A DNA stretch of 64,000 bases, taken from Planctomycetia bacterium (GTDB lineage: Bacteria; Planctomycetota; Phycisphaerae; Phycisphaerales; SM1A02). Numbering within the stretch: the first letter of the stretch is position 1; each line of letters starts with the position of its first letter. Location of the stretch: the NCBI GenBank assembly GCA_005790605.1, contig SXUI01000063.1, forward strand, positions 1 to 64,000, in the 5' to 3' direction. The notes under the pieces are model-generated. The model did no database searches. It worked only from the letters and a program-made list of their open reading frames with translations, and was not told the origin of the DNA. A program made the translations under genes and the position numbers. Positions 1 to 64,000 of this stretch are shown here, in pieces.

Positions 1-921
1 GATCGAACCGGGGCCGATGCCGACCTTCACTGCGTCGGCACCTGCATCAATGAGCGCTTTTGCGCCATCCGCAGTGCCGACATTGCCCGCGATGACTTCG
101 ATGGAAAACCGTCGCTTAATCTCGCGCACCGTGTCAATGACGTTCTTGGAGTGACCATGCGCAGTGTCGACAACCAGCACATCGACCTCTGCAGCAATGA
201 GCATTTCCGCTCGATCAAACTGGCGCACGCCGACCGCCGCGCCAACGCGAAGTCGGCCGCGTGCGTCACGACATGCACGCGGGTGGGTTCGCACATTTTC
301 TACATCGCGCATGGTCATCAACCCGCGCAGTTTCCGATCTCCATCGACAAGCAGGAGTTTCTCGACCCGCGCCCGACTCATGAGTTGTTCCGCAACCTCG
401 GCGGAGACATCAGGCGCGGCAGTGACAAGATTCACAGTGGTCATCGCGTCCTTGACGCCAATCGCACCAAGATCTTTGCCCTGCAAGAACTTCATGTCGC
501 GGCGCGTCAAGATGCCAACGACGCGTCCGCGGCGAGAGCCATCTTCAGTAACCGGAAAACCGGAAACTCCCTGTTCGGCCATCAGCTTCGCGGCCGTTGC
601 AAGTGTGTCCGTCGGAGCGAGCGTGACCGGATCGACGACCACGCCGTGCTCACTTCGCTTCACTTTCGCGACTTCACGCGCCTGCACTTCAATAGGCAGA
701 TTCTTGTGAATGATCCCCACACCACCCTCTTGCGCGAGTGCACGCGCAAGATTGGACTCGGTCACGGTATCCATCGGCGCAGAGACAATCGGGATGTGAA
801 CATCAATGGAACGCGTCAATCGCGTCGAAGTGTCCGCCAAATCTGGCGTCAACTCGCTGTATGCGGGAATGAGCAGGACATCATCAAAGGTGATGCCATC
901 GAGGACAATCTTGTGATCCAT
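1..921 (-). CDS. guaB: IMP dehydrogenase (3' part outside window)
   Basis: Oxidises IMP to XMP with NAD+, the committed step of GMP synthesis in the cytosol. The visible 307 codons start MDHKIVLDGITFDDVLLIPA, the usual IMPDH N-terminus. They continue through GVGIIHKNLPIEVQ, a two-CBS (Bateman) insert around residues 95-210, and the barrel segment VIAGNVGTADGAKALIDAGA. The last visible residues are GIGPGSI, so the window edge falls just before the catalytic-loop cysteine (GPGSICTT in the family). The gene is divergent from the PilT-like gene. The translation is read from the sequence; the function is from family knowledge and is not in doubt. Confidence 0.96.
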   Translation of the reverse strand, partial: MDHKIVLDGITFDDVLLIPAYSELTPDLADTSTRLTRSIDVHIPIVSAPMDTVTESNLARALAQEGGVGIIHKNLPIEVQAREVAKVKRSEHGVVVDPVTLAPTDTLATAAKLMAEQGVSGFPVTEDGSRRGRVVGILTRRDMKFLQGKDLGAIGVKDAMTTVNLVTAAPDVSAEVAEQLMSRARVEKLLLVDGDRKLRGLMTMRDVENVRTHPRACRDARGRLRVGAAVGVRQFDRAEMLIAAEVDVLVVDTAHGHSKNVIDTVREIKRRFSIEVIAGNVGTADGAKALIDAGADAVKVGIGPGSI

Positions 922-1134
922 CGCGGCACGATACAGCCCCGAAGCAGTTCTTGACGCGCGGCCCTGCACGCAACCCGTTCGACCCTTCAGAACGCGAGTA
1001 ATCGGGTACGATTCTGGGCTTCCAAATTAGTGGCGTGGGCTTGCCCCACCGCCACCCGTTCGCCTTGCCTGATTCGAGATGACGCCCGATTCATTTGCGC
1101 TCCACGATGGCGCGAGACCTGTGCTCGATCCATT

Positions 1135-1166
1135 GAAACTTCATCCGAAACTTCCTTCGAAATCTC
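1135..1166. repeat. Three direct repeats of GAAACTTC at 12-base spacing
   Basis: In the divergent space between guaB and the PilT-like gene, GAAACTTC occurs at 1135 and 1147, with a third degenerate copy, GAAATCTC, at 1159. The exact 12-base period would fit a tandem protein-binding site. The rest of 922-1254 shows no gene; it should hold both divergent promoters, but I cannot point to convincing -35/-10 boxes. The role is inference. Confidence 0.3.
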
Positions 1167-1254
1167 TTTCCCAGTTTCCTTCATGGCACCGTCACGACAC
1201 GAACTCCTCGTCCCCCTCTCCGTCAAGCACCGTGGCACCACCGAAGGCGACGGG

Positions 1255-2352
1255 ATGAAACTCTGGCTGACTTGGCTTGCGGCAACCATCCGCTACGAGG
1301 GTAGCGATCTCATCGTGAAGTCCGGACTCCGACCGCGCATTCGCCACCGAGGCGTACTGAAGGATCTCGAGACCGGCGTCTGCACCGCGGATCAGATGTT
1401 CCAGGTTGCCAAAGACATCCTCGACCCAAATCAACTCGACTTCCTCACACGACACGGCTCGATCGACTTTGCGTATGACCACGGCGGCGATCGCAATGAC
1501 ACGACTTCGGACGCGATCATTCGACGTTTTCGCGTCAATCTGTTCATGGCGCGTGGGACGCCAAGCCTCGCTGCGCGTCTGATCACAAGCCAAATCAAGA
1601 AGTTCGAAGAGCTCTACCTCCCGTCAATCCTTGGCGACATCTCGATGGCGGCACAGGGACTCATCCTCTTCTCTGGTGTCACGGGATCGGGCAAGTCAAC
1701 CTCGATCGCATCGATGATTCAGTATGTGAATGAGCGCAAGAAAGTGCACATCATCACGATTGAAGATCCGATCGAGTACATCTTCAACGACGCCAAAGCG
1801 ACCATCAATCAGCGCGAAATCGGCATCGACGCAACCAACTTCAACGACGCGCTCCGAGCCCTCGTGCGCGAGAACCCAGATGTCGTGCTCGTCGGCGAAA
1901 TGCGCGACTACGAAACCTTCGAGGCCGCGATTCGTGCCGCAGAAACCGGCCACTTGGTGTTCGGAACGATTCACGCAAGTTCTGCGTGGCAGACCTTCGG
2001 TCGTATCTACGATCTCTTCCCTGAGAACGAGCGCGAGCAGATTCGAAAGTTGCTCGCCTACAACCTCCGCGCGGTCATCTATCAGAAACTGCTTCCGACA
2101 CTGCACGCGCACATCGGACGCATTCCCGCGCTTGAAATCCTCATCAACACTCCTGGTGTGCAGAAGTACATCCTTGAAGGGCGCGAGGGTGAGTTGCTTG
2201 AGATCATCAAGCAGAGCCATGACGAAGGCATGCTTGACTTCACGAGCGCGCTCGTGAAACTCGTCGAACAGGAATACATCCATCAAAGCGTCGCCTTGCA
2301 AGCAACGCCAAAGCCCGAAGAACTCAAGATGCGCCTCAAGGGCATCAGCTAA
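1255..2352 (+). CDS. PilT/PilU-like type IV pilus ATPase
   Basis: Hexameric secretion/retraction ATPase of the T2SS/T4P superfamily, expected at the cytoplasmic base of a type IV pilus-like machine. From the start MKLWLTWLAATIRYEGSDL the protein is 365 residues, normal for PilT. Visible motifs are the Walker A GVTGSGKSTS near residue 141, the Asp box IITIEDPIEY, the Walker B-like DVVLVGEMRD and the His box AAETGHLVFGTIHA followed by FPENEREQI. An in-frame ATG at 1183 would add 24 residues; I prefer 1255 because GAAGG precedes it and family similarity begins there. It is followed after 59 bases by a degenerate GspE-like gene. No pilin or PilC/GspF gene is visible, so whether it powers twitching is open. 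Confidence 0.9.
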   Translation: MKLWLTWLAATIRYEGSDLIVKSGLRPRIRHRGVLKDLETGVCTADQMFQVAKDILDPNQLDFLTRHGSIDFAYDHGGDRNDTTSDAIIRRFRVNLFMARGTPSLAARLITSQIKKFEELYLPSILGDISMAAQGLILFSGVTGSGKSTSIASMIQYVNERKKVHIITIEDPIEYIFNDAKATINQREIGIDATNFNDALRALVRENPDVVLVGEMRDYETFEAAIRAAETGHLVFGTIHASSAWQTFGRIYDLFPENEREQIRKLLAYNLRAVIYQKLLPTLHAHIGRIPALEILINTPGVQKYILEGREGELLEIIKQSHDEGMLDFTSALVKLVEQEYIHQSVALQATPKPEELKMRLKGIS

Positions 2353-2411
2353 GCCAGCACATCGCGCCGCACTTGCACTGTCCACCGACCTCGCGACTGA
2401 GAGATCCCCTG

Positions 2412-4130
2412 ATGCTTCACATGCCCACGACCATGCCACACCTCCTCGCCGATGCCCCTGTGCTCATGTCGGTCGCGAAACCGATTCTCATGTTTGCAGC
2501 GCTCGTGGCGTACATGCGCTATGTCGCGAAGTTTGAATTCGACGCCCGCTTTTACAACTTTCCGATTCTCGCCATCAATGCGAGTTTGATCGCGGTTGGC
2601 GTCCTCGGATTTGCGGTGGTGCTTCTCATTCCGATCTTCTGGGTCGGCTTCCCGCTCATGCTCGCGATCTACGGCGGGACCCTGTATGGGTACTGGAAGT
2701 TCCGCGACGCGCGAGTGCCGCCGAATCGCAAGTTTGTGCTGTTTGGCACCAAGTTGCAGTCCGCGCTTGAAGCGCGGCGTCAGCGCACAGCGGAGCGAGG
2801 CGCGAGCGCGTTCTTCCTCACTCGCAAGGGCGAGAAGATGCCCGTGCCAGCGAAGGAAGATCCGAAGCTCGCGGTCTACATGGCTGCAGAAGCCGCGACG
2901 ATCGAAGCATTCAACCGCCGCGCGAGTCGCGTCGACATTCAAGCGAACGCACAGGCAGTGCAAGTCACGATGCTCATCGATGGCGTCCGAGTCCGACTCG
3001 ATCCGATTCCTGCGGAAGTTGGAAGCCAGATGATGGACTTCCTGAAGACGACGGCCGCGCTCGATGTCGCGGATCGTCGGCGCCGACAGGTTGGAGAGTG
3101 TCATGTCGAGGGACCAAGTGGAAAGCAACTGCTCACGATCACCGCACTCGGTTCATCTGCTGGTCACACGCTGCGTATTGACTTCAACCGATCGAAATCC
3201 CTTGATCGACCGCTCGATGATCTTGGACTCCTTCCACCACAATTGACCGCGCTTCGCGCACTGGAAGACGCCGGTCTCCGACACGGCGTGTTCATTGTGA
3301 GCGCGCCGATTGGTCAGGGTGCAAGCACGACGGCCTACGCGTTCCTTGGTCGCCACGATGCGTACACCTCAAACCTCAAGACGCTCGAGAAGGAAGTGCT
3401 TTTCCGGCTTGAGGGCGTGGAACATGTGCAATGGGACCCGAACGATGCCGCCCACGATTTCCCTGAGAAATTGCGCTCGATCATTCGCAAGGATCCTGAC
3501 GCCGTGTTGTGCACCGACCTCTCTGATGTGGGTACCGCCAAACAAGCGGCGACCCCTGGCATGAAGGGACCACTGCTCTATGTTGTGATTCCTTCCGACA
3601 GCGTGCAAGCGGCGTACGCGAAGTGGGTGGAGTTGGTTGGTGACCCGAACCTTGCGGGCAAGTGTGTCGCGGGAATCTCGAATCAGCGTCTGCTCCGCAA
3701 TGTCTGTCCGAATTGCAAAGTCGGCTTCCAGCCAAGCCCGGAGCAGTCCAAGCGTTTGGGCATCGCGCCAGGCAAGACCGTCGAACTCTTTCGTCAGAGC
3801 GGCAAGGTGCAAGTCAAGAATAAGATTGAAGACTGCCCCGTGTGCCAAGGCACTGGATTCTTCGGGCAAAGCGCGATCTTCGAAGTCCTGATCCTCGATG
3901 ATGCGGGACGCAACATGCTTGCAGATGGCGACTTCCGCGGGGCGTATTCGCGTTCCGTTCGCGAGCAAAAGATGCTTCAACTTCAGGAAGCAGCCCTGCA
4001 CAAGGTCCGCGACGGCAAGACAAGCTTTGACGAAGCCGCACGCGCATTCGCGAAACCTGCACCTGCCGCGGCGCCGGGCAAGCCCGTCGCGGCGACGGGA
4101 AGCGCAGCACCCGCGCACCCCGCTCAGTAA
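2412..4130 (+). CDS. GspE-like protein with degenerate nucleotide-binding motifs, membrane anchored
   Basis: About 572 residues. Two or three hydrophobic segments lie in roughly residues 15-100, then a linker, then a GspE/PilB-like C-terminal half. The Walker A position (about residue 297) reads APIGQGASTTA where GPTGSGKTTT is expected, so the invariant lysine is missing. The Walker B-like position reads PDAVLCTDLSD where PDxxxxGExRD is expected, so the catalytic glutamate is Asp. The tetracysteine zinc motif typical of GspE/PilB is kept: NVCPNCKVGF near 430 and EDCPVCQGTGFFG near 475. The tail is Ala/Pro rich. It probably pairs with the PilT-like ATPase just upstream as a structural or regulatory pseudo-ATPase; that role is inference. 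Confidence 0.72.
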   Translation: MLHMPTTMPHLLADAPVLMSVAKPILMFAALVAYMRYVAKFEFDARFYNFPILAINASLIAVGVLGFAVVLLIPIFWVGFPLMLAIYGGTLYGYWKFRDARVPPNRKFVLFGTKLQSALEARRQRTAERGASAFFLTRKGEKMPVPAKEDPKLAVYMAAEAATIEAFNRRASRVDIQANAQAVQVTMLIDGVRVRLDPIPAEVGSQMMDFLKTTAALDVADRRRRQVGECHVEGPSGKQLLTITALGSSAGHTLRIDFNRSKSLDRPLDDLGLLPPQLTALRALEDAGLRHGVFIVSAPIGQGASTTAYAFLGRHDAYTSNLKTLEKEVLFRLEGVEHVQWDPNDAAHDFPEKLRSIIRKDPDAVLCTDLSDVGTAKQAATPGMKGPLLYVVIPSDSVQAAYAKWVELVGDPNLAGKCVAGISNQRLLRNVCPNCKVGFQPSPEQSKRLGIAPGKTVELFRQSGKVQVKNKIEDCPVCQGTGFFGQSAIFEVLILDDAGRNMLADGDFRGAYSRSVREQKMLQLQEAALHKVRDGKTSFDEAARAFAKPAPAAAPGKPVAATGSAAPAHPAQ

Positions 4131-4231
4131 CGCATGATCTCACCGCACCTCTGACTTTCGAACCGATTGCACATTGTGATTAGTCCGCGCCGCGCAGATT
4201 GCATTCGCGCACCGACATTGGAACGACCTCG

Positions 4232-5929
4232 ATGGAATCTCTCTTCAACATTCTCGTCATCGCTTTCATCGGACTCATCGCGTACTGGTGGGCGAATCAA
4301 GGCCTCTTTGGTGCCATCCTGCACTTCCTCTGCGTGCTGTGCGCAGGTGTGCTGGCGTTCGCGACATGGGAGCCGATCACGCGCCTTGGAATCCTTGCAC
4401 CGATGCCAGGACTCGCCCCATACGGATGGGGCATTGGATTGCTTCTCCCCTTCTGTCTCTACCTGTTCTTGCTCAGGCTCGGAGCTGACAAACTCGCGCC
4501 AGACAATGTCAATTTCCCGCATCTTGCAAACTTGTTCGGGGGCGGATTGTTCGGCGTGTTGAGTGGGATTCTCACCGTCGGCATCGCGCTCATTGGCGTC
4601 GGTCACATCCACTCGACAGCGCGACTCATGGAATTCGGCGGCGTGGTGCGAACTCAAGGTGCCGGAGCCGCGAACGGGCAGCCAGCAGTTGAAGGAAATC
4701 TCTGGGTGCCCGCGCATCGCATCGCCGCCGGAACCTTCGCGATGCTTTCTACCGGATCGATGGCGCCGACGCTGAGCCGACCAACGCTCGCGGCTTACCA
4801 CCCGCGACTCGCCGACGAATCCTTGGGATTGTTCCGCGACGGATTCAGCCGAAACGGGCGGCTCGCGAAAGTCGCTGCGTTGCCTGGCTCTGTGACGCTT
4901 GAGAACTTCGCGTTCATCAATGACCCATCGTTTCAAATCGGGCAGTTGCGCGGACCGACCTATGTGGCAGAAATGAAACTCGCGCGCGGCGCTTCGACGG
5001 AGGGGCAGATGATCGTCGTCAGTGCTGCTCAGGTGAAACTCGTTGGCACCAACGCGACCTCAACCACCGGCGTCGCGTATCCGCTCATCTGGGGACAGCG
5101 AGGTCCAAACGGCGGGCGCGTCATTTGTGAGTTCGCCGACAAAACCGCGTACGCGGCGAGCGCGACAGGTGAAGAAGAACTCATCGTTTCGTTCGCGTTT
5201 CCAGCGGCGGCGATCACTGCGGTTGGCGAACCGCTTTTTGTTGAAGTCATGGGACAACGCCTCGATGTTGCTCGCTTCGCGCAGCAACCTGCGATCGCTG
5301 GACCGGCAGGGAAGGCTCTCGTGTTTGGCGGTTCTGGCGCGGGCGCGAGCGATCTCAAGGTCGATGCCGCTGCACCGAAGATGAAGCCGAGCGATCTTGT
5401 CATGAATCGCACGGTCGATCCGGCAGGTCTTGACCTCAACTCCCTTAACGGACTTGAGACGGATCCCGACGAGAAGCAATACCTCGCCAGCGGACGCGCA
5501 GACTTCCCTCGGGGTGGAATGCGGGCATCCAAGGGGCTCGCGGTGAAAGGCATTGCATGCCCCATTGGATCGAGCGTGCTGCGCCTTGACATTAGTCGTG
5601 GTCGCTCCGCAGTCGATGTGTGGGGAGCGAAGCGACTCGCCGCCGGCGAAGAGGCGCCACTTCAACTCATGGACGAGCAAGGGCAACTCTACACAGCAAT
5701 CGGATTCATTCATGTCCAAGAGACGGGCGAGAAGATGGTGACGATCGACTTGCGTCCGGAGCAGGGCATGCAGCGAATTGATATGTATCCCCAACTCTCG
5801 CAGACGAGCGGCGACAAGTTGTATGCGATCTACCGACTGCCGCAAGGCAAGAAGATTGTGGCGGTCATGCTTGGCAAAGAAACGATCGCGACCGGCGACT
5901 TCCTGGTGCCTACGCCGCAGATGCAGTGA
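4232..5929 (+). CDS. CvpA-like membrane protein with large C-terminal domain
   Basis: 565 residues starting MESLFNILVIAFIGLIAYWW. The first 130 residues contain about four hydrophobic segments in the pattern of the CvpA (colicin V production) membrane domain: a helix, short loop and paired helices ending near LSGILTVGIALIGVGHI. The remaining 430 residues are soluble-looking, with several beta-rich stretches and no motif I recognise. It follows the secretion-type ATPase pair with 101 bases between, in the same orientation, so a shared membrane function is plausible. The start at 4232 was chosen because the upstream in-frame ATG adds only a polar leader. The CvpA assignment is moderate and the C-terminal domain is unknown. 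Confidence 0.6.
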   Translation: MESLFNILVIAFIGLIAYWWANQGLFGAILHFLCVLCAGVLAFATWEPITRLGILAPMPGLAPYGWGIGLLLPFCLYLFLLRLGADKLAPDNVNFPHLANLFGGGLFGVLSGILTVGIALIGVGHIHSTARLMEFGGVVRTQGAGAANGQPAVEGNLWVPAHRIAAGTFAMLSTGSMAPTLSRPTLAAYHPRLADESLGLFRDGFSRNGRLAKVAALPGSVTLENFAFINDPSFQIGQLRGPTYVAEMKLARGASTEGQMIVVSAAQVKLVGTNATSTTGVAYPLIWGQRGPNGGRVICEFADKTAYAASATGEEELIVSFAFPAAAITAVGEPLFVEVMGQRLDVARFAQQPAIAGPAGKALVFGGSGAGASDLKVDAAAPKMKPSDLVMNRTVDPAGLDLNSLNGLETDPDEKQYLASGRADFPRGGMRASKGLAVKGIACPIGSSVLRLDISRGRSAVDVWGAKRLAAGEEAPLQLMDEQGQLYTAIGFIHVQETGEKMVTIDLRPEQGMQRIDMYPQLSQTSGDKLYAIYRLPQGKKIVAVMLGKETIATGDFLVPTPQMQ

Positions 5930-5935
5930 TCTGCG

Positions 5936-7348
5936 TCAACTCCAGTTCCCAAGAATCAGCGTGATGTCAGCGGCATCGACACTCCCGCTGTGATCAACAT
6001 CTCCGATGCCGCCCTTGTTGCCCCATTCGTTGAGCACGATGGCGAGATCCGCCGCGCCAACCATGCCATCGGCGTCGAGATCGTAGGGGTTCGCCGGAGG
6101 TTCGCAGTTGTCTGGAACTCCGTTGCCGTTCGCATCTGGTGGAGCAGGACTCTGCACAATCTTGCGAACCATGCCGGTCGAGTGATTCGTCACATACAAC
6201 TCGCCATCGAGACCAGCACTGATTGAAGTGATCGTGCTCGTTCCACCGGAAAACTGCGCCGTCCGCTCGACGACATTTGTGAGCTTGTTCGCTGGCGTCA
6301 CTTCGCCCGTGAAGATCTTGTTGTTCTGGTAGTCGGCGAAGAAGTAATGCCCCTCGAACGCAGGCATCGCACATCCGCGATAGACCGTACCGCCCGTGAT
6401 GCAGAGGCCCACTGTATGCGTGTAGTCATGCACCGGTGGACGAAGGCCGCCAGTAGCACAGTTGCAATTGGTGTTGGTCGTGCACAGAAGTCCCTCCGCG
6501 CAATTCCATCCGTAGTTCGACGCTGCGTCAGTCGTGGGATCAAGCGTGTCGATCTCCTCGCGCACCGTGCCGCCAACATCCCCAAGCCAAAGCACACCGG
6601 TTCCTGCGTCAAAGCTCGCACGAAATGGGTTGCGCATCCCGCGCACGAAAATCTCATCTTCCCCAGTCACACCTACAAAGGGGTTGCCCGCGGGGATGTG
6701 ATAGTTCTTGTTCGGATCGCTTGGGAAGTCGTCACCATTGACATCGAGACGCAGCACCTTTCCAAAGAGCGCAGAGGTACCAGTGATCGCTTGCGATCGC
6801 TGTGGTCCCCCTGCGTCACCCGTGTATCCGCCATCGCCGAGAGGAATGTAGAGGAGTCCATCCGCGCCGAAACAGAGCGAGCCACCGAGGTGAAAGGCCT
6901 GCGTGCTCGGGCTCGCGAGACTGAAGATCACGCGGCGCGTGGCTGGATCAATCACATCAGCGTTCTTGCCGCGCGTGTACTCCGCGATCCAAATCACGAT
7001 GGCACTCGTCGCGCCAGTCGTGTGGTGCACATAGAACTTTCCGTTGCTCGCGTAGTCCGGGTGAAACGCGATGCCGAACATGCCACCATAAGTTTGGTCC
7101 GGAACAAGTGTGTCAATATTGAGAAACGAGGTGGCTTGAAGCACGCCACTCTTGACGAGTCGAATCTGTCCGCGCTGCTCAACCACACAGAGGCGCGTGG
7201 CATCCCCTGGTGTCACTGCAACCTGCATCGGTTTCAGGAACCCACTGGCGACGAGAGTGTGCGAGATCGTCTGCGCATGCGCGTGCGACGCGAGGACGCT
7301 GCCAAGGACTGTAATCACGGATGGGCCGAGCGGAAGTTTCCAGAGCAT
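5936..7348 (-). CDS. Secreted PQQ-type sugar (sorbosone/glucose) dehydrogenase-like protein with dockerin-like tail
   Basis: About 470 residues. The signal peptide begins MLWKLPLGPSVITVLGS and ends near SHAHAQ. The body is a six-bladed YliI/sorbosone dehydrogenase-like propeller, seen in VAVTPGDATRLCVVEQRGQI, GGMFGIAFHPDYASNGKFYV, LYIPLGDGGYTGDAGGPQR and VRGMRNPFRASFD. The C-terminus holds DANGNGVPDNCE and two dockerin-like calcium loops (DLDADGMVGAADLAIVL, DVDHSGSVDAADITLIL), each followed by a W-containing helix. Likely exported and surface or matrix attached, oxidising a sugar. An in-frame ATG 24 bases upstream would only add MFCIYSEC. Substrate and cofactor use are not determined by sequence alone. 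Confidence 0.82.
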   Translation of the reverse strand: MLWKLPLGPSVITVLGSVLASHAHAQTISHTLVASGFLKPMQVAVTPGDATRLCVVEQRGQIRLVKSGVLQATSFLNIDTLVPDQTYGGMFGIAFHPDYASNGKFYVHHTTGATSAIVIWIAEYTRGKNADVIDPATRRVIFSLASPSTQAFHLGGSLCFGADGLLYIPLGDGGYTGDAGGPQRSQAITGTSALFGKVLRLDVNGDDFPSDPNKNYHIPAGNPFVGVTGEDEIFVRGMRNPFRASFDAGTGVLWLGDVGGTVREEIDTLDPTTDAASNYGWNCAEGLLCTTNTNCNCATGGLRPPVHDYTHTVGLCITGGTVYRGCAMPAFEGHYFFADYQNNKIFTGEVTPANKLTNVVERTAQFSGGTSTITSISAGLDGELYVTNHSTGMVRKIVQSPAPPDANGNGVPDNCEPPANPYDLDADGMVGAADLAIVLNEWGNKGGIGDVDHSGSVDAADITLILGNWS

Positions 7349-7450
7349 GCACTCAGAATAGATGCAGAACACGCTTGGGCAAGGGCGCGAGCCCGCGCCG
7401 TTTGCGAAATCTACCCATCCAAACGGTCGAACTTGGCTGAGGGTGCGGCC

Positions 7451-9748
7451 ATGCTCGTTAGTATCGCCCTCTTGTTGGTGCAGAAACGCCTCATGCTCTG
7501 TCTGTCACTTCTCGCCTGCGCGTTCAGCCGCGCTGCGTATGCGAGATGCGCGCCGCTCGTGGCATCCCAGCAGGAAAGCGCTGGGAATCGTTCGCTCACC
7601 GATGACGACCTCCGAGCCATGCGCGACGCGGCGCAAACCGCCCTCTTCGCGATGCGTGATGAGACTCGCCAGTGGCAGCCTCCACAGCGACCTCCAGGCG
7701 AATCCGCGCAACTCGGCGGCGAAACCGCGTTCTGCTGCTGGGCGTTACTTGAGAGTGGCGTCGCTGCGCAAGATCCCAGACTGGAACCCGCGCTTACTTC
7801 GACATTGCAATCGCAGTCGATGGATGGAACCTATGCCATCGCCGCGCGCGTCCTGATTCGAGCATCGCTGCTTCGCAAGTCGCTCGGAAAGTCTGAGCCC
7901 TCGGTTCGTCGGGCGCTGGAGGCGGATGTCGCGTGGATAGCGTCAGGATTTTCAAAGCAATCCGCGAGTTGGGGATACGCGCATGAACCCTCGACGCGTC
8001 TCGAAGACAATTCCATTCGCCAGTTTGTGGCACTTGCCCTGCTCGAAGCACAGAGCGTCGGAGCCGACGCGCCGAAGACGCTCTGGCGTTCGCTCTGCCA
8101 AGCGCTCTGCGCCGCGCAAGCTGAAAACGGAGGTTGGACCTATCAAGGTCTTTCGCGCGAAGAGCCCCCTCGGGGATCGATCACTGCAGGACTCGTCGCC
8201 GCATTGAGTGGTATGACTTCACTCGAATCGATCGCGCGCGACGGACGACTGCGCGCGAACGCGGAACGCTCCATCGTTCGCGCGGAGCAGTGGCTTGCCC
8301 AGCGATTCGACGCCAAGGTCAATCCTGGCAATCAGGCGTGGTGGATCTTCTGGATCTTCGCGCTTGAGCGTGCCGCGCAATCACGGGGGAATGCGGAGTT
8401 CGGAAGTCATGATTGGCTCATGGCATGCGCGGATGCACTTGCGGATGCGTTGTTCGTTCCGTCACAACCGGGCGGGTCGACTTACACCATTCGTGAACGC
8501 TTGTCGACTGACGCCGGTGGAACTCGAGTTCGCGCGGTGGATCTCGCCACGGCGCTGCTCTTTCTCGATCGTGCGTTGCGGCCGAATGTCCTCTTGGTTT
8601 GGAGTACCTCCGCGGAGATGGCGGCGTCACGCGAGCTCGCGCGGCGGACGACCAACATCGTTGAAGAGCGCGATGAACAGCGCGCTGGATGGTGGGTGGT
8701 TGATCGCGATGAGCTCAGTCCGACGATTGCAGCGCGCACCCCCGTGCTCTATGTCTCGAGAGATCGCGCAAGGAAACTCACCGAGATGCAGTCGGACGCA
8801 TTGCGAGCACATGCGCAACGTGGAGGCGTTGTAGTCATGAATCTCCCGCCGAAAGAGCGCGAGACAATCCGATCTCGATGGCGAGCGTCGCTCGATCTCA
8901 CCGAGTTTCCCGTTCAAGGGATTGAGAAGAAGTTGGTGCGAGATGCCTCGGTAGAGGTGCTCGGCGCGCCGCGCGCGCTCTTGGTGTTCACGGAAATCGA
9001 CGATGGTCCAAAGGAGATCGAGCGCACAGCAACCTTGCTTGCGAGCTTCGCACTCCCCTACGGAAGTGATGCACTGCCGTGGCCAACCTTCGCGCACAGG
9101 CAAGAACCGCTCGCGCTCTCCGCACCAGCGACGATCGCGCTGTTGGGCGACACGGCGCAACCGGAAAACGCCGCATGGGACGAGTTGCAGTCGCTTCCGA
9201 GCCTCCGAGTCGTTTGCGCGCCAGATATCGAATCGATGGATGCCTTACCGTTGCCCTGCGCGGCGCTCGTGCACGGCACGACGCGCGCCACACCAAGCCC
9301 CGAGCAACTCGACGCACTGGCGCGATTCGCGACGCGAGGCGGGCTCGTGTTGTTCGAGTCTCCCTTTGGCGCAGGAGACTTTGCACGTCGATGCGAGATC
9401 GCGTGGTCGAGGCGCGTTGGCGTCGAGGTCACGACGCTCACTCCCCGAGATTTCGCGCAAACTTGGCCGGCGCTCGCACTCGAACGGTTACGGTGGAGAC
9501 CGCGCGCACTCGTCGGGATCGATTTGCAAACAGATGGCGCGCAGGCGAACGCCGCGACAGCGCTTCGACTCCGTGGCACGAGAGACGCTCGCGGCATCAA
9601 CGCCGTCTTCAGTCGAGAGGACCTGTCATTCGGACTCTTGGGAGTGCCGCACGCCGAGTGCGTTGGAATGCAGCCCCCAGAGACTCGAAACGCCGTTCGC
9701 GCCCTTCTTGAGCTCGCGATCCTCCGAGCGGCGAAGGGAGGGAAGTAG
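7451..9748 (+). CDS. Exported DUF4159-type protein with alpha/alpha toroid domain
   Basis: About 765 residues. A hydrophobic leader (MLVSIALLLVQKRLMLCLSL) looks like a signal sequence; an alternative ATG is at 7493. Residues about 40-300 contain repeats such as GGETAFCCWALLES, ENGGWTYQGL and ITAGLVAALSG, typical of prenyltransferase/squalene-cyclase-like toroids. The C-terminal part, with ARFATRGGLVLFESPFGAG, has the GGxxxFD/E-like loop of the DUF4159 family common in planctomycetes. The frame is open 1.1 kb upstream of the chosen start, but that stretch is antisense to the sugar dehydrogenase gene. Function unknown. The next gene begins immediately after its stop. Confidence 0.72.
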   Translation: MLVSIALLLVQKRLMLCLSLLACAFSRAAYARCAPLVASQQESAGNRSLTDDDLRAMRDAAQTALFAMRDETRQWQPPQRPPGESAQLGGETAFCCWALLESGVAAQDPRLEPALTSTLQSQSMDGTYAIAARVLIRASLLRKSLGKSEPSVRRALEADVAWIASGFSKQSASWGYAHEPSTRLEDNSIRQFVALALLEAQSVGADAPKTLWRSLCQALCAAQAENGGWTYQGLSREEPPRGSITAGLVAALSGMTSLESIARDGRLRANAERSIVRAEQWLAQRFDAKVNPGNQAWWIFWIFALERAAQSRGNAEFGSHDWLMACADALADALFVPSQPGGSTYTIRERLSTDAGGTRVRAVDLATALLFLDRALRPNVLLVWSTSAEMAASRELARRTTNIVEERDEQRAGWWVVDRDELSPTIAARTPVLYVSRDRARKLTEMQSDALRAHAQRGGVVVMNLPPKERETIRSRWRASLDLTEFPVQGIEKKLVRDASVEVLGAPRALLVFTEIDDGPKEIERTATLLASFALPYGSDALPWPTFAHRQEPLALSAPATIALLGDTAQPENAAWDELQSLPSLRVVCAPDIESMDALPLPCAALVHGTTRATPSPEQLDALARFATRGGLVLFESPFGAGDFARRCEIAWSRRVGVEVTTLTPRDFAQTWPALALERLRWRPRALVGIDLQTDGAQANAATALRLRGTRDARGINAVFSREDLSFGLLGVPHAECVGMQPPETRNAVRALLELAILRAAKGGK

Positions 9749-10174
9749 TTGCGGTCAGTGCTCCGCCGCTTGATCCTTCGCTGCGCGCGACTCGTGCGGA
9801 ACTTCGCGCGCACTCTGAAGCCAAACGGTCGGGACGAAGGCGAGGAGGTGGCGGAACGAGCCCTCCGTCGCGAGGGCTATCGCGTCCTCGCTCGCAACCT
9901 CACGGTTGGAAGCGACGAAGCTGACCTCGTCCTCGAGTCACCTGATCGAAGCGAGATCGTCGTCGTCGAGGTCAAACGGTCGGCGCGAGGCTTTGACGCT
10001 TCAGAGCGGGTCGATCGACGAAAACTCCGCGCGCAGGGTCGATTGCTTCGCTTCATCGCCGCACATCTTCGCCGCAAGCGCCGCGTTCGCCTCGACATCG
10101 TCGCTGTGAGCGGGAGTGGGCGCACCTGTCGATGTTTACGCCACATTCGATCGGTGCTCCAACATGACGCATGA
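9749..10174 (+). CDS. YraN/UPF0102-family nuclease-like protein
   Basis: 141 residues from a TTG directly after the upstream TAG. The core EEVAERALRREGYRVLARN is followed by GSDEADLVLES and IVVVEVKRSA, which is the GEIDLI...FVEVK pattern of UPF0102 (restriction-endonuclease-like fold, D and E-x-K residues). The E-D substitutions are mild. Family members are small, cytosolic and implicated in DNA processing, but their substrate is not settled. It is translationally adjacent to the DUF4159 gene, with no obvious functional link. Confidence 0.8.
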   Translation: MRSVLRRLILRCARLVRNFARTLKPNGRDEGEEVAERALRREGYRVLARNLTVGSDEADLVLESPDRSEIVVVEVKRSARGFDASERVDRRKLRAQGRLLRFIAAHLRRKRRVRLDIVAVSGSGRTCRCLRHIRSVLQHDA

Positions 10175-10242
10175 ACGAACACCATGCGCAGACCCGATGC
10201 ATCGGATGAAGCGCTCGAGTCGCCGTGTCAAGACAATCCGGC

Positions 10243-11550
10243 TTACTGCCAGTAACGATCCATCGCGATTTGCACAAGCCGCGCTTCCATCTGCTCGATG
10301 CCATCCGACACCCAGCGCGATCGGAGCGATCGTAGCCAACGCTCGCGCTCCGTCATGACGCGTTGCATACGGAGGTTGTCCCGCAAATGGGTTTGCACGC
10401 CAGGATCGAAGACCGATCGCGTCGATTGCTCAGTGACCCCAAGGACGGCAAGCCAAGTCATCGAGTCGCGCTGCTCGAGAACCGTGCTTGGTTTCCCAAC
10501 AGGCAAATCGACCAACCGATCCTTCACCGCATCGGTGAGCGGCAGACCTCGGATTCCTTCTGGCGGCAGCTTGAATTCGTTCCACGCACCACGATTGGCC
10601 AGACCGAGCGCGTCAGCGATTTCAGGCAGCGACTTGCCCTCCTCGATCCACCGCTTTACCTCGACAATCTTGGCGCTATCCGTCGTCGTGTCGAGGCGAA
10701 TGCGACCGATGAGAATCGCTGGCGGCGGATTGATTTCACTTTCTCGCCGCCGATATTCTCGTTCGATATCGCGCCACGAAACGATCGCGCGCGGCTCGAT
10801 GCGCTTTCGAAGCAATTGCTGGGCAAGCACGACATCCCGCCTCTCTTGGAGGAACTCTTCAAGCGACTGCCCACTCTCCTGCATGAGGCTCGCCTCCGCT
10901 TCGAGTTGCGTTCCACCCCGCTCGGCGATCTCTACCTCTTGCAAAGATGCGAGCCACGCAAAGAGACCCTGTTGTTGTTCACTCGTGAGACCCGACTCCG
11001 CCTCCGCAATGACAAGCTCGCTGTCGACATACTCCTTGAACGAGAAACGAATGAGGTCGATGATCGCGCGGCGCGCTTCAACTCGGTCGGGCGACGCCGC
11101 CATCTGCACGATGCGAGGTTGCAAAGGCGCAAGAAACTTGTCGGCAAAGAGCGGTCTGCCGTTGATCTGACCGACGAGCCCTTCAATCGGCCACGGACGA
11201 TTGACCGCGACCTCTTCGACCTGCGTTCGCGCGATCACCTCGCGGTGTTCCACCCCGTCGGCTGACTTCGAAATCACTTCCTCCACTGCCCCTGCCGCGG
11301 CTGCATTTGATTGGGGTCCCTCGGCTGCGATCGTCACTCCATCCACTTCGATCGTCGGCGCGGCGTAAACCGTCGGGTCAAGCGCGAGCGTGCGTGCGCT
11401 TGCGAGCACCGCGTCGCTTGGTTGAGAAAAATCGCTGATCAGCGCTTCACTCCGATCGACTTGAATCCCGCCCTCAATGCGCGAGTCAACCGTACTGCAT
11501 GCGCCGAGGAACCAGGTCGCGAGACTCAGGCCGAGCGTTGTTCGCAGCAT
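10243..11550 (-). CDS. Lipoprotein with SurA/PpiC-like organisation
   Basis: 435 residues starting MLRTTLGLSLATWFLGACST, with a lipobox (FLGAC) that predicts a lipid-anchored cysteine. The N-terminal third is low-complexity and Ala rich. Residues about 130-270 look like a SurA-type chaperone domain (INGRPLFADKFLAPL, then a long helical part with VDSELVIAEAES). The C-terminal part (KSLPEIADALGLANRGAWNE, ...AVKDRLVDLPVGKPSTVLEQ) resembles a PpiC peptidyl-prolyl isomerase domain. The likely role is a periplasmic folding factor for exported proteins. An in-frame ATG 24 bases upstream adds MQPHGTSL. It converges on YraN with a 68-base gap. Confidence 0.62.
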   Translation of the reverse strand: MLRTTLGLSLATWFLGACSTVDSRIEGGIQVDRSEALISDFSQPSDAVLASARTLALDPTVYAAPTIEVDGVTIAAEGPQSNAAAAGAVEEVISKSADGVEHREVIARTQVEEVAVNRPWPIEGLVGQINGRPLFADKFLAPLQPRIVQMAASPDRVEARRAIIDLIRFSFKEYVDSELVIAEAESGLTSEQQQGLFAWLASLQEVEIAERGGTQLEAEASLMQESGQSLEEFLQERRDVVLAQQLLRKRIEPRAIVSWRDIEREYRRRESEINPPPAILIGRIRLDTTTDSAKIVEVKRWIEEGKSLPEIADALGLANRGAWNEFKLPPEGIRGLPLTDAVKDRLVDLPVGKPSTVLEQRDSMTWLAVLGVTEQSTRSVFDPGVQTHLRDNLRMQRVMTERERWLRSLRSRWVSDGIEQMEARLVQIAMDRYWQ

Positions 11551-11642
11551 CAAGGAGGTGCCGTGCGGTTGCATTGGCGCAGTGTAGAGAATTGGAAGCG
11601 CACGGTGGGCGTTGCTCGATGCGATGCGGCTACACTAGATGC

Positions 11643-12155
11643 ATGAGCGACGAGACCCCGCGACTTCACATCGACAACGACTGGAAAGCACAGGCCCAAG
11701 CAGAGAAAGAGCGCCTCGCCGAGAAGGTGGATGCGCGTAGCGCGGGCGGCCCCGGGGCGAAGGGCCCGCGTGGCCAGGAAGGTCCTCCGCCATCGGGCTT
11801 CCAAATGCTTGTCGCGAGCCTCGCCTCGCAGGCGGTGATGGGACTCGGTGGAATGCAGGATCCAGAGACGGGCAAGGTCATGATCGATCTTGAGAGTGCG
11901 CAGTTCGCGATGGGTATGCTCGGCGTCCTCCAAGAGAAAACCAAGGGAAACCTCACCGCCGAGGAGGCGAGCGAGTTGCAAGAAGTCGTGCAGCACCTCC
12001 AGCAACGATTCATGCAAATCGCGCAGCTGGTTGCCTCACAAATGCAACGAGAGAGCGCCGCGGGAGGCGTTCCATCTCCGGTGCTTGGGACCATTGGAGG
12101 GAGCGCCGCTTCGCAGAGCCGCCCGGCCACGGCGCCACGGCTTGAGATGCCCTAA
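11643..12155 (+). CDS. DUF1844-family protein
   Basis: 170 residues starting MSDETPRLHIDNDWKAQAQA. A charged coiled-coil-like N-terminus with KERLAEK and a Gly/Pro linker precede the DUF1844 core FQMLVASLASQAVMGLGGMQ, then DLESAQFAMGMLGVLQEKTK and a helical end. The family is widespread in Planctomycetes and Acidobacteria, and its function is not known. It is divergent from the PpiC-like lipoprotein across about 90 bases that should contain both promoters. Confidence 0.82.
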   Translation: MSDETPRLHIDNDWKAQAQAEKERLAEKVDARSAGGPGAKGPRGQEGPPPSGFQMLVASLASQAVMGLGGMQDPETGKVMIDLESAQFAMGMLGVLQEKTKGNLTAEEASELQEVVQHLQQRFMQIAQLVASQMQRESAAGGVPSPVLGTIGGSAASQSRPATAPRLEMP

Positions 12156-12171
12156 AGCCGCAATGCCGTGG

Positions 12172-13545
12172 CTAGCGCGGCGGTGCGATAGGACGGAATT
12201 CGTGTGGAAGCGGCGGCGGTGGGTTCTCTCTGCCAAGTCGGACATAAATGTCGGCGCTCGCCACGGCGAGTAAGAGGAAGAGCGCCGCGATCGGAAATCC
12301 TAAACGGACGCGCGACGCAGGCATGTTCGTTTCTATCCGCGTTGGGAAGAGCACGCCGATCGCGATCGGAAGAATGATGAGTACAACCGGAAGCGCGTAT
12401 CGCTCGAAGCACTTCGTATTGAACATCTGCGCGAGTGAGCCAAGCGCGAGGGCGAGAAGCGCCGTGTAACACTCCACGCGCCGAGCATGTCCCTTCGCAA
12501 TCTCGAGCACCGCTCCGATCACCGCTCCTCCACAGGTCGCGAGCAAGACGACGACGAGCGATCGATCCATGTATTGAGGCGTGTAGCGCGCAAGCGTCCA
12601 AAGTGTTCCTCCCCACCGAATTCCATCGTGTGGACCGTCATAGGAACTCTTCACAGTGATTGCGAGAAGCACCGCGATGATCGCGCAGATGACTGCGCGT
12701 CTCGACCTGAGTGCCTTGAAGAAGTCCGGATGTACCGCGGCAATCAATGCGCCCCAATTTCCCACAAGCGCAAGGATGTACACGGGCGTGGTGCTATTGA
12801 GCCCCGAGCCATGAATGATGCGAAAGCCAGGCGGAATGAGCCCTTCCCAGAGCAGCACAAAGGCGCCGACGAGAAGTACGCCCGGCAGATTCATCAGCGC
12901 GGTGACGCATAGAGCCCGAACCCTACGCGACTCCTGACCGCACCCAATGCGCATCAAAACAGCTAGAAACCCAACACCCGCGCACCACAACAACACTTGC
13001 CGCACCATCGCTGCCGCGCAACTCCACACCATGCCTCGCGCAGCGGAATGTTTCGACACGCCGTCCCGCGCGATGTCGATACCTGCCGCGAGTGCGAGTA
13101 TGAGAAACAAGAAGGCAAACGCGTCGGTGCTCAGGTGGATCGCGCTCCCGAGGATGTAGGGATTCATGAGAAACGCGAGACCGCTCAACGCGCCAAACGC
13201 TGGCGTTGAAAGGCGCGTGACAACTCGAGCGAGGACGACACTCGCTGCGAGCGCGAAGAGCGAACTCACGAGTCGAAGCGTGAGATCATCCGCTCCGCAT
13301 CGATCAAGGACCGCGAGGATGAGGTGATATCCCGGCGTCGTCGCGGAGCCATAGTCAACGAGCGATGGCGATGGCAATGCCGCGGAGAGGATGTGAATGA
13401 CAGGACGATGAAAGTACTCTTGATCCCAACCGGACGCGGTTCCAATCGCGCCTGAGAGAACAACCGGGAGGACCGCCATCAACCACGCGAACACTGGGAG
13501 CAGCCCAAGCCACAACCCCCGCCGATCTCGCGAAGTTTCGTTCAC
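12172..13545 (-). CDS. Polytopic GT-C-type glycosyltransferase
   Basis: 457 residues with about ten hydrophobic segments. The first periplasmic loop has GWDQEYFHRPVIHIL followed by TTPGYHLILAVL, the arrangement of the acidic first-loop motif in lipid-linked-sugar-dependent GT-C enzymes. It is reminiscent of the ALG10/DIE2 family, but I cannot prove the family. The start codon overlaps the stop of the UbiA-family gene by 4 bases (13542-13545), so the two are co-translated. The likely role is transfer of a sugar from the polyprenyl-linked donor made by its partner to a cell-surface acceptor; that is inference. Confidence 0.65.
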   Translation of the reverse strand: MNETSRDRRGLWLGLLPVFAWLMAVLPVVLSGAIGTASGWDQEYFHRPVIHILSAALPSPSLVDYGSATTPGYHLILAVLDRCGADDLTLRLVSSLFALAASVVLARVVTRLSTPAFGALSGLAFLMNPYILGSAIHLSTDAFAFLFLILALAAGIDIARDGVSKHSAARGMVWSCAAAMVRQVLLWCAGVGFLAVLMRIGCGQESRRVRALCVTALMNLPGVLLVGAFVLLWEGLIPPGFRIIHGSGLNSTTPVYILALVGNWGALIAAVHPDFFKALRSRRAVICAIIAVLLAITVKSSYDGPHDGIRWGGTLWTLARYTPQYMDRSLVVVLLATCGGAVIGAVLEIAKGHARRVECYTALLALALGSLAQMFNTKCFERYALPVVLIILPIAIGVLFPTRIETNMPASRVRLGFPIAALFLLLAVASADIYVRLGRENPPPPLPHEFRPIAPPR

Positions 13546-14516
13546 GATCCGACCTCGGTCGGGTGATGCGATCCATTCGAAACATGAAGGAACACCGCGT
13601 CGAGCGCTTCACGGGCCACTGGAACAAACAGCACAAATCCGAGCAGGGCGACATAACTCACGACCGAAAACAGAACGACTCGATCGCTCCGCAAAGCCGA
13701 GAGTGGACTGTCAGAATCGCCCGCATGCGCGCGACGCCAGAATCGATGGATCGCCGTCAACACCAAAGGCGAGAGTAGCGTCATGCCAATCGCGCGAGAG
13801 CCGAAAATCAACTGCGCGTGCTCACTCGTGGAGTACGCGATGTACGCGACGACCGTGAGTGTGCCGCTGAGTGCGAGAAGAAAGTCAAGTTCGCGGCGAT
13901 CTCCGTACCCAGCACTGCTTCGCCACGCCGACTGCGCGCGTTCCGCTGCGACAAGGTCACAGGTGCGCTTGATAAAACCAAGAAAGAGACAGAGGAAGAA
14001 GACGCAGAGGACGAGCCAGACGCTGATCTTGACATCGATCGCAATCGCGCCCGCAGCTGCACGAAGCGCAAAGCCTGTCGCGATCGTCGTGACATCAAGA
14101 ATGGCGACTCGCTTGAAGCAAAAGTTGTACGCAACTTGAAGCAGCGCATACAACAAGACCGCAAGCATCAGACCGAAGCGCACAGAAGCGGCAAGGGCGC
14201 ATGCGGTCCCGAGCAACAGCAGTCCGAGGCTCAGCGCGGCGATTGGCGATATCGCGCCCGACGCGACCGGTCGCATTCGCTTGACCGGGTGCAGGCGATC
14301 CACCTCTCGATCGAGCGTGTCATTGACGCAGTAGAAGCCGCTCGCGACACAACAGAATGCAGCGAACGCGGTGAGCGATTGCGATACCGCTCGGGCTAGT
14401 TCGTCCGACGGAGCCGTCGCGTATTGATTCGCCGCCCAGAATGCAAGCGGGATGAGAACGAAGACATTCTTCGTCCAGTCGCTTGGGCGGAGAAGATGGA
14501 GGGCGGCGCGCATCAC
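13542..14516 (-). CDS. UbiA-family prenyltransferase, decaprenyl-phosphate phosphoribosyltransferase-like
   Basis: 324 residues, about nine membrane segments. The N-terminal LLRPSDWTKNVFVLIPL matches the RPxQWxKN signature of the phosphoribosyl-transferring UbiA subgroup. The metal-binding motif is NDTLDREVDRLHPVKRMRP (NDxxDxxxD). These enzymes join phosphoribose from PRPP to polyprenyl phosphate, the first step towards decaprenyl-phosphoryl arabinose. The gene is coupled to a GT-C glycosyltransferase. No DprE1/DprE2 epimerase genes are nearby, so the final donor sugar is uncertain. A quinone or haem prenyltransferase is the alternative, less likely because of the N-terminal motif. Confidence 0.75.
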   Translation of the reverse strand: MMRAALHLLRPSDWTKNVFVLIPLAFWAANQYATAPSDELARAVSQSLTAFAAFCCVASGFYCVNDTLDREVDRLHPVKRMRPVASGAISPIAALSLGLLLLGTACALAASVRFGLMLAVLLYALLQVAYNFCFKRVAILDVTTIATGFALRAAAGAIAIDVKISVWLVLCVFFLCLFLGFIKRTCDLVAAERAQSAWRSSAGYGDRRELDFLLALSGTLTVVAYIAYSTSEHAQLIFGSRAIGMTLLSPLVLTAIHRFWRRAHAGDSDSPLSALRSDRVVLFSVVSYVALLGFVLFVPVAREALDAVFLHVSNGSHHPTEVGS

Positions 14517-14572
14517 GAGTGCTTGGAATATCGGTCGAGTGCGGGAAGCGGCTGAATGAAAGGGCTGTTTGG

Positions 14573-15811
14573 TCAGACCAACTCAGCGAGCAGACCGTCG
14601 GCAACCAGCATTCCTCGGTCGGAAAGTCGCAATCGACCTCCTTCGCGGAGGAGCACACCTGCACAAATCGCCTGCTCAATGATCGACGCGCGGTTTGGGC
14701 GCAAACGCACAGCCTGCTCTTCGAACTCAGCGTCGATCCCAGCCTTGGCCCCGCTCGACTCGCCTCCGACAATTCGAAGCCCAACCATCAGGGCTTCACT
14801 GACATGTCGCCCCTCATCCGGCGCCTCGTGATCAACGATGGGCGGCGCGCGGTTGTCGAGTGGAGAAAGCCCGCCTCCCGTCAACCAGTCGGTGAGTCGC
14901 GGGACCACTTTGAATCGGTGACCGGCGACAAATCCGCTTGCGCTCGGCCCGAGTGCCCACCACGGTTGGTTGCGCCAGTAGATCAGGTTGTGTTGGCATG
15001 CGAGCGCTGGTCTCGACCAGTTCGAGATCTCGTACTGTTCGAATCCCTCTCGCGCGAGCAAGCTCCGGATCGACTCATACATCTCCGCTTCAAGCTCATC
15101 ACTCGCCGGTTCAAAGTCCCCTCGCAGCAAGCGCTTCGTCATCGCGGTGTTCGGCTCATAGGTCAGGCCGTACGCGGAAAGATGCTCGATGCCGATGTCT
15201 ATCGCGCGCGCGACATCGCGCGTGGCCTGCTCCGTCGTTTGTCCAGGAATGCCGAAAATCAAGTCAAGATTGACATTCTTGATGCCTGCGTTTCGAAGCA
15301 ATCCAACCGCCCGCGCAACGCTCGCGACATCATGCCATCGTTCAAGTTTCTTGAGATGCGAAGCCTCGAAACTCTGCGCGCCGATCGAAACCCGATTCAC
15401 ACCCGCCGCGACCAGAATCTCCGCGACTTCGAGCGTCACCGTTTCTGGGTTTGCTTCGACGGTCCATTCACTCGAACTCGTTCGCCTCAGCGACGCGATC
15501 GACGCGAGCGCGCGCGCAAGGAGCGCAGGTCGCAGCAGCGTGGGAGTCCCGCCGCCCACGAAGATCGTTCGAAGCTCACCCTCGATCCGCTCACGAGCGA
15601 AGTCAACCTCCGCCTCAAGGCGCTCAACAAACACCTCTTGACGATCGTCGGCATCGACGAACGAATAGAAATCACAGTAATGGCACTTATGAAAACAGAA
15701 TGGGACATGCGCGTAGAGCCCTTCCACGCGATGCCGACCAGCGGGCAGGACGCGATCAAGCGTTGTCGTTGCAACGCGTTCGCTTTGAACAGAAAGAGCA
15801 ATGCTTGCCAC
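14573..15811 (-). CDS. hemW: HemW-like radical SAM protein
   Basis: 412 residues. The radical SAM cluster motif is CFHKCHYCDF near residue 40, with the HemW-type spacing CxxxCxxC followed by F. Further along are IFVGGGTPTLL, VEANPETV, RVSIGAQSFEASHLKKLERWH, NLDLIFGIPGQT and LSAYGLTYEPNT. The HemW C-terminal signature follows as CQHNLIYWRNQPWWALGPSA. HemW binds haem and is thought to act in haem trafficking rather than as coproporphyrinogen dehydrogenase; older annotations say HemN-like oxidase. It lies 57 bases downstream of the next gene in a minus-strand cluster, with no other haem genes nearby. Confidence 0.9.
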   Translation of the reverse strand: MASIALSVQSERVATTTLDRVLPAGRHRVEGLYAHVPFCFHKCHYCDFYSFVDADDRQEVFVERLEAEVDFARERIEGELRTIFVGGGTPTLLRPALLARALASIASLRRTSSSEWTVEANPETVTLEVAEILVAAGVNRVSIGAQSFEASHLKKLERWHDVASVARAVGLLRNAGIKNVNLDLIFGIPGQTTEQATRDVARAIDIGIEHLSAYGLTYEPNTAMTKRLLRGDFEPASDELEAEMYESIRSLLAREGFEQYEISNWSRPALACQHNLIYWRNQPWWALGPSASGFVAGHRFKVVPRLTDWLTGGGLSPLDNRAPPIVDHEAPDEGRHVSEALMVGLRIVGGESSGAKAGIDAEFEEQAVRLRPNRASIIEQAICAGVLLREGGRLRLSDRGMLVADGLLAELV

Positions 15812-15832
15812 GCGCCGAGTCTACGGCGAGAC

Positions 15833-16030
15833 TCACGCGGCTTCGCGACCCTTGGTCTTTTCAGCCGGGGGCGGGGTCACCGCAGCATCGAGGCGCGGTG
15901 TCGGAATGCGAATGTTCGAGCCGCAGCCTCGGCAGCGGACGAGTTTGCCGCGCGCGCTCCCGGGTACGGCGAGCACACGCTGACAGCCCAGATTTGGGCA
16001 CATGATTCGAATGACTTCGTCTCTCGTCAT
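15833..16030 (-). CDS. Small zinc-ribbon protein
   Basis: 65 residues starting MTRDEVIRIMCPNLGCQRVL. Two cysteine pairs, CPNLGC and CRGCG, separated by about 17 residues form a zinc ribbon of the type seen in many planctomycete short proteins that handle peptidoglycan, pilin or sensor functions. The tail is Pro/Ala/Lys rich. The longer frame to 16111 lacks a better start signal and overlaps the region needed for the divergent purA promoter. Specific role unknown. Confidence 0.6.
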   Translation of the reverse strand: MTRDEVIRIMCPNLGCQRVLAVPGSARGKLVRCRGCGSNIRIPTPRLDAAVTPPPAEKTKGREAA

Positions 16031-16194
16031 GGCAAGACTTTCGCGCAGGGGCTCCACGAGGACACCCACTAGGTTGCACATCGGAGAGAAGACAACCCCG
16101 CTTGAGTCCATTTCGCACGATCTTGAGCATCTGTGATCCCCTACAATCTCCCCTTCGCCACGGACCGCAAACCCTCAGCCCAGAGACCCCACGA

Positions 16195-17565
16195 ATGCCC
16201 CCATCGACCTCCCCCCACGCTGCAGTTGTTGGACTCCAATGGGGGGACGAGGGGAAGGGAAAAATCGTCGACCTCTTGACAGCGCGGTACGACTGCATCG
16301 TGCGCTACAACGGCGGCGCAAACGCCGGACACACCGTGCAGGTTGGGAGCGAACGCTACGCGTTGCATCTGATCCCAAGCGGCATTCTGAGCCGCGGAAA
16401 GACGAATGTCGTCGGAAACGGCGTCGTCGTCGATCCTGAAAAAATCTTGGAGGAGATCGAGGGACTCCGCAAGCGAGGCGTGGATGTCGGAAGCAACCTC
16501 CGAATCTCCGACCGCGCGCATGTCGTGATGCCCTACCACAAGGATCAGGACGCAGCTCTTGAGGACCTTCTCGCCAAGCGCGCGGGAACTCTCGGGAATG
16601 GCGGATCGATTGGTACAACGCGACGGGGCATCGGTCCGGCCTACGCGGACAAGATTCGCCGCTCAACTGCGATTCGCGTTGGCGACTTGCTCGATCGCGA
16701 CCTTCTCGAACGCAAACTCGACACGATTTGCAGCATGCGCATGGCCGAACTTCAAGCGCTCGGCGCGACGATCGGAACTGGCGACGGAGAAGTCCGTCCG
16801 CTCATTCCCGCTGAACTCGCGACGCGATTTGCGGCCGCAGGCGAACGACTTCGACCGCACATCACCGACACCGTGTACCTGCTGCATGATGCCATGCGCG
16901 AAGGCCGCAGCGTGCTGTTTGAGGGCGCGAACGCCTGCCTCCTCGATATTGACCACGGCACCTTCCCGTTCGTGACGAGTTCGAACTGTTCAACGCTCGG
17001 GATCCCAGCGGGTTCCGGTGTTCCGGGCCGTGCGATTAGCAAGGTGTACGGCATCATGAAGGCGTACTCGACGCGCGTGGGAGGCGGTCCGTTCATCACC
17101 GAATTGCTTGACGCGACCGGCGATCGAATCCGCACTCGCGGCCGTGAATATGGCACGACCACCGGACGAGCACGTCGTTGCGGCTGGCTCGATCTCGTCG
17201 CGGTGCGCTACTCGACGATGGTCTGCGGTGCCGACGCCATTGCCTGCACGCTGCTCGATGTGTTGAGTGGATTTGATGAGTTGAAGGTTTGCGTCGGATA
17301 TCGCCGCGCCGATGGCACAATCACCGATCGATTCTTACCCGATGCGGAGCGGATGGCCGAATTCACGCCCGTCTATGAAACGATGCCGGGTTGGAGCCGC
17401 GAACTCACGGATTGCCACGATCGCGCGGATCTTCCCACCGAGGCACAAGCCTATCTTGCATTCATCGAGCAGTTCACGGGCACTCCGATTGAACTGGTTT
17501 CGGTCGGGCCAGAGCGTACACAGACGCTTGAATCCACTCGCGCATCACTTGTCGGCGCGCGCTAA
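16195..17565 (+). CDS. purA: Adenylosuccinate synthetase
   Basis: 456 residues. Condenses IMP with aspartate using GTP, the first step from IMP to AMP. Signature segments are VVGLQWGDEGKGKIVDLL (P-loop-like), RYNGGANAGHTV, GSIGTTRRGIGPAYADK and LFEGANACLLDIDHGTFPFV, with GREYGTTTGRARRCGWLDLV near the C-terminus. The length is slightly longer than E. coli PurA (432). The start at 16195 gives a short polar leader before the conserved core. uppS follows 12 bases after the stop and is probably co-transcribed. Confidence 0.97.
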   Translation: MPPSTSPHAAVVGLQWGDEGKGKIVDLLTARYDCIVRYNGGANAGHTVQVGSERYALHLIPSGILSRGKTNVVGNGVVVDPEKILEEIEGLRKRGVDVGSNLRISDRAHVVMPYHKDQDAALEDLLAKRAGTLGNGGSIGTTRRGIGPAYADKIRRSTAIRVGDLLDRDLLERKLDTICSMRMAELQALGATIGTGDGEVRPLIPAELATRFAAAGERLRPHITDTVYLLHDAMREGRSVLFEGANACLLDIDHGTFPFVTSSNCSTLGIPAGSGVPGRAISKVYGIMKAYSTRVGGGPFITELLDATGDRIRTRGREYGTTTGRARRCGWLDLVAVRYSTMVCGADAIACTLLDVLSGFDELKVCVGYRRADGTITDRFLPDAERMAEFTPVYETMPGWSRELTDCHDRADLPTEAQAYLAFIEQFTGTPIELVSVGPERTQTLESTRASLVGAR

Positions 17566-17577
17566 CGATTTGCACCG

Positions 17578-18393
17578 ATGCCTCATCGAACGACGAGCCT
17601 CTCCTCCGTCCCTGCGCCGCTTGATGATCTTGAGCGAAAGCAACTCCCGCGGCACATCGCCGCGATCATGGATGGGAACGGTCGATGGGCAACCTCCCGC
17701 GGCATGCCTCGGCTTGTCGGTCACCGGGAAGGCGCGGCCACGGTTCGCAAGATCGTGACCGAGTGCGTTCGCCTTCGACTTGAAGCGCTGACGCTCTATT
17801 CATTTTCAAGCGAGAACTGGAAACGCCCCAAGGAAGAGGTTGCCGGTCTGATGGAACTCTGCGCGGAGTTTCTTGTGCTCGAGCGGCCCGTCATGCTCGA
17901 ACAAGACATCCGATTTCGAAGAGTCGGATCTCGCGTTGGTCTCCCACCTCGCGTGCTCGACGAACTCGATGCGACGGAGGAAGCAACGGCACACGCGAAG
18001 GGGCTCACGCTCTGCTTGGCGATGAACTACGGTTCTCGGACAGAGATTACGGATGCCGCGAAGGAGATCGCGTCTCAGGTGGAACAGGGCAAGCTGCGCG
18101 CCGAAGATGTGACCGAGCAGACCATTGCTGCGCATCTCTACACCGCGGGGATTCCTGACCCCGATCTACTCATTCGTACGGCGGGTTCCTTCCGCGTTTC
18201 AAACTTCCTTCTGTGGCAGATCAGTTACGCAGAGATCCATGTCACCGATGTCTACTGGCCTGACTTTGCTCCAAGCGACCTCCATGCTGCGATTCGCGAC
18301 TTCACACGCCGCGAACGCAAATTCGGAGAACTTGGAGCGAGTGTGGTTGACGCAAAGCACGCGAGTGCGCACCGCAATGCGAATGCACGATGA
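17578..18393 (+). CDS. uppS: Isoprenyl (undecaprenyl diphosphate) synthase
   Basis: 271 residues. The cis-prenyltransferase makes the lipid carrier for wall and surface glycans. The substrate-binding motif is HIAAIMDGNGRWATSRG, followed by GHREGAATVR and LTLYSFSSENWKRP. The C-terminal block reads PDLLIRTAGSFRVSNFLLWQ then ISYAEIHVTDVYWPDF. In most family members the last block is RT(S/G)GExRxSNF; here Glu is replaced by Ser, while both Arg, the Ser and the Mg-binding Glu of SYAE are kept. The gene sits directly after purA. The 240 bases after it (18394-18633) hold no gene and should contain the metalloprotease promoter. Confidence 0.95.
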   Translation: MPHRTTSLSSVPAPLDDLERKQLPRHIAAIMDGNGRWATSRGMPRLVGHREGAATVRKIVTECVRLRLEALTLYSFSSENWKRPKEEVAGLMELCAEFLVLERPVMLEQDIRFRRVGSRVGLPPRVLDELDATEEATAHAKGLTLCLAMNYGSRTEITDAAKEIASQVEQGKLRAEDVTEQTIAAHLYTAGIPDPDLLIRTAGSFRVSNFLLWQISYAEIHVTDVYWPDFAPSDLHAAIRDFTRRERKFGELGASVVDAKHASAHRNANAR

Positions 18394-18633
18394 ATGACCG
18401 AACTCCCGCGGTTCGAGCTCGTAACAAATCCGGCGTCTACTACTAGAAATCGCAGTCCTTTGACCCCTGTCGCGTTTGGAGAACTTGCCGTTTGGAGCAT
18501 GATGGAGAGACCGAATTTAGGGCACAATAACGGTCTTTCCAGCCGTTGGTATTGCATTGCGCCCCGCTTTGGCCTCTCGCAGAGGCGCCCCCGCGCGCCA
18601 ATCTTCCTCGCGCGTGACAGTTGAGCTTCCACC

Positions 18634-21435
18634 ATGCCCTTCCGCCGCTCTCTCCCACTCTCCGTGATCACCCCGATCTTCGTGCGGCGCTACGCACGCG
18701 CGATTGCACTGAGCACCTCCACCGCGCTCACCATCGTGCTCTCCGTCGCGGGGTCCAACGCGGTGCAAGCGGATGACCCGAAGCACATTGATCATGTCAC
18801 TGAAAAAGAACTCACCGCATTCACCCGCGCCGCGGTTCGCAATGGAGGAATCGCCGAACTCAGCGTCGATGAGTTTCGTGAGCTCGCGATCGGCGATGCC
18901 GTCGTCTTTCCATTCGCGGATGGCGTCGAAGTCGGGATGACGCTTGTGGAAAAGCGTTGGCTTACCGATGGCCGAATCTACGAATGGCAATTCCGCGAAG
19001 AGAGCGAACTCGCATCCGCTGCGATCGTGATGACGAACGGGGAACTCTCTGGCGAAGCGCATCGTGCAGATCTGGGAGTTCGATATCACGCGCTTGGCCG
19101 CGACAGCCAAACAATGGAGCCATTCGCCGATACAGGCGACTGCGGCGGCGCATTTGATGTTCCGTTTGACAATGAAGGGAACGCCAAGCCGCACGATCCA
19201 ACCCTCGACGAACATGCGTTGAGTACTGACGATGCGCAGCCCGCCGATGGCGGCATCGCAGGAGGATGCACCGATGGAGCAGGACTCGTCGACATCGCGG
19301 TTTTCTACAACACGGATGTCATTACCGCAGCAGGAAGTGTCGAAGCCGCTGAGGCCGCGATCGCGTCGGCCGTGGCAAACCTCAACACGGCGCTTTCCAA
19401 CTCACGTTGCATCACTCGTATGCGCATGGTCGCGCTCGAAAGCACGAACCGATCGAGTTTCGCGAGCCTCTTCAGCGATCTCGATTGGTTGAACTCTGAC
19501 GCTGGGATGGCCACGCGACGGAATGAGCTTGGCGCGGACATGATGCACATCGTTTCGACGGGAACTGGCGCGTGCGGCGTCGCATCACTTTTCAACAACA
19601 GCCCGAACTCCGCGTTCGGCGCGACCAACTTTGGATGCCTTGGCGGATACACGCTCGCGCACGAAGTTGGTCACAACTTCGGTTGCTGTCACGCGCCAGG
19701 CGACGGAGGTGGTTGCGGAACTGGCGGCTACTACCCCTACTCGGTTGGATACCGATTCAATGGGGCAAGTGGCACACAGTGGCGTACCGTCATGGCGTAT
19801 GACCCCGGCGTGCGCATCTCGCACTTTTCAAATCCGTATGTGAACTATGACGGCACGCCTACCGGAGTGTTAGGAAATGCTCCAGGCGTCGGCGCCAACA
19901 ACGCACGGACGATCAATCTCACTGCTGCAACGATCGCGCAATTCCGGTGCTCCGGAGGAATCCAGACGGACTGCAATGCAAACGGCATTGATGATCAATA
20001 CGAACTCGACACGGGAGCAGCCCCGGACTGCAATAGCAACGGCATTCCCGATGCATGTGACATCGCAAGCGGACTCTCACTTGATGTGAACGCCAACGGC
20101 GTGCCTGATGAGTGCCCACTCACGAGCCCCGTCGTTGGTTCACTCGATCCTGACATTCTCGACACGCTCGGCTGGAGCGTCTCGATGGATGTGCGCAGCG
20201 CGGACCCGTTCCCCTACATGATCGCGGGCGAACCGCATGACGATGGCGTCGAAGGATCGCTCGATGCAGCCGGCGCTGCGATCTTGTACGCACGAGTCGG
20301 CACCACATGGGGTGGTCTCGGGGTGCTTCGAGCAAACGACCCGCGACAGTACGCGATGTTTGGAAGCAGCGTGGGCGTGTTTAAGCGCCAAGGCGCCGGC
20401 AGTGTGCCGAGTGCGAATCTCGCCGTTGTCGGCGCGTATCGTGCGCAAGCGACCTCGGGAGCCAATTGGGTGAATGAGGGCGCCGCGTACACATTCGAAG
20501 AAACCGGAGGCGGATGGGTGCAGAAGCATCGCGTTGTGCCGCAGGCGATCACGCCGGACACGACCAAGACGAATGCATTTTTCGGTTTCTCCGTCGCGAT
20601 GTCACGCGTTGGTACAGATGCGGGCGATCAGGTGTTCGTCGGCGCACCAGGCTCAAATCTTGGTAAGGGATCGATGTATGTCTTCCGACAGAACGACTCG
20701 GGAACGATCGTGCAGAGTGGGAATCTGCGCGGTTCGACGACAACGATGCTTGGTGACGAAGTCGGTTGGAGCGTGGCCGTCGATCCAGTTTGCCCTGCCA
20801 TCGGATCCACGCCAACGCGCGCGTTCGTCGCATTCGGTGCCCCAGGCACCTCGAGTGATCGCGGAGCTGTGTGGACCTACTACCGCGCCACAACCGGCGC
20901 AACTGGATTCGGCGGTCCACGCAAGATCGCCATCGGCTCCGCGCAAGCTGTCATCGGTGACCGATTCGGCGAAGCTGTAGACATCCATGACAACTGGTTG
21001 CTCGTCGGAGCGCCTGGATCAGACGGCGGCAAGGGCGCGGCGTGGCTTGTGGAACGCACCGCAGCGAACACCTGGACGATTCGAAACAAGATTTCGCGGC
21101 CAGAGTTGCAGGCTGGTGACGCATTCGGTTCGAGCGTCTCCATCACGGCGGCACCAAGCGGTACCGACCTCGTCATTTGCATCGGTGCGCCGGGCCGCGA
21201 CAAGACCGTCGATGGCGTTCTGCGACAAAACGCGGGAAGCGTATTCACCTTCCGCAAGCTGACGACATCGCTCATCCCCGTGTTCTCCACCGAGCACACC
21301 GCGATCGCGCCGAAGTCTGGCGATCAGTTCGGGTTCTCCATCGGATCCATCAGCGGTCTCACTGGCGTCGGGATTCCGTTTAGCAACGATGCCGGTCTTG
21401 ATGCTGGCGCCGTCCGCATTCTCTCGACTCCCTAA
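18634..21435 (+). CDS. Secreted reprolysin-like zinc metalloprotease with FG-GAP propeller
   Basis: 933 residues. A long signal region (about residues 20-47) ends near SNAVQA. The metzincin zinc motif is HEVGHNFGCCHA near residue 342, and a Met-turn candidate VMAYDP lies further on, with Cys residues around it. Residues about 446-494 are calcium-loop repeats (DCNANGIDD, DCNSNGIPDAC, DVNANGVPDEC). The C-terminal half has about six FG-GAP-like blades, each with (F/W)G.SV and VGAPGSN..KGS..VF patterns, as in integrin alpha propellers. Likely an exported, calcium-dependent protease or adhesin. The cysteine-rich repeat gene begins 2 bases after the stop, so they are one operon and may act on each other. 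Confidence 0.85.
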   Translation: MPFRRSLPLSVITPIFVRRYARAIALSTSTALTIVLSVAGSNAVQADDPKHIDHVTEKELTAFTRAAVRNGGIAELSVDEFRELAIGDAVVFPFADGVEVGMTLVEKRWLTDGRIYEWQFREESELASAAIVMTNGELSGEAHRADLGVRYHALGRDSQTMEPFADTGDCGGAFDVPFDNEGNAKPHDPTLDEHALSTDDAQPADGGIAGGCTDGAGLVDIAVFYNTDVITAAGSVEAAEAAIASAVANLNTALSNSRCITRMRMVALESTNRSSFASLFSDLDWLNSDAGMATRRNELGADMMHIVSTGTGACGVASLFNNSPNSAFGATNFGCLGGYTLAHEVGHNFGCCHAPGDGGGCGTGGYYPYSVGYRFNGASGTQWRTVMAYDPGVRISHFSNPYVNYDGTPTGVLGNAPGVGANNARTINLTAATIAQFRCSGGIQTDCNANGIDDQYELDTGAAPDCNSNGIPDACDIASGLSLDVNANGVPDECPLTSPVVGSLDPDILDTLGWSVSMDVRSADPFPYMIAGEPHDDGVEGSLDAAGAAILYARVGTTWGGLGVLRANDPRQYAMFGSSVGVFKRQGAGSVPSANLAVVGAYRAQATSGANWVNEGAAYTFEETGGGWVQKHRVVPQAITPDTTKTNAFFGFSVAMSRVGTDAGDQVFVGAPGSNLGKGSMYVFRQNDSGTIVQSGNLRGSTTTMLGDEVGWSVAVDPVCPAIGSTPTRAFVAFGAPGTSSDRGAVWTYYRATTGATGFGGPRKIAIGSAQAVIGDRFGEAVDIHDNWLLVGAPGSDGGKGAAWLVERTAANTWTIRNKISRPELQAGDAFGSSVSITAAPSGTDLVICIGAPGRDKTVDGVLRQNAGSVFTFRKLTTSLIPVFSTEHTAIAPKSGDQFGFSIGSISGLTGVGIPFSNDAGLDAGAVRILSTP

Positions 21436-21437
21436 TC

Positions 21438-24422
21438 ATGCACATCGCGCGAATGCGCTTCTCTCGATTGATTCCTTCCATGCGACTTCTCTCTCTGTTT
21501 ACGCTCGTGCTTGCACTTCTGCCGACGCTCGCGATTTCTGCGACCGCGCGCGGCCAAGCAGTCTGCTCAAGTTCAACGCACAGTTGCTTCGAACCAAGCA
21601 TTATCGAAGCTGGATGTTCGAATCCAAACTGCTGCGCAACCGTTTGCGCGATTGAACCGATTTGCTGCGCTGTGGCCTGGGATGAGTTGTGCGTCTCCCT
21701 CGCCGCGAAGTTTTGCACGGCGTGCGGTAGTGTTCCTGAGAGTTGCTTCGTGGCACATGGCAGTGGATCGTGTCGCGATGGCGCGTGCTGCGAAGTCGTG
21801 TGTGCGATTGATCCCGGCTGTTGCAGTGTGGCCTGGGACACACATTGTGTGCGATTAGCGACAACACCGGGGACCGGTTGCGTTGGTTGTGGAGCGCCAG
21901 GTGCTGGGAGTTGCAAAATCACGCACGAAGCAGCGGGATGCAATGATTCCAATTGCTGTTCGACCGTGTGCACCGTGGATTCGCACTGCTGTGAAACCAC
22001 ATGGGATCAGATCTGCGTCGATTGGGCGAACCAACTCTGTCCAGATTGTGGGAACCCAAACGCGGGAAGCTGCTGTTACGAGCACGCTGGCCCCTACTGC
22101 AGCGACGCAACCTGCTGCGAACTCGTCTGCGCGACTGATCAGTACTGCTGCGAAGACCGGTGGGACTTCTACTGCGCGCAAGTCGCGAACAACAATTGTG
22201 GACTCACGCAGTGCACCTGCGGCGATCCAACCGCTGGCTCCTGCAAGTCTGCACATGCGAGTATCGGGTGCAATGACTTCCGTTGTTGCAACGATGTCTG
22301 CGCCGTCGACGGATTCTGCTGCGTGGTTGAGTGGGACTACACCTGCGCGCGCCAAGCAGAGACGATGTGCGCGATCTTCGTGCCCAGTTGCGCCGATGCC
22401 TACGGCAGTTGCTATGTGCGCCACAACTCCGCAGGCTGCGACGAACCTGGCTGCTGTGAGCAAGTCTGCATCATCGACAACACTTGCTGCACCTTCGAAT
22501 GGGATGCCGGATGCGCGGACCTTGCCGCAGCGCACTGCAACGGCTGTGGAGACATCGAGAGCGAAAGTTGCTTCTATCCTCACTTTGGCCCGAGTTGCTA
22601 CGACCCCGAGTGCTGCGACACCGTGTGCACCTTTGATCCTCGCTGCTGCGAATTGCAATGGGACATGTTCTGCGTGATCAACGCGTACAGCGTGTGCGAG
22701 ATCGGCAGCGCGTGCGGCTCCTTCCTCTCCCGACCGTGCGGCGTGCCGAGCCGAATCGCAGGCTGTTCCGACGCGGGCTGTTGCTCTCTCATCTGCAACT
22801 TTGACCCAACCTGCTGCTCGCGCGCATGGGATGAAACTTGCGCGGCGAATGCATCGAACTTCTGCGATCGACCACCCAATTGCCCCAATCGCGGCGACCC
22901 ATATCTCGTGCACCCAGAGCCTGGATGCGCGGACGAATTCTGCTGCACGGCTGTTTGCCAAGTCGAGCCCTACTGCTGCCAACTCGGATGGGACGCCAAC
23001 TGCGTTTATGTCGCACAAGGCATCTGCTACTCCGTTGCGGGCTGCCCCGGCAGCGGAAAGTGCGGCGTCGCGCACACGACGCCTGGCTGCGATGATCCAA
23101 CCTGTTGCAACATCGTCTGCCGGCTCGACCCAGTCTGCTGCACTGCGCGCTGGGATGTGAACTGTGTCGCGAGCGCTGGCTTGCACTGTGTGCCGCGACC
23201 GAGTTGGCCCTGCCCTTGCTTCGGCAGTTGCTTTGAAGAGCACGCCAACGCAGGGTGCGACGATGAAACCTGCTGCGCCGGCGTTTGCTCGATTGACGAT
23301 ACCTGCTGCACCGTCGCATGGGATGCGTCTTGCACGGCACTGGCGCGCATCTACTGCTGCGCGACACCAGGTTGCGGCGACAGTTGCGCTGGGAGTTGCA
23401 TTGAAGAGCACACGAAGCCGAACTGCGATGACTCCGTGTGCTGCACGGCAGTCTGCCGGTATGACCCGTATTGCTGCAGCGGAGAGTGGGACACCGGATG
23501 TGTGCGTGACGCCATCGAGACCTGCGAGGGCGGTTGCGGTCTTGTGATCTCTGGTTCGTGCTTCGCTCCACACGGATTCGCAGGATGCGCGGATGCCGCA
23601 TGCTGCACCCTGGTGTGTGATGATCCCGCCTTCATGTACTGCTGCTTCATGGACTGGGATCAGCTTTGCGCGAACGAAGCGCTTCTGCGTTGCCCGGCGA
23701 GTGTGCCGGATTGCGGCGACATCGGTGGCGGGAGTTGCTGCGAAGTGCACGCTCGGCCAAGCTGCAATGACGCGAGTTGCTGCACTGCGGTCTGTGCAGT
23801 CGACGATTACTGCTGCACGGTCGAGTGGGATCAAGCCTGTGTCGACATCTCACGCACGCAGACCGCGTGCTCCCAGTGTGATCTCGATTGCGGCGACGAG
23901 TGCGCAGGCCCTTGCTGCGAGGCGAAGGATACGCCTGCGTGTAGTGACGAAGCATGTTGCAACGCGGTGTGCCTCCTCGATGCCATTTGCTGCGAAGTTG
24001 CGTGGGACCAGTTCTGCGCTATGGAAGCGAAGATCAATCCAGCATGCAATGGTGACACCGGCGCGTGCCCGCAACCCGCTTGCGGCACGCCCGAGGCGCA
24101 GAGCTGCTGCTACCCGCACGACAATGCGAATTGCAGCGACGAGCAGTGCTGCGAGGATGTCTGCGTCATCGACGACTACTGCTGCACGATCGAGTGGGAC
24201 AACACGTGTGCTGGCATCGCTGGAGATGTCTGCGATGTCTGCGGCGGCGGTGTCGGTTGCGGAAGCCCACGCACCGGTGGCTGCTACAACGCGCACCTCA
24301 CGCCGTTCTGCTCCGACAGCGCGTGCTGCCTCTTCGTGTGCAGCGTCGACCCAACCTGCTGCTCAGACGCATGGGACGACGCTTGTGTCGATGCTGCGCT
24401 CTTCTTCTGCAACGGCGGTTGA
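21438..24422 (+). CDS. Secreted protein of 17 cysteine-rich repeats
   Basis: 994 residues. After a signal peptide (hydrophobic core LLSLFTLVLALLPTLAIS) the whole protein is 17 tandem repeats of about 50-60 residues. My consensus is SC-x4-H-x4-C-x-D-x2-CC-x2-VC-x2-D-x2-CC-x3-WD-x2-C-x3-A, usually followed by one to three more Cys before the next unit. Each unit has about ten cysteines, so the mature chain has roughly 170. Acidic residues at fixed positions suggest metal (perhaps calcium) binding with disulfides. I recall similar CC...WD..C units in predicted secreted proteins of Myxococcota and Planctomycetota, but I know no established function. It probably forms an elongated extracellular rod. 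Alternative starts are at 21453 and 21480. Confidence 0.8.
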   Translation: MHIARMRFSRLIPSMRLLSLFTLVLALLPTLAISATARGQAVCSSSTHSCFEPSIIEAGCSNPNCCATVCAIEPICCAVAWDELCVSLAAKFCTACGSVPESCFVAHGSGSCRDGACCEVVCAIDPGCCSVAWDTHCVRLATTPGTGCVGCGAPGAGSCKITHEAAGCNDSNCCSTVCTVDSHCCETTWDQICVDWANQLCPDCGNPNAGSCCYEHAGPYCSDATCCELVCATDQYCCEDRWDFYCAQVANNNCGLTQCTCGDPTAGSCKSAHASIGCNDFRCCNDVCAVDGFCCVVEWDYTCARQAETMCAIFVPSCADAYGSCYVRHNSAGCDEPGCCEQVCIIDNTCCTFEWDAGCADLAAAHCNGCGDIESESCFYPHFGPSCYDPECCDTVCTFDPRCCELQWDMFCVINAYSVCEIGSACGSFLSRPCGVPSRIAGCSDAGCCSLICNFDPTCCSRAWDETCAANASNFCDRPPNCPNRGDPYLVHPEPGCADEFCCTAVCQVEPYCCQLGWDANCVYVAQGICYSVAGCPGSGKCGVAHTTPGCDDPTCCNIVCRLDPVCCTARWDVNCVASAGLHCVPRPSWPCPCFGSCFEEHANAGCDDETCCAGVCSIDDTCCTVAWDASCTALARIYCCATPGCGDSCAGSCIEEHTKPNCDDSVCCTAVCRYDPYCCSGEWDTGCVRDAIETCEGGCGLVISGSCFAPHGFAGCADAACCTLVCDDPAFMYCCFMDWDQLCANEALLRCPASVPDCGDIGGGSCCEVHARPSCNDASCCTAVCAVDDYCCTVEWDQACVDISRTQTACSQCDLDCGDECAGPCCEAKDTPACSDEACCNAVCLLDAICCEVAWDQFCAMEAKINPACNGDTGACPQPACGTPEAQSCCYPHDNANCSDEQCCEDVCVIDDYCCTIEWDNTCAGIAGDVCDVCGGGVGCGSPRTGGCYNAHLTPFCSDSACCLFVCSVDPTCCSDAWDDACVDAALFFCNGG

Positions 24423-24511
24423 TCCCGGCAGCGTGTGAGTCCATCGAGCAAGTGTGTCAAGAACCGACGAGCGGTGCGCCAAGTCCGGTCGCCTCTAGAG
24501 GATCGCGGTCA

Positions 24512-25729
24512 TCACACCACACGCGTCACCACGCACGCGCACTTCGCGCCGTCGCGCCAAGCGTGAAGGACCAGCGAGCCGTTCGATTGACACCCGAGCG
24601 CCTTCGTGACGCGGTCTGCGCCGCCGAATTCGTCGAGCGCCTTGCCTCGCACACGAACACTTCGGAACTGCTCTGGCCCGCCGACTGTGCATCGTCGCGA
24701 GATCGCTTCCGTCGGCGAGCGCGAGATTTCGCCTGCGATTTCGAAGCACTCCGCCCACGGAGACGCGTGCTCGCGCGCTCCAGTCAGGAGTCCTAGACCA
24801 CGCGCGATTTCACTCGCGTCAATTTCGACTGCGAGATCGCTCAGCAGGCCTGCGCGTTCGATCGCCGCACAAGGCTCATATAAGTACGGGCCGATCGCTT
24901 CCGCCTGCGGCACGGCGCGAGGAACTCCCACGCGTGTATGCGTGGTCGCACCCAATCGCGTCGCGCGCGTGGAGTTCGGTTGCGGTGCGAGCGCTCCGGT
25001 CCAGACCACGCACTGCTCCATCGTCGTGTCAACTTCGATGAACTCACATTCCGTATCTGGCGCACAGACGAGCTCGCGGGCGACGCCCGGACCGAGCTTG
25101 AGCGCACCGCCCCGCGCCGCGCGCATCCACGCGAGGAGACTTCCAAGATCGAACTCATTCGTGGTTTGCGATCCGCGTTTCCACACTCGGCCACTCGCAT
25201 CGCGGCGCGGCGGATCGCAGTGCAGAAGCGCTCCCGAGATCATCGCCTGCACTTCATGACTCGCAACATCGGCTTCACGCACGCGACAGCGAGCGTTCGT
25301 TGCGGCCATCCACGCGCGCAGCGGATCCAGCTCAACACCAAGCACGCGCGCTGCTCCGCATCGCTCAACGATGGCATGCAGATCTGCGCCAACGCCAGTG
25401 CAGAGATCAAGAAGTGGGAGCTCTCGCAGGCTCGCAGCGGCGAACCGCTCTGCCTTCCAGAGCGCGCCTCGACTCGAACTCGCCATCTCGACACCCTCAA
25501 GATCCGCATAGCACTGCGGCGCGAAGTCGAGCTTGCCGATGGCCTTCCTCCGCGCGTGCATGAGTTCGATCGCTGCGGAGACCGTCGGAGCGGCATGCTG
25601 GCGGCGCAGTCGCGCGATCAGCGCTGGCGAAGCCGTGCGTTCTGCATCGATGCTCGCGAGAAGAGACCCCGTCTCCGCATCATTGAGAGCAAGCGACTTC
25701 CAAATCGAGACATCACGCCACGAGTCCAT
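24512..25729 (-). CDS. Class I SAM-dependent methyltransferase with THUMP-like C-terminus
   Basis: 405 residues. The N-terminal helical region is followed by the SAM-binding motif LLDLCTGVGADLHAIV (motif I) and VLGVELDPLRAWMAATNA (motif II). The catalytic-type stretch LLHCDPPRRDASGRVW stands in place of an NPPY motif. The C-terminal 100 residues (GPYLYEPCAAIERAGLLSDL and on) match the THUMP-like domain fused to such enzymes in planctomycetes and actinobacteria. The substrate is unknown; the DPPR motif suggests nucleic-acid base N-methylation, which is inference. Its promoter lies between it and the speA terminator. It converges on the cysteine-rich gene with an 89-base gap. Confidence 0.75.
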   Translation of the reverse strand: MDSWRDVSIWKSLALNDAETGSLLASIDAERTASPALIARLRRQHAAPTVSAAIELMHARRKAIGKLDFAPQCYADLEGVEMASSSRGALWKAERFAAASLRELPLLDLCTGVGADLHAIVERCGAARVLGVELDPLRAWMAATNARCRVREADVASHEVQAMISGALLHCDPPRRDASGRVWKRGSQTTNEFDLGSLLAWMRAARGGALKLGPGVARELVCAPDTECEFIEVDTTMEQCVVWTGALAPQPNSTRATRLGATTHTRVGVPRAVPQAEAIGPYLYEPCAAIERAGLLSDLAVEIDASEIARGLGLLTGAREHASPWAECFEIAGEISRSPTEAISRRCTVGGPEQFRSVRVRGKALDEFGGADRVTKALGCQSNGSLVLHAWRDGAKCACVVTRVV

Positions 25730-25764
25730 CGCGCGCAGCGTAAGGGCAACCCGAGATCGCCGCG

Positions 25765-25806
25765 AACAAAAAGCACGAGAGCGCCGATCATGTCGGCGCT
25801 CTCGTG
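25765..25806 (-). terminator. Intrinsic terminator of speA
   Basis: A perfect 14-base inverted repeat CACGAGAGCGCCGA / TCGGCGCTCTCGTG with a 5-base loop (25774-25806) is followed on the minus strand by CTTTTTG. It lies 30 bases after the speA stop and upstream of the methyltransferase, which therefore needs its own promoter. Confidence 0.9.
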
Positions 25807-25836
25807 AACATCACGCTGTTGCTTGGCGCGCTTCGA

Positions 25837-27903
25837 TCACATCGCCGCGCCGTTTTCTGTTTCGAGATAGGTGTATCCCGCCAAACCTGACTCGTAGGCG
25901 CGCACGAGCGCATTGGACTCCGCGACTGACATGTGTCGGTCACGCACCGCTCGCTCGCACTCATGCCGAATCGCCTGCGATAGGCGATTCACATCGTATT
26001 GCACATAGGAAAGCACTTCACGAACACTGTCGCCCTCGACCGTCTCATCGATCCACCAGTTACCATTTTCGTCGAGCCGGATATGTGCGACATGCGTGTC
26101 GCCGAAGAGATTGTGAAGATCGCCGAGCGTCTCTTGATATGCGCCAACGAGGAACGCTCCGAGGTAGTACTGGTCACCGTCCTCGATCGAGTGCACTTCG
26201 ACCGACTTGCGCACATCGTGATTGTCGACGAAGCGATCGATCTTGCCGTCAGAGTCGCAGGTAATGTCCGCGATCGTCGCCTTGCGCGTCGGGCGCTCGG
26301 TCAAACGATGGATGGGCATGATCGGGAACAACTGATTGATTGCCCAGATGTCAGGGAGCGACTGGAAGATAGAGAGATTGCAGAAGTAGGTGTCGCTCGT
26401 CGCGTCTTCGATGTCGCCAAGCTCTTCGGGCACCGCGGGCATCTCACGCGCCTTGTCCCGAATCTTCGCGCAAGTCGCCCAAAACAGACGCTCGACGATG
26501 GCGCGGTGCTCGAGCGAGAGGTAACCGACGCTGAAAAGGTTCATCGCCTCGTCGCGCGCCTGCAACGCATCGTGATAGCACTCAAGCAATCTTCGTTCGC
26601 TGACCGCCCCGAAGGCTTCAAAGAGGTCGACGATCGGGCGCGGTACTTCGCCATCGGTGAGTGGAACACCCTCAAGCGTCGTCGGCGCCTTGAATCGATC
26701 GACGCTGTTTGCGCCGAGCACATCAAACACCAAGACGCTCTGCTGCGCGACCATCGCGCGACCGCTCTCCGTGATGATCGTCGGATGCGAAACGCCCTCT
26801 TCGTCGCACACACTCATCACCTTGTAGACGACATTGGAGGCGTACTCAGCGAGGGTGTAGTTCGTCGAGAATTCGAAGTTTGTCTGGCTGCCGTCGTAAT
26901 CGATGCCCAATCCACCACCGACATCGAGGTACTGCATGCTGCAGCCCATCTTTGCAAGCTCGGTGTAGATGCGCGCCAGTTCGTTCACGCCGGAATTCAC
27001 TTGACGGATGTCGTGGATCTGCGACCCCATGTGGCAGTGCAGCAACTGGAGGCAGTCCTTCATACCCTTCGCGCCGAGGTACTCGACTGCTTCGATGACT
27101 TCGTTGACGCTGAGACCGAACTTTGCCTTGATGCCGGAACTGTGGCGCCATCGACCCGCGCCCTGCGTCGAGAGATTCACGCGCACGCCGATGCGTGGGC
27201 GGATCTCGAGCATTTCCGCGTACTTCACGATCAGGCGAAGTTCGGTGATGTTCTCAATCACTGGAATGATGCGTCGCCCAAGCTTCGCGGCGAGCATCGT
27301 GAATTCGATGTATCGCTCTTCCTTGAATCCATTGCAGATGATCAATCGATCTGGTGAGTCACTCGTCAACCCCATGACCGCGAGCAACTCTGGCTTCGAT
27401 CCAACTTCGATGCCGAATCCAAGCGGCATGCCGAACTCGCGCACATCGTGCACGACGCGTCGCTGCTGATTCACCTTGATCGGGTAGACCGCGTTGTAGG
27501 AACCCTTGTATCCGTTGTCCCGAATCGCAGTCGCAAATGCATCGTGCATGTCGGTCATGCGCGTGCGGAGCAGATCGCTGAAGTGCAAGAGCGCGGGGGT
27601 GCGCAAGCCGCGCTCGCGCAGACCCTGCACCACTTCGAAGAGATCAATCTCGCGACCCGTCTCGCGTGTCGGTCGCACGACAACGTGCCCCTTCGCGTTG
27701 ACGTCAAAGAAACCCTTCGCCCAACCACGCAAGTTGTAGAGATCCGCAGAGTCGTCGATCGTCCACCCTCGTTCCATCGAGGTTCGAAGTTGCCCGCCGC
27801 GGAATGATGGCTGCGCGCCTGTCGACGGCGGAGCAGCGCTTGCGATGGAAGAGGCTGTCGGAGCACTCGGCGCCCTCAGTGGGGCGGCAGACGGATTCAC
27901 CAT
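25837..27903 (-). CDS. speA: Biosynthetic arginine decarboxylase
   Basis: 688 residues, slightly longer than E. coli SpeA. The PLP enzyme converts arginine to agmatine, the entry to putrescine and spermidine. Motifs are the PLP lysine in YNAVYPIKVNQQ, FGIEVGSKPELLAVMGL, LHCHMGSQI, YLDVGGGLGIDYDG, PTIITESGRAMVAQQSVLVF, and LFPIMPIHRL near the C-terminus. The first 45 residues are a Pro/Ala/Ser-rich extension before the conserved WTIDDSADLYNLRGW. It has its own terminator and no polyamine neighbours. Confidence 0.96.
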   Translation of the reverse strand: MVNPSAAPLRAPSAPTASSIASAAPPSTGAQPSFRGGQLRTSMERGWTIDDSADLYNLRGWAKGFFDVNAKGHVVVRPTRETGREIDLFEVVQGLRERGLRTPALLHFSDLLRTRMTDMHDAFATAIRDNGYKGSYNAVYPIKVNQQRRVVHDVREFGMPLGFGIEVGSKPELLAVMGLTSDSPDRLIICNGFKEERYIEFTMLAAKLGRRIIPVIENITELRLIVKYAEMLEIRPRIGVRVNLSTQGAGRWRHSSGIKAKFGLSVNEVIEAVEYLGAKGMKDCLQLLHCHMGSQIHDIRQVNSGVNELARIYTELAKMGCSMQYLDVGGGLGIDYDGSQTNFEFSTNYTLAEYASNVVYKVMSVCDEEGVSHPTIITESGRAMVAQQSVLVFDVLGANSVDRFKAPTTLEGVPLTDGEVPRPIVDLFEAFGAVSERRLLECYHDALQARDEAMNLFSVGYLSLEHRAIVERLFWATCAKIRDKAREMPAVPEELGDIEDATSDTYFCNLSIFQSLPDIWAINQLFPIMPIHRLTERPTRKATIADITCDSDGKIDRFVDNHDVRKSVEVHSIEDGDQYYLGAFLVGAYQETLGDLHNLFGDTHVAHIRLDENGNWWIDETVEGDSVREVLSYVQYDVNRLSQAIRHECERAVRDRHMSVAESNALVRAYESGLAGYTYLETENGAAM

Positions 27904-27990
27904 TCGAGGGGTGCCTTCGCGATAATCGCGGTTCTTCCCGGACTTCTCCGGGTTCTAGGTGCGGAAAACTGGATGCCACGGACGGTACTT

Positions 27991-28004
27991 TTGGCAATTG
28001 CCAA
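27991..28004. promoter_or_regulatory. 14-base perfect palindrome, operator-like
   Basis: TTGGCAATTGCCAA sits in the 233-base space between divergent speA and the PEP-CTERM-like gene, about 88 bases before the speA start and 130 before the other start. A dimeric repressor site is the natural reading, but no partner regulator is adjacent. Confidence 0.35.
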
Positions 28005-28136
28005 GTGCAGATGATAGATCCTCCCCGTGAAATCGGAAGTGTTCTAGAGGAACTTTTTCGAATCACGCTTGGATCCCCGTCGTCCGGGGTGCATACTGAG
28101 CATGTTTCCAATCCCCTTTTTCTTGGAGAGCACAAG

Positions 28137-28856
28137 ATGACTGCAAAGATTTCAGCGCGATCGCGCGGGCTGTGTGTTCGTTCGGCAACGGTCCTTTCTC
28201 TATCCATTGCCGGCGCCGCGTTCGCAGGCCCCACCTGGGACGGCGATCTCGACTCAGACGCCGGCAACACTGCGAGCACCGCGCAGGTTGTCACTCAGAG
28301 CGGACCGGTCATGGAAATCAAGGGGCGGGTAAGTGCGACCGCGTTCATGGGCAACCCTGACTACGCGGACATGTTCCTCATCCGGATTGCAGCGCCAACG
28401 ATGCTCAAGTTCTCGACAGCGGGCGGCGACAACGGCGGTTCCGCAAACTTTGATAGCTCGCTCTTCCTCTTTAAAGCAGCCGAAGGCACCACCGGTCCCC
28501 GCGCGTTTGGCGTTCTTGGCAATGGCGATTACTCGCAATCCATGAACGGCGCGCTCATCCAATCGCAGTCCAACGACGGCTCGGGCTTCGTGCTCACGGA
28601 TCCAGGTCTCTATTACATCGCGATTTCCATGGCTGGGTTCAACCCAATGAGCGACAACTCGCTCATCTGGCCGAACGTCCCGGCTGGCGTGATCGGATTC
28701 GGAAACTTTAGCCCCCTCACAGGCTGGACCAACGAATCCAACAACCAGGGTGGCGAGTACTCCATCCGCACGGTCGGCATCGAAGGCGTTCCTGCTCCGG
28801 GAGCCATTGCGCTCTTCGCGCTCGCAGGCCTCACTCGGCGATCTCGCGCTCGCTGA
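28137..28856 (+). CDS. Exported protein with PEP-CTERM-like sorting tail
   Basis: 239 residues. The start at 28137 is set by GGAGAG seven bases upstream; the open frame before it is antisense to speA. The signal peptide ends near GAAFAGPTWDGDL. The middle is a pre-peptidase-like/beta-sandwich stretch (DMFLIRIAAPTMLKFSTAGG, GLYYIAISMAGFN). The last 22 residues read VPAPGAIALFALAGLTRRSR, a variant PEP-CTERM signal with a hydrophobic helix and Arg-rich end, recognised by exosortase. It is probably anchored or processed and then released to the extracellular matrix. No exosortase gene is in this window. Confidence 0.75.
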   Translation: MTAKISARSRGLCVRSATVLSLSIAGAAFAGPTWDGDLDSDAGNTASTAQVVTQSGPVMEIKGRVSATAFMGNPDYADMFLIRIAAPTMLKFSTAGGDNGGSANFDSSLFLFKAAEGTTGPRAFGVLGNGDYSQSMNGALIQSQSNDGSGFVLTDPGLYYIAISMAGFNPMSDNSLIWPNVPAGVIGFGNFSPLTGWTNESNNQGGEYSIRTVGIEGVPAPGAIALFALAGLTRRSRAR

Positions 28857-28872
28857 TCGGGGCGATCGCGAT

Positions 28873-30966
28873 CTACTGAACTTCCCCAAGCAGCCGCGCG
28901 AGAAGCGCGGCTGCTTCTTTGGTGGACCTTGCCTCGGGACCTTTGCGAAGCAACAGAATGCGATGCGCTTCCTTTGCGTTCTGAGTCGCCTGAGTTTTTT
29001 CGCCAAGAGACTCCTGCATGAGCGCAATGCTGTAAAGCGTCCGGCCAACGCGAAAATCATCGGCATCTACATAAGGTGCGAGCGCGTCAAGCGCTTCGCG
29101 GTACAGAGGTAACGTTCCCGCAACATCTCCTTCCGCGCGACCAAGCGCGGCCATTCCGTTCAGGATCGCTGCCTTCGCAATCGCGCTCTCTCGTGTTACT
29201 TCAAGCGACGCGCTGCGCTCAAACGCGAGTTTGAGGTTCGTGCGCGCGTCGGCAAACTTCCCCTGCGCGCGAAGAGCACTCGCGAGTTGTCGTTGTGTCT
29301 CCACGGTCGCGAGTGCGTGGGGACCAAGGGCGTCCTCGTAGAGCGCGAGCGCCGCCTGGTACGCCCGCTCGCTCGCCAAAAAATCGCCCAGATTGAATCG
29401 TAGCCGCGCGAGCGCGAACTCAACCTCCGCGAGATCCTCCGTCGTGCATTCGCTTCGCGAGTATGCCGCTGACCGCATCGCATGCGCCCGCTCGATCGCG
29501 TCCCGCCCACCTTCTGCGTCGTCGAAACCGAGGTGCACGAGGCCGAGCGTGACGAGAATGCCAGAAAGCAATTCGGGATCGTCGCCAAGCTCTTCGTTCA
29601 CCTGTTCGGTCACAAGCGTGAGAAACTCATGCACTCCAAGTTGACTCGAACCCCGCCCAAGTTCAGGGTCCACATTCGTCATCGAGGTCTTGAGCGAACT
29701 CAACGACTTCTGCGCCTTTCCAAGCGCGATGTCGGTCTTGGCGTACGCCACCGAGAGCGCGACGCTCGCGCCAACAATCAGCAACAGAAAGATCCCTGCA
29801 GCACTCGACGCAACCCAATGCCTTCGGATAGTCTTGCACGCGACATACACGAAGCTGTCTTCGCGAGCAAGAATCGGCTTCCCGTCGAGGTACCGATCGA
29901 GCTCGTCGCGCAACTCATCTGCGGTTCCATATCGCCTGTCTGGATCTGGATCGAGCAGTTTGAGGGTGATCACATCGAGATCTCGATCAATCCCCTCACG
30001 CACTTCCGAGGGCCGCTTCGGCCTCGCTTCAAGGCGTTGCAAAAGAAGATCGGCGACATTTGCTGCTGATGAGAACGGCTTACTCCCACTCAGCGCTTCG
30101 TAGAGCATGACCCCAAGCGCATACACATCAATGCGGGAATCAATGAGATCTGGGTCGCCTCGCAACTGCTCCGGCGCGGCGTATGCAAAGGTGCCGAGGA
30201 ACTCGCCCGCCACAGTCTCGCCACCCGCACCTCCGAAGCCCTCGAGCATCCCAGCCGCGGAGTTCTCCATAGGTCGCGCGAGACCGAAGTCGAGGACTCG
30301 CGGATTTCCATCCGTGTCAACAAGAACATTGCCCGGCTTCAAATCTCTATGAATCACGCCGCGCCGATGGGCGTACGCGACCGCATCAACCACACTACGA
30401 AACAGCTCAATGATCTGCCGCGTCGAGAGCACGCTCATTCGAATGTAGGCATCGAAACGCTCGCCCGCGACGAGCTCCATCGCAAAGAATGGTTCCCCAT
30501 CCCGCGCAACGCCGCTCTCATAGAGCGTCACAACGCCGGGATGCCGCATGCTCGCGACAAGTTCAACTTCTCGCTCAAACCGTCGCCGGGCCCGCCCTGA
30601 CGCAAGACCGCCGCCAAGCATGCGTTTCACCGCACAACTTCGTCGAGTCGCAAGCTGCTCTGCGCGATAGACCACGCCCTGCCCTCCGCGATGAAGCTCG
30701 CCGAGCAACTTGTAGCCGGGAACCGGACCATCATCGAGCGCGTCGGGCGGCACGAGGGACCGCCGAATCGGACCCGCCCCTTTCACTTCCTCGAGAAAAG
30801 CATTGTCGCCCTTGATCGCCGCGAGCAACTCCGCGCATGAGGAGCAAAACGAGATGTGACCAGACTCGGACGGCGTGCCGACGTCACCCGCAGCGATCGC
30901 CTCCAACCTCTCGACGCTCATGCAGCCATCGCCAGAACCGACATCGGTCAGTTCCGGTCGTCTCAC
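28873..30966 (-). CDS. Ser/Thr protein kinase with anti-sigma zinc motif and TPR extracytoplasmic part
   Basis: 697 residues. An N-terminal HISFCSSCAELL motif (HxxxCxxC) resembles the zinc anti-sigma domain. The kinase domain spans about 82-350: glycine loop LGELHRGGQGVVY, Lys in SCAVKRML, catalytic HRDLKPGNVLV, LDFGLARP, and APEQLRGD. One membrane helix (SSAAGIFLLLIVGASVALSV) lies near 385, then a TPR-like helical domain (LARLRFNLGDFLASERAYQA and repeats). The start overlaps the stop of the ECF sigma gene by 4 bases, so kinase and sigma are co-translated. The likely role is sensing through the TPR domain and controlling the sigma factor by binding and phosphorylation, as in planctomycete ECF-kinase pairs. 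Confidence 0.88.
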   Translation of the reverse strand: MRRPELTDVGSGDGCMSVERLEAIAAGDVGTPSESGHISFCSSCAELLAAIKGDNAFLEEVKGAGPIRRSLVPPDALDDGPVPGYKLLGELHRGGQGVVYRAEQLATRRSCAVKRMLGGGLASGRARRRFEREVELVASMRHPGVVTLYESGVARDGEPFFAMELVAGERFDAYIRMSVLSTRQIIELFRSVVDAVAYAHRRGVIHRDLKPGNVLVDTDGNPRVLDFGLARPMENSAAGMLEGFGGAGGETVAGEFLGTFAYAAPEQLRGDPDLIDSRIDVYALGVMLYEALSGSKPFSSAANVADLLLQRLEARPKRPSEVREGIDRDLDVITLKLLDPDPDRRYGTADELRDELDRYLDGKPILAREDSFVYVACKTIRRHWVASSAAGIFLLLIVGASVALSVAYAKTDIALGKAQKSLSSLKTSMTNVDPELGRGSSQLGVHEFLTLVTEQVNEELGDDPELLSGILVTLGLVHLGFDDAEGGRDAIERAHAMRSAAYSRSECTTEDLAEVEFALARLRFNLGDFLASERAYQAALALYEDALGPHALATVETQRQLASALRAQGKFADARTNLKLAFERSASLEVTRESAIAKAAILNGMAALGRAEGDVAGTLPLYREALDALAPYVDADDFRVGRTLYSIALMQESLGEKTQATQNAKEAHRILLLRKGPEARSTKEAAALLARLLGEVQ
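28888..28920 (+). terminator. Hairpin inside the 3' end of the kinase gene, terminator for the PEP-CTERM-like gene
   Basis: A perfect 12-base stem AAGCAGCCGCGC / GCGCGGCTGCTT with loop GAGAA is followed by CTTT on the plus strand, 31 bases after the stop at 28856. It lies within the last codons of the convergent kinase gene, so its sequence serves both. The U tract is short. Confidence 0.5.
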
Positions 30967-31577
30967 GCAGGCTCCTCGTTATACGCGAGTTCAAGCCGCG
31001 CGACGATTTCTCGCAATCGCGCAGCCACGCGGCTCTTCGCGAGATAGACATCGTGGAGACTCATCCCGAGTTCGTCAGCGACGACTTTCGGGGCGAGTGT
31101 GTGATAGACGAGCATCTCGAATGCTTTGACGGTTTTCGGATCGGAGCGACTGGTTCTGCGAAGTTCTTCCAGACTCTCGCGCAGCACAGACTCGCGTCGT
31201 TCCCGCTCCCATACTTGAGACATGGAAGCGTCGTCATCCATGTTGATCATGGCGCTCTCACCGCGACCAATGTTCGCAGTCGCTCGTTGACGACGCTGAT
31301 CAAGCAAGCGAAATCGCATGATCCCGACGAGCCAGGCACCAAGGCGCCCCCGAGACTTGTCGTACTTCCCGTCGCGCCACTCGGCCAAGAACCGCACGAC
31401 AGTCTCTTGCGCCGCCTCTGCTGCATCATGTTCGTTGTAACCAAGGTTGCGTGCGAAGCCGATGAGAATCGGTCGATAGCGAGCATCGAATGCTTCCCAC
31501 GCTTGCGCGTTCTGCGGATCCGCGAGCGCGGCGAGCATCGCAGAAGTGGTTCGAGATGCGTCGTGCGCCTCCATCAC
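30963..31577 (-). CDS. ECF-like sigma-70 family factor
   Basis: 204 residues. Region 2 is ILIGFARNLGYNEHDAAEAA then QETVVRFLAEWRDGKYD and FRLLDQRRQ. Region 4 is KTVKAFEMLVYHTLAPKVVA then ELGMSLHDVYLAKSRVAARL, with a helix-turn-helix near residue 165. It is sandwiched between Hsp70 (10 bases upstream) and the kinase (4-base overlap). Both the kinase zinc motif and the coupling suggest the kinase is its regulator. Promoter targets are not visible. Confidence 0.88.
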   Translation of the reverse strand: MMEAHDASRTTSAMLAALADPQNAQAWEAFDARYRPILIGFARNLGYNEHDAAEAAQETVVRFLAEWRDGKYDKSRGRLGAWLVGIMRFRLLDQRRQRATANIGRGESAMINMDDDASMSQVWERERRESVLRESLEELRRTSRSDPKTVKAFEMLVYHTLAPKVVADELGMSLHDVYLAKSRVAARLREIVARLELAYNEEPA

Positions 31578-31586
31578 GAACGCATC

Positions 31587-33434
31587 CTACCGGATCGACC
31601 CGCCCCGAATCGAATGCGAAATCGCGCACTCATGCAACCGAACACTGGCAACATCGAGGCGCTGTTTGAGGCTCGAAAACGCATTGGCGTCGATGTTCTG
31701 AGCACCCGCCTCCGCAGCATGAACCATCGCTGCGAGTTGTGCTAACTGCCGTTCGAGATCCTCTACATAAGGGGCTTCAAGTTCTGATCGGACTCTGCGG
31801 AGCGCGTCCGAAATCCACTTCATGTCGAGTTTGGAGTGCACACACAAGTCGGTGATGCGGTGCCGCTCCATATCACTTCGCGCATGCGCAATGCTCTCGG
31901 CCTCCATGCGGGTGGCCTCTGCTTCCGTCAGTCCATACGAGGGAATGATCTGCAGCGTCGCCTCGACCCCGCTGCGTCGCTCCACCGCGCGAATGGAAAG
32001 CACACCATTTTGATCCACGAGAAACTCCACTTCGAGTTGCGGTATCCCTGCGGGCATCGGCGGGATTCCCGTGAGATGAAAAGTCGCGAGCGAGCGACAA
32101 TCCTCGACGAATTCACGCTCCCCTTGCACAACCTGCAGCTTCACGCTGGTCTGCCCATCCATGGAGGTGGAGAACTTCTCCGTCGCGCGAGCCGGGATCG
32201 GCGTATTGCGCATGAGGAGCTTCGCCGTCGCGCTACCGACTGTTTCGAGTCCGAGCGAGAGCGGCAAGACATCGAGCAGCAACAAGTCCCGCCGATTCCC
32301 CGAAAGAATCGCACCCTGTACCGCTGCGCCGAGTGCCACGACGCGATCAGGATCGAGTGCGGTGTATGGCTCGCGCTGGAAAAAATCTGCAACCGCGCGG
32401 CGCACGAGAGAGAGCCGCGTCGATCCGCCGACGAGCACGACTCGAGCGATCGCATCGCGCGCGACTTTCGCATCATTGAGGACACGCGAGCAACACGCGA
32501 GCGTGCGATCGACGAACGGCTTCGCGATCTCGTCGAGTTCTGCGTGCGTCAATGCGAAGGCTCTCCGATCACCCTGCAATTCGAGAGTCTCTTCGACCGA
32601 AGCGGAATGCGACAGCGCGCGCTTCAAACGCTCCGCAAGTGCGACCAATCGAGCGCGATCCGCCAGCTCAGGAGCCGTGCCGTCGCGGAACCAGTGCGCG
32701 ACGATCGCCCTGTCAATGTCATCGCCACCGAGTTCGGTGTCGCCCGCGGTCGCGAGGACTTGAAAACAGTCCGTTTCGAGATCGGCTTCTCGAGGGATGA
32801 TTTCAAGCAAGGTGCAATCGAAAGTCCCTCCACCGAGGTCATAGATCACAACCTTCTCACCGACTTGAGAACCTCGCCCGATGCCATACGCGAGGCTCGC
32901 TGCGGTTGGCTCATTCACAAGTCGCAAGACGCGAAGCCCCGCAAGCCGCGCAGCATCCCGCGTGGCCTGCCTCTGCGCATCATCGAAGTATGCAGGAACC
33001 GTGATCACAGCTCGGTCAATCGAAACTCCGAGTTCCGATTCCGCTTGATGGCGGAGTGTTCGGAGAATCTCCGCGGAAACCTCTTGCGGAAGCACGCACT
33101 GGCCATCGATGCTGAACGCCGCCAACCCACGCGGACCTTCCGTCAAGGGAAGCCCGCTCGAAGTTGCAAAGGCACCCATTTCCTTTGCGGAGCGACCGAT
33201 GAACCGCTTGGCACTCGCAATGGTCCGGTCGGGCCTCGAGAGTCCGAATCGAATTGCCTCCGCTCCAACGGTTCGCGCGCCATCTGCGCCGAAGAAAACG
33301 ACCGAAGGCGTGAGCGCGCTGACGACACCGCCGAGGACCCGCGGCCCAGCAGCATCACAAACCGCAACGAGGGAATTCGTGGTTCCCAGATCAATTCCAA
33401 CGATCGGTGACTTGGATGCAGACGGCTCGCTCAT
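31587..33434 (-). CDS. Hsp70-family chaperone, DnaK/HscA-like
   Basis: 615 residues. Nucleotide-binding domain motifs are IVGIDLGTTNSLVAV, VITVPAYFDDAQRQAT, NEPTAASLAYG, VIYDLGGGTFDCTLLEI and VVLVGGSTRLSLVR. The substrate-binding domain starts after LLLLDVLPLSLGLETVG, has NTPIPARATEKFST, and ends in a shortened helical lid without the DnaK EEVD-like tail. The sequence is more divergent than housekeeping DnaK and has no DnaJ or GrpE neighbour. It lies in a block with two sigma factors and a kinase, so a specialised stress or sigma-handling role is likely. HscA is the alternative name, but no iron-sulfur cluster genes are present. Confidence 0.88.
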   Translation of the reverse strand: MSEPSASKSPIVGIDLGTTNSLVAVCDAAGPRVLGGVVSALTPSVVFFGADGARTVGAEAIRFGLSRPDRTIASAKRFIGRSAKEMGAFATSSGLPLTEGPRGLAAFSIDGQCVLPQEVSAEILRTLRHQAESELGVSIDRAVITVPAYFDDAQRQATRDAARLAGLRVLRLVNEPTAASLAYGIGRGSQVGEKVVIYDLGGGTFDCTLLEIIPREADLETDCFQVLATAGDTELGGDDIDRAIVAHWFRDGTAPELADRARLVALAERLKRALSHSASVEETLELQGDRRAFALTHAELDEIAKPFVDRTLACCSRVLNDAKVARDAIARVVLVGGSTRLSLVRRAVADFFQREPYTALDPDRVVALGAAVQGAILSGNRRDLLLLDVLPLSLGLETVGSATAKLLMRNTPIPARATEKFSTSMDGQTSVKLQVVQGEREFVEDCRSLATFHLTGIPPMPAGIPQLEVEFLVDQNGVLSIRAVERRSGVEATLQIIPSYGLTEAEATRMEAESIAHARSDMERHRITDLCVHSKLDMKWISDALRRVRSELEAPYVEDLERQLAQLAAMVHAAEAGAQNIDANAFSSLKQRLDVASVRLHECAISHSIRGGSIR

Positions 33435-33467
33435 GACGAGCGAATCCTACGCGAACCATCTATGCAA

Positions 33468-33494
33468 CAGGCGCCCGTCTCTGACGAGCGCCTG
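33468..33494. other. Interrupted hairpin upstream of the Hsp70 gene
   Basis: A 7-base stem CAGGCGC / GCGCCTG encloses a smaller CGTC-TCT-GACG stem, between the small ORF stop (33517) and the Hsp70 start (33434). There is no U tract on either strand, so it is more likely an mRNA structure in the Hsp70 leader than a clear terminator. Confidence 0.35.
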
Positions 33495-33516
33495 AGGTGC
33501 ATTGAGTGAGCAAAAC

Positions 33517-33744
33517 TCAAACGGCGTCGAGTGCCGCGATTCTCGCGGCAGTCGCGTGCGGCACGGCCTCAACCGGCGTATCGGCTTTCGCGAGCGCGAC
33601 TTCGAGGCGCTCGATCAAACTCCCACGGACGCGCGCTTTCGATGCCGCCGCCTCCGCCAAGAACGCTCGGTGCTCCGGAGATTCCCGCGGCGTTTCCCGA
33701 GAGGCGAAGTGCATGCTGTGCTGGTGGGTGGTGAGCGAATCCAT
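33517..33744 (-). CDS. Small ORF overlapping the sigma factor 3' end, possible frameshifted continuation
   Basis: 75 residues from MDSLTTHQHSMHFASRETPR to the end AARIAALDAV. It overlaps the sigma gene's last 176 bases in another frame. Its composition (charged helix ERLEVALAKADTP, EHRAFLAEAAASKARVR) looks more protein-like than the sigma frame there, which becomes Gly/Pro/Ser/Arg rich. It may be an independent small gene, or the true C-terminal part of the sigma protein reached by a +1 shift. No known domain is recognised. Confidence 0.45.
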   Translation of the reverse strand: MDSLTTHQHSMHFASRETPRESPEHRAFLAEAAASKARVRGSLIERLEVALAKADTPVEAVPHATAARIAALDAV

Positions 33745-34429
33745 AGGACGCCTCGATGATCTGTCTGAGTCTTTGAAGGCCACGATGTTTCCAGTTGTTA
33801 ACGGTTGATGCAGGAACTCCGAGCGCATTCGCGGCGGCCTCATACGAGAGACCGTCGCAGACAATCAAACGCACGGCTGATCCAAGGTGAGGAGGAAGGA
33901 GGCTCAGTGCCACTTCCAACGCTTCCGCGTCCAACGCAAGCCCAACGGGGCTCTCGTCTGCGGCTGCCTCAGTCCACCAGTTGTCGCTCGCGCGGGTATC
34001 CCGATTTCTCGGCTCAGTCGGTCGGAGGCCCACTCGCCCACTCCGGCTGAGAACTTCTAAGAATCGAGCATTCTGACCAGCGCGCCGCTTCAACAGGTTT
34101 TCAGCGATGCGTAGGAAATAACCCACTTCTAGTGTCATCTTTTCGAGATTCCGTAAATTTAGGACGCGAAAAAACACTTCCTGCGTGATGTCGTCCGCCG
34201 CCTCAGCACTTGCGCGCCTTCGGACGAAGCTATGCACCCTCGCGTAATACGCAACGACAAGCGCAGCGACGAGGCGCTCCTTTCGTCGGGGAGATTCCTC
34301 CTTTTCAGGCTCTGAGGCGTAGAGGCTAGGCGGAAGCGCTGGAATCTCCTCCAACGGCCGCTCAGGGGTCCCCGCGCGCGGGCTGTTGCGCGCACTGCGC
34401 GGAAGCGGATGTACTTGGGGCGGGTTCAT
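33569..34429 (-). CDS. Sigma-70 family factor (ECF-like)
   Basis: 286 residues if translated to its in-frame stop. The start MNPPQVHPLPRS was chosen; a longer frame to 34564 has no support. Region 2 is AYYARVHSFVRRRASAEAAD then DITQEVFFRVLNLRNLEKMT. Region 4 has GSAVRLIVCDGLSYEAAANA and LGVPASTVNNWKHRGLQRLR, a clear helix-turn-helix. After RLRQIIEASYGF the last 55 residues look like out-of-frame sequence and overlap a small ORF, so the real C-terminus is uncertain. It heads a minus-strand series with Hsp70, another sigma and a kinase. Confidence 0.75.
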   Translation of the reverse strand: MNPPQVHPLPRSARNSPRAGTPERPLEEIPALPPSLYASEPEKEESPRRKERLVAALVVAYYARVHSFVRRRASAEAADDITQEVFFRVLNLRNLEKMTLEVGYFLRIAENLLKRRAGQNARFLEVLSRSGRVGLRPTEPRNRDTRASDNWWTEAAADESPVGLALDAEALEVALSLLPPHLGSAVRLIVCDGLSYEAAANALGVPASTVNNWKHRGLQRLRQIIEASYGFAHHPPAQHALRLSGNAAGISGAPSVLGGGGGIESARPWEFDRAPRSRARESRYAG

Positions 34430-35173
34430 GTGACTCCAATCCGTGCGCGCCGACTCGCGTGTTGGGATGTTTGGCTCAGCGTGTGTTCCGAGCCGAGGCC
34501 TGATTCGCAGTGCCGGAACTTGCGCTCGAGGCAGAAGTGTATGACTCAGTTGTTGACACGCCACTCGCGAGCCTCCAGTTCGTTAGAAAGAGCTGATTTC
34601 ACGGCGTACATCCAAGTCTCCTCGCGCCCGTCATTTTTCACCCAGGTTGCTGCACGGCCCCTACTTCAACTGTTGCATGCGCGATGACCTCCTCGAGTCG
34701 CGTGCGCTAAGTCCCTATGCGCCAACGGTTGATGGATCAAGCTGGAATGGTCCGCGCAAGAACTGCCGGTGGGTCGAAGCCTGAAATTACGATGATTGTC
34801 GGCGTGGATGAAAGAGGCTCGGCGCAAGTCGACTTCTCTATGCGTGGTGGCTGCACGGACTGCACCTCCGCATGCCTTGAGCACGGATGCTTCAAGGAAG
34901 CTCAATCGGTTGCTTGTAAAGCGCAACTTCAGGTCGTTCGCGCGACGACCAGAACTCCATCGGATGTAGCGCCTCGACTGTTGTGTCGTCTTCGGGGCGC
35001 GGCGCGTGAATCACGGACGATTGCGACCGCCATGGACGGCGGACGCGACCGCATCGCGCGGTCGCGAAACACTCAGACTTCGCGCCACTCAGTTTCTGCG
35101 AACTCGACCACTCTCCGGGGAGCCTGTGCACTGCCTCAGCACACGCTCCCTTTTTCTTTCCGCGATTTTCCAG
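34430..35173. other. Gene-free region
   Basis: 744 bases without a supported gene, in the space before the minus-strand pair at 35174-36435 and upstream of the sigma gene. Several short ORFs run through it in conflicting frames; none has a ribosome-binding site plus a protein-like composition. The only structured element is a perfect 9-base hairpin CGCGACCGC / GCGGTCGCG with loop ATCGC at 35044-35066. The left part, near 34430-34700, is less GC rich than neighbouring genes and probably holds the sigma promoter. Confidence 0.5.
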
Positions 35174-35713
35174 CTAGTGCGCAGACTTTGGGGCATTCCC
35201 CTTCGGGAGCGCTTCCATCGTGTCTGCAAAACGCTCAAGGGAAAGTTTCACAAGATACGCCCGAAACGCTGCAATTGCTGCCGTCTCGCCCTTCCCCCGT
35301 ACCGAGCACTTCCCGTTTCTATCGCGCTTCGTGAATTCGATCGCGCATTCGCCTGGTCCAATCGCGTCGCCAACCACCGTACAGAGTTCGCTCGCGTCGA
35401 CCAACTTGCGAATGGTTTCAATCTGCGCTTCGTTCAAGAGCATCGACCAACTGAAATCTTCGTAGTTCGCGTCAGTTCCGCCAGCGAAAAAGTATGTGCC
35501 GTCCGTGTCGAGCTTCGCACGCACAGCACGCCCTTCGCTTGCATCGCTCCAGTAGAACTCAAAACGCAGCCCGTTCGTGCGATCGATGCGCGTCGCACTC
35601 GGTGCGGAATCGCACGCTGATACACATGCTGTGCTGAGGCAACTTGCCGCAAGGACCCACGTCAGCGATGCACCCAGAAGTACGCGCAACGATGCGCGGA
35701 GGTACACACTCAT
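35174..35713 (-). CDS. Exported small protein of unknown function
   Basis: 179 residues. A signal peptide with LRVLLGASLTWVLAAS is followed by several Cys (CLSTACVSACDS), compatible with a lipoprotein or a short disulfide region. The mature part is a small alpha/beta domain (LRFEFYWSDASEGRAVRA, LNEAQIETIRKLVDASELC, GPGECAIEFTKRDRNGK). The start overlaps the stop of 35710-36435 by 4 bases, and both share a pattern of a residue-lined strand, a QxxxLxxLVD helix and a following strand, which suggests related proteins. Function unknown. Confidence 0.65.
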   Translation of the reverse strand: MSVYLRASLRVLLGASLTWVLAASCLSTACVSACDSAPSATRIDRTNGLRFEFYWSDASEGRAVRAKLDTDGTYFFAGGTDANYEDFSWSMLLNEAQIETIRKLVDASELCTVVGDAIGPGECAIEFTKRDRNGKCSVRGKGETAAIAAFRAYLVKLSLERFADTMEALPKGNAPKSAH

Positions 35714-36435
35714 CGCGGTGCCGCTTCCGTCGCAGTGGTTGAAGTCGACGCCGCTCCACGAGCCCGACCAATCAACGGTTGCGCTTGCATAGCGGCGTAC
35801 GGATCCGCTCCAAGGTCGTATCGCACAGGAAACTCTGCGGTTTCTGCGAGCGGCTCATCACTCATCCACGCGAGCCGTGCCAACGCACGAGTCAGTCTTC
35901 GCAGCGCGCGCTCATCATCAGTCGCAGGCGCGTACTGCCGTAGGAAACACCACCGTTCTCCATTCGCCGCAATCCGCACCTTCACGAGAATGCTGCCCGC
36001 TGAAGGCGTTTCCGTCCATACATTGCCGCGCGAATCGCTGTTCGCACTCGAGCCAAATCCACCGTCCACCACGAGTCGCCAGAGATCACTCTCCTGCTCA
36101 CGAGAGAGTCGGCGGACACGCGCCGGTCGTTTGCCCTTGAGCTTCGCAATCTCTGCCTCCGCATGCAGCGATCCATCGGGAAGCAAGATGTAGGCGGCAG
36201 CGCGTTCCTCCGCGCGCGGACTCACTTCGACGCCACGCCCGACCTCGACAGCAAGTTCGATCGAGAAGTCGCTTGGAAGTGTGCCGAGCGGGTCGACCGC
36301 AGCAGCAGCAGCAGCCGTTCCCGATGGCCGAGCTTCCGTGGACGCGCACCCAATCGTGCACGCGAGCGATGCAAACGCAGCCATGCAAACGGCACGCAAA
36401 ATCAATGGCGATGGACCCTCTCGCATGCCCGCCAC
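35710..36435 (-). CDS. Lipoprotein of unknown function
   Basis: 241 residues. A signal sequence with lipobox-like LACTIGCAS is followed by an Ala run. The domain has FSIELAVEVGRGVEVSPRAE, YILLPDGSLHAEAEIAKLKG and LSREQESDLWRLVVDGGFGS, then GSILVKVRIAANGERWCFLR. It resembles the coupled downstream protein in layout. The gene is divergent from pheT across 56 bases. No family recognised. Confidence 0.65.
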   Translation of the reverse strand: MAGMREGPSPLILRAVCMAAFASLACTIGCASTEARPSGTAAAAAAVDPLGTLPSDFSIELAVEVGRGVEVSPRAEERAAAYILLPDGSLHAEAEIAKLKGKRPARVRRLSREQESDLWRLVVDGGFGSSANSDSRGNVWTETPSAGSILVKVRIAANGERWCFLRQYAPATDDERALRRLTRALARLAWMSDEPLAETAEFPVRYDLGADPYAAMQAQPLIGRARGAASTSTTATEAAPR

Positions 36436-36491
36436 AGTAGCACTTCCCGTCGTGCCATGGAGTCCCGCGGTTGAGGTTACCTTTCCACCCT

Positions 36492-38543
36492 ATGCGTACG
36501 AGCGTGCTCTGGATGAACGACTACCTCCTTCCCCCCGCCTTGGCTGCCGAGCAGGCGAGCGTTTTAACTGCGCTCGGACTTCCGCTTGACGGAGAAGGCG
36601 TTGCTGAGAACGGTGAAGTCTGGCAGGAGATCGAAACGACTTCGAATCGCGGCGACTGCCTCTCGCATGTGGGAATGGCCCGCGAGATTGCCGCATCAAC
36701 GGGTCGCGCGCTGAAAACGGCTCCAATCAACCTCCCGCCCGTCGACGCTGCGTCGCACTCGCCGATCACCGTCAGGAACACCGTTCACGAATTCTGCCCG
36801 CGCTACACAGCGCGTGTGATCAAGGGAGTCAAGGTTGGACCGAGCCCCGCGTGGCTCGCGCAACGGCTGATCGCGATTGGCCAGGTCCCGCGAAACAACA
36901 TCGTGGACGCGACCAACTTTGTGCTTTTCGAACTCGGACAACCGACGCATGTCTTCGATCTCGCAACGCTCGCAGGCGCGGAGATCCAAATCCGCCGCGC
37001 ACGCGATGGAGAGACCTTTCTCCCACTCGGAGCGGATGCGAAAAGCATCACGTTGAAGCAAGATGATTTCGTCATCGCCGACGCGAAGCAACCTGTGGCG
37101 CTCGCGGGTATCAAGGGCGGCGCGCTCGCGAGCGTCACTGCAGCAACGACAGACATCGTACTTGAGGCAGCGACATTCGATCCGGTGTGCGTGCGCGCTT
37201 CAAGCCGACGACACGGCATCAGCAGTGATTCGTCTTACCGATTCGAGCGTGTGGTGCATCCGGCGGAAGTGGACGCTGCAGCGCTCCGCCTCGCAGCACT
37301 CATTCTCGAGGTCGCCGGCGGCACCCTCTGTGGCGGCGTGGTCGCTGATGGCGCCGCTCCAACCCCCGCGCGTCGCATTGCACTCCGGCCGTCGCGCTGC
37401 CGCACCGTGCTCGGCACCGCGATTACCGACGCGCGAATCATCGAACTCCTCACGAAGCTCGACTTTGAACCGAAGTTACGAAGCGACGCGTCCGCGATCG
37501 ACTGCGTGGTACCAGCACGCAGAGTCGATGTCGAACGAGAAGTCGATCTCATCGAAGAGATTTGCAGACTCGATGGCATCGAGCGCATCCCCGTCGCCGA
37601 ATTCATTCGCGTGCGTCTCCCAACGCCCAATCCGGTGGAGCGCGGAACACGCGCAATCAAGGCAACACTCGCATCCATCGGATTTGTCGAGAGCATCACG
37701 CACTCGCTCGTTTCCGAACGAGCCGCTTCCATCTTTCTACCCAAAGGCGCGAGCATGCTCGCCGTCGATGATGCGACTGCAGGCGAGCCCGCGCTTCGAA
37801 CGAGTGTGCTTTCGTCCTTGATGCATGTGAAGGGTCACAACCAATCCAATGGCACGCCGAGCCTTGCGCTCTTCGAGTTCGCGAGCGCGTTCCATTGGGA
37901 GATCAATGCGCATCGAGAGCGGCCAACACTCGCCATGCTTGCGGACGCATGCGACGGCTCTCGTGATGGCCAATCCGCCTACCGCTTCATGCGCACAAGC
38001 GTCGAGCGCGCGCTCCGCGTGCTTGCGGGTCGAAACCCAATGATTACGTTCGAACCAATCACCGCTGACCTTCCGACCTGGCTTCTCGCCGGAGCACGAG
38101 TCTGTGTCGCAGGTCGAGATGTCGGACTTGCGGGCGTCATCCATCCACAGTTGCAGAAGATGCATGGACTCGATCGCGCTGTCGCCTGCGCCGAGCTCGA
38201 GATTCGATCGCTTCTCGCAGAGTTTCCGCCGGAATCGAACGCCACCGAGTTGCCGCTCTTCCCTGCGACGGATCGAGATGTCAGCGCGATCGTTTCCGAG
38301 AGTGTGACTTGGAATTCGATCGAGCGCTCCATGCACGCGTCCGCGCTCGCAGACCTCGAGTCGATTGAGTTTGTTGGGGTGTTCCGAGGGAAGCAGATCG
38401 GCGAAGGCAAGAAATCAGTCACGGCGCGACTGCGGTTTCGACGCAAGGACGGGACGCTCCGCGCCGAAGAAATCGAACCACGCGTCGCGTCCATGCTCGA
38501 GCGACTACGACAGGACACGAACGCGGAGATCCGTACCGCATGA
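36492..38543 (+). CDS. pheT: Phenylalanyl-tRNA synthetase beta subunit, short form
   Basis: 683 residues. Charges tRNA-Phe with PheS as an (alpha-beta)2 enzyme. The N-terminus MRTSVLWMNDYLLPP leads within 55 residues to EIETTSNRGDCLSHVGMARE. The EMAP-type tRNA-binding OB fold found at about 40-150 in E. coli PheT is therefore absent. The B3/B4 editing domain (NNIVDATNFVLFELGQPTHV, FDLATLAGAEIQIRRA), B5 domain (DVEREVDLIEEICRLDG) and ferredoxin-fold anticodon domain (LPLFPATDRDVSAIVSESVT to the end) are present. pheS is not adjacent. The last 4 bases overlap the next gene. Confidence 0.94.
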   Translation: MRTSVLWMNDYLLPPALAAEQASVLTALGLPLDGEGVAENGEVWQEIETTSNRGDCLSHVGMAREIAASTGRALKTAPINLPPVDAASHSPITVRNTVHEFCPRYTARVIKGVKVGPSPAWLAQRLIAIGQVPRNNIVDATNFVLFELGQPTHVFDLATLAGAEIQIRRARDGETFLPLGADAKSITLKQDDFVIADAKQPVALAGIKGGALASVTAATTDIVLEAATFDPVCVRASSRRHGISSDSSYRFERVVHPAEVDAAALRLAALILEVAGGTLCGGVVADGAAPTPARRIALRPSRCRTVLGTAITDARIIELLTKLDFEPKLRSDASAIDCVVPARRVDVEREVDLIEEICRLDGIERIPVAEFIRVRLPTPNPVERGTRAIKATLASIGFVESITHSLVSERAASIFLPKGASMLAVDDATAGEPALRTSVLSSLMHVKGHNQSNGTPSLALFEFASAFHWEINAHRERPTLAMLADACDGSRDGQSAYRFMRTSVERALRVLAGRNPMITFEPITADLPTWLLAGARVCVAGRDVGLAGVIHPQLQKMHGLDRAVACAELEIRSLLAEFPPESNATELPLFPATDRDVSAIVSESVTWNSIERSMHASALADLESIEFVGVFRGKQIGEGKKSVTARLRFRRKDGTLRAEEIEPRVASMLERLRQDTNAEIRTA

Positions 38544-39184
38544 CGGCCCACAATCCCGCTGCCAACGATCAGTCCACGATGCAGCCTTTGGGCGAGCAGA
38601 CGGTCGACGCATTCCTCCTCGCACTTAGTGCCCCCACGCCCGTTCCTGGAGGTGGCGCAGTCGCGGGACTGCTTCTCGCGCAGAGCGCGGCGCTCGGCGA
38701 AATGGTGGTTTCTTTCGCCCTCAGTAAATCGAAGTTCGCGTCCTTCGCGCCCGTGCATCGCGCATCACTCGCAGCGCTCACCGAGTTGCGTCAAACCTCC
38801 ATGCGCCTTGCAGACCTCGATGCAGCGGCCTATCGCGCGCTCAATCGACTCTGGAAACTCCCGAAAGAAGACGCCGCGCGTGCGGCTGGTTGGACGATGG
38901 CTGTCGAGGATGCCATTCAAGCTCCGCACTCTGTGATTGAGACGGCTTCAAGCGTGCTGCGGCAACTCGAACCGCTCATTGGCACGACGGCGGAGAGTCT
39001 GAAGAGCGATCTCGCGATCGCCATCGATCTCGCCGCAGCTGCATCGCGCGCAGCAGCGTGGAATGTTCGCGCGAATCTACCGTTGCTTGAGCATGAGCAC
39101 GAACGCAAGGATCGCGCGACTGCACTCGAGAGCGCGCTTCGCGACATCGCACTGCGCGCCTCGACGCTCAGTGCGCGACTCTGA
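38540..39184 (+). CDS. Cyclodeaminase/cyclohydrolase family protein (FTCD-C/FchA-like)
   Basis: 214 residues. Members open methenyl-tetrahydrofolate or deaminate formimino-tetrahydrofolate in one-carbon metabolism. The signature is FLLALSAPTPVPGGGAVAGL near the start, followed by an all-helical protein with DLDAAAYRALNRLWKLPKED. It is translationally coupled to pheT by a 4-base overlap. Without the transferase half of FTCD it is most like FchA; the exact substrate is uncertain. Confidence 0.85.
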   Translation: MTAHNPAANDQSTMQPLGEQTVDAFLLALSAPTPVPGGGAVAGLLLAQSAALGEMVVSFALSKSKFASFAPVHRASLAALTELRQTSMRLADLDAAAYRALNRLWKLPKEDAARAAGWTMAVEDAIQAPHSVIETASSVLRQLEPLIGTTAESLKSDLAIAIDLAAAASRAAAWNVRANLPLLEHEHERKDRATALESALRDIALRASTLSARL

Positions 39185-39205
39185 ACGAGCAGCGCAGGCG
39201 CGAGC

Positions 39206-39430
39206 ATGCCGACTCCAGAACCGAACAACTCCAACGACGGCGCGGCGGCGAAGGGAACGCCACCGCGTTCGTTCTTGATGATCTGGTTTCGCTGTTGCAA
39301 TGCGTACGGGCGCTTGACGAAAACCGCAGACGGCACGGCGTACAAGGGAAGATGTCCAAAGTGCGGGCGCTCGGCGCAGGCGAAGGTTGGTGAGGGTGGA
39401 AGCGACCGCCGCATGTTTGAGGCGGAATAG
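39206..39430 (+). CDS. Small zinc-ribbon protein
   Basis: 74 residues. The motif FRCCNAYGRLTKT then GRCPKCGRSAQAK gives two Cys pairs separated by about 18 residues. It lies 21 bases after the cyclodeaminase gene and 37 before the hydrolase, in the same direction. Unknown function; the composition is plausible for a real gene. Confidence 0.6.
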   Translation: MPTPEPNNSNDGAAAKGTPPRSFLMIWFRCCNAYGRLTKTADGTAYKGRCPKCGRSAQAKVGEGGSDRRMFEAE

Positions 39431-39467
39431 TCACGCGGCAACACCATCGTGCGCTACGCTGCGTCGA

Positions 39468-40340
39468 GTGGAAGCATTGCTTGGCGGAAGTGCATTTCTT
39501 GCGACAAGCGCGTTGATCGCGTGGGGCGGATCCGTTGCCGCAACCGCGTGGGAAGCGCTCCATCCGCCGCGTCGAACCGTGGGCTGGGCTCTCGCTCGCG
39601 GCTTCGCCTGCGACCCCGCCGCGATGGGTCTTTTCGCTCGGGAAACTTCGCTCACGATTCGCGGCTCAACGATCGATACCTGGCAAATCGATCTTCGAAG
39701 CGAAGGCGTCGATGTGCTGCTCCTCCACGGCTACGCGCGGAGCCGCATCGACTCGCTGCGCCGCGTTGAGCCTTGGCTTCCCCTCGCGCGCAGCCTCACG
39801 CTCCTCGACCTGCCAGGTCATGGCGAAGCGCGTGGAGCGGGGACGACGCTTGGCACGCACGAACCAGCACTCATCGCGCAACTCGCGGAGCAGTTACATC
39901 TTGATCGCCTGATTCTCGTGGGACACTCCCTTGGCGCCGTCATCGCGATTCGAAGCGCGCTCGAACCGACGCTCAAACCTCGCGTTCGAGGCGTCGTTGC
40001 AATTGCACCGTACGAGCGACTCGCGACGCCCATTGGCGCTCGCCTTGACTCGCGCGGGATGCCGCGCGCACCTCTCCTGAGACCGTCCATCGCCCTCCTG
40101 CGTTGCCTCGGCGTGCGAGAGGTGCCAACAAGCGAGAGTGCGGCACAACTCGAGGTTCCCCTTGGCATTCTCACCGGGACACAAGATCCAACGAGTCCGG
40201 TGTCTGATGCCATGTGCATCGCCGCGCGTGCGCCGAAGTCCATCGTTCGCACAATTGAAGGCGGCTGCCACGACGACCTTTGGATCGTCGGGGCAGCCGC
40301 GTATTCTGAACTCGCGCAGCAGATGGCGCGCGATGCGTGA
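39468..40340 (+). CDS. Alpha/beta hydrolase
   Basis: 291 residues from a GTG at 39468; a longer open frame to 39387 overlaps the preceding gene. An N-terminal hydrophobic segment (FLATSALIAWGGSVAAT) may be a membrane anchor or signal. The fold is supported by VDVLLLHGYARSR (oxyanion), LTLLDLPGHGEARGAG, nucleophile elbow ILVGHSLGAVIAI, acid-turn IPL-like LGILTGTQDPTSP and a final His in GGCHDDLW. The substrate is unknown; serine ester hydrolase chemistry is expected. Confidence 0.85.
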   Translation: MEALLGGSAFLATSALIAWGGSVAATAWEALHPPRRTVGWALARGFACDPAAMGLFARETSLTIRGSTIDTWQIDLRSEGVDVLLLHGYARSRIDSLRRVEPWLPLARSLTLLDLPGHGEARGAGTTLGTHEPALIAQLAEQLHLDRLILVGHSLGAVIAIRSALEPTLKPRVRGVVAIAPYERLATPIGARLDSRGMPRAPLLRPSIALLRCLGVREVPTSESAAQLEVPLGILTGTQDPTSPVSDAMCIAARAPKSIVRTIEGGCHDDLWIVGAAAYSELAQQMARDA

Positions 40341-40343
40341 TGC

Positions 40344-42185
40344 TCAAGGAGCAGCGGGCGGCGCGGGCGGAAGCAACATGAATCGCGCGCGATATCCCTT
40401 CTCAGTGGAACGCACATCCCATACCTGTTGACCGAAGTAACGCTTGACGAGCGCCGGATCCATGAACGCTTCCATGCCCGGAAGTGCTTCGCGATCGATG
40501 CCGAGCAGCGGAACCTCGTCGCCCCCTGCTTCTTCTTCCGCATCATCGCTACCCGCCATTCCTTCAACTTCCGCTTGCAGCGACTTCATGATCTCGGCCG
40601 TGCGCTCAAACTGTCGAGGAAGGTTGACCCATCCTGCCGCGACAACCTCACCGCCGCCGAGTGCAGCGATGGCGCTCGAGTAAGTCGCGTCAGTAGCGAG
40701 CAGTGCAGCCGCATCTTTCGCGTCAACAGCCCGGAGCGTCTGCTCGACACTCGCACCACTGCCCATCGCCAGCCATCCGCCGCCGATGCCAATCGAGAAG
40801 GAAGAAAACTCATCCGAGAGAATGGTCATACCGTTGAAGTCGTGGCTTTCGAGGCCGAGCGGGAACAGATTCAACATGTCACTCACTGCTTGCTCGCTCT
40901 CCTTCCCCGACTTCATACGAATCGCGGTCATGGACTTCGCGGCGTCTTCACTGCCGATTTCTGGCAACGCGCTGTAGAGGTGAATGTCGGGTCCCACGGC
41001 AGCAAATGCGCTCGTCAGCGCAGGGCGGTACGACTCCAATTGCATCTTGACCATGTCGCCAAACTCTGGCGGCAGTCCTGCCGCAATCTCGTCGAGCGTC
41101 GGAAGGATCGCGTCGAACCGCACATTGAATCGCGAGTAACTCACAGCATCGGCTGGAACAATCGACGGCGGCAACGCGAGTTCTGTGGATGCATCAAACA
41201 ATGCTGGAAGCCCAGTCTTCTTGCTTGGAATGTAGACCGCAGCGGCCAATTCAATCGTGCCATCGTGGGCGGACAGATTGGCCGAGATCGCTTGGATGTC
41301 GCCGAAGATCTCCTTCACGAAGGGCTGCGCCATCGCCATCTCTGGCGAACTCGCGGCGAGCGAGGAGATGTTCTCCACGAGCACAACTGCAAACGCATCG
41401 GCAGTTCCGCCGGCGAGTTCAAGCGCCCCAGTGAACGCTGGATTGCTCGACACTGCATCGGTGTTGGTGCTCGCCGCATCAATCTTCGCAAGCACTTCGG
41501 CCATCGCGGTCGCTGTCGAGGCGCAGACCACGCGACCCTTGTCCACCGCATAGAGCATCGTGCTGAAATCAAATGGACTCTCACCGAACATCATTGGCGG
41601 GGACATGTTTGGCGCGCTGTCATCACCTTCGCCGTCGCCGGCATCCATTCCAGGTTCATCCTCCGATGCTTCCGGCGCAGCGACGACGAGTACGCGGCGC
41701 CCTCGAATATCTTCGAAGGTCACGGTGCTGCCTGCTTCCTTCGCCGTCTTCTCAGCATCCGCGAGCGCGGATTCAAGCCACTTGTTGCTCTTCTCGCCCG
41801 CATCACCCCAGTCGACGAAGAAGGTCGTCGCGGGCACTTCGAGTCCGGTTTCTTCATCGAGCTCTCCCGCGATGCAGAGTCCAGCGGACTTCGGCCAAGT
41901 GAGATCTGCAGCGTCGAATCCACCTGCGGCTGCGCGTTCCTTCACCGCAGCATCCCACGCGGTGTGCAGCGCGTCGATACTTGCTTTGAACTCAGGCGCG
42001 GTCCAGATTTGACCCACCGAAGTCGAACGGAATCGATCGATCGTCGCAGGAAGATCCGCGACGCCGACGACCAGGAAACTGTTCTTCGGGGCGAGATCTC
42101 GAATATCAAGTGCGTCAGCTGCCAGAAGCGACGAGGTCAACGCGAGGGAAGCAAGAAACGACGAGATGCAAATTCGGTTCGTCAT
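40344..42185 (-). CDS. Large exported protein of unknown function (DUF3352-like)
   Basis: 613 residues. A signal peptide starting MTNRICISSFLASLALTSSL ends near LLAADALD. The chain begins LAPKNSFLVVGVADLPATID, the pattern of planctomycete DUF3352-type proteins in which a Leu/Val-rich strand with VG(V/I)xD repeats several times (LYAVDKGRVVCASTATAMAE, GGWLAMGSGASVEQTLRAVD). A low-complexity acidic stretch EDEPGMDAGDGEGDD splits the N-terminal part. Function unknown. The frame could start 22 codons upstream, but that stretch is a short tandem repeat. Confidence 0.65.
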   Translation of the reverse strand: MTNRICISSFLASLALTSSLLAADALDIRDLAPKNSFLVVGVADLPATIDRFRSTSVGQIWTAPEFKASIDALHTAWDAAVKERAAAGGFDAADLTWPKSAGLCIAGELDEETGLEVPATTFFVDWGDAGEKSNKWLESALADAEKTAKEAGSTVTFEDIRGRRVLVVAAPEASEDEPGMDAGDGEGDDSAPNMSPPMMFGESPFDFSTMLYAVDKGRVVCASTATAMAEVLAKIDAASTNTDAVSSNPAFTGALELAGGTADAFAVVLVENISSLAASSPEMAMAQPFVKEIFGDIQAISANLSAHDGTIELAAAVYIPSKKTGLPALFDASTELALPPSIVPADAVSYSRFNVRFDAILPTLDEIAAGLPPEFGDMVKMQLESYRPALTSAFAAVGPDIHLYSALPEIGSEDAAKSMTAIRMKSGKESEQAVSDMLNLFPLGLESHDFNGMTILSDEFSSFSIGIGGGWLAMGSGASVEQTLRAVDAKDAAALLATDATYSSAIAALGGGEVVAAGWVNLPRQFERTAEIMKSLQAEVEGMAGSDDAEEEAGGDEVPLLGIDREALPGMEAFMDPALVKRYFGQQVWDVRSTEKGYRARFMLLPPAPPAAP

Positions 42186-42204
42186 GACGAAATCCAATGG
42201 ACGA

Positions 42205-42233
42205 GCTGGTGAGTGAGGTGAGTGAGGTGAATG
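42205..42233. repeat. Short tandem repeat upstream of the exported-protein gene
   Basis: About three copies of a GTGAGTGAG-like unit (GGTGAGTGAGGTGAGTGAGG) lie between the start at 42185 and the end of the HtrA-like gene. They are translated as SPHSPHSP if the longer start is used. Such repeats can slip and change expression, but no evidence of that is visible here. Confidence 0.4.
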
Positions 42234-42247
42234 TTTTCGATCGATGT

Positions 42248-43324
42248 TCACGGATGCGCGCCACCGTCTCCCGAGGACCCATCCTTCAGCACCGGCGGCG
42301 CGTCAAAGTTGGAACGGGTTGGTGGTTTCAAATAGTTGTGGCCAGAGTTCGGATTATTCCGGTCATACGCGAAGGCTTCTCGATTTCGAATGAAATCCTT
42401 CACATAGCGCGCCGGGATCGCGAAGCCGAGCGCCTCGCCGCCTCGGATTCCCATGTTGGTTATCCCAATGACTTCGCCCTTCGTGTTGAAAAGCGGTCCA
42501 CCAGAATTGCCGGGGTTGATCGGCGTGTCCGTTTGAATGTAAGTCAGCCCGTCGAAGTTGCGCTGCGTGGTTGAGATCACGCCCTGCGTCAGCGACCGTT
42601 CGAGGCCGAGCGGGTTTCCGATGGCAAAGACGGGTTGCCCCGCTTCGAGCTTCTCGGCATCTTGCACTGGCGCGAACTCGAAGACGCCGCCGTCAGGGTG
42701 CTTCAGACGAATGAGCGCGAGATCCACCTGACTATTCACTGCGATCAACTCAACGCCATCAATGTCAGTTCGCTTGAGCGTGCCATCTGGCTGTTCAAAC
42801 CACACCGTTGCGCGGATGTTGGTCTCGCCCTGCACGACATGCGCGTTCGTCACAGCAAAGCCGTCGCCAGAGAGAATCACGCCCGAGCCGAGCCCACCTG
42901 GAGTCGAAACTTTGATGACGGCAGGTCCGATGAGCTTCGTCTGCTCACGCGGCGGCAAGTCACTCAGCCCCGTTGCGGTCGAAAAAATGTCAATTGTCTT
43001 GTTCGTTGCGCGCGCGTCTGCGGCGTCACTGAGAATGTCCGCGACATCATCCATCGAGAACTCGAGGACGCACGGTCCAACATCAATCCAAACTTTGCGG
43101 TCGGTGCGTTTGAGAATGGTCCCCTGCACCGCACCGCCAAGTCGCAGTCGAACCGTGTCACGGGCAGGACTTGCTGCCGCCTCCGCAGAAGCGGCCGGCG
43201 CAGGCTGCTCACTTTGAGCAAGCAGCGGCGAGCTCGCACTTCCAAGCAGCGAGAGCGCAAACACACCTGGTAAGGCGAACGAGTGAAGTGAAGAACGGAG
43301 CGTGGAAAACGAAGGGAGTCGCAT
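42248..43324 (-). CDS. S1C (HtrA/DegP-like) serine protease without PDZ domain
   Basis: 358 residues. A signal peptide (FALPGVFALSLLGSASS) is followed by a short SH3-like domain (RLRLGGAVQGTILKRTDRKV), then the trypsin-like protease. Triad residues are His in FAVTNAHVVQGE, Asp in SQVDLALIRLKHP and Ser in INPGNSGGPLFNTKG. The C-terminus ends without a PDZ domain. Periplasmic protein quality control or signalling is expected. An in-frame ATG lies 7 codons upstream. The gene is divergent from the FG-GAP gene at 43434. Confidence 0.92.
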   Translation of the reverse strand: MRLPSFSTLRSSLHSFALPGVFALSLLGSASSPLLAQSEQPAPAASAEAAASPARDTVRLRLGGAVQGTILKRTDRKVWIDVGPCVLEFSMDDVADILSDAADARATNKTIDIFSTATGLSDLPPREQTKLIGPAVIKVSTPGGLGSGVILSGDGFAVTNAHVVQGETNIRATVWFEQPDGTLKRTDIDGVELIAVNSQVDLALIRLKHPDGGVFEFAPVQDAEKLEAGQPVFAIGNPLGLERSLTQGVISTTQRNFDGLTYIQTDTPINPGNSGGPLFNTKGEVIGITNMGIRGGEALGFAIPARYVKDFIRNREAFAYDRNNPNSGHNYLKPPTRSNFDAPPVLKDGSSGDGGAHP

Positions 43325-43433
43325 AGGAATGCTGCCGTGGATCAATGAAACCCGCGATCACCGTTACGATACCAACTCTAGGTTTCCATACCTGCGTTCG
43401 ACCCTGCAGTTTCCTCTCCCTCGCACGATCACC

Positions 43434-45743
43434 ATGCAACTGTTTTCCACTTTCAGCGCGGTCGCCCGTCCCATTTGCGCGTTCGCGTTGCTTCAGTCGT
43501 TCGGCGCGCTCACGCTCGCGGATGATCAAGAAACCGCCTCGCATTACGGATTCGACGGACTCGATGTGCTCAAGATCGACCGGGGCGCAGGGCCGATTAC
43601 CGCGAGCGATATGAACGCGGATGGATTGACCGATCTCATCGCGGTCAACAACGCGAAGAGCCGCATCGAGTTGCATGAGCAGAAGAAAGGCGCCTCGCCA
43701 GATGACCCTATCGAGTCCGCAAGCGGCATCAATGAAGCACCTCCGCTTTGGCGCTTTCGACGGATCGAGGTGCCAGTATCGCACGAAGTGACCGCGGTCA
43801 TTCCGCACGATTTCGATAGTGATGGAATGATGGACCTCGTCTACGCAGGTCAGCCCGGAACGATCGTCTTTCTCCGACAAACAAAGCCTGGCTCATTCGA
43901 AGTTGCTCGGCGAGTTCCGGTGAAGGGACTCTCCCAAGCACGCGACGGCTTTTTGATTGCAGACCTCATCGACGATGCGAAGCCCGAGCTCGCCGCGCTC
44001 GTCAACGGCAAGCCGACGATCTGGCCACTCGAGGGCTCAAAGCTCGGCGAAGCAACGGAACTTGCGAGCGGCGATCCACTCGTCGCCTTACTCGTTGGCG
44101 ACTTCGATGGTGAAGGCTCGACAGATCTTGCAGGAGTCGCGCCCGACAACGCGGCGCCGATTCGCCTCTGGCTCGCGAGTGAAGAGAACGGCAAGCATCA
44201 GCTCGGATCGCAACGGCGATTCGAACTTCCTCCATTGCGGGAAGCGACTTCAATTTCACTTCCCGGAGCGAAAAAATCTCTGCTCGCGCTGATTGAACGC
44301 CCAAGTAAACGCATCGTGATCGAGGAAGTTGTCACAGGAGCGAATGCGGGCGGCGAAGCCTCGCTCGAAGTCTTCGGTGCAGGCGAATCCGGGAAAAAAC
44401 GCTCGTATGCGACCGCCGACCTCGATGGCGACGGGCTTCTCGATGTTCTTGCGACCGATCCGACGAGTAGCGCCGTCCTCGTGTTCCGCCAAGTCAAGGA
44501 TCGTGGCTTGCAACCATCGCGCGCGCAACCGTCGTTTGCCGAACTCACAGGCATCGACGCGGGCCCGACGAACGGTGCGACGGGAACTGAAGTGTTCGTG
44601 TTGAGCGAGAAAGAGGGCGTCGTCGGACGAAGTCACTGGGAAGATGGAGCGCTCACTTTTCCAACGGCAATGCCGCTCAGCGCCGGGAGTACGCCGCTTG
44701 TCATCGCGCTTGTGCGCCTTGAGTCAGGGCCTCGGCTCGCGGTCGTCACCAAAGACGGAAAGAACTATCAGCTCGAGTTGCTTCCGGTCGATGGCTCATC
44801 GGAAGCGAAGTCAGACGTCGTCAAACTTGGCGCGCTCGTGAAGCCACCAGAGTCGGTGATGGCGTGCGATGCGGATCAAGACGGCAAGGTCGACATCCTT
44901 CTCTTCACACAAGACAAACCCATGACAATGCTGCGCGCGACCGATGCAGGATTCGCGGCACTTGAGTCCAAAGACATGGCGCAGTTCGGACTCGTCCAAG
45001 CAGCGAACGGTTCGAATACGGCGCTCTTCGACGTGCAGGGCGATGGAAAACCTGAACTCGTTGTCGCGGACCGAAACTTCATCCGTGCGCTTCGATTCGA
45101 CTCCGCTGCGACGCCCGCAGGTTGGCAGGTCGTCACGCAAGTGAACGCCGCGCGCAGTGATGCAAAGCTCGTTTCGATTGCCGCCAACGGCGCGCAATTG
45201 ATCGCGGGTGACAAAGAGAACACGCAGCTCCTTTTCTTCGAGAAACAAAGTGACAAGTGGCTGCAATCGGATGCGCTCACCGTGAGCGGATTCAAGTTCG
45301 GACCCATTCGCGCTGGTGCGTACTCGGGCAATGCGGTGCCAGATGTCCTCTTGATCGGCGACGATGGATTTGCGGTCGCGCGGATCACTGGCAATCGCGT
45401 CACGCTCGAAGAACGCGGCAGCCGCCGTGGTGATCGGCCCAATCAACTCGACCATGAACTCGCCGCGGGTGATGTGAACAGCGACGGCTTCCTCGATCTG
45501 CTCTCACTCGATGCGGGCGAGCAAGCACTTGGAATCTTGAGTTTCTCGCAGGCGGGCGCACTCGTTCCTGGGACCAGTTTCAAGGTCTTTGAGACGCGAC
45601 TGTTTCAGGGCGGCGAGCCGCGCGAGTTTGAACCGAGCGAATGCCTCATCGCGGACTTCACGGGTGATGGCCGCGACGATGTCGCCCTTCTCGCCCACGA
45701 CCGCGTGCTGCTCTACCCGCAAGCAAGTCCGAAGACCCGCTGA
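43434..45743 (+). CDS. Exported FG-GAP/VCBS repeat protein
   Basis: 769 residues. The start at 43434 gives a signal peptide with AVARPICAFALLQSFGAL. The mature chain has repeated VCBS blades with DxDxDGxxD calcium loops: ASDMNADGLTDLIAVNNAKS, HDFDSDGMMDLVYAGQPG, ADLDGDGLLDVLATDP, CDADQDGKVDILLFTQD, DVQGDGKPELVVADRN and NSDGFLDLLSLD. The chain forms a propeller or beta solenoid, probably extracellular. No catalytic domain is seen. The stop at 45743 abuts an array of intergenic hairpins. Confidence 0.82.
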   Translation: MQLFSTFSAVARPICAFALLQSFGALTLADDQETASHYGFDGLDVLKIDRGAGPITASDMNADGLTDLIAVNNAKSRIELHEQKKGASPDDPIESASGINEAPPLWRFRRIEVPVSHEVTAVIPHDFDSDGMMDLVYAGQPGTIVFLRQTKPGSFEVARRVPVKGLSQARDGFLIADLIDDAKPELAALVNGKPTIWPLEGSKLGEATELASGDPLVALLVGDFDGEGSTDLAGVAPDNAAPIRLWLASEENGKHQLGSQRRFELPPLREATSISLPGAKKSLLALIERPSKRIVIEEVVTGANAGGEASLEVFGAGESGKKRSYATADLDGDGLLDVLATDPTSSAVLVFRQVKDRGLQPSRAQPSFAELTGIDAGPTNGATGTEVFVLSEKEGVVGRSHWEDGALTFPTAMPLSAGSTPLVIALVRLESGPRLAVVTKDGKNYQLELLPVDGSSEAKSDVVKLGALVKPPESVMACDADQDGKVDILLFTQDKPMTMLRATDAGFAALESKDMAQFGLVQAANGSNTALFDVQGDGKPELVVADRNFIRALRFDSAATPAGWQVVTQVNAARSDAKLVSIAANGAQLIAGDKENTQLLFFEKQSDKWLQSDALTVSGFKFGPIRAGAYSGNAVPDVLLIGDDGFAVARITGNRVTLEERGSRRGDRPNQLDHELAAGDVNSDGFLDLLSLDAGEQALGILSFSQAGALVPGTSFKVFETRLFQGGEPREFEPSECLIADFTGDGRDDVALLAHDRVLLYPQASPKTR

Positions 45744-45776
45744 GTCAACCTGTTCGAATCGCGAACTGAGCCCGCC

Positions 45777-46080
45777 ATGCGCTGGTGGCGATTCACTCGC
45801 CCCAGCGCATTCCAAAGCGAGTGCAGGTTTTTGCGGCGCTTCGCCGCAAGAAACCTGCCACGAGCGCTCATGGGACGCGCCGCCGCGAATGAATCGCGAT
45901 CGGCGCAATTCCATTGTTGTTTGACGCACTGAGCCCGCCCTCCGGCGGTGCCGATTCACTCGGCCCGCCGGAGTCCAGAGCGAGTGCAGGTTTTTGCGGC
46001 GCTGCGCCGCAAGAAACCTGCCACGAGCGCTCAAGATAGTGCAGTGATCTTCGCTTGCGCAGGGCGCGAGTGAAGATCAC
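45777..46080. repeat. Hairpin repeat array, copy A/B of the conserved-loop family
   Basis: Within the convergent FG-GAP/gltA interval lie three type-1 hairpins and related hairpins. Type 1 at 45777-45810 and 45940-45973 (forward) and 45877-45906 (reverse) have variable 6-9-base stems, conserved inner stems such as GGCGA or GCCGA, and loops TTCAC or its relatives. Type 2 is at 45823-45858 and 45986-46021 (GCAGGTTT...AAACCTGC). Type 3 is at 46044-46080 (GTGATCTTC...GAAGATCAC with a GCGC-AGG-GCGC core). Flanks include AAAGCGAG and GAGCGCTC. No protein-coding signal was found. Confidence 0.8.
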
Positions 46081-46083
46081 GCA

Positions 46084-46139
46084 GGGACCGCATGCAGTGA
46101 CTTCACGACCTTGTCGTGTAAGTCACTGCATGCGGTCCC
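46084..46139 (-). terminator. Long inverted repeat overlapping the gltA 3' end
   Basis: A perfect 20-base inverted repeat GGGACCGCATGCAGTGACTT / AAGTCACTGCATGCGGTCCC encloses a second stem CACGAC-CTT-GTCGTG, giving a 26-base-pair hairpin with a single unpaired T. It overlaps the last codons of gltA. There is no U tract, so it could act as a factor-dependent terminator or 3'-end stabiliser for both converging transcripts. Confidence 0.55.
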
Positions 46140-47275
46140 GTGTACTTCGCTTGTGGGCGGATCAAACGATTGTCTTGGAGTTGTTCGATGCAATGTCCGC
46201 ACCATCCTGACATGCGGCTCAGTGCAAACATGCAGGTGAATAGATCCGTCTTGATCCCGAGACAGTGATAGGTCGTCGCGCTGTAGAAGTCGACATTCGG
46301 AAAGATCCCCTTGCCTGCCTTCGCATCAAGCACGAGTGATTCGATGCGTTGGCTCATCTCGAACAAGCGGAGGTTGCCCGTATCGGTCGCAATCTGCTTG
46401 GCGAAGGTCTTCAGATAGGTCGCTCGAGGATCGTATGCCTTGTAGACACGGTGCCCGAAACCCATGATGAGTTCCTTGCGCTCGAGTTTGCCCTTGATGA
46501 ACTCGTCAACCTTGTCGATCGAACCGATCTCATCGAGCATCACCATGACCTCTTCATTCGCGCCGCCGTGCAGAGGACCCTTGAGCGTTCCAACCGCGGT
46601 CGTCATCGCGCTGTAGAGGTCGGAGAGCGTCGCAATCGTCACGCGCGCCGCAAAAGTCGATGCATTCAACCCGTGATCGGCGTGGAGAATTAGGCAAATG
46701 TCCAGTCCACGCGCCATCGCATCCGTTGGCTTCTCGCCGTTGAGCATCCACAGGAAGTTAGTTGCGATATCAAAGGACTTGTTGGGGTGAACGAAGTCTT
46801 TGCCTGAACGATGACGCTCAAAGTTCGCGATCAGTGTTGGCGTCTTGGCAACCAAGCGCAACGCCTTGCGCTTGCTTGCTTCGATCCCATCCGCATCCGC
46901 CTCGCTGTCGTAAAGCGCAAGCGCGGAGACCAAGGTTCGCAACGCGTGCATCGGGACGGCATCGCGCGGCATGCCGCGAATCATTTCGTACAGCTCGTTC
47001 GGAATCTCATACTCCGATCGCAGCGCGCTCTTGAGAGCATCGAGTTCCGCCTTGCTCGGAAGTTTGGTGTTCCAAAGGAGGTAGACCGTTTCTTCGTAGG
47101 TCGATTGACGCGCGAGCGAGTCGATGTCGATGCCGACATACTCGAGGACGCCCTTGCCGCCGTCGATGAATGACATCTGGGTGTCAGCGACGATCGTGTT
47201 CGCGAGCCCCTTATCGTAAATCGCGGCGGGAGCCGTTGGCGCGGGAGCAGGTGCTGGCGGGGTTGCAGTCGACAT
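46103..47275 (-). CDS. gltA: Citrate synthase
   Basis: 390 residues. Joins acetyl-CoA and oxaloacetate in the TCA cycle. After an Ala/Pro-rich leader the core begins GLANTIVADTQMSFIDGGKG. Active-site regions are HADHGLNASTFAARV, GPLHGGANEEVMVMLDEIG and MGFGHRVYKAYDPRA, with FPNVDFYSATTYHCLGI and the terminal GWCGHCIEQLQDNRLIRP. The length is that of the short citrate synthase type. Its final codons form part of a long inverted repeat. Confidence 0.96.
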   Translation of the reverse strand: MSTATPPAPAPAPTAPAAIYDKGLANTIVADTQMSFIDGGKGVLEYVGIDIDSLARQSTYEETVYLLWNTKLPSKAELDALKSALRSEYEIPNELYEMIRGMPRDAVPMHALRTLVSALALYDSEADADGIEASKRKALRLVAKTPTLIANFERHRSGKDFVHPNKSFDIATNFLWMLNGEKPTDAMARGLDICLILHADHGLNASTFAARVTIATLSDLYSAMTTAVGTLKGPLHGGANEEVMVMLDEIGSIDKVDEFIKGKLERKELIMGFGHRVYKAYDPRATYLKTFAKQIATDTGNLRLFEMSQRIESLVLDAKAGKGIFPNVDFYSATTYHCLGIKTDLFTCMFALSRMSGWCGHCIEQLQDNRLIRPQAKYTGPHAVTYTTRS

Positions 47276-47487
47276 GGGTCAGCCTCAGATTCAAACTCAG
47301 ATGCATGCACGCGTGCGCGAGTCGTACCCGCGCTGATCCATCGAAGCTTGTGCATTCCTCTCGCTGAGGGCCTCGCTCGACAGAGCCCCTGATCCTAGCA
47401 AAGCTCCTTGCATACCGTGTGCCCTTTTCGCGAAATACAACTGCTCCTAGACACAAAGTTGAAGCACTCGCGCGTACCCTCCGACGC

Positions 47488-48669
47488 GTGTTTCTCCCCC
47501 TCGGCACAGACCGGCTGTCCTCCTCTCATCGACGCCGAATCGTCGTTGTTCCGGTCCTGCTCGGCCTCAATGTGGCGGCCTACGCCGCGGGTTTCTGGGG
47601 CGCGCGCAACGGGATGTGGAGCGTCGAGCAGTTTTACGACCGACTCGCGCTCGACTGGCGAGCGTTCGAGTGGTGGAATCTCATCACCTACCAGTTTCTC
47701 CACGACCCGAACAGCATCTGGCACCTCGTGGGAAACATGTTCTTCCTGTGGACCTTTGGACTCGCCGCAGAGGCTCGGCTCGGGCGCGTCCGGTTTCTTC
47801 TCGCGTACCTGATTGGTGGTGCGATCGCAGGCGCTGCACAGATCCTTGTTTCACACGGCGCAGTGATCGGCGCGTCCGGCAGTGTGTCGACCGTCGCGGG
47901 ACTCTTCATCGCGCTCTTTCCAGGTGCAAACATCTACGGCCTCAGCCTTCTTGGTCTTGGCATCGTTGCAATACCTGCGTCCTTCTTCATCATGCTCTAT
48001 GTCGCGATCGATCTTGTCGACGCGCTTCTCGAGATTACTTCGGTGCGGCAATCGTCCGTAGGAAACTTCGCGCATCTTGCGGGCATGGCCTTCGGCATCG
48101 CGCTCGGCCTTACCCTGCTCTACGCGAAGCAACTTCCGCGCACGGAAACAGACCTTCTTCACTCGATCTCGCAATGGCGGCGACGACGCGCGTTTCGCGC
48201 GGCTATGCGAGAAGGCACTGCGTGGAGTGCACCGAGTGCATCGGCCGCACCTCCATCGCGCGTCGCCGCCGGTGCTGCGTCGACGCAGACGGAATCGGAG
48301 CGCGCGTGCCGCGCGGAAATCGCGCAGTTTCATGCGCAGCGCGACTTCAGCAAGGCGGCCGATCGATATCGACGGCTCCTCGCGGATCGTGTCGACGCGG
48401 TGCTCAACGCCGAAGTACAGATTGACCTCGCGACGCAGTTGGTTTCGGACGGCGACCCCGCAACAGGGGCGCACGCGCTCACGCTTTTCATCGTGAAGTT
48501 CCCCAACGATCGGCGAAGCGAGGAAGTGAAACTCCTGCTCGCAACAGTCCTCGCCCGCACGCTCGGCGATACGAATCGCGCCCGAGGCGTCATCGCGGAT
48601 ATCCGGGAGTCGCTGTTACCGAGTGATCGCCGCGCGTACTACCACACGCTCATGGACGAAGTCGGTTGA
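47488..48669 (+). CDS. Rhomboid family intramembrane serine protease with C-terminal helical extension
   Basis: 393 residues from a GTG (VFLPLGTDRLSSSHRRRIVV), the usual rhomboid start; an in-frame GTG at 47419 would add 23 residues. Helices are obvious from VVVPVLLGLN on. The motifs are WWNLITYQFLHD with HLVGNMFFLW, the catalytic Ser in IGASGSVSTVAG and His in NFAHLAGMAFGI. After residue about 240 a soluble helical domain with an AQFHAQRDFSKAADRYRRLL repeat looks TPR-like. The end overlaps the trpF TTG start. Confidence 0.9.
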   Translation: MFLPLGTDRLSSSHRRRIVVVPVLLGLNVAAYAAGFWGARNGMWSVEQFYDRLALDWRAFEWWNLITYQFLHDPNSIWHLVGNMFFLWTFGLAAEARLGRVRFLLAYLIGGAIAGAAQILVSHGAVIGASGSVSTVAGLFIALFPGANIYGLSLLGLGIVAIPASFFIMLYVAIDLVDALLEITSVRQSSVGNFAHLAGMAFGIALGLTLLYAKQLPRTETDLLHSISQWRRRRAFRAAMREGTAWSAPSASAAPPSRVAAGAASTQTESERACRAEIAQFHAQRDFSKAADRYRRLLADRVDAVLNAEVQIDLATQLVSDGDPATGAHALTLFIVKFPNDRRSEEVKLLLATVLARTLGDTNRARGVIADIRESLLPSDRRAYYHTLMDEVG

Positions 48670-49304
48670 ATGCGAACCCAGCACAACCCCGCTTGCTCGT
48701 CAAAATCTGCGGCGTAACCACAGTCGCGATGGCTCTCGATGCCGTCGATGCCGGCGCGGATCTTGTCGGAGTCGTCCTGATTCCGTCGAGCCCGCGTTGC
48801 GTTTCGCTCTCGATCGCGCATGCGATTCGCGAGGCACTTCGCGGGAGCGCGGAGTCGGTCGCGCTTGCCACTGCTCGCTGCGACGACGCCGTCCTGCAAG
48901 CGGCGGGTACATTCGACACGGTGCAACTGCACGGCGACGAAGCTCCGGAGGAGCTCGGCGCCGTCCGCGCAAGATTTCACTTCTCACGCGTGATGAAGGG
49001 ATTCTCCGCGACTGCTGCAAGTGCGGCGCGATGGGATGCGTGCAATCTCACGAGACTCGTCCTCGACGCAGCGCAAGGCGGAAGCGGAAGTGCATTCGAT
49101 CATGCCGCACTTGCGCCCGCGCGCGCGAAACTCCGCACACCGATCCTCCTCGCCGGTGGACTGCATGCAGGCAATGTCGCAGCGGCGATCAAACTCCTTC
49201 GACCTGACGGAGTCGATGTGAGTAGTGGTGTTGAATCAAGCAAAGGCGTGAAGGATCCGGCGCTGGTGCGACAGTTCATTCGAGCAGTGCGCGGCATCCC
49301 TTGA
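48666..49304 (+). CDS. trpF: Phosphoribosylanthranilate isomerase
   Basis: 212 residues, a TIM-barrel enzyme of tryptophan synthesis. The start is TTG overlapping the rhomboid stop. Motifs are LLVKICGVTT (catalytic Cys), LVGVVLIPSSPRCVS, VQLHGDE, LVLDAAQGGSGSAFD (catalytic Asp), PILLAGGLHAGNV and DVSSGVESSKGVKDP. No other trp gene is in the window. The stop is followed immediately by the second cluster of hairpin repeats. Confidence 0.95.
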   Translation: MNANPAQPRLLVKICGVTTVAMALDAVDAGADLVGVVLIPSSPRCVSLSIAHAIREALRGSAESVALATARCDDAVLQAAGTFDTVQLHGDEAPEELGAVRARFHFSRVMKGFSATAASAARWDACNLTRLVLDAAQGGSGSAFDHAALAPARAKLRTPILLAGGLHAGNVAAAIKLLRPDGVDVSSGVESSKGVKDPALVRQFIRAVRGIP

Positions 49305-49529
49305 GCGCTCGCGCAGGTTTCTTGCCGCGCCAAGGCGCGCGGCAAAAACGCGGACTCAGCGCGTCTGACGAGCGCGAACAAAGGACGCCGATCTTGCGCC
49401 GGTGGCGATTCACTCGCCCCGGCGCAGTCGAAAGCGAGCGAGGCGATGCGCCTACCTCTTCTCCATCTCGTGCATTTCAACGCATCGCAAGTCGCGAGCG
49501 CTCAAACGACGAGCGCTCAAGATTCGCGC
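49301..49529. repeat. Hairpin repeat cluster, copy C
   Basis: In the convergent interval between trpF and the RdgC-like gene. A type-2-like hairpin at 49311-49350 (reverse orientation; stem TTGCCGCGC / GCGCGGCAA) is followed by a type-1 hairpin at 49395-49426 (TGCGCCGG-T-GGCGA-TTCAC-TCGCC-CCGGCGCA). After it come AGTCGAAAGCGAGCGAGGCG and two direct copies of GAGCGCTCAA near 49496 and 49511. The element is about 45 bases identical in reverse orientation to the copy at 58.4-58.5 kb. Confidence 0.78.
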
Positions 49530-50774
49530 CTACGCCGTTTCTACGAACGACACGCTCTTTCGCACGCTGCCGAGTTCTGTCACCCACTGGTCAATCTGAC
49601 CGCGGCGCGTTGGCCATGCGGGGCTGAACCTATCTCGCACGAATGCCGTGTACAGGGAGCTGAACGCACGATCGAAGCTCATCAAGAGATCGAGTCGCAT
49701 CTCGATCGCCTGCCGGAGACTCTGCGGTTTCTCTTCCGGCTTGGGCAACTTCAACGCGCTAACTTCCATGCGATCGCCTTGGAGGACGAATTCGAAAGTT
49801 TGTCCAAACGCGTGCAGCATGACGCCGATCTTGCGCGGCCACTTTCCGCCCTTGATGGCTTGCACAGTTTCCATGCGGCGAAGCACTCCGCTGCCGCGGA
49901 CAGTTGTCTTTCCGCTCAATCCCCAGGCGCACTCCAGATCGATGCAACGATCGACAACAATGGCGAGTTCCCCCGCTTCCGTCTCGAGCAGCCCTTCCTT
50001 CACTTCGGCCTGCCAACAGAGCCAGAACAGAAATGTGTTGCCGAGAAAGTCCTTCGACTCACCCGCACTCGAAGCCCACGGTACATCGGGCCGAGTCCGA
50101 CTCTTGCGTTGACCTTGATCGACGGCGCCCTCGATGTCTAGTGGCGGCAAGGAGAATGCCTCTGGTTGCGCGTCATCGAACGCAGAGGACAGACCGCGGT
50201 CCCCGAGCGCGTCGTAGGCGAGCGTGCCACTACTGCGCGGCGCAATCCGCACATCAAAGGTCTCCTCCATCAACTTCTTGAGGAGGTTGATGTCCTTGTC
50301 GCTCGAAACGGGCGCGAGAATAGTGTTCGTCGCGAAGTCCCACCAGATCGCGGTGTGCTTCGGTGATCGATAGCGGCCGTTCGCGACCTCTTCGTCGATT
50401 CGGCGAAGTGCTTCCTCTCGCGCATCCCGCTTGGCTGACCGCGGCAGAAACGAGGCGCCGTCCTTCCCAACCACTAGGTGCGATTCTTCCGCCATGGCGA
50501 TGTACGCCTTCTTGATTTCTGGCGGCACGCGAACGCTGTCGATTCGGAAACCCAAGAGCAGTCCGCTTCCGAACAGAATCGAGTCTGGCGAGAATGAAAT
50601 GTCGAAGAGATGGCGACCGCCGGTCCACCCGCAGGCCGACTCCCCAGGTTTGATCCCGTCAACATCGCTGAGGATGTGCTTCCGAATTCGCTCGAGGAGC
50701 GCGCTCTCAAGCGTTGGCGGATCCGAGAGGACAGAGAAACGGCGATAGGCGATAGAACCGGCGCGAAAACCCAT
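49530..50774 (-). CDS. RdgC-like protein
   Basis: 414 residues starting MGFRAGSIAYRRFSVLSDPP. RdgC binds DNA as a ring and restrains RecA. Segments that fit are ESACGWTGGRHLFDISFSPD, then LLLGFRIDSVRVPPEIKKAY, the Lys/Arg-rich VGKDGASFLPRSAKRDAREE and KHTAIWWDFATNTILAPVSS. Similarity is seen by pattern only and is moderate; no HMM was run. The alternative is an unrelated nucleoid protein. It faces trpF and is divergent from the sigma gene at 50997. Confidence 0.6.
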   Translation of the reverse strand: MGFRAGSIAYRRFSVLSDPPTLESALLERIRKHILSDVDGIKPGESACGWTGGRHLFDISFSPDSILFGSGLLLGFRIDSVRVPPEIKKAYIAMAEESHLVVGKDGASFLPRSAKRDAREEALRRIDEEVANGRYRSPKHTAIWWDFATNTILAPVSSDKDINLLKKLMEETFDVRIAPRSSGTLAYDALGDRGLSSAFDDAQPEAFSLPPLDIEGAVDQGQRKSRTRPDVPWASSAGESKDFLGNTFLFWLCWQAEVKEGLLETEAGELAIVVDRCIDLECAWGLSGKTTVRGSGVLRRMETVQAIKGGKWPRKIGVMLHAFGQTFEFVLQGDRMEVSALKLPKPEEKPQSLRQAIEMRLDLLMSFDRAFSSLYTAFVRDRFSPAWPTRRGQIDQWVTELGSVRKSVSFVETA

Positions 50775-50996
50775 GCTGTGAGTCTCCCGCATCGCACGGC
50801 TGAGTGCCTGCCGGCGACAGTTTGTTCACACGCGAGAGATGTCTTGCATTTGTCCTCAAAATCCCTGCGCGTGGGCGAACTTCCGGAGGGAGATCGGAGT
50901 AGTTCGCGAGTGAGTGCATTCGCTGTACGCCCTCCGCCGTGGTTCCTCCGCGCCCTCCCCTCGATCTTCGAGCGAAGCGTTATTCTGCGCCTCTCG

Positions 50997-51614
50997 ATGG
51001 CAGAGGCGAGTATCACCCAAGCAGGCGACCGAACCGACGAAGAACTCGTCGTGGACTACCGCAATGGCAACGCGGCGTGTTTTCAAACGCTCCTCGAGCG
51101 CTACCGAACCGACCTCTGGCGTTTCCTCGTGCGGCTCACGGGCTCGCGAACTGCGGCAGACGATGTCTTTCAGGATGCGTTTCTTCAGGTCCACCTGAGC
51201 GCGGAGAACTTCGACGCGGAACGCAGATTCAAGCCTTGGCTCTACACGATCGCTGCGAACAAGGGGCGCGACTTTCTGCGCCGGCAACATCGTCGCGCTG
51301 CAGCGAGCCTCTCGGCTCCGCTCTCTCGTGAAGGCGATGGATCTCTCGGCGAGTTGATTCCTTCGGCCGAGCCTCAACCAAGCGCGCCAATGTCGACGGA
51401 AGATGATCGAAACATGGTGAACCGCGTCGTGGATGCGCTGCCGACGCACTATCGAGAAGTCCTCGTACTCGCGTACTTCCAGAAGATGAGTTACGAACAA
51501 ATCTCACAAGAACTCGCGATTCCACTCGGAACCGTGAAGAGCAGATTGCATGCGGCGGTCGCGAGCTTCGGCGACAGTTACAAGCGCGCGCATGCGGCGG
51601 AGGTGTCGAAGTGA
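50997..51614 (+). CDS. ECF sigma factor
   Basis: 205 residues starting MAEASITQAGDRTDEELVVD. Region 2 is CFQTLLERYRTDLWRFLVRL then TGSRTAADDVFQDAFLQVHL and FKPWLYTIAANKGRDFLRR. Region 4 is ALPTHYREVLVLAYFQKMSY then EQISQELAIPLGTVKSRLHA. Classical group-4 architecture. The GTG of the next gene overlaps its stop by 4 bases, so it pairs with that putative anti-sigma protein. Confidence 0.92.
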   Translation: MAEASITQAGDRTDEELVVDYRNGNAACFQTLLERYRTDLWRFLVRLTGSRTAADDVFQDAFLQVHLSAENFDAERRFKPWLYTIAANKGRDFLRRQHRRAAASLSAPLSREGDGSLGELIPSAEPQPSAPMSTEDDRNMVNRVVDALPTHYREVLVLAYFQKMSYEQISQELAIPLGTVKSRLHAAVASFGDSYKRAHAAEVSK

Positions 51615-52564
51615 ACGGACCCAACGAGAACCAGGCGACACCGGCGCCGCTCACGCCTCGCGAGGCTGACGCAGTTGATTTGCTTGTCGAGCATGAGTTC
51701 GATCTTGCCCGCGCCCTGCAAGCGCGTCCTGACTTGTCGAGCGAGCTTCACTCGATGCACGCATCGATGGGCGAACTAGATGGCTATGCCACCGGCGAAC
51801 CAGATCCCGACCTCGTCGCGGTGACGCTCGCGCGCGTCGATCGCGCGACACGAGAGCAAGCGGATCGCATGACTCTCGCGAACACAAGCGAAAAACGCAG
51901 CGGTTCGGGTCAATGGCGAGACATCGTCGCGATTGCCGCAGTTGCGCTGCTCGTGGTTTCCGTCGCGATCCCTGTCCTTTCTTATGTGAAGTCGGAAAAG
52001 GAAATCGCGCACTGCAGCGGAAACCTCCGCTCCATCGCGGGAGGATTTGAAGGATTCACAGCCGATCACAACGGCAACCTGCCAATGGCCGCCGGCTTCA
52101 TGTTTCCTGACGGCGCGTTCCCCGATCTCCCGACGCACCACTTCCGCGCGTCCGATTGCCTCGATCGACTCGCGCATGGTGGCTATTGCAAGAGTGAATG
52201 CCTCGCGTGCAAGTCCGACACCGAGGCGGATCCGAACTATGCGGTACAGACTGGAAGCCCGGTGCATCCGATGCAATGGCGCACGGGCGTTCGGCGTCCC
52301 TTGGTTGCGGATCGCAATCCACTCATTGATCTATTGCGAGCGGAAGTCCCAGTGCGAATCGTGAGCCTGAACAGCCCAACCCACGACTATCGCGGACAGA
52401 ATGTGCTGTTCACCGATGCGTCAGTTGAGTTCTTGACGAGCCCGACGATCGAAGTCGATGGCACCATCGACCATTTGTATGTCCCGCGTGACCACGGCGG
52501 TCTCGAGGACGATGTCTGCTCCTTCGCGGATTGGGTTGGCTCCGACACTTTCTTGGCGCATTGA
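51611..52564 (+). CDS. Putative anti-sigma factor with pseudopilin-like periplasmic domain
   Basis: 317 residues from a GTG coupled to the sigma stop. The cytoplasmic part (1-100) is acidic with LVEHEFDLARALQARPDLS and no zinc motif. One membrane helix follows (DIVAIAAVALLVVSVAIPVL, near 105-125), then HCSGNLRSIAGGFEGFTADH, which resembles the helix-plus-loop of DUF1559/T2SS pseudopilins (CxxNLxxIxxAxxxYxxxHG). Two Cys pairs (CKSECLAC) and a C-terminal strand with VLFTDASVEFLTSPT complete it. Likely senses an envelope state and frees the sigma; mechanism is inference. Confidence 0.6.
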   Translation: MNGPNENQATPAPLTPREADAVDLLVEHEFDLARALQARPDLSSELHSMHASMGELDGYATGEPDPDLVAVTLARVDRATREQADRMTLANTSEKRSGSGQWRDIVAIAAVALLVVSVAIPVLSYVKSEKEIAHCSGNLRSIAGGFEGFTADHNGNLPMAAGFMFPDGAFPDLPTHHFRASDCLDRLAHGGYCKSECLACKSDTEADPNYAVQTGSPVHPMQWRTGVRRPLVADRNPLIDLLRAEVPVRIVSLNSPTHDYRGQNVLFTDASVEFLTSPTIEVDGTIDHLYVPRDHGGLEDDVCSFADWVGSDTFLAH

Positions 52565-52659
52565 GTGAACCGGACTTGGGCGCTACGAATGCGGCATTTT
52601 CGAGAGACAATTTAGGGAGAACCGCTTCTCGATCACGCGTCTCAAAGTAGACTCATGAC

Positions 52660-52887
52660 ATGGTCTCGTTCCCACGGATCTCAATCGACGCTGACATTCG
52701 GTTTGGAAAACCGTGTGTTCGCGGCACCCGGCTGACCGTCGGAGAGGTACTCGGCATGCTCGCCTCCGGAGCGACCGAAGCAGAACTTCTCAGCGATTTC
52801 CCCCAGCTCACCCACGAGGATGTACTCGAGTGCCTTGGCTTTGCCGCAGAACGCGAGCGAAGGCTCCACATTGATCCGGCGGCCTGA
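52660..52887 (+). CDS. DUF433-family antitoxin-like protein
   Basis: 75 residues: FPRISIDADIRFGKPCVRGT then RLTVGEVLGMLASGATEAEL, the DUF433 pattern, a VapB-like helix-turn-helix DNA-binding fold. It lies 9 bases before a DUF5615 PIN-like partner, an arrangement of a type II toxin-antitoxin cassette known in cyanobacteria and planctomycetes. Confidence 0.85.
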   Translation: MVSFPRISIDADIRFGKPCVRGTRLTVGEVLGMLASGATEAELLSDFPQLTHEDVLECLGFAAERERRLHIDPAA

Positions 52888-52896
52888 GTTCTATCC

Positions 52897-53241
52897 ATGC
52901 GGCTCCTGCTCGATGAGAACCTGTCCGAGTCGATTGCGCAGGGAATCAAGAGTGCCTTTCCCGAAACAGCGCATGTTCGACGAGTGCTTGGCGCAGGCGC
53001 GAGCGATCGCCTCGTCTGGTCGCGCGCAGCGTCGGAACGCGAATCGCTCGTGACGCTTGATGAGGATTTTCAAGCGCTCAGCCTCACGCTCGGCTCGCCG
53101 CCGAAGGTGATCTTGATCGACGCGCACAATCCGACAACCGCGCGAATCATTCAGCTCCTGCTTGAACGGAGCGCAGCGATCCACGCTTTCGGCGAGAGCA
53201 CGGAGTCGACGATTCTCGTGTTGCGCATTCCGCGCATGTGA
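52897..53241 (+). CDS. DUF5615/PIN-like putative toxin
   Basis: 114 residues starting MRLLLDENLSESIAQGIKSA. The acidic residues DEN and LVTLDEDFQAL fit a PIN-like (Mut7-C/DUF5615) nuclease core, with PPKVILIDAHNPTT further on. The probable substrate is RNA, by family analogy. It is the second gene of a two-gene cassette. Confidence 0.82.
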   Translation: MRLLLDENLSESIAQGIKSAFPETAHVRRVLGAGASDRLVWSRAASERESLVTLDEDFQALSLTLGSPPKVILIDAHNPTTARIIQLLLERSAAIHAFGESTESTILVLRIPRM

Positions 53242-53292
53242 ACGACTGCCAGCCCGGTTCGGCGCGAACGGAGGCGCGCGGCGATTCCAAAC

Positions 53293-54741
53293 TCACGGGG
53301 TGCGTGCGACACGGAAGCCGACGCGATACTCCGGGAGGTTCGTCGAGTAACCCCCATGACTCGATGAACGAAGATAGAACGCATCGGACCAACAACCGCC
53401 ACGCATCACGACTGCTGTACCCGACAATGGTCCCGTCGGGTTCACCTGCGCGGCGGGCAGATAGAGGCCATCCCAGTCGTTCACGTACTCCCAGACATTG
53501 CCACACAGGTCATGTAGTCCTAGCGCATTGGCAGCCATGCCTCCGATGACGTGTGTACGCGAGTCTGAGTTGGTTCCGTGCCACGCAATGATTCCGATCT
53601 GATTGTCGTCGTTGGCTCCACTCGGGTATCCCGGCATCGAATGAAATGCCGTGGTCGTGCCAGCCCGATATGCAAACTCCCATTCCGCTTCGGTTGGCAG
53701 CCGGAGTCCAGTTGCGCTGAGGAAGTTCTGAATCGTGTTCCACGAGACTTGCTCAACCGGTCGCGATGGGCTGTCCGCGTACCCTTGGAAGTACGACGGA
53801 TTCGAACCCATCCGCGCTTGCCACTGCGCCTGCGTCACTTCATAGCGGCCGGTGTAGTAGGCGTTCGTGAGTGTCACCTGATGCACGGGATTTTCGCTGG
53901 AACCGCATCCGTACTGATTCGACGCAGAGCAGCCCATGTTGAATGTGCCAGGTGGAACCAGCAACATTTCAATCTGCGAACTGTTGTCTCGCACGCGCCA
54001 AGGAAAACATGTCGCGATGATCGCGCTGCGAAGCGTTGCGTTGGTGACGACCGCAGGATCAGGCGCGTAGGTCAGCGTTGTCGCCCACGGTAGCACGGCG
54101 CAGTTGCCGCTCGCATACGGCGTCTCACCCCAACTAGACAACAGCATCGCGATGTCGGGACCATCGACGACGCCGTCATTGGACAGATCCGCAAAAGCGT
54201 CGTCGGTCCCCCACAAACTCAATAGGAACGCGAGGTCGTCGCCGCCGATCGCGCCATCGAGCCCGAAGTCACCCACTGCATACTCACACGAATCTGGCGT
54301 GCAATTCTGATTGTCATCGGTCACGCCGTTGAGGAAAATGTCGCAGCGATCAAGCGTGCCATTAGCGTCGCAATCATCATCAAGACCCTCCACAATGTCG
54401 CAGGTGTCTGGAACCTGGTTCTGGTTGCAATCCGGCACAGTGCCTTGACTCAGTTCGTAGTCGTCTGGCAATCCATTGCCGTTGCAGTCTTCGCAACTGT
54501 CGGGAATGCCATCCGTGTCGATGTCGTTGGAGAATCCACTCGCAATGTCGCAGGAATCTGGGATGGCGTTCGCGTTGCAATCAAGACTCGACCCTGCCGT
54601 GAGGTCGCATGCATCCGGAATCGTGTTGGCATTGCAATCCGGTGCTGCGCCACTCGCAATCTCACAGGCGTCAAAGATCCCGTTGCTGTTGCAATCGGGC
54701 GCGCCGCCTGCGATGTCGCAACGGTCTGGGATGTCGTTTCG
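53293..54741 (-). pseudogene. 3' part of a frameshifted FGE/SUMF1-like secreted protein
   Basis: About 480 residues in this frame. From the frameshift outward there are seven or more calcium-loop repeats (DCNSNGIFDACEIASG, DCNANTIPDACDLTAG, CDANGTLDRCD), then a dockerin-like pair (DFGLDGAIGGDDLAFLLSLW, DLSNDGVVDGPDIAMLLSSW). The formylglycine-generating-enzyme-type domain follows: EMLLVPPGTFNMG, YYTGRYEVTQAQW, PVEQVSW, LRLPTEAEWEFAYRAGT, LCGNVWEYVND, VMRGGCWSDAFY and VGFRVAR. A metal-dependent FGE activity is not assured; many such domains are non-enzymatic. Its 5' part lies in a different frame. Confidence 0.7.
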
Positions 54742-55535
54742 TCGCAATCGACCGCCGTGCCTTGCGCGATGTCGTAGGAGTCTGGCATTCCATTGCCGTT
54801 GCAATCGAGTTGGCAGGAGTCAGGCACGCCGTCGGTATCGATGTCGCTTGAGAAGCCCGATGCGATGTCGCAGGAGTCTGGGATGTTGGTCGTATTGCAA
54901 TCTTCAGAAGTACCCGAGTGAATGTCGCAGTAGTCAAGCATGCCGTTGCTGTTGCAATCGGTCGACACCGTCAGCGTCGCCTTCACTTCACTGAACGGAC
55001 TCGCGCACTGCGTCGCACTCACCAGAGCATTCCCGGTGATCGTCACACTCATCACGCCACCCGCACTTGCCGCAACCACCGCGTTCCATTGCTTGGTCGG
55101 AATCACAAAGGTTGCGATGTCCGGCGTCACTGGGCAATTACTCGCGCCGTTCTGAAACAGCGTGGTCGTGATCGTTGTGCCTGCGAGTTTGAATGTCGCG
55201 TACTCCGTCGCAAGGTTGAAGTCCCCCACTGCGCGCACGGTGACCGTGACCGGCCAGAAACTTGAAGCGACGCCGACGAGCGTTCCTGAAGTTGTGACAC
55301 CTGATCCAATCGCGCCCATGTCGCCGGTTGCGACGGTGATCGAGGACTGACATGCGTCGCCCACGCCATTACTGTCGCAATCCGCTTGCGTCGCGTTCGC
55401 GACGAGCGGGCAGTTGTCACTCGCATCCGGCACGCCGTCGCCGTCGGTGTCTTGCGCGAAGGCAGGAGCACCGCACAGGACGAGCGAGCAAAGGAACGCA
55501 CGACCTAACGCCACCTGCACCGATTGATTCTTCAT
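54742..55535 (-). pseudogene. 5' part of the same frameshifted secreted protein
   Basis: About 265 residues starting MKNQSVQVALGRAFLCSLVL with a signal peptide ending AFAQDTDGDG. A beta domain (VTVTVRAVGDFNLATEYATF) follows and then calcium-loop repeats (DCNSNGMLDYCDIHSG, DCNGNGMPDSYDIAQG). The frame is left near DCDE at 54736-54741. Here GACGAAACGACATC would read in frame as D-A-N-D-I if one base were added between GACG and AAAC. This points to a one-base deletion in the strain or in sequencing. Together with the downstream part the protein would be about 747 residues. Confidence 0.68.
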
Positions 55536-55951
55536 GGGACTTCCTCTGATTGGCACCGACCGCCGCCTACCCACGCCAACGCCACCGACCCTCTGAAGGT
55601 AGCGCCTGAAGCGATCGGCGCAAGCGCGAATCAACCGAATCGGAGCCTCCCGTCGCCGCCGCCCGCCGCGCCAATGCGGTTTTCACCACCCTACGAGCTC
55701 TCCGACTCTCAACCCGGCCGACCCGACGGTGCCATCGACGGTCCAGCCGCGGTCTCATCTTGGTCCGCGACCAATCTTCCGACCCTGCCTCAACGCAGAA
55801 TTTCCCCACCCATCCGCTTGCGAACGCTGCGGTTGCCTGCTAACCTTCTCGATCCCCCTCATTTGGGGAGCGGCTTGTCCGCGTCTCGACTTTCCTGCCT
55901 CCAGTTCCCGCGTAGTTCCCAGCGTAGTTCCCATTTTTGGGGAGCCTCTCA
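55536..55951 (+). promoter_or_regulatory. rpmI-rplT leader region
   Basis: 416 bases without a gene between the divergent secreted-protein gene and rpmI. Near the end, AGTTCCC is repeated three times (55903, 55914, 55926), the last reading TTCCCATTTTTGGGGAG, where TTCCCA can pair with the Shine-Dalgarno GGGGAG (55939-55944). Another hairpin, TCCCCCTCATTTGGGGAG, lies just before. These could form a translational switch, for example for L20 autoregulation; that is inference. Confidence 0.35.
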
Positions 55952-56209
55952 ATGCCAAAGAACAAATCCCACAAGGGCCTCGCCAAGCGAATCAAACTCA
56001 CCAAGACCGGCAAGGTGCGCGTCAAGCGCCCTAACGGTCGTCACTTGAAGAGCAACAAGACCGGTGCGGCTATCCAGTCGTACCGTGGCAACAACTACGC
56101 AAGCTCGGGCAACCTCAAGGCGCTCGCGAAGATGCTCTTCCGCGGACTCCGTTCGCAAGAGCAATCGAAGGCCGACAAGGCCACCGATCTCGTCGAAGTC
56201 GCTGCCTAA
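55952..56209 (+). CDS. rpmI: 50S ribosomal protein L35
   Basis: 85 residues starting MPKNKSHKGLAKRIKLTKTG, then KVRVKRPNGRHLKSNKTG, as in bacterial L35. The C-terminus (RGLRSQEQSKADKATDLVEV) is longer than in E. coli. GGGGAG precedes the ATG. infC, the usual upstream partner, is absent. Confidence 0.95.
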   Translation: MPKNKSHKGLAKRIKLTKTGKVRVKRPNGRHLKSNKTGAAIQSYRGNNYASSGNLKALAKMLFRGLRSQEQSKADKATDLVEVAA

Positions 56210-56310
56210 TTTTCACTCACGAATCTGTTTCCGTTTCATCATCTGTCCGTCGGGACCGAAGTGCGCCGACCGTAACGCGCCTCCGCCGGACAAACGCTTA
56301 GGAGTTCACT

Positions 56311-56688
56311 ATGCCACGCGCACGCAAGGGTGCAGCCCGCACGCAAGCCCGCCGCAAGCTTCTTCGAGAAGCACGCGGTTTCTTCGGAACCAAGAGTCGC
56401 CTCAAGCAACAAGCGAAGGTCGCGCTCATGCGCGCCGGCCGTTATGCGTGGCGAGATCGTCGCGCGCGAAAGCGAGACTTCCGCGCCCTCTGGATCACTC
56501 GTATCACGGCGGCCTGCCGTATGCGTGGCGTTCGCTACTCGCTCTTCATCAACGGCCTCCAGCGCGCTGGCTGCCTCTTGAATCGCAAGATGCTCTCGGA
56601 AGTTGCGATCCATGATCCGACAACCTTTGATGCACTCGTGACCCTCGCGAAGGCGAAGACCACCGCGACCGCTGCCTGCGCGGCGTAG
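56311..56688 (+). CDS. rplT: 50S ribosomal protein L20
   Basis: 125 residues starting MPRARKGAARTQARRKLLRE. ARGFFGTKSRLKQQAKVALM and RDFRALWITRITAACRMRGV are diagnostic of L20, which binds 23S rRNA early in assembly and can repress its own operon. It follows rpmI by 101 bases and is followed by a strong terminator. A four-residue Ala/Thr-rich tail is extra. Confidence 0.97.
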   Translation: MPRARKGAARTQARRKLLREARGFFGTKSRLKQQAKVALMRAGRYAWRDRRARKRDFRALWITRITAACRMRGVRYSLFINGLQRAGCLLNRKMLSEVAIHDPTTFDALVTLAKAKTTATAACAA

Positions 56689-56770
56689 TTGAGCAGGAGC
56701 GCGGAGTTCTGCCGCGAAGCGCGGACAAACTCCATCGCTCCCTTTCGACTCGGTCGGACCCACTGACAAT

Positions 56771-56809
56771 GACACGGCGCTGGAGCAATCCAGCGCCGTG
56801 TGTCTTTTT
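56771..56809 (+). terminator. Intrinsic terminator of rpmI-rplT
   Basis: A perfect 12-base stem ACACGGCGCTGG / CCAGCGCCGTGT with a six-base loop is followed by GTCTTTTTG, 83 bases after the rplT stop. Confidence 0.93.
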
Positions 56810-57017
56810 GTCCGCTCTTCGCTCGCCGAGCGTCTGGCGCTCTGCGAGTTCAAGGGACTCGCGTGAAACGCTTGGAAGAGCCCGCGCAGCTCAGCGCCGT
56901 ATTGGAGCGACCAACCTCGGGCAGGACTCGCAAGGTTTGCGCAGACAGCAGCGCAATCCCGGAAGATTCATCGCCGAGTTTCGGAGGACTTCTGCTGAAC
57001 CCCAACCCAGATGATGT

Positions 57018-57037
57018 ATGTTGTAAAAGTACAACAT
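57018..57037 (+). promoter_or_regulatory. Inverted repeat overlapping the nucleotidyltransferase start codon
   Basis: ATGTTGTA / TACAACAT, 8-base arms with AAAG between. The right arm includes the AT of the start codon at 57036. A binding site there would block both transcription and initiation, fitting autoregulation of a toxin-antitoxin-like cassette. The 208 bases before it (56810-57017) hold no gene. Confidence 0.45.
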
Positions 57038-57618
57038 GCGCGGCCCGCCGCTCAACTCCAACCAACTGTGCAGTGCTCTGAAGACGCTGGCGGCACTGCT
57101 TCCGCCGGACAAGCCCGCCGAGATGATCCTGATTGGCGGAGGAGCCGGAATGCTCTCTGGGCTCCTTCCAACCGACCGATCGACCGTCGACCTCGATGTG
57201 ATGGATGTCACGCCGCCGGAGGTCTTCGACCTTTGCTGTCACTTCGCGCCGCGAGTCGCAGAGGAGTGTGGCATCAGTCCGAGCTGGTTTGATTCGACGG
57301 CGCACACGATTCGGCACACGATGCTCGACGGCGCGAGGGACCGGACCGTTTTCATCGGCGAGTTTGGACCGCTCGGCGTCCGCGCGATCACACGGATCGA
57401 CTTGATCTCGCTGAAGTTGATTGCGGGAAAGACAGCGGGATCTCCTCGACCTTCGGAGCCTCCATGTCAGTCGCGCCGAAACCGAATTCATTGCGATGAG
57501 TTTACCGAAACTCCTCAAAATCGGCGTCAATCCCGATCACATCGAGAATGCGCTGCGCACGCTCGAGGATCTCGGCGTTCGCGATAGGGAGCCTCCGATC
57601 AAAGAGGGAGCATCATGA
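57036..57618 (+). pseudogene. Nucleotidyltransferase-like protein, frameshifted
   Basis: About 193 residues if repaired. The first part has MILIGGGAGMLSGLLPTDRS then TVDLDVMDVTPPEVFDLCCH, which is the GG-x-A plus D-x-D pattern of minimal nucleotidyltransferases (DUF6036-like). After DLISLKLIA the frame is lost. Removing one G from the GGG at 57425-57427 restores ERQRDLLDLRSLHVSRAETE to ALRTLEDLGVRDREPPIKEG and the stop at 57616. The downstream winged-helix gene overlaps this stop by 4 bases (ATGA). The paired arrangement resembles AbiE-type or MNT-HEPN-like modules, but the partner differs. Confidence 0.6.
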
Positions 57619-58355
57619 CCGAACCCGAACTCGACAGCGTCATCGATCGTTGGCGTGACGCCGGCGCCGCGTACAACGGTCCTGTGTTTCCGCCGAAACC
57701 AGTGACCGTCGCACCGATGGACATCGAGCAGTTGCTTCTCGACACGGCTCGAGCGATGCGCTATGTCGCACGCCTTTACAACACGACAGCGACATGGCTT
57801 CACGAGTTTGGCGACATCGTGGCGAAGCACCGCCTGCGCCGCATGATCGCTGACAAGCTAAGCGTCGATGATCATGCCCCACTCGGCGCTGTGTTCGACT
57901 GCGCGCAGATCGGCCAAAATCCGCAGGAATTCCGATCGATCATCGCAGTGCTCCAACCGGCGCGCAAAGCGATCCCGCTCTTTAAATCACTCGAAAGCGA
58001 TCCCGCGATGCTTCGGTTCGCGAAAGAGCGCACTGGCTCCGTCGGCGCTCGCTGGCGCATCTACATTGACGACGAGCCCATCCGTCCAAAGGTCATTCGG
58101 CCCGCAAACTGGATCATGCGACGCCACCCTGATTTCGTGCTGCGCGCGGATTTCAAGGGCGACCTGCGTGCGTCGATCTTGGCGTCACTCGCATTTGACG
58201 ACGGCGCGACGGAAAGCGAACTCGCGCTTGCGCGCGCCGCGGGCGGAAGCCGCGCACAAGTTCGCAATGCACTCGACAATCTCGAGATGACCGGCCGGGT
58301 TCGGCGACATCGATCGAAGGCAGGAACGCGCATCGAACTCCTCCGATTCCAGTGA
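57615..58355 (+). CDS. Winged-helix protein coupled to the nucleotidyltransferase
   Basis: 246 residues. An N-terminal helical region (MDIEQLLLDTARAMRYVARL, LYNTTATWLHEFGDIVAKHR) leads to a middle domain with IIAVLQPARKAIPLFKSLES. The C-terminal winged helix has GATESELALARAAGGSRAQV then RNALDNLEMTGRVRRHRSKA. The start overlaps the preceding stop by 4 bases. It may be the repressor acting at the palindrome before 57036. No recognised family beyond the wHTH. Confidence 0.6.
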   Translation: MTEPELDSVIDRWRDAGAAYNGPVFPPKPVTVAPMDIEQLLLDTARAMRYVARLYNTTATWLHEFGDIVAKHRLRRMIADKLSVDDHAPLGAVFDCAQIGQNPQEFRSIIAVLQPARKAIPLFKSLESDPAMLRFAKERTGSVGARWRIYIDDEPIRPKVIRPANWIMRRHPDFVLRADFKGDLRASILASLAFDDGATESELALARAAGGSRAQVRNALDNLEMTGRVRRHRSKAGTRIELLRFQ

Positions 58356-58472
58356 GCGAGTAGCCGGCGAAGCCGATCGCGAGGCGAACGAGCTTGCAGC
58401 TCAATCGCCACCGGCGCGATGCGTCCAGTTCGCGATCATCGCGGTAGGCGCGCCGCCTCGCTCGCTTTCGAC

Positions 58473-58681
58473 TGCGCCGCCGCGAGTGAATCGCGAGCGG
58501 CGCAATTCCAATGTTGTTGGACGGGCTGAGCTCGCCCTCCGACCGTCGCGATTCATTCGCGCGGTCGGAGTCGAAAGGGAGCGCTGAAATTTGTCCGCGC
58601 GCTTCGCGCGGCAGAATTTCAGGCTCCCGCTCAAACTAACGCAGTGACCGCTGCTTACGCCTAGGCGCAAGCAGCGGTCAC
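58473..58681. repeat. Hairpin repeat array, copy D
   Basis: Type-1 hairpins are at 58473-58504 (reverse; TGCGCCGC-CGCGA-GTGAA-TCGCG-AGCGGCGCA-like) and 58537-58570 (forward; CTCCGACCG-T-CGCGA-TTCAT-TCGCG-CGGTCGGAG). A type-2-like hairpin lies at 58584-58622 (CTGAAATT...AATTTCAG with CCGCGC/GCGCGG core). Type 3 is at 58644-58681 (GTGACCGCTGCTT / AAGCAGCGGTCAC). The order matches copy A/B. Region 58360-58472 has related but less clear pieces. No gene lies in 58356-58749. Confidence 0.8.
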
Positions 58682-58697
58682 GCATCACTCTCCGAGT

Positions 58698-58736
58698 TCG
58701 ACTCGGGTGAGAGCCTCCGGCTCTCACCCGTGTCGA
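58698..58736 (-). terminator. Hairpin after flagellin A
   Basis: A 12-base stem CGGGTGAGAGCC / GGCTCTCACCCG with loop TCC, extended by TCGAC/GTCGA with one mismatch, lies 14 bases after the flagellin stop. There is no U tract on either strand, so termination is likely but not certain. Confidence 0.6.
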
Positions 58737-58749
58737 GGATTCGTAACTA

Positions 58750-60213
58750 TCAGCCGATGAGCGAGAGAACCTGCTGCGGAGCAGTGTTCGCCAGCGACAA
58801 GGACTGGGTTGCAGCCTGCGAGAGGATCTGCGCGCGAGTCATGTTCGCTGTCTCTGCTGCGAAGTCCGTGTCACGGATCGCAGACTCAGCAGCCGTGGTG
58901 TTCTCAAGGGCAACGCCGAGGCTCGAGATCGTCGAACCAACAACGTTCTTCTGGAACGCGCCGAGGCGACCGCGAAGGCTCGAGACCTGCTTGATAGCAG
59001 CATCGATGACTTCTTGTGCCTGCGACAGGTTGCCATTCTGGACATTGCCTGCACCGCCCGACTTGAGCGATGAGAGGAAGCCAGAGGAGCTTGCACCGAG
59101 GTTGCCTGTGGTCACGGTTTCGATACCGAGCGAGACCTTACCTGCGAGATTCACGGATGGTGCGAGATTGAAGTTCGCGCCGCCACCGGTGATGTAGAAG
59201 GTAGAGGTTCCACCAGCTGCGTTGATGGCGTTCGTGCCGTTGAGCTGCACGCTGACATCAAAGCCGTCGGTCGAGACGCGTGCACTCAGGCCGTCCGTAG
59301 TGGCCTGCGTACCGTTGATGAGGACGGTCGCATCGCGGCCGTAGTCCTTGAGATCGTCGACGGACGAACCGCCGGCTGCTGCACTGAACACGAAGTTCGT
59401 GGAGTTCTCGTTGGACAGTTCCTTCATGCGAACGAAGCTGTCTGCACCGTAATCGCTCGAGTAGAGCACAACGCGGTTCGCGTTCGCTGCCGAAGCAGTC
59501 ACGCCAAGTGCATCGCTGAAGCTGTTGATGGCTGCAACGACTGCCGACTGTGCGGTACCTGATGCGAAGGTGAACTGTTGCACGCCCTTGGCGCCGGTCA
59601 CTTCGAAGGTGACCTGACCCGAACCACCGTTGCCAAACGCTGCGCCAGTCGAGAGGTAGACCTTGGCGGTCTGCGCTGACTGAAGCACCGAGATGGTGAC
59701 GGAGCGAGCCGAATTGTCATCGCTGAGCTTCGCAGCATTCACGGTGACATCGGTGAGGCCTGCGCCCTGACCAGAAACCGTGTAGTCGAAGTTGCCGTTG
59801 AGCAACTTCGTGCCTTGGAAGCTCGTCGCGTTGGCAATGCGATCGATCGTCTGCAGAATCGAGTCGACCTGCAGCTGATTCGCGTCGCGCTCTTCTTGCG
59901 AAACACCAGCCTCGTTGGCGGTTGCGCCGACGATGCCCTGGAGTTCGACAAGCATGTTCGAGATTTCTTGGAGACCACCCTCAGCAACATTCACGACCTG
60001 ATCAGCGCGCTGGCTGTTCGAGATCGCTGAGTTGATGGCGGTCTTCTCCGCACGGAGATTCTCGCTTGCAATGAGACCTGCCGGATCATCAGCACCACGA
60101 TTGATGCGAAGACCGGTTGACAAGCGCTGCAGACTGCCTGCAAGCATCTTGTTCTGCCCGTTCAGCACGCGCTGAGCAACGAGCGATGGAATATTTTGAT
60201 TGATACGACTCAC
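58750..60213 (-). CDS. fliC: Flagellin A
   Basis: 487 residues from a GTG preceded by GGAGGA. The N-terminal D0/D1 (MSRINQNIPSLVAQRVLNGQ, LQRLSTGLRINRGADDPAGL) and C-terminal D1/D0 (RDTDFAAETANMTRAQILSQ, AATQSLSLANTAPQQVLSLI) are typical. The middle 200 residues are beta-rich D2/D3-like with GFDVSVQLNGTNAIN. No cysteine is seen. It polymerises into the filament after export by the flagellar type III system. The leader before it carries several GGA motifs. Confidence 0.96.
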   Translation of the reverse strand: MSRINQNIPSLVAQRVLNGQNKMLAGSLQRLSTGLRINRGADDPAGLIASENLRAEKTAINSAISNSQRADQVVNVAEGGLQEISNMLVELQGIVGATANEAGVSQEERDANQLQVDSILQTIDRIANATSFQGTKLLNGNFDYTVSGQGAGLTDVTVNAAKLSDDNSARSVTISVLQSAQTAKVYLSTGAAFGNGGSGQVTFEVTGAKGVQQFTFASGTAQSAVVAAINSFSDALGVTASAANANRVVLYSSDYGADSFVRMKELSNENSTNFVFSAAAGGSSVDDLKDYGRDATVLINGTQATTDGLSARVSTDGFDVSVQLNGTNAINAAGGTSTFYITGGGANFNLAPSVNLAGKVSLGIETVTTGNLGASSSGFLSSLKSGGAGNVQNGNLSQAQEVIDAAIKQVSSLRGRLGAFQKNVVGSTISSLGVALENTTAAESAIRDTDFAAETANMTRAQILSQAATQSLSLANTAPQQVLSLIG

Positions 60214-60476
60214 TGTAGATCCTCCGTGAACTTTCCTGGGCTCTCCAGGCGCTAACTCCCAACCGCCCCGAAACTGGGGAAGGCCTTACGAATCGCAACG
60301 CGCGACTCGCACCTTGCCACCATTCGGAATCCCCCGAAAGGTGTCTGTCCTGCTGCTTGGTTCACTCCGTAAACCTGTTTCGCCGCAGTCCATCCTTCGC
60401 GGCAAGAGACGAATCGGGCAGAAACGGACAGCACTTCATGCCTGAGTCGCAATTCCGGCGTCTTTTCGCCGGCGCG
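60214..60476 (-). promoter_or_regulatory. Flagellin A leader with GGA motifs and promoter region
   Basis: The minus-strand leader reads GGAGAGCCCAGGAAAG then CACGGAGGATCTACA before the GTG, with GGA at four sites including the Shine-Dalgarno. Such sites bind CsrA, whose gene is nearby. A weak sigma-28-like pair (TGAAGTGC, then CCCGATTC 12 bases later) lies on this strand near 60402-60431; I regard it as only suggestive. Confidence 0.4.
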
Positions 60477-60511
60477 GAAAAGAAAACCGCTCGGCGCGAA
60501 GCCGAGCGGTA
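60477..60511 (-). terminator. Intrinsic terminator of flagellin B
   Basis: A perfect 10-base stem ACCGCTCGGC / GCCGAGCGGT with five-base loop, followed on the minus strand by TTTTCTTTTC, 46 bases after the flagellin B stop. Confidence 0.92.
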
Positions 60512-60556
60512 TGAGCGATCAGGTGAATTCCTACCTATCTGTACGGTCTGAGGCGA

Positions 60557-62026
60557 TTATCGGAGGAGACTCAGAACATTCTGCGCGGTGGAGTTTGCGG
60601 TGGCGAGCACGGAGGTGCCCGCCTGCTGGAGAATCTGGGCGCGGCTCAGCATCGCACTTTCTTCCGCGAAGTCCGTGTCGCGAATCTTCGACTCGCTCGC
60701 GGTGATGTTCTCAAAACCAATCTGCAGGCTGCGCGAGTTGGTCTGCAGCGTGTTGCGTTCGAAGGCACCCAAGCGGCCGCGCATCACGCTGATTTCCGTC
60801 ACCGCAGCATCAAGAATGCTGTTGGCTTCGGCAGCTCTCGAAGTTGTCAGTGCGTTGGGCTGACCACTCTTGAGACTGTCGAGGAAGTAACGCGCTGCGT
60901 CGATGGTCGTTCCGCCAATGCGGCTCGCTGCAACGGAACTGATACCCACGCCAACCTGTTGCGTCGTGGTGATCGACGGCCCAAGTTGGAATGTCGCACC
61001 ACCGCCAACAAGGTCGAAGGTCGTTGGAGATCCGCTCACCATCGTGGCGAAGGCCTGGGTGAGATCGAGCTCGAGACTGAGCGCCGGTGTGTTGAGACTA
61101 ATGCTCGTTCCGTTTCCAGTCGCGAGCGCACCATTGATGATCGCCGTGACATCGCGACCTGCGTCGCGCTGCGTAGCGTTTCCACCTGGAGCACTGTAAG
61201 TTTGCCAGAACGCGCCGCCCTGACCGATGCGACGGACGGACACAAACTCATCGCTACCGAAGCTCGTCGAGTTGAAGAAGAAGCCAGACGCTTGGTTCGC
61301 GCCATTGGCAAGTTCTGCACTCACGCCTGTCGTGTCGCGCACGGTGTTCACCGCTGCAACGACTGCGCTGAGCGCCGTACCGGAAACAAACGAGAGCGTT
61401 TGCACACCGAGGCTTCCCGCGATTTCAAGCGTGACTCCCGATGCGAGCGTGCCCATGCCACCGGAGAAGAACAGCGCACCCGTCTGTGCGGACTGCGTCA
61501 CTTCGACAGCGACTCCAATGCTGGAGTTGCCTCCGAACTGCACACTGTGAATCTTCGCGCCAGCAACTGCCGAAGGCGCAAGACCACTCGTGAGGTACTC
61601 GAGAGAGCCGTTGAGCAATTGCAAGCCGGCGAAACTCGCGGTGTTCGAGATACGCGTGATCGATTCGATCGCGCTATCGACTTGGAGTTGATTCGCGTCA
61701 ACTTCCTCTTGCGAGATACCGCCCGTGTTCGCTGTCGCGACGACGAGACTCTTGATCGAATTCAAGAGGTCTGCGACTTCGGCGAGATAGCCTTCCGTGG
61801 TGGCGATGACCGAGCTTGCGCGCTCGCTATTGCTGATAGCCTGCGTGATGCCCTTCATCTCCGAGCGCAGTCGCTCAGAAACGATGAGGCCTGCTGGATC
61901 ATCCGCACCACGATTGATGCGAAGACCAGTCGAGAGACGCTGCAGGCGAAGACCGAGGTCTCCAGCGCTCTTGTTCAGGTTGCTGCGTGCGATGAGTGAT
62001 GGAACGTTCGTATTGATGCGAGCCAT
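60557..62026 (-). CDS. Flagellin B
   Basis: 489 residues with start MARINTNVPSLIARSNLNKS. Conserved D0/D1 ends are LQRLSTGLRINRGADDPAGL and RDTDFAEESAMLSRAQILQQ, with AGTSVLATANSTAQNVLSLL at the end. The middle part differs from flagellin A, so the filament is probably mixed. GGAGGA sits 8 bases before the ATG. The gene lies 33 bases after csrA, in the same transcript, with a terminator after it. Confidence 0.95.
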   Translation of the reverse strand: MARINTNVPSLIARSNLNKSAGDLGLRLQRLSTGLRINRGADDPAGLIVSERLRSEMKGITQAISNSERASSVIATTEGYLAEVADLLNSIKSLVVATANTGGISQEEVDANQLQVDSAIESITRISNTASFAGLQLLNGSLEYLTSGLAPSAVAGAKIHSVQFGGNSSIGVAVEVTQSAQTGALFFSGGMGTLASGVTLEIAGSLGVQTLSFVSGTALSAVVAAVNTVRDTTGVSAELANGANQASGFFFNSTSFGSDEFVSVRRIGQGGAFWQTYSAPGGNATQRDAGRDVTAIINGALATGNGTSISLNTPALSLELDLTQAFATMVSGSPTTFDLVGGGATFQLGPSITTTQQVGVGISSVAASRIGGTTIDAARYFLDSLKSGQPNALTTSRAAEANSILDAAVTEISVMRGRLGAFERNTLQTNSRSLQIGFENITASESKIRDTDFAEESAMLSRAQILQQAGTSVLATANSTAQNVLSLLR

Positions 62027-62059
62027 GGCAATCCTCCTTGACTGAGAGGCTCAGTGGGG

Positions 62060-62386
62060 TTACGCGGTTTCGCGACGCCCCGGAGTGTTCGCCGCGAGCT
62101 TCGCGGCGGCAGGAAGGACCGTCCCACCTGCATGCTGATGCAAACCCTGACCTGTCGAACTCTTGCCTGTCAAACGCGGTCGAAGTGCGCCCAACTCTCC
62201 GCGAAACGACGCGGCCTGTTGGTTCTCATTTCGAATGGCGTCATACACTTCTTTGCGATGCACCGCCACATGCGCTGGTGCTTTGATTCCAATTCTGACC
62301 TTGTCACCACGAATGTCGACGATGGTCAGCTCGACTTCGTCACCAATCATGATGGTCTCGTCACGCTGCCGTGAAAGTACGAGCAT
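62060..62386 (-). CDS. csrA: CsrA translational regulator with extended tail
   Basis: 108 residues starting MLVLSRQRDETIMIGDEVEL, then TIVDIRGDKVRIGIKAPAHV and HRKEVYDAIRNENQQA. The usual 60-70-residue core is followed by about 45 extra residues (SFRGELGALRPRLTGKSSTG and on). It binds GGA motifs in leaders and represses translation. The 5' leader itself has GGAAGGAG before the start, consistent with self-control. The longer frame to 62455 lacks support. FliW, its antagonist, is encoded directly upstream. Confidence 0.94.
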   Translation of the reverse strand: MLVLSRQRDETIMIGDEVELTIVDIRGDKVRIGIKAPAHVAVHRKEVYDAIRNENQQAASFRGELGALRPRLTGKSSTGQGLHQHAGGTVLPAAAKLAANTPGRRETA

Positions 62387-62498
62387 CGGCAGACTCCTTC
62401 CTGATTCCGCGTGAGGATTCACGCGGCGGGCATCCGTGCCCTGAATTCCATCCAATCCTCAAGCGGCATCCTTATCGCTCGAGGCAAACCATCATCAC

Positions 62499-62945
62499 TC
62501 ACGCACTCTGCGCCTGCACGCTCTCGCTGATTTTCACCAGCTCGTAACGCGTGGTCCAGCGCTTTTCAGCGAGCACGAGTTGCATTGAATTTCGATTGCG
62601 TGTGTTCACGATGATCGGCCCCTGCAAATTTGCAGTGAGCGATCCATCGCGCTTGTTCACGATCACCAAGACCTGCGCGTCATCGACTTCGTTCATCGAT
62701 AGCTCTTGCATCTGCTCTTTGCGAATCTGTGCCTGGTAGTCCGGCACCCACAGCGCAGGATCTGTCACAACAAAGGCGAGATCAGGCGACTCCGTGGACT
62801 GCAGCCAGAAGAACACGCCGTGCTCGTCAGGCTGGAGCAGGGCGAAGGTGTGGTAGCTGCTGAATCCGAGGAGCCCGGCTTCGAACTGCAGAAGGCGGGT
62901 TTCGTCTACATCCACTGTCCCAAATCGAGTCGTGTTGATCTGCAT
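62499..62945 (-). CDS. fliW: Flagellar assembly factor FliW
   Basis: 148 residues starting MQINTTRFGTVDVDETRLLQ, then FEAGLLGFSSYHTFALLQPD and FFWLQSTESPDLAFVVTDPA. The C-terminus has IIVNTRNRNSMQLVLAEKRW. FliW binds either flagellin or CsrA and so couples filament assembly to flagellin translation. GGAG precedes the start; the frame is open to 63050 but with poor signals. It is followed by csrA after 112 bases. Confidence 0.94.
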   Translation of the reverse strand: MQINTTRFGTVDVDETRLLQFEAGLLGFSSYHTFALLQPDEHGVFFWLQSTESPDLAFVVTDPALWVPDYQAQIRKEQMQELSMNEVDDAQVLVIVNKRDGSLTANLQGPIIVNTRNRNSMQLVLAEKRWTTRYELVKISESVQAQSA

Positions 62946-63079
62946 GTCAGTCGCTCCGTTCGGCCTAACCATTCCTTGGAGTCCGGCATCCTGCCGGCGG
63001 ACCTCCGTCCTTTGATACGCGGTGGGCCGTGCGCCGCGCATCACAAACACTGCGGAACCCCGCAGGGAAAACTCATGGG

Positions 63080-64000
63080 CTATGTCAGAAAGTCAAGCAA
63101 ACTCATGTTCACAGCGCGCGATGCACCCGCAAGTCCAGCTTGCAGTTGCTGCTGCAGTGCCGCGAGTTGAGTCGCGGCGTCTGCGTAATCAAGGTCTTGG
63201 ATGCTTGCGCGAAGGCTCATGTCCTGGATCGAAAGTTCAGTCTCTCTGCTCGCCGCGTCAGAGACGCGTCGAGATCGAACTCCGACATCTGCGCGCGCTT
63301 GTGCGGCTCGCGTGAGATCGGATTCAAGTCGTTGAGTTGCAAAGGAGATGCCAGCCTCGTCATTGGCCAGCAAGGCGTCTCGAAGGGCCATGAGGTGCGC
63401 AAATGCACCGTCAACGGCAACGGTTGCGCGATCCGTACCCGCAAGAACCGCCGTGACGGTATCTCCGGCGATCCCGAGCGCCTCCGCAGTTCCAGAGTTG
63501 TTGATGGACGCAACGATTGTCTTGGGGCCAACCGTGTTGTCGATGATCGAAATCCCGTTTCCGTCCGCATTGAGCCCGACATTGAAGTCTGCAACGCTCA
63601 CACCCGCCGCGCTCGCCGCTGCGAGCATCGAGCTCATGACATCCCCCACCGTCGCCGCCGCGCCGATGTCCACCTCAATCGTCCGACCGTCCTGGAGCGT
63701 GACACGAATGTCGCGATCCGCCACTGGATCGGGCAGACCTGTGACTGGATCGACAGAGCCGGAAGATTGAGGAACCCCGCGACCGTCTCGGAAGTCGGAG
63801 AGCTTTGTCGAAAGCGTGAGGGAACGAATGCCGAGCTCGGTGGCGATGGAACCCCCGGCGACCTCTTCGATCGACATGCGCCCACCGGAGAGCTCGTTCT
63901 TGACATCAAGACGCCGCCCATCCGCGGCGATTTCCACGCGGATACCGATGTTCAGCGCCGCAACCGCATTCTGAAACTCTTGCACGGTGTCGTACTGCGA
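63080..64000 (-). CDS. flgL: Flagellar hook-associated protein FlgL (5' part outside window)
   Basis: 307 codons of an open frame that runs off the window edge. The visible part has VQEFQNAVAALNIGIRVEIA, then an inserted domain (RDIRVTLQDGRTIEVDIGAA), NADGNGISIIDNTVG and a flagellin-like C-terminus with LRASIQDLDYADAATQLAAL then QQQLQAGLAGASRAVNMSLL. FlgL forms the hook-filament junction. It heads the fliW-csrA-flagellin block. A second reading is another flagellin-like protein, but the C-terminal LLDFLT favours FlgL. Confidence 0.86.
   Translation of the reverse strand, partial: SQYDTVQEFQNAVAALNIGIRVEIAADGRRLDVKNELSGGRMSIEEVAGGSIATELGIRSLTLSTKLSDFRDGRGVPQSSGSVDPVTGLPDPVADRDIRVTLQDGRTIEVDIGAAATVGDVMSSMLAAASAAGVSVADFNVGLNADGNGISIIDNTVGPKTIVASINNSGTAEALGIAGDTVTAVLAGTDRATVAVDGAFAHLMALRDALLANDEAGISFATQRLESDLTRAAQARADVGVRSRRVSDAASRETELSIQDMSLRASIQDLDYADAATQLAALQQQLQAGLAGASRAVNMSLLDFLT

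Follow-up and report, generated by a model that had tools for sequence, protein, structure and literature searches.

What is the role of a secreted protein built entirely of cysteine-rich repeats, whose gene lies directly behind that of a secreted metalloprotease? This question is raised by a 64,000-nt stretch of DNA (hereafter the window) of a Planctomycetia bacterium with a 3.03-Mb, 99% complete genome assembly. In the ORF listing of the window, the array gene begins with an ATG exactly 2 bases past the stop codon of the M12 protease (TAATCATG), as an earlier note on this DNA had pointed out, and encodes a 994-aa product (Table 1). Charged and hydrophobic regions can be made out by eye in the N-terminus, as can a plausible cleavage site, which would fit the secretion proposed in that note, and beyond these approximately 40 signal-peptide-like residues the protein consists of units throughout. 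The number of repeats given earlier, 17 filling the mature protein, was confirmed, with one WD per unit. The repeat unit was likewise recovered, but its estimated length (50–60 residues) and the estimated total of about 170 Cys required correction: the modules are 46–64 aa long and the protein contains 181 Cys (18%). The fixed CC, VC, CC, WD and C positions are recognizable in the consensus CxxxHxxxGCxDxxCCxxVCxxDPxCCxxxWDxxCVxxAxxxCxxxxxCG, in which Cys columns 10, 15, 16, 20, 26, 27 and 35, as well as W and D, are invariant in 17/17 units of the window. The mature protein is Asp/Glu-rich (pI 4.05, net charge about −105). Neither a sorting motif nor a dockerin was seen in it, and no binding site, ligand or anchor was recognized on the array itself.

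The ORF is not a chance product, as is evident from intact orthologs found at the same place in many genomes and from its dN/dS of about 0.024 in the comparison of the window with genome G003 (dS is near saturation; the protease gave 0.051 and uppS 0.052). At the DNA level the array gene contains no tandem array (TRF detected just one 40-base element), which indicates that the module copies are ancient.

Table 1. Coordinates of the array gene, its units and associated genes (positions in the window, unless a contig is named)
Feature	Position	Strand	Basis or remarks
17-module secreted protein, 994 aa	21438..24422	+	ORF, repeat count
Signal-peptide-like N-terminus, aa 1-40, MHIARMRFSRLIPSMRLLSLFTLVLALLPTLAISATARGQ...	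21438..21557	+	sequence; cleavage site by eye
N-terminal cap AVCSSSTHSC	21558..21587	+	first Cys equivalent to inter-module CG Cys, plus C1 of module 1
Unit 1	21588..21743	+	repeat alignment
Unit 2	21744..21911	+	repeat alignment
Unit 3	21912..22070	+	repeat alignment
Unit 4	22071..22241	+	C2 and extra linker Cys
Unit 5	22242..22409	+	repeat alignment
Unit 6	22410..22568	+	modelled together with unit 7
Unit 7	22569..22736	+	modelled together with unit 6; top HMM score
Unit 8	22737..22898	+	repeat alignment
Unit 9	22899..23060	+	lacks C1; C10 without usual partner
Unit 10	23061..23228	+	linker SWPCPCFGSC; CPC-type linker recurrent among orthologs
Unit 11	23229..23396	+	repeat alignment
Unit 12	23397..23564	+	repeat alignment
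Unit 13	23565..23735	+	insertion ahead of second CC: DDPAFMYCC
Unit 14	23736..23912	+	C2 and extra linker Cys
Unit 15	23913..24104	+	C2 and extra linker Cys
Unit 16	24105..24281	+	C2 and extra linker Cys
Unit 17	24282..24419	+	protein ends just past its C43 (FFCNGG)
Secreted M12 (reprolysin-like) metalloprotease, C-terminal FG-GAP repeats	18634..21435	+	upstream of array gene
Protease zinc-binding motif region, HEVGHNFGCCH, aa 341-355	19654..19698	+	Pfam match
FG-GAP half of protease protein	20131..21432	+	Pfam; identity level kept in pseudoproteases
uppS, syntenic upstream marker	17578..18393	+	profile matches, synteny
Adenylosuccinate synthetase gene (purA-like), syntenic upstream marker	16102..17565	+	synteny
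Pseudoprotease ORFs, intact, FG-GAP retained	L157:5051-7999, L089:4067-6922, L279:293-3226, L280:3427-about 6261		

Searches of Pfam, NCBIfam and the PDB sequences with the array protein and its module revealed no family and no real HMM match, in accordance with the earlier remark that similar units occur in predicted secreted proteins of no known function, and the literature search found no paper describing it. In structure comparisons, Foldseek against the PDB gave nothing at E≤10 for a two-unit model (a small fold can escape such detection) and only a match at E=5.4 for the full-length model; matches in BFVD were weak (E≥1.4), and VIA on the two-unit model returned nothing usable. The module is thus an undescribed and unannotated type of a known general kind, the secreted cysteine-rich repeat proteins. 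These SCREPs (Maxwell et al. 2018, PMC6262176), a class in which many unreviewed bacterial sequences are reportedly found, are secreted, as the array probably is, and resemble it in carrying tandem disulfide-rich modules, the consistent disulfides of the array being indicated by the co-loss of Cys described below. However, SCREPs are a descriptive class and not a homologous family, and the characterized members are mostly short toxin-like peptides, whereas the array is 17-fold, slowly evolving and bacterial, with a module unmatched in Pfam or the PDB.

An HMM of the unit identified 39 places in the window genome, distributed over this array and about ten other proteins. The module was detected in 56 of 101 relatives, all 56 belonging to the same Phycisphaerales family as the window genome, in none of the 40 genomes from the other families of the order, and in 8 of 392 genomes spread over the phylum, all eight of them from the same family. 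When 84,980 species genomes were scanned with a DNA pattern, the matches listed came almost only from contigs labelled as Phycisphaerales or planctomycete. This distribution suggests a family-level invention; as far as searched, the module appears to be restricted to one Phycisphaerales family, and rare or divergent copies may exist elsewhere. Single units labelled as Wenzhouxiangella (on a contig of 4.7 kb, with no further unit elsewhere in that genome) and as proteobacterium look like binning contamination, and the matches labelled Limnohabitans or Kuenenia (about 30 units) look mislabelled or mixed. The sole match among 2.9 million viral contigs was found in a phage contig (L281:237-3875; IMGVR_UViG_3300025168_000086), where one module, possibly a captured host-surface module, lies inside a 1212-aa Cys-rich protein; this contig also bears an exonuclease (phrog_298) and an HNH gene (phrog_2081).

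The pairing of the cysteines was deduced from their joint loss in the HMM columns of 741 distinct modules (C49′ denotes the CG cysteine ahead of a module). With p-values that are inflated, as they treat related modules as independent, C20 and C27 showed 18 joint losses versus 2 and 2 single ones (p=7e-32) and C15 and C43 were lost together (p=2e-13); when C49 was missing from the preceding linker, C16 of the next unit was missing in 15/15 cases (p=4e-20), the absence of C10 was accompanied by that of C1 in 8/8 cases (p=9e-9), and modules with C2 had one more Cys in the linker behind them in 96/103 cases, compared with 79/332 (p=2e-38). Such co-losses are seen repeatedly, at more than one position and in more than one protein. 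C26 and C35, which hardly ever go missing, would constitute the remaining pair. The conserved disulfide pattern anticipated in the earlier note therefore takes the form of a consistent five-pair map, which gives good support to the predicted bonds C49′-C16, C1-C10, C15-C43, C20-C27 and C26-C35, together with an optional sixth bond. According to this pairing, the natural module spans the region from CG to the Cys that follows WDxxCxxxAxxx, and both the start (C49′) and the end (after C43) of the array protein are in phase with it. By hand count, 178 of the 181 Cys are assigned; those left over are C10 of unit 9, one in the 10/11 linker and one in the 14/15 linker, and if the map is correct at least one of these three must be free or intermolecular. 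The predicted five-disulfide topology is directly testable.

An AF2 model of units 6-7, for which 106 module pairs were aligned, reached a mean pLDDT of 85.9 (about 94 within the cores of the modules). It contains helices of approximately 10, 4 and 10 residues per unit, and the same helix pattern appears in nearly all modules of the full-length model (23 sequences, pLDDT 78). The module is thus predicted, with good support, to consist of three short helices that five disulfides hold together; the extended rod shape of the array is not demonstrated by the full-length model, whose pTM is just 0.53. The conserved D12, D23 and D32 lie at or just before the predicted helix starts, as helix caps would, which can be explained without invoking a metal or an active site. 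The metal crosslinking proposed earlier consequently found no support, with nearly all Cys pairing off and no recurrent free-thiol site. In spite of the 18% Cys and the many Asp and Glu residues, a metal-binding or metallothionein-like crosslinked polymer is extremely improbable: the cysteines are lost pairwise and in a fixed pairing, as disulfides would be, and the conserved His is present in only about 62% of the 741-module alignment.

Orthologs of the array contain 15–20 units, with exactly 17 in 13 of the 24 non-redundant arrays (three of the shorter ones end at contig ends). In L157, L149 and L089 (about 52% identity), the best match for 16 of the 17 units is their own positional counterpart (chance 1/17); at 43–47% identity this diagonal is weaker, yet visible in most orthologs. 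The order of the locus, purA-uppS-(protease)-array, is syntenic in many genomes. Repeat adhesins usually vary in copy number and evolve fast, and the constancy of the array is unusual among them; it is a rare example of a repeat protein with nearly frozen copy number and order. This feature bears on the possibility that the array is a multivalent substrate-binding or adhesion protein (a SCREP-like avidity binder), which would attach the cell to proteinaceous particles independently of proteases. The module-array design with its position-specific conservation, the FG-GAP partner and the strongly acidic character would suit such a binder, but the stable repeat number and slow evolution make it an unlikely explanation.

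The protease gene adjoins the array in one clade only (tree support 100/96). In these protease-fronted arrays 43–97 aa are located ahead of the first unit, whereas the other-clade arrays with complete N-termini carry an extension of about 230–720 aa, LTD-like by eye and with weak dockerin-like matches in some; outside the protease clade, uppS is often placed directly in front of the array. The zinc-binding motif HExxHxxGxxH is destroyed in L157, L089, L279 and L280 (examples are RALGANMGCCS, KLLGLNMGACF and KLIGFNMGACA), in which the protease gene is otherwise full-length. As L207, nested among these pseudoproteases, is intact, the motif must have been lost at least twice on the tree. The catalytic domains of the pseudoproteases share about 32% identity with that of the window, compared with 42–49% in active orthologs outside the window genus, and for the FG-GAP half the respective values are 31–34% and about 35%. 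The processing of the array by the neighbouring protease, as suggested earlier, is not supported, given this restricted adjacency and the loss of the zinc motif in four genomes of the clade. The co-occurrence with a protease, put forward at the same time, was confirmed in part: as adjacency it is confined to one clade, but elsewhere M12, S8 and M43 proteases are found fused to the module. The FG-GAP protein seems to replace the N-terminal extension, a reading that rests on one evolutionary event, and the two adjacent genes are probably co-transcribed. ADAM and ADAMTS proteins also combine a metzincin with disulfide-rich non-catalytic modules and include inactive protease members; the array differs from them in being bacterial and in having no sequence or fold match, its modules being neither disintegrin nor TSP1 nor ADAM Cys-rich domains. 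The array is a candidate reason why a metzincin gene is kept after the loss of catalysis.

Analysis of 70 module-bearing proteins revealed dockerins in 17, S8 domains in 7 and M12 domains in 3, in addition to M43, LTD, P-domain and a galactose-binding-like domain; one protein of the window genome combines an M12 protease, 5 units and a dockerin. Disulfide-rich tandem modules are typical of protease inhibitors, and in the S8 proteins the modules are located N-terminal of the catalytic domain. Nevertheless, a multi-headed inhibitor, each module being a head that protects the cell against its own or foreign proteases, is very improbable in view of the extremely low dN/dS and the absence of matches to known inhibitor families in Pfam, NCBIfam and the PDB.

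The main rival explanation is a structural coat or cell-wall protein, i.e. a disulfide-stabilized surface layer or matrix rod that would represent the Phycisphaerales counterpart of YTV proteins; it corresponds to the matrix idea of the earlier note once metal and processing are removed. The latter (PF07639) are Cys-rich proteins of planctomycete cell walls, reported only from Planctomycetales (PMC8567305), and share with the array the planctomycete origin, secretion and richness in Cys. Very strong purifying selection, the fixed module order, the all-module composition, the syntenic position beside uppS and the availability of one to three Cys in each chain for intermolecular bonds are all compatible with a coat. 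However, the array protein gave no Pfam match to the YTV domain up to E=1 (the window genome had no match either, though the control for that search was uninformative), and almost all Cys are predicted to be intramolecular. Moreover, the module often occurs in dockerin and protease proteins, and the 17-array is absent from some genomes of the family, more than half of those sampled having no long array match, unlike what is expected of a main coat protein. We therefore regard a coat function as rather unlikely.

The reading that we favour, tentatively and at somewhat less than even probability, is that the array serves as a rigid, fixed-length, non-enzymatic extracellular scaffold or spacer of the dockerin/protease system of this family. 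We infer that the exported chain of 17 rigid, disulfide-armoured modules of about 50 aa, fixed in order and length, would work with the secreted dockerin-bearing proteases of this one Phycisphaerales family, and that it might be a spacer, or a multivalent platform for binding, by which hydrolases and/or protein substrate are kept at the cell surface. In the clade of the window, the adjacent M12/FG-GAP protein would bind or anchor the array via its FG-GAP part, without cutting it; in the other clades the N-terminal extension of the array itself would take over this task. The module's company corresponds to the dockerin, LTD, P-domain and M12 reprolysin-like secreted proteins of the 'planctosome' hypothesis, developed for freshwater Phycisphaerae, i.e. 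the same class of organisms (Andrei et al. 2019, PMC6461901). Cysteine modules are not mentioned in that paper and the array protein, which has no dockerin, LTD or cohesin, is not a component described there. Uncultured planctomycetes of lakes and the sea have a dockerin/protease secretome whose architecture is missing, and the array protein is a concrete candidate for it. The window genome contains 69 Dockerin_1 matches and 0 Pfam cohesin matches (divergent cohesins could escape). A bolder and distinctly improbable version would be a cohesin-free scaffoldin, a new kind of docking backbone in which each individually conserved module receives a different partner (dockerin hydrolases or the FG-GAP pseudoprotease) and which organizes an extracellular proteolytic complex in organisms with dozens of dockerins and no recognizable cohesin.

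Two other ORFs of the window are worth mentioning. The one at 27804-28856 (+), next to an arginine decarboxylase gene, encodes a secreted DVUA0089-like protein that has a PEP-CTERM-like tail (VPAPGAIALFALAGLTRRSRAR) and scores just below the cut-off of NCBIfam. The other, at 43302-45743 (+), encodes an 813-aa protein with FG-GAP repeats.

Follow-up and report, generated by a model that had tools for sequence, protein, structure and literature searches.

Palindromic elements at four sites

The stretch of DNA analyzed here, 64,000 nucleotides long and referred to as the window, contains six hairpins of one type (type 1, or hairpin 1), located at 45777-45810, 45877-45906, 45940-45973, 49395-49426, 58473-58504, and 58537-58570. 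A preliminary description assigned these to three intergenic regions, where they do lie, but a fourth site also exists, occupied by a remnant without hairpin 1 (56683-56760). When folded as single-stranded DNA, five of the six copies form a single stem of 13-14 bp with a 5-nt loop and one unpaired base on the 5' side, and these are far more stable than shuffled sequences (z-scores of -5.4 to -7.5). The sixth copy, at 45877-45906, is imperfect (z -2.9); with this one qualification, the claim that the stems vary in sequence yet remain self-complementary is confirmed. The extrahelical base sits five pairs below the TTCAC or TTCAT loop and is a T in 83 of 91 copies. Two classes can be distinguished: in class A the outer stem reads CTCCG.../ATGCG... 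and is preceded by CTGAGCCCG, and in class B it reads TGCG... and is preceded by GCCGGAAT. The 5' feet are CTGAGCYCG.. in class A and GGAAT.. in class B, and the 3' foot is TCSAAAGCGAG.

Hairpin 1 is one part of a larger unit, which the preliminary description, correct about hairpin 1 itself, did not recognize; it also missed the head-to-head pairing, the terminus GAGCGCTCAA, and the empty sites. A full unit consists of hairpin 1, the link AAAGCGAG, a variable hairpin 2, and the terminus GAGCGCTCAA, often with a GGGACGCG-like tail after it. The link is conserved across copies and genera, and hairpin 2 has many different tips, nearly all of them self-complementary. Across the genome, 22 head-to-head pairs occur at fixed spacing (15 at 66 nt and 7 at 80-82 nt); those that were read are A/B heterodimers, and intact head-to-head units start with TTGAGCGCTCG and finish with CGAGCGCTCAA. 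The linkage between hairpin-1 and hairpin-2 types is weak in class A (p 0.04) and absent in class B (p 0.54). The two hairpins therefore assort almost independently, making the unit a mosaic.

Within the window, the second hairpins and type-3 hairpins were also examined by folding. The first element at 45.8-46.1 kb lies on the forward strand and comprises a class A hairpin 1 (45777-45810; stem ATGCGCTGG-T-GG, loop TTCAC, fold z -7.5, 59.8 bits with model R1), the link AAAGCGAG (45814-45821), a hairpin 2 of the TTTTTGC type with a bulged G (45823-45858), and a terminal palindrome, GAGCGCTC (45862-45869). A head-to-head pair with 66-nt spacing follows. Its left half is the imperfect class B hairpin 1 on the reverse strand (45877-45906; 45.8 bits), and its right half, on the forward strand, is a class A hairpin 1 (45940-45973; stem CTCCGGCGG-T-GC, 62.7 bits, z -7.1) with a hairpin 2 (45986-46021) and the terminal motif GAGCGCTCAA (46025-46034). 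An accessory type-3 hairpin, GCAGTGA...TCACGCA, lies beyond it on the same strand (46041-46083).

The element at 49.4 kb (49301-49520, forward strand) is a head-to-head unit that opens with TTGAGCGCTC at the stop codon of the gene at 48693-49304; it retains a class B hairpin 1 (49395-49426, forward strand; stem TGCGCCGG-T-GG, 59.6 bits, z -6.5) and is without its class A hairpin 1. The latter was apparently deleted between short repeats (GGACTC / GGCTCAG) at 49335-49375, as palindrome loss predicts. The remnant at 56683-56760, on the reverse strand, retains a hairpin 2 of the GGAATTTG type and AAAGGGAG. At 58.5 kb, a second 66-nt head-to-head pair has as its left half, on the reverse strand, a link AAAGCGAG (58461-58468) and a class B hairpin 1 (58473-58504; stem TGCGCCGC-T-CG, 60.7 bits, z -5.4). 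The right half, on the forward strand, carries a class A hairpin 1 (58537-58570; stem CTCCGACCG-T-CG, loop TTCAT, 58.5 bits, z -7.0), a link AAAGGGAG (58574-58581), and a hairpin 2 of the GAAATTTG type (58584-58622), with an accessory type-3 hairpin on the same strand (58641-58684). The order of type-1 and then type-2 hairpins, with an extra type-3 hairpin, is indeed kept at both 45.8-46.1 kb and 58.5 kb, as originally described.

Beyond the window, stretches surrounding all listed matches (designated by L-numbers) were fetched, and each copy in them was read. The type-3 hairpin is rare, being found at the two window positions and at L040:5902; its stem, likewise variable and self-complementary, carries a bulge, and it lies 3' of some elements. 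At L057 6900-7360, a stretch of ~40 bp (caagacgatcgaagcgtgggtcggacatggg) is present on either side of one element, possibly as a flanking duplication.

Copy number and distribution

The genome (3.03 Mb in 80 contigs, from an assembly that is 99% complete) contains the core CGATTCAYTCG 119 times, compared with a single occurrence of the reversed control, and its three genus-mates (G001, G002, and G003) contain 63, 41, and 37 copies. Beyond the genus, counts of 0-24 per genome are mostly background, since a covariance model built from 90 copies has no matches in five element-free family-mates. In the genome itself, this model, a search suggested in the preliminary description, returned 119 matches, including all six window copies at E<=1e-8. 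Many lie past gene ends and their stems covary; the search thus yielded neither an absence of further copies nor a scatter of matches inside genes without covariation. The same model has 50, 4, and 30 matches in the three genus-mates, and one marginal match in another genome (G061). Seven other family-mates were tested without yielding a match; the element skeleton is absent from five of these. The early conclusion that neither coding sequence nor simple duplication accounts for the hairpins is borne out, and they form a real dispersed family with covarying stems.

Of 251 genomes of the order, 8 carry the skeleton running from link to terminus; they belong to two genera of a single family, and the reversed pattern gave no matches. 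Because only 2 of the 130 sampled genera of the order carry it, the distribution is patchy. In the second genus (for example, records JAIXVI01, JAIYCA01, and CAIWCL01), the hairpin 1 stems differ, and the TTCAC loop and the near-loop stem irregularity are often kept; some copies in G001 carry a GATGCATC tip in the same frame. Rfam gave 0 matches above the gathering score in the window. Phage and plasmid sequences contained no match to the element, and we reject an origin from either. The repeat family is described nowhere in the literature that we searched, several of these searches being unproductive.

Genomic placement, empty sites, and stem covariation

Placement was assessed with genes called by a simple hexamer-model caller, so that gene boundaries are approximate. 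Of the 102 stem-bearing hairpins, 91 are in gaps for which both neighboring genes are known, 9 are close to contig ends, and 2 fall within called genes. The 91 comprise 58 in convergent gaps, 32 in codirectional gaps, and 1 in a divergent gap; the convergent placement reported earlier is therefore a strong bias and not a rule. Elements occupy 29 of 63 convergent, 19 of 185 codirectional, and 1 of 51 divergent gaps (Fisher p 2e-8, convergent vs divergent). The loci were chosen for holding elements, so these fractions can be interpreted only by setting one gap type against another. A bias of this kind is also known from published REPs (PMC3733652).

The strong bias to convergent gaps and 3' ends, the stability of the hairpins on both strands, and the shared occupancy of some sites in several species are what might be expected of a host-selected 3'-end element, that is, a bidirectional terminator or mRNA 3'-end stabilizer between convergent genes whose copies are kept by selection on RNA folding. 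We consider this unlikely. TTTT was found within 10 nt of hairpin 1 in 0 of 88 copies on one strand and 1 of 88 on the other, and canonical intrinsic terminators can be rejected on this ground. Moreover, at L054 1.8 kb an element, and at 56.7 kb the window remnant, lies between a stop codon (at 56688 in the latter case) and a terminator consisting of a hairpin and T tract, and at both sites the corresponding position in element-free relatives is occupied by a hairpin with a T-rich tail. The terminator at 56.7 kb (56772-56808, forward strand), identified by a terminator scan, is native and outside the element; the relatives concerned here are G002 and G003, which are without the remnant. The missing T tract and the native terminators shared with element-free relatives argue against a primary terminator, and bidirectional termination, one of the possible roles offered in the preliminary description, is not supported as the main role. 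Empty sites in genus-mates and the absence of the skeleton from 128 of 130 sampled genera also count against a host-selected 3'-end element, and any effect on mRNA ends would be secondary. Our findings carry a warning for annotation, in that position between convergent genes is by itself insufficient to call a hairpin a terminator.

Comparison of orthologous sites points instead to movement. At the 45.8 kb site, G002 has a short element-free junction, G003 has one decayed element, and G001 has a different variant. The 220-bp unit at the 49.4 kb site, which begins at the stop codon, is absent from G001 and G003. Of four junctions compared in L054, G002 has none occupied (its junctions measure 38-49 bp), G001 lacks the element at two, and G003 lacks it at one, the remaining orthologous junctions being occupied by different variants. 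The coexistence of occupied and empty orthologous sites indicates that elements have been gained and lost and that some sites have been hit repeatedly. Judged by such sites with and without a copy, this is a mobile element, for which the comparison of sequences suggests transposition. The genus-mates are only ~75-80% identical in sequence, which is too divergent for a target-site footprint or duplication to be read.

Mobility of a different kind would be implied if the element were a MITE of a cut-and-paste (DDE) transposon, with GAGCGCTCAA serving as the terminal inverted repeats of the head-to-head unit. The TTGAGCGCTCG and CGAGCGCTCAA boundaries of intact units, which are inverted GAGCGCTCAA ends, are consistent with this idea, but many copies are single, tandem, or otherwise ended, and the hairpins inside the ends covary, which would be needless if only terminal repeats were recognized. 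With no target-site duplication demonstrable in flanks this divergent and no autonomous partner found, we regard a MITE as quite improbable.

The pairing of the stems was evaluated in copies picked by their 3' flank, without use of the stem, by scoring eleven outer pairs. These pairs form in 95.3% of cells; exchanging 3' arms among copies lowers the figure to 69.3% (at most 75.3% over 1000 trials). In the alignment, 10 of 14 pairs vary on both sides, and the covariation score is 0.453, compared with 0.126 for shuffled and at most 0.092 for slid alignments. The covariation noted in the preliminary description is therefore sound. Its use as proof of selection is not, because template switching during replication can also create and repair stems (PMC8794818), and covariation alone cannot separate selection from such repair; template switching accounts less readily for the constancy of the bulged T and the loop. 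Although blocks of variation and a few arm chimeras with broken pairing (for example, L040:5794-5832 and L047:4024-4062) fit stems made and mended by switching (PMC8794818), it is very doubtful that the stems pair merely through the perfecting of imperfect palindromes in otherwise inert repeat DNA, given that switching would tend to erase the bulge that is a fixed T in most copies beneath a fixed loop, that single-pair intermediates with G-T pairs occur among the stems, and that dispersal would be left unexplained.

Relation to known repeats and a possible mechanism

In many respects the family resembles the REP, BIME, and REPIN sequences moved by RAYTs. Those elements, too, are extragenic hairpins present in many copies; their stems are irregular, they form head-to-head dimers, they have a mosaic build, and they favor convergent and codirectional gaps (PMC3733652, PMC6006769, PMC3116915). 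Unlike in those systems, the genome here is without a RAYT, the RAYT loci fetched from relatives are not flanked by the element, no GTAG/GTGG tetranucleotide was established 5' of the hairpin foot, the unit regularly includes a second variable hairpin and the GAGCGCTCAA terminus, and variation is greatest in the stem, with the loop held constant. CGTC-tagged REPs also form head-to-head dimers, often heterodimers, with 4-5 nt loops and no dedicated transposase known (PMC3733652). However, their stems have 8-9 bp, compared with 14 bp and a bulge here, and the present unit is longer and modular and has no CGTC at the hairpin foot, GACG/CGTC being found ~15-20 nt away in many, though not all, copies.

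Two groups of hairpins associated with Y1 transposases offer further points of comparison. Those associated with class 3 TnpA-Y1 genes in Planctomycetes and Acidobacteria are similarly planctomycete, high-copy, and atypical (PMC6006769), but they lie beside class 3 tnpA genes and have CnGA at the foot, whereas here there is no Y1 gene and a consistent CnGA foot was not established. The subterminal hairpins of IS200/IS605 likewise have one T unpaired in the stem and another in the loop, both read there by a Y1 transposase (PMC8266576); the present family differs in having no transposase gene, no IS body, and a high extragenic copy number. Integron attC sites were rejected, as the elements have a conserved loop and variable stem and no RYYYAAC/GTTRRRY pair was seen by eye.

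The preliminary description raised the possibility of a REP/RAYT-like element, and its two halves fared differently: the REP-like nature is borne out, and the link to RAYT is not supported, no Y1 gene having been found in the genome or in two of the three genus-mates. Searches with PF01797, NF047646, and a profile of four large G002 Y1 proteins detected no Y1 (RAYT/IS200) transposase in the genome, nor was one found in G001 or G003, while control genomes gave positives. G002, alone among the four species of the genus, has large (~390 aa) RAYT-like Y1 proteins, five in number (L105-L108 and L113) and with weak NF047646 matches, and the species of the second genus have other Y1 genes. Within ~1.5 kb of the Y1/RAYT loci fetched from relatives, element-bearing ones included, the element motif was not found. 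The search for Y2/IS91 transposases was also negative in the genome, a weaker result because the control genomes gave no signal; G001 has three partial matches.

Taken together, we favor, with a probability of roughly 60%, a non-autonomous, mosaic, REP/REPIN-like family of mobile palindromic elements in freshwater planctomycetes. Hairpin 1 would most likely be a recognition structure in single-stranded DNA, in which the features read by an enzyme would be the constant TTCAY loop, the T left unpaired five pairs beneath this loop, and the link next to the hairpin. The stem would need only to pair, leaving its sequence free to change. There is precedent for such reading: IS608 TnpA binds both a T in the loop and a T left unpaired in the stem, and for TnpA-REP of E. 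coli what counts is that the bulge is unpaired, whatever its sequence (PMC8266576). A conserved loop and unpaired T on a free but paired stem would be the expected trace of a reader of this kind. The mover may be a single-strand transposase of the Y1 (HUH) type acting in trans, now lost or too divergent to detect, and the position of elements past 3' ends may reflect tolerance of insertion there.

Membership in the RAYT-linked or GTAG-tagged REPs is not supported. Because neither a RAYT nor a GTAG tag accompanies it, we do not file the element under REP/REPIN proper, though it works like one; the most apt description is a modular family of orphan REP-like elements. More tentatively, this may be a REPIN-like family whose spread does not involve a RAYT: its hairpins would keep only their shape, bulged T, and loop for some other putative enzyme to read, while stems and second hairpins would be continually swapped between copies and replaced between species. 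If true, such a family would constitute a further REP-like class beside the GTAG and CGTC classes. The elements described here clearly exemplify a bacterial hairpin repeat, present in many copies, whose stem sequence is free and whose shape, unpaired T, and loop are fixed, in a genome without the transposase that such repeats are presumed to require. They are also a testable system for asking what moves orphan REPs and whether stem covariation comes from recognition or from template-switch repair.

Two further observations concern individual contigs. In G001, contig C82 carries an element-like motif (L237:937) some 450 bp away from a partial match to a Y2-type transposase, which is located at the end of the contig. 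Element-bearing contigs were also encountered in a record titled Limnohabitans MAG13 (L120, L124, and L178), which are probably mis-titled or mis-binned planctomycete contigs.
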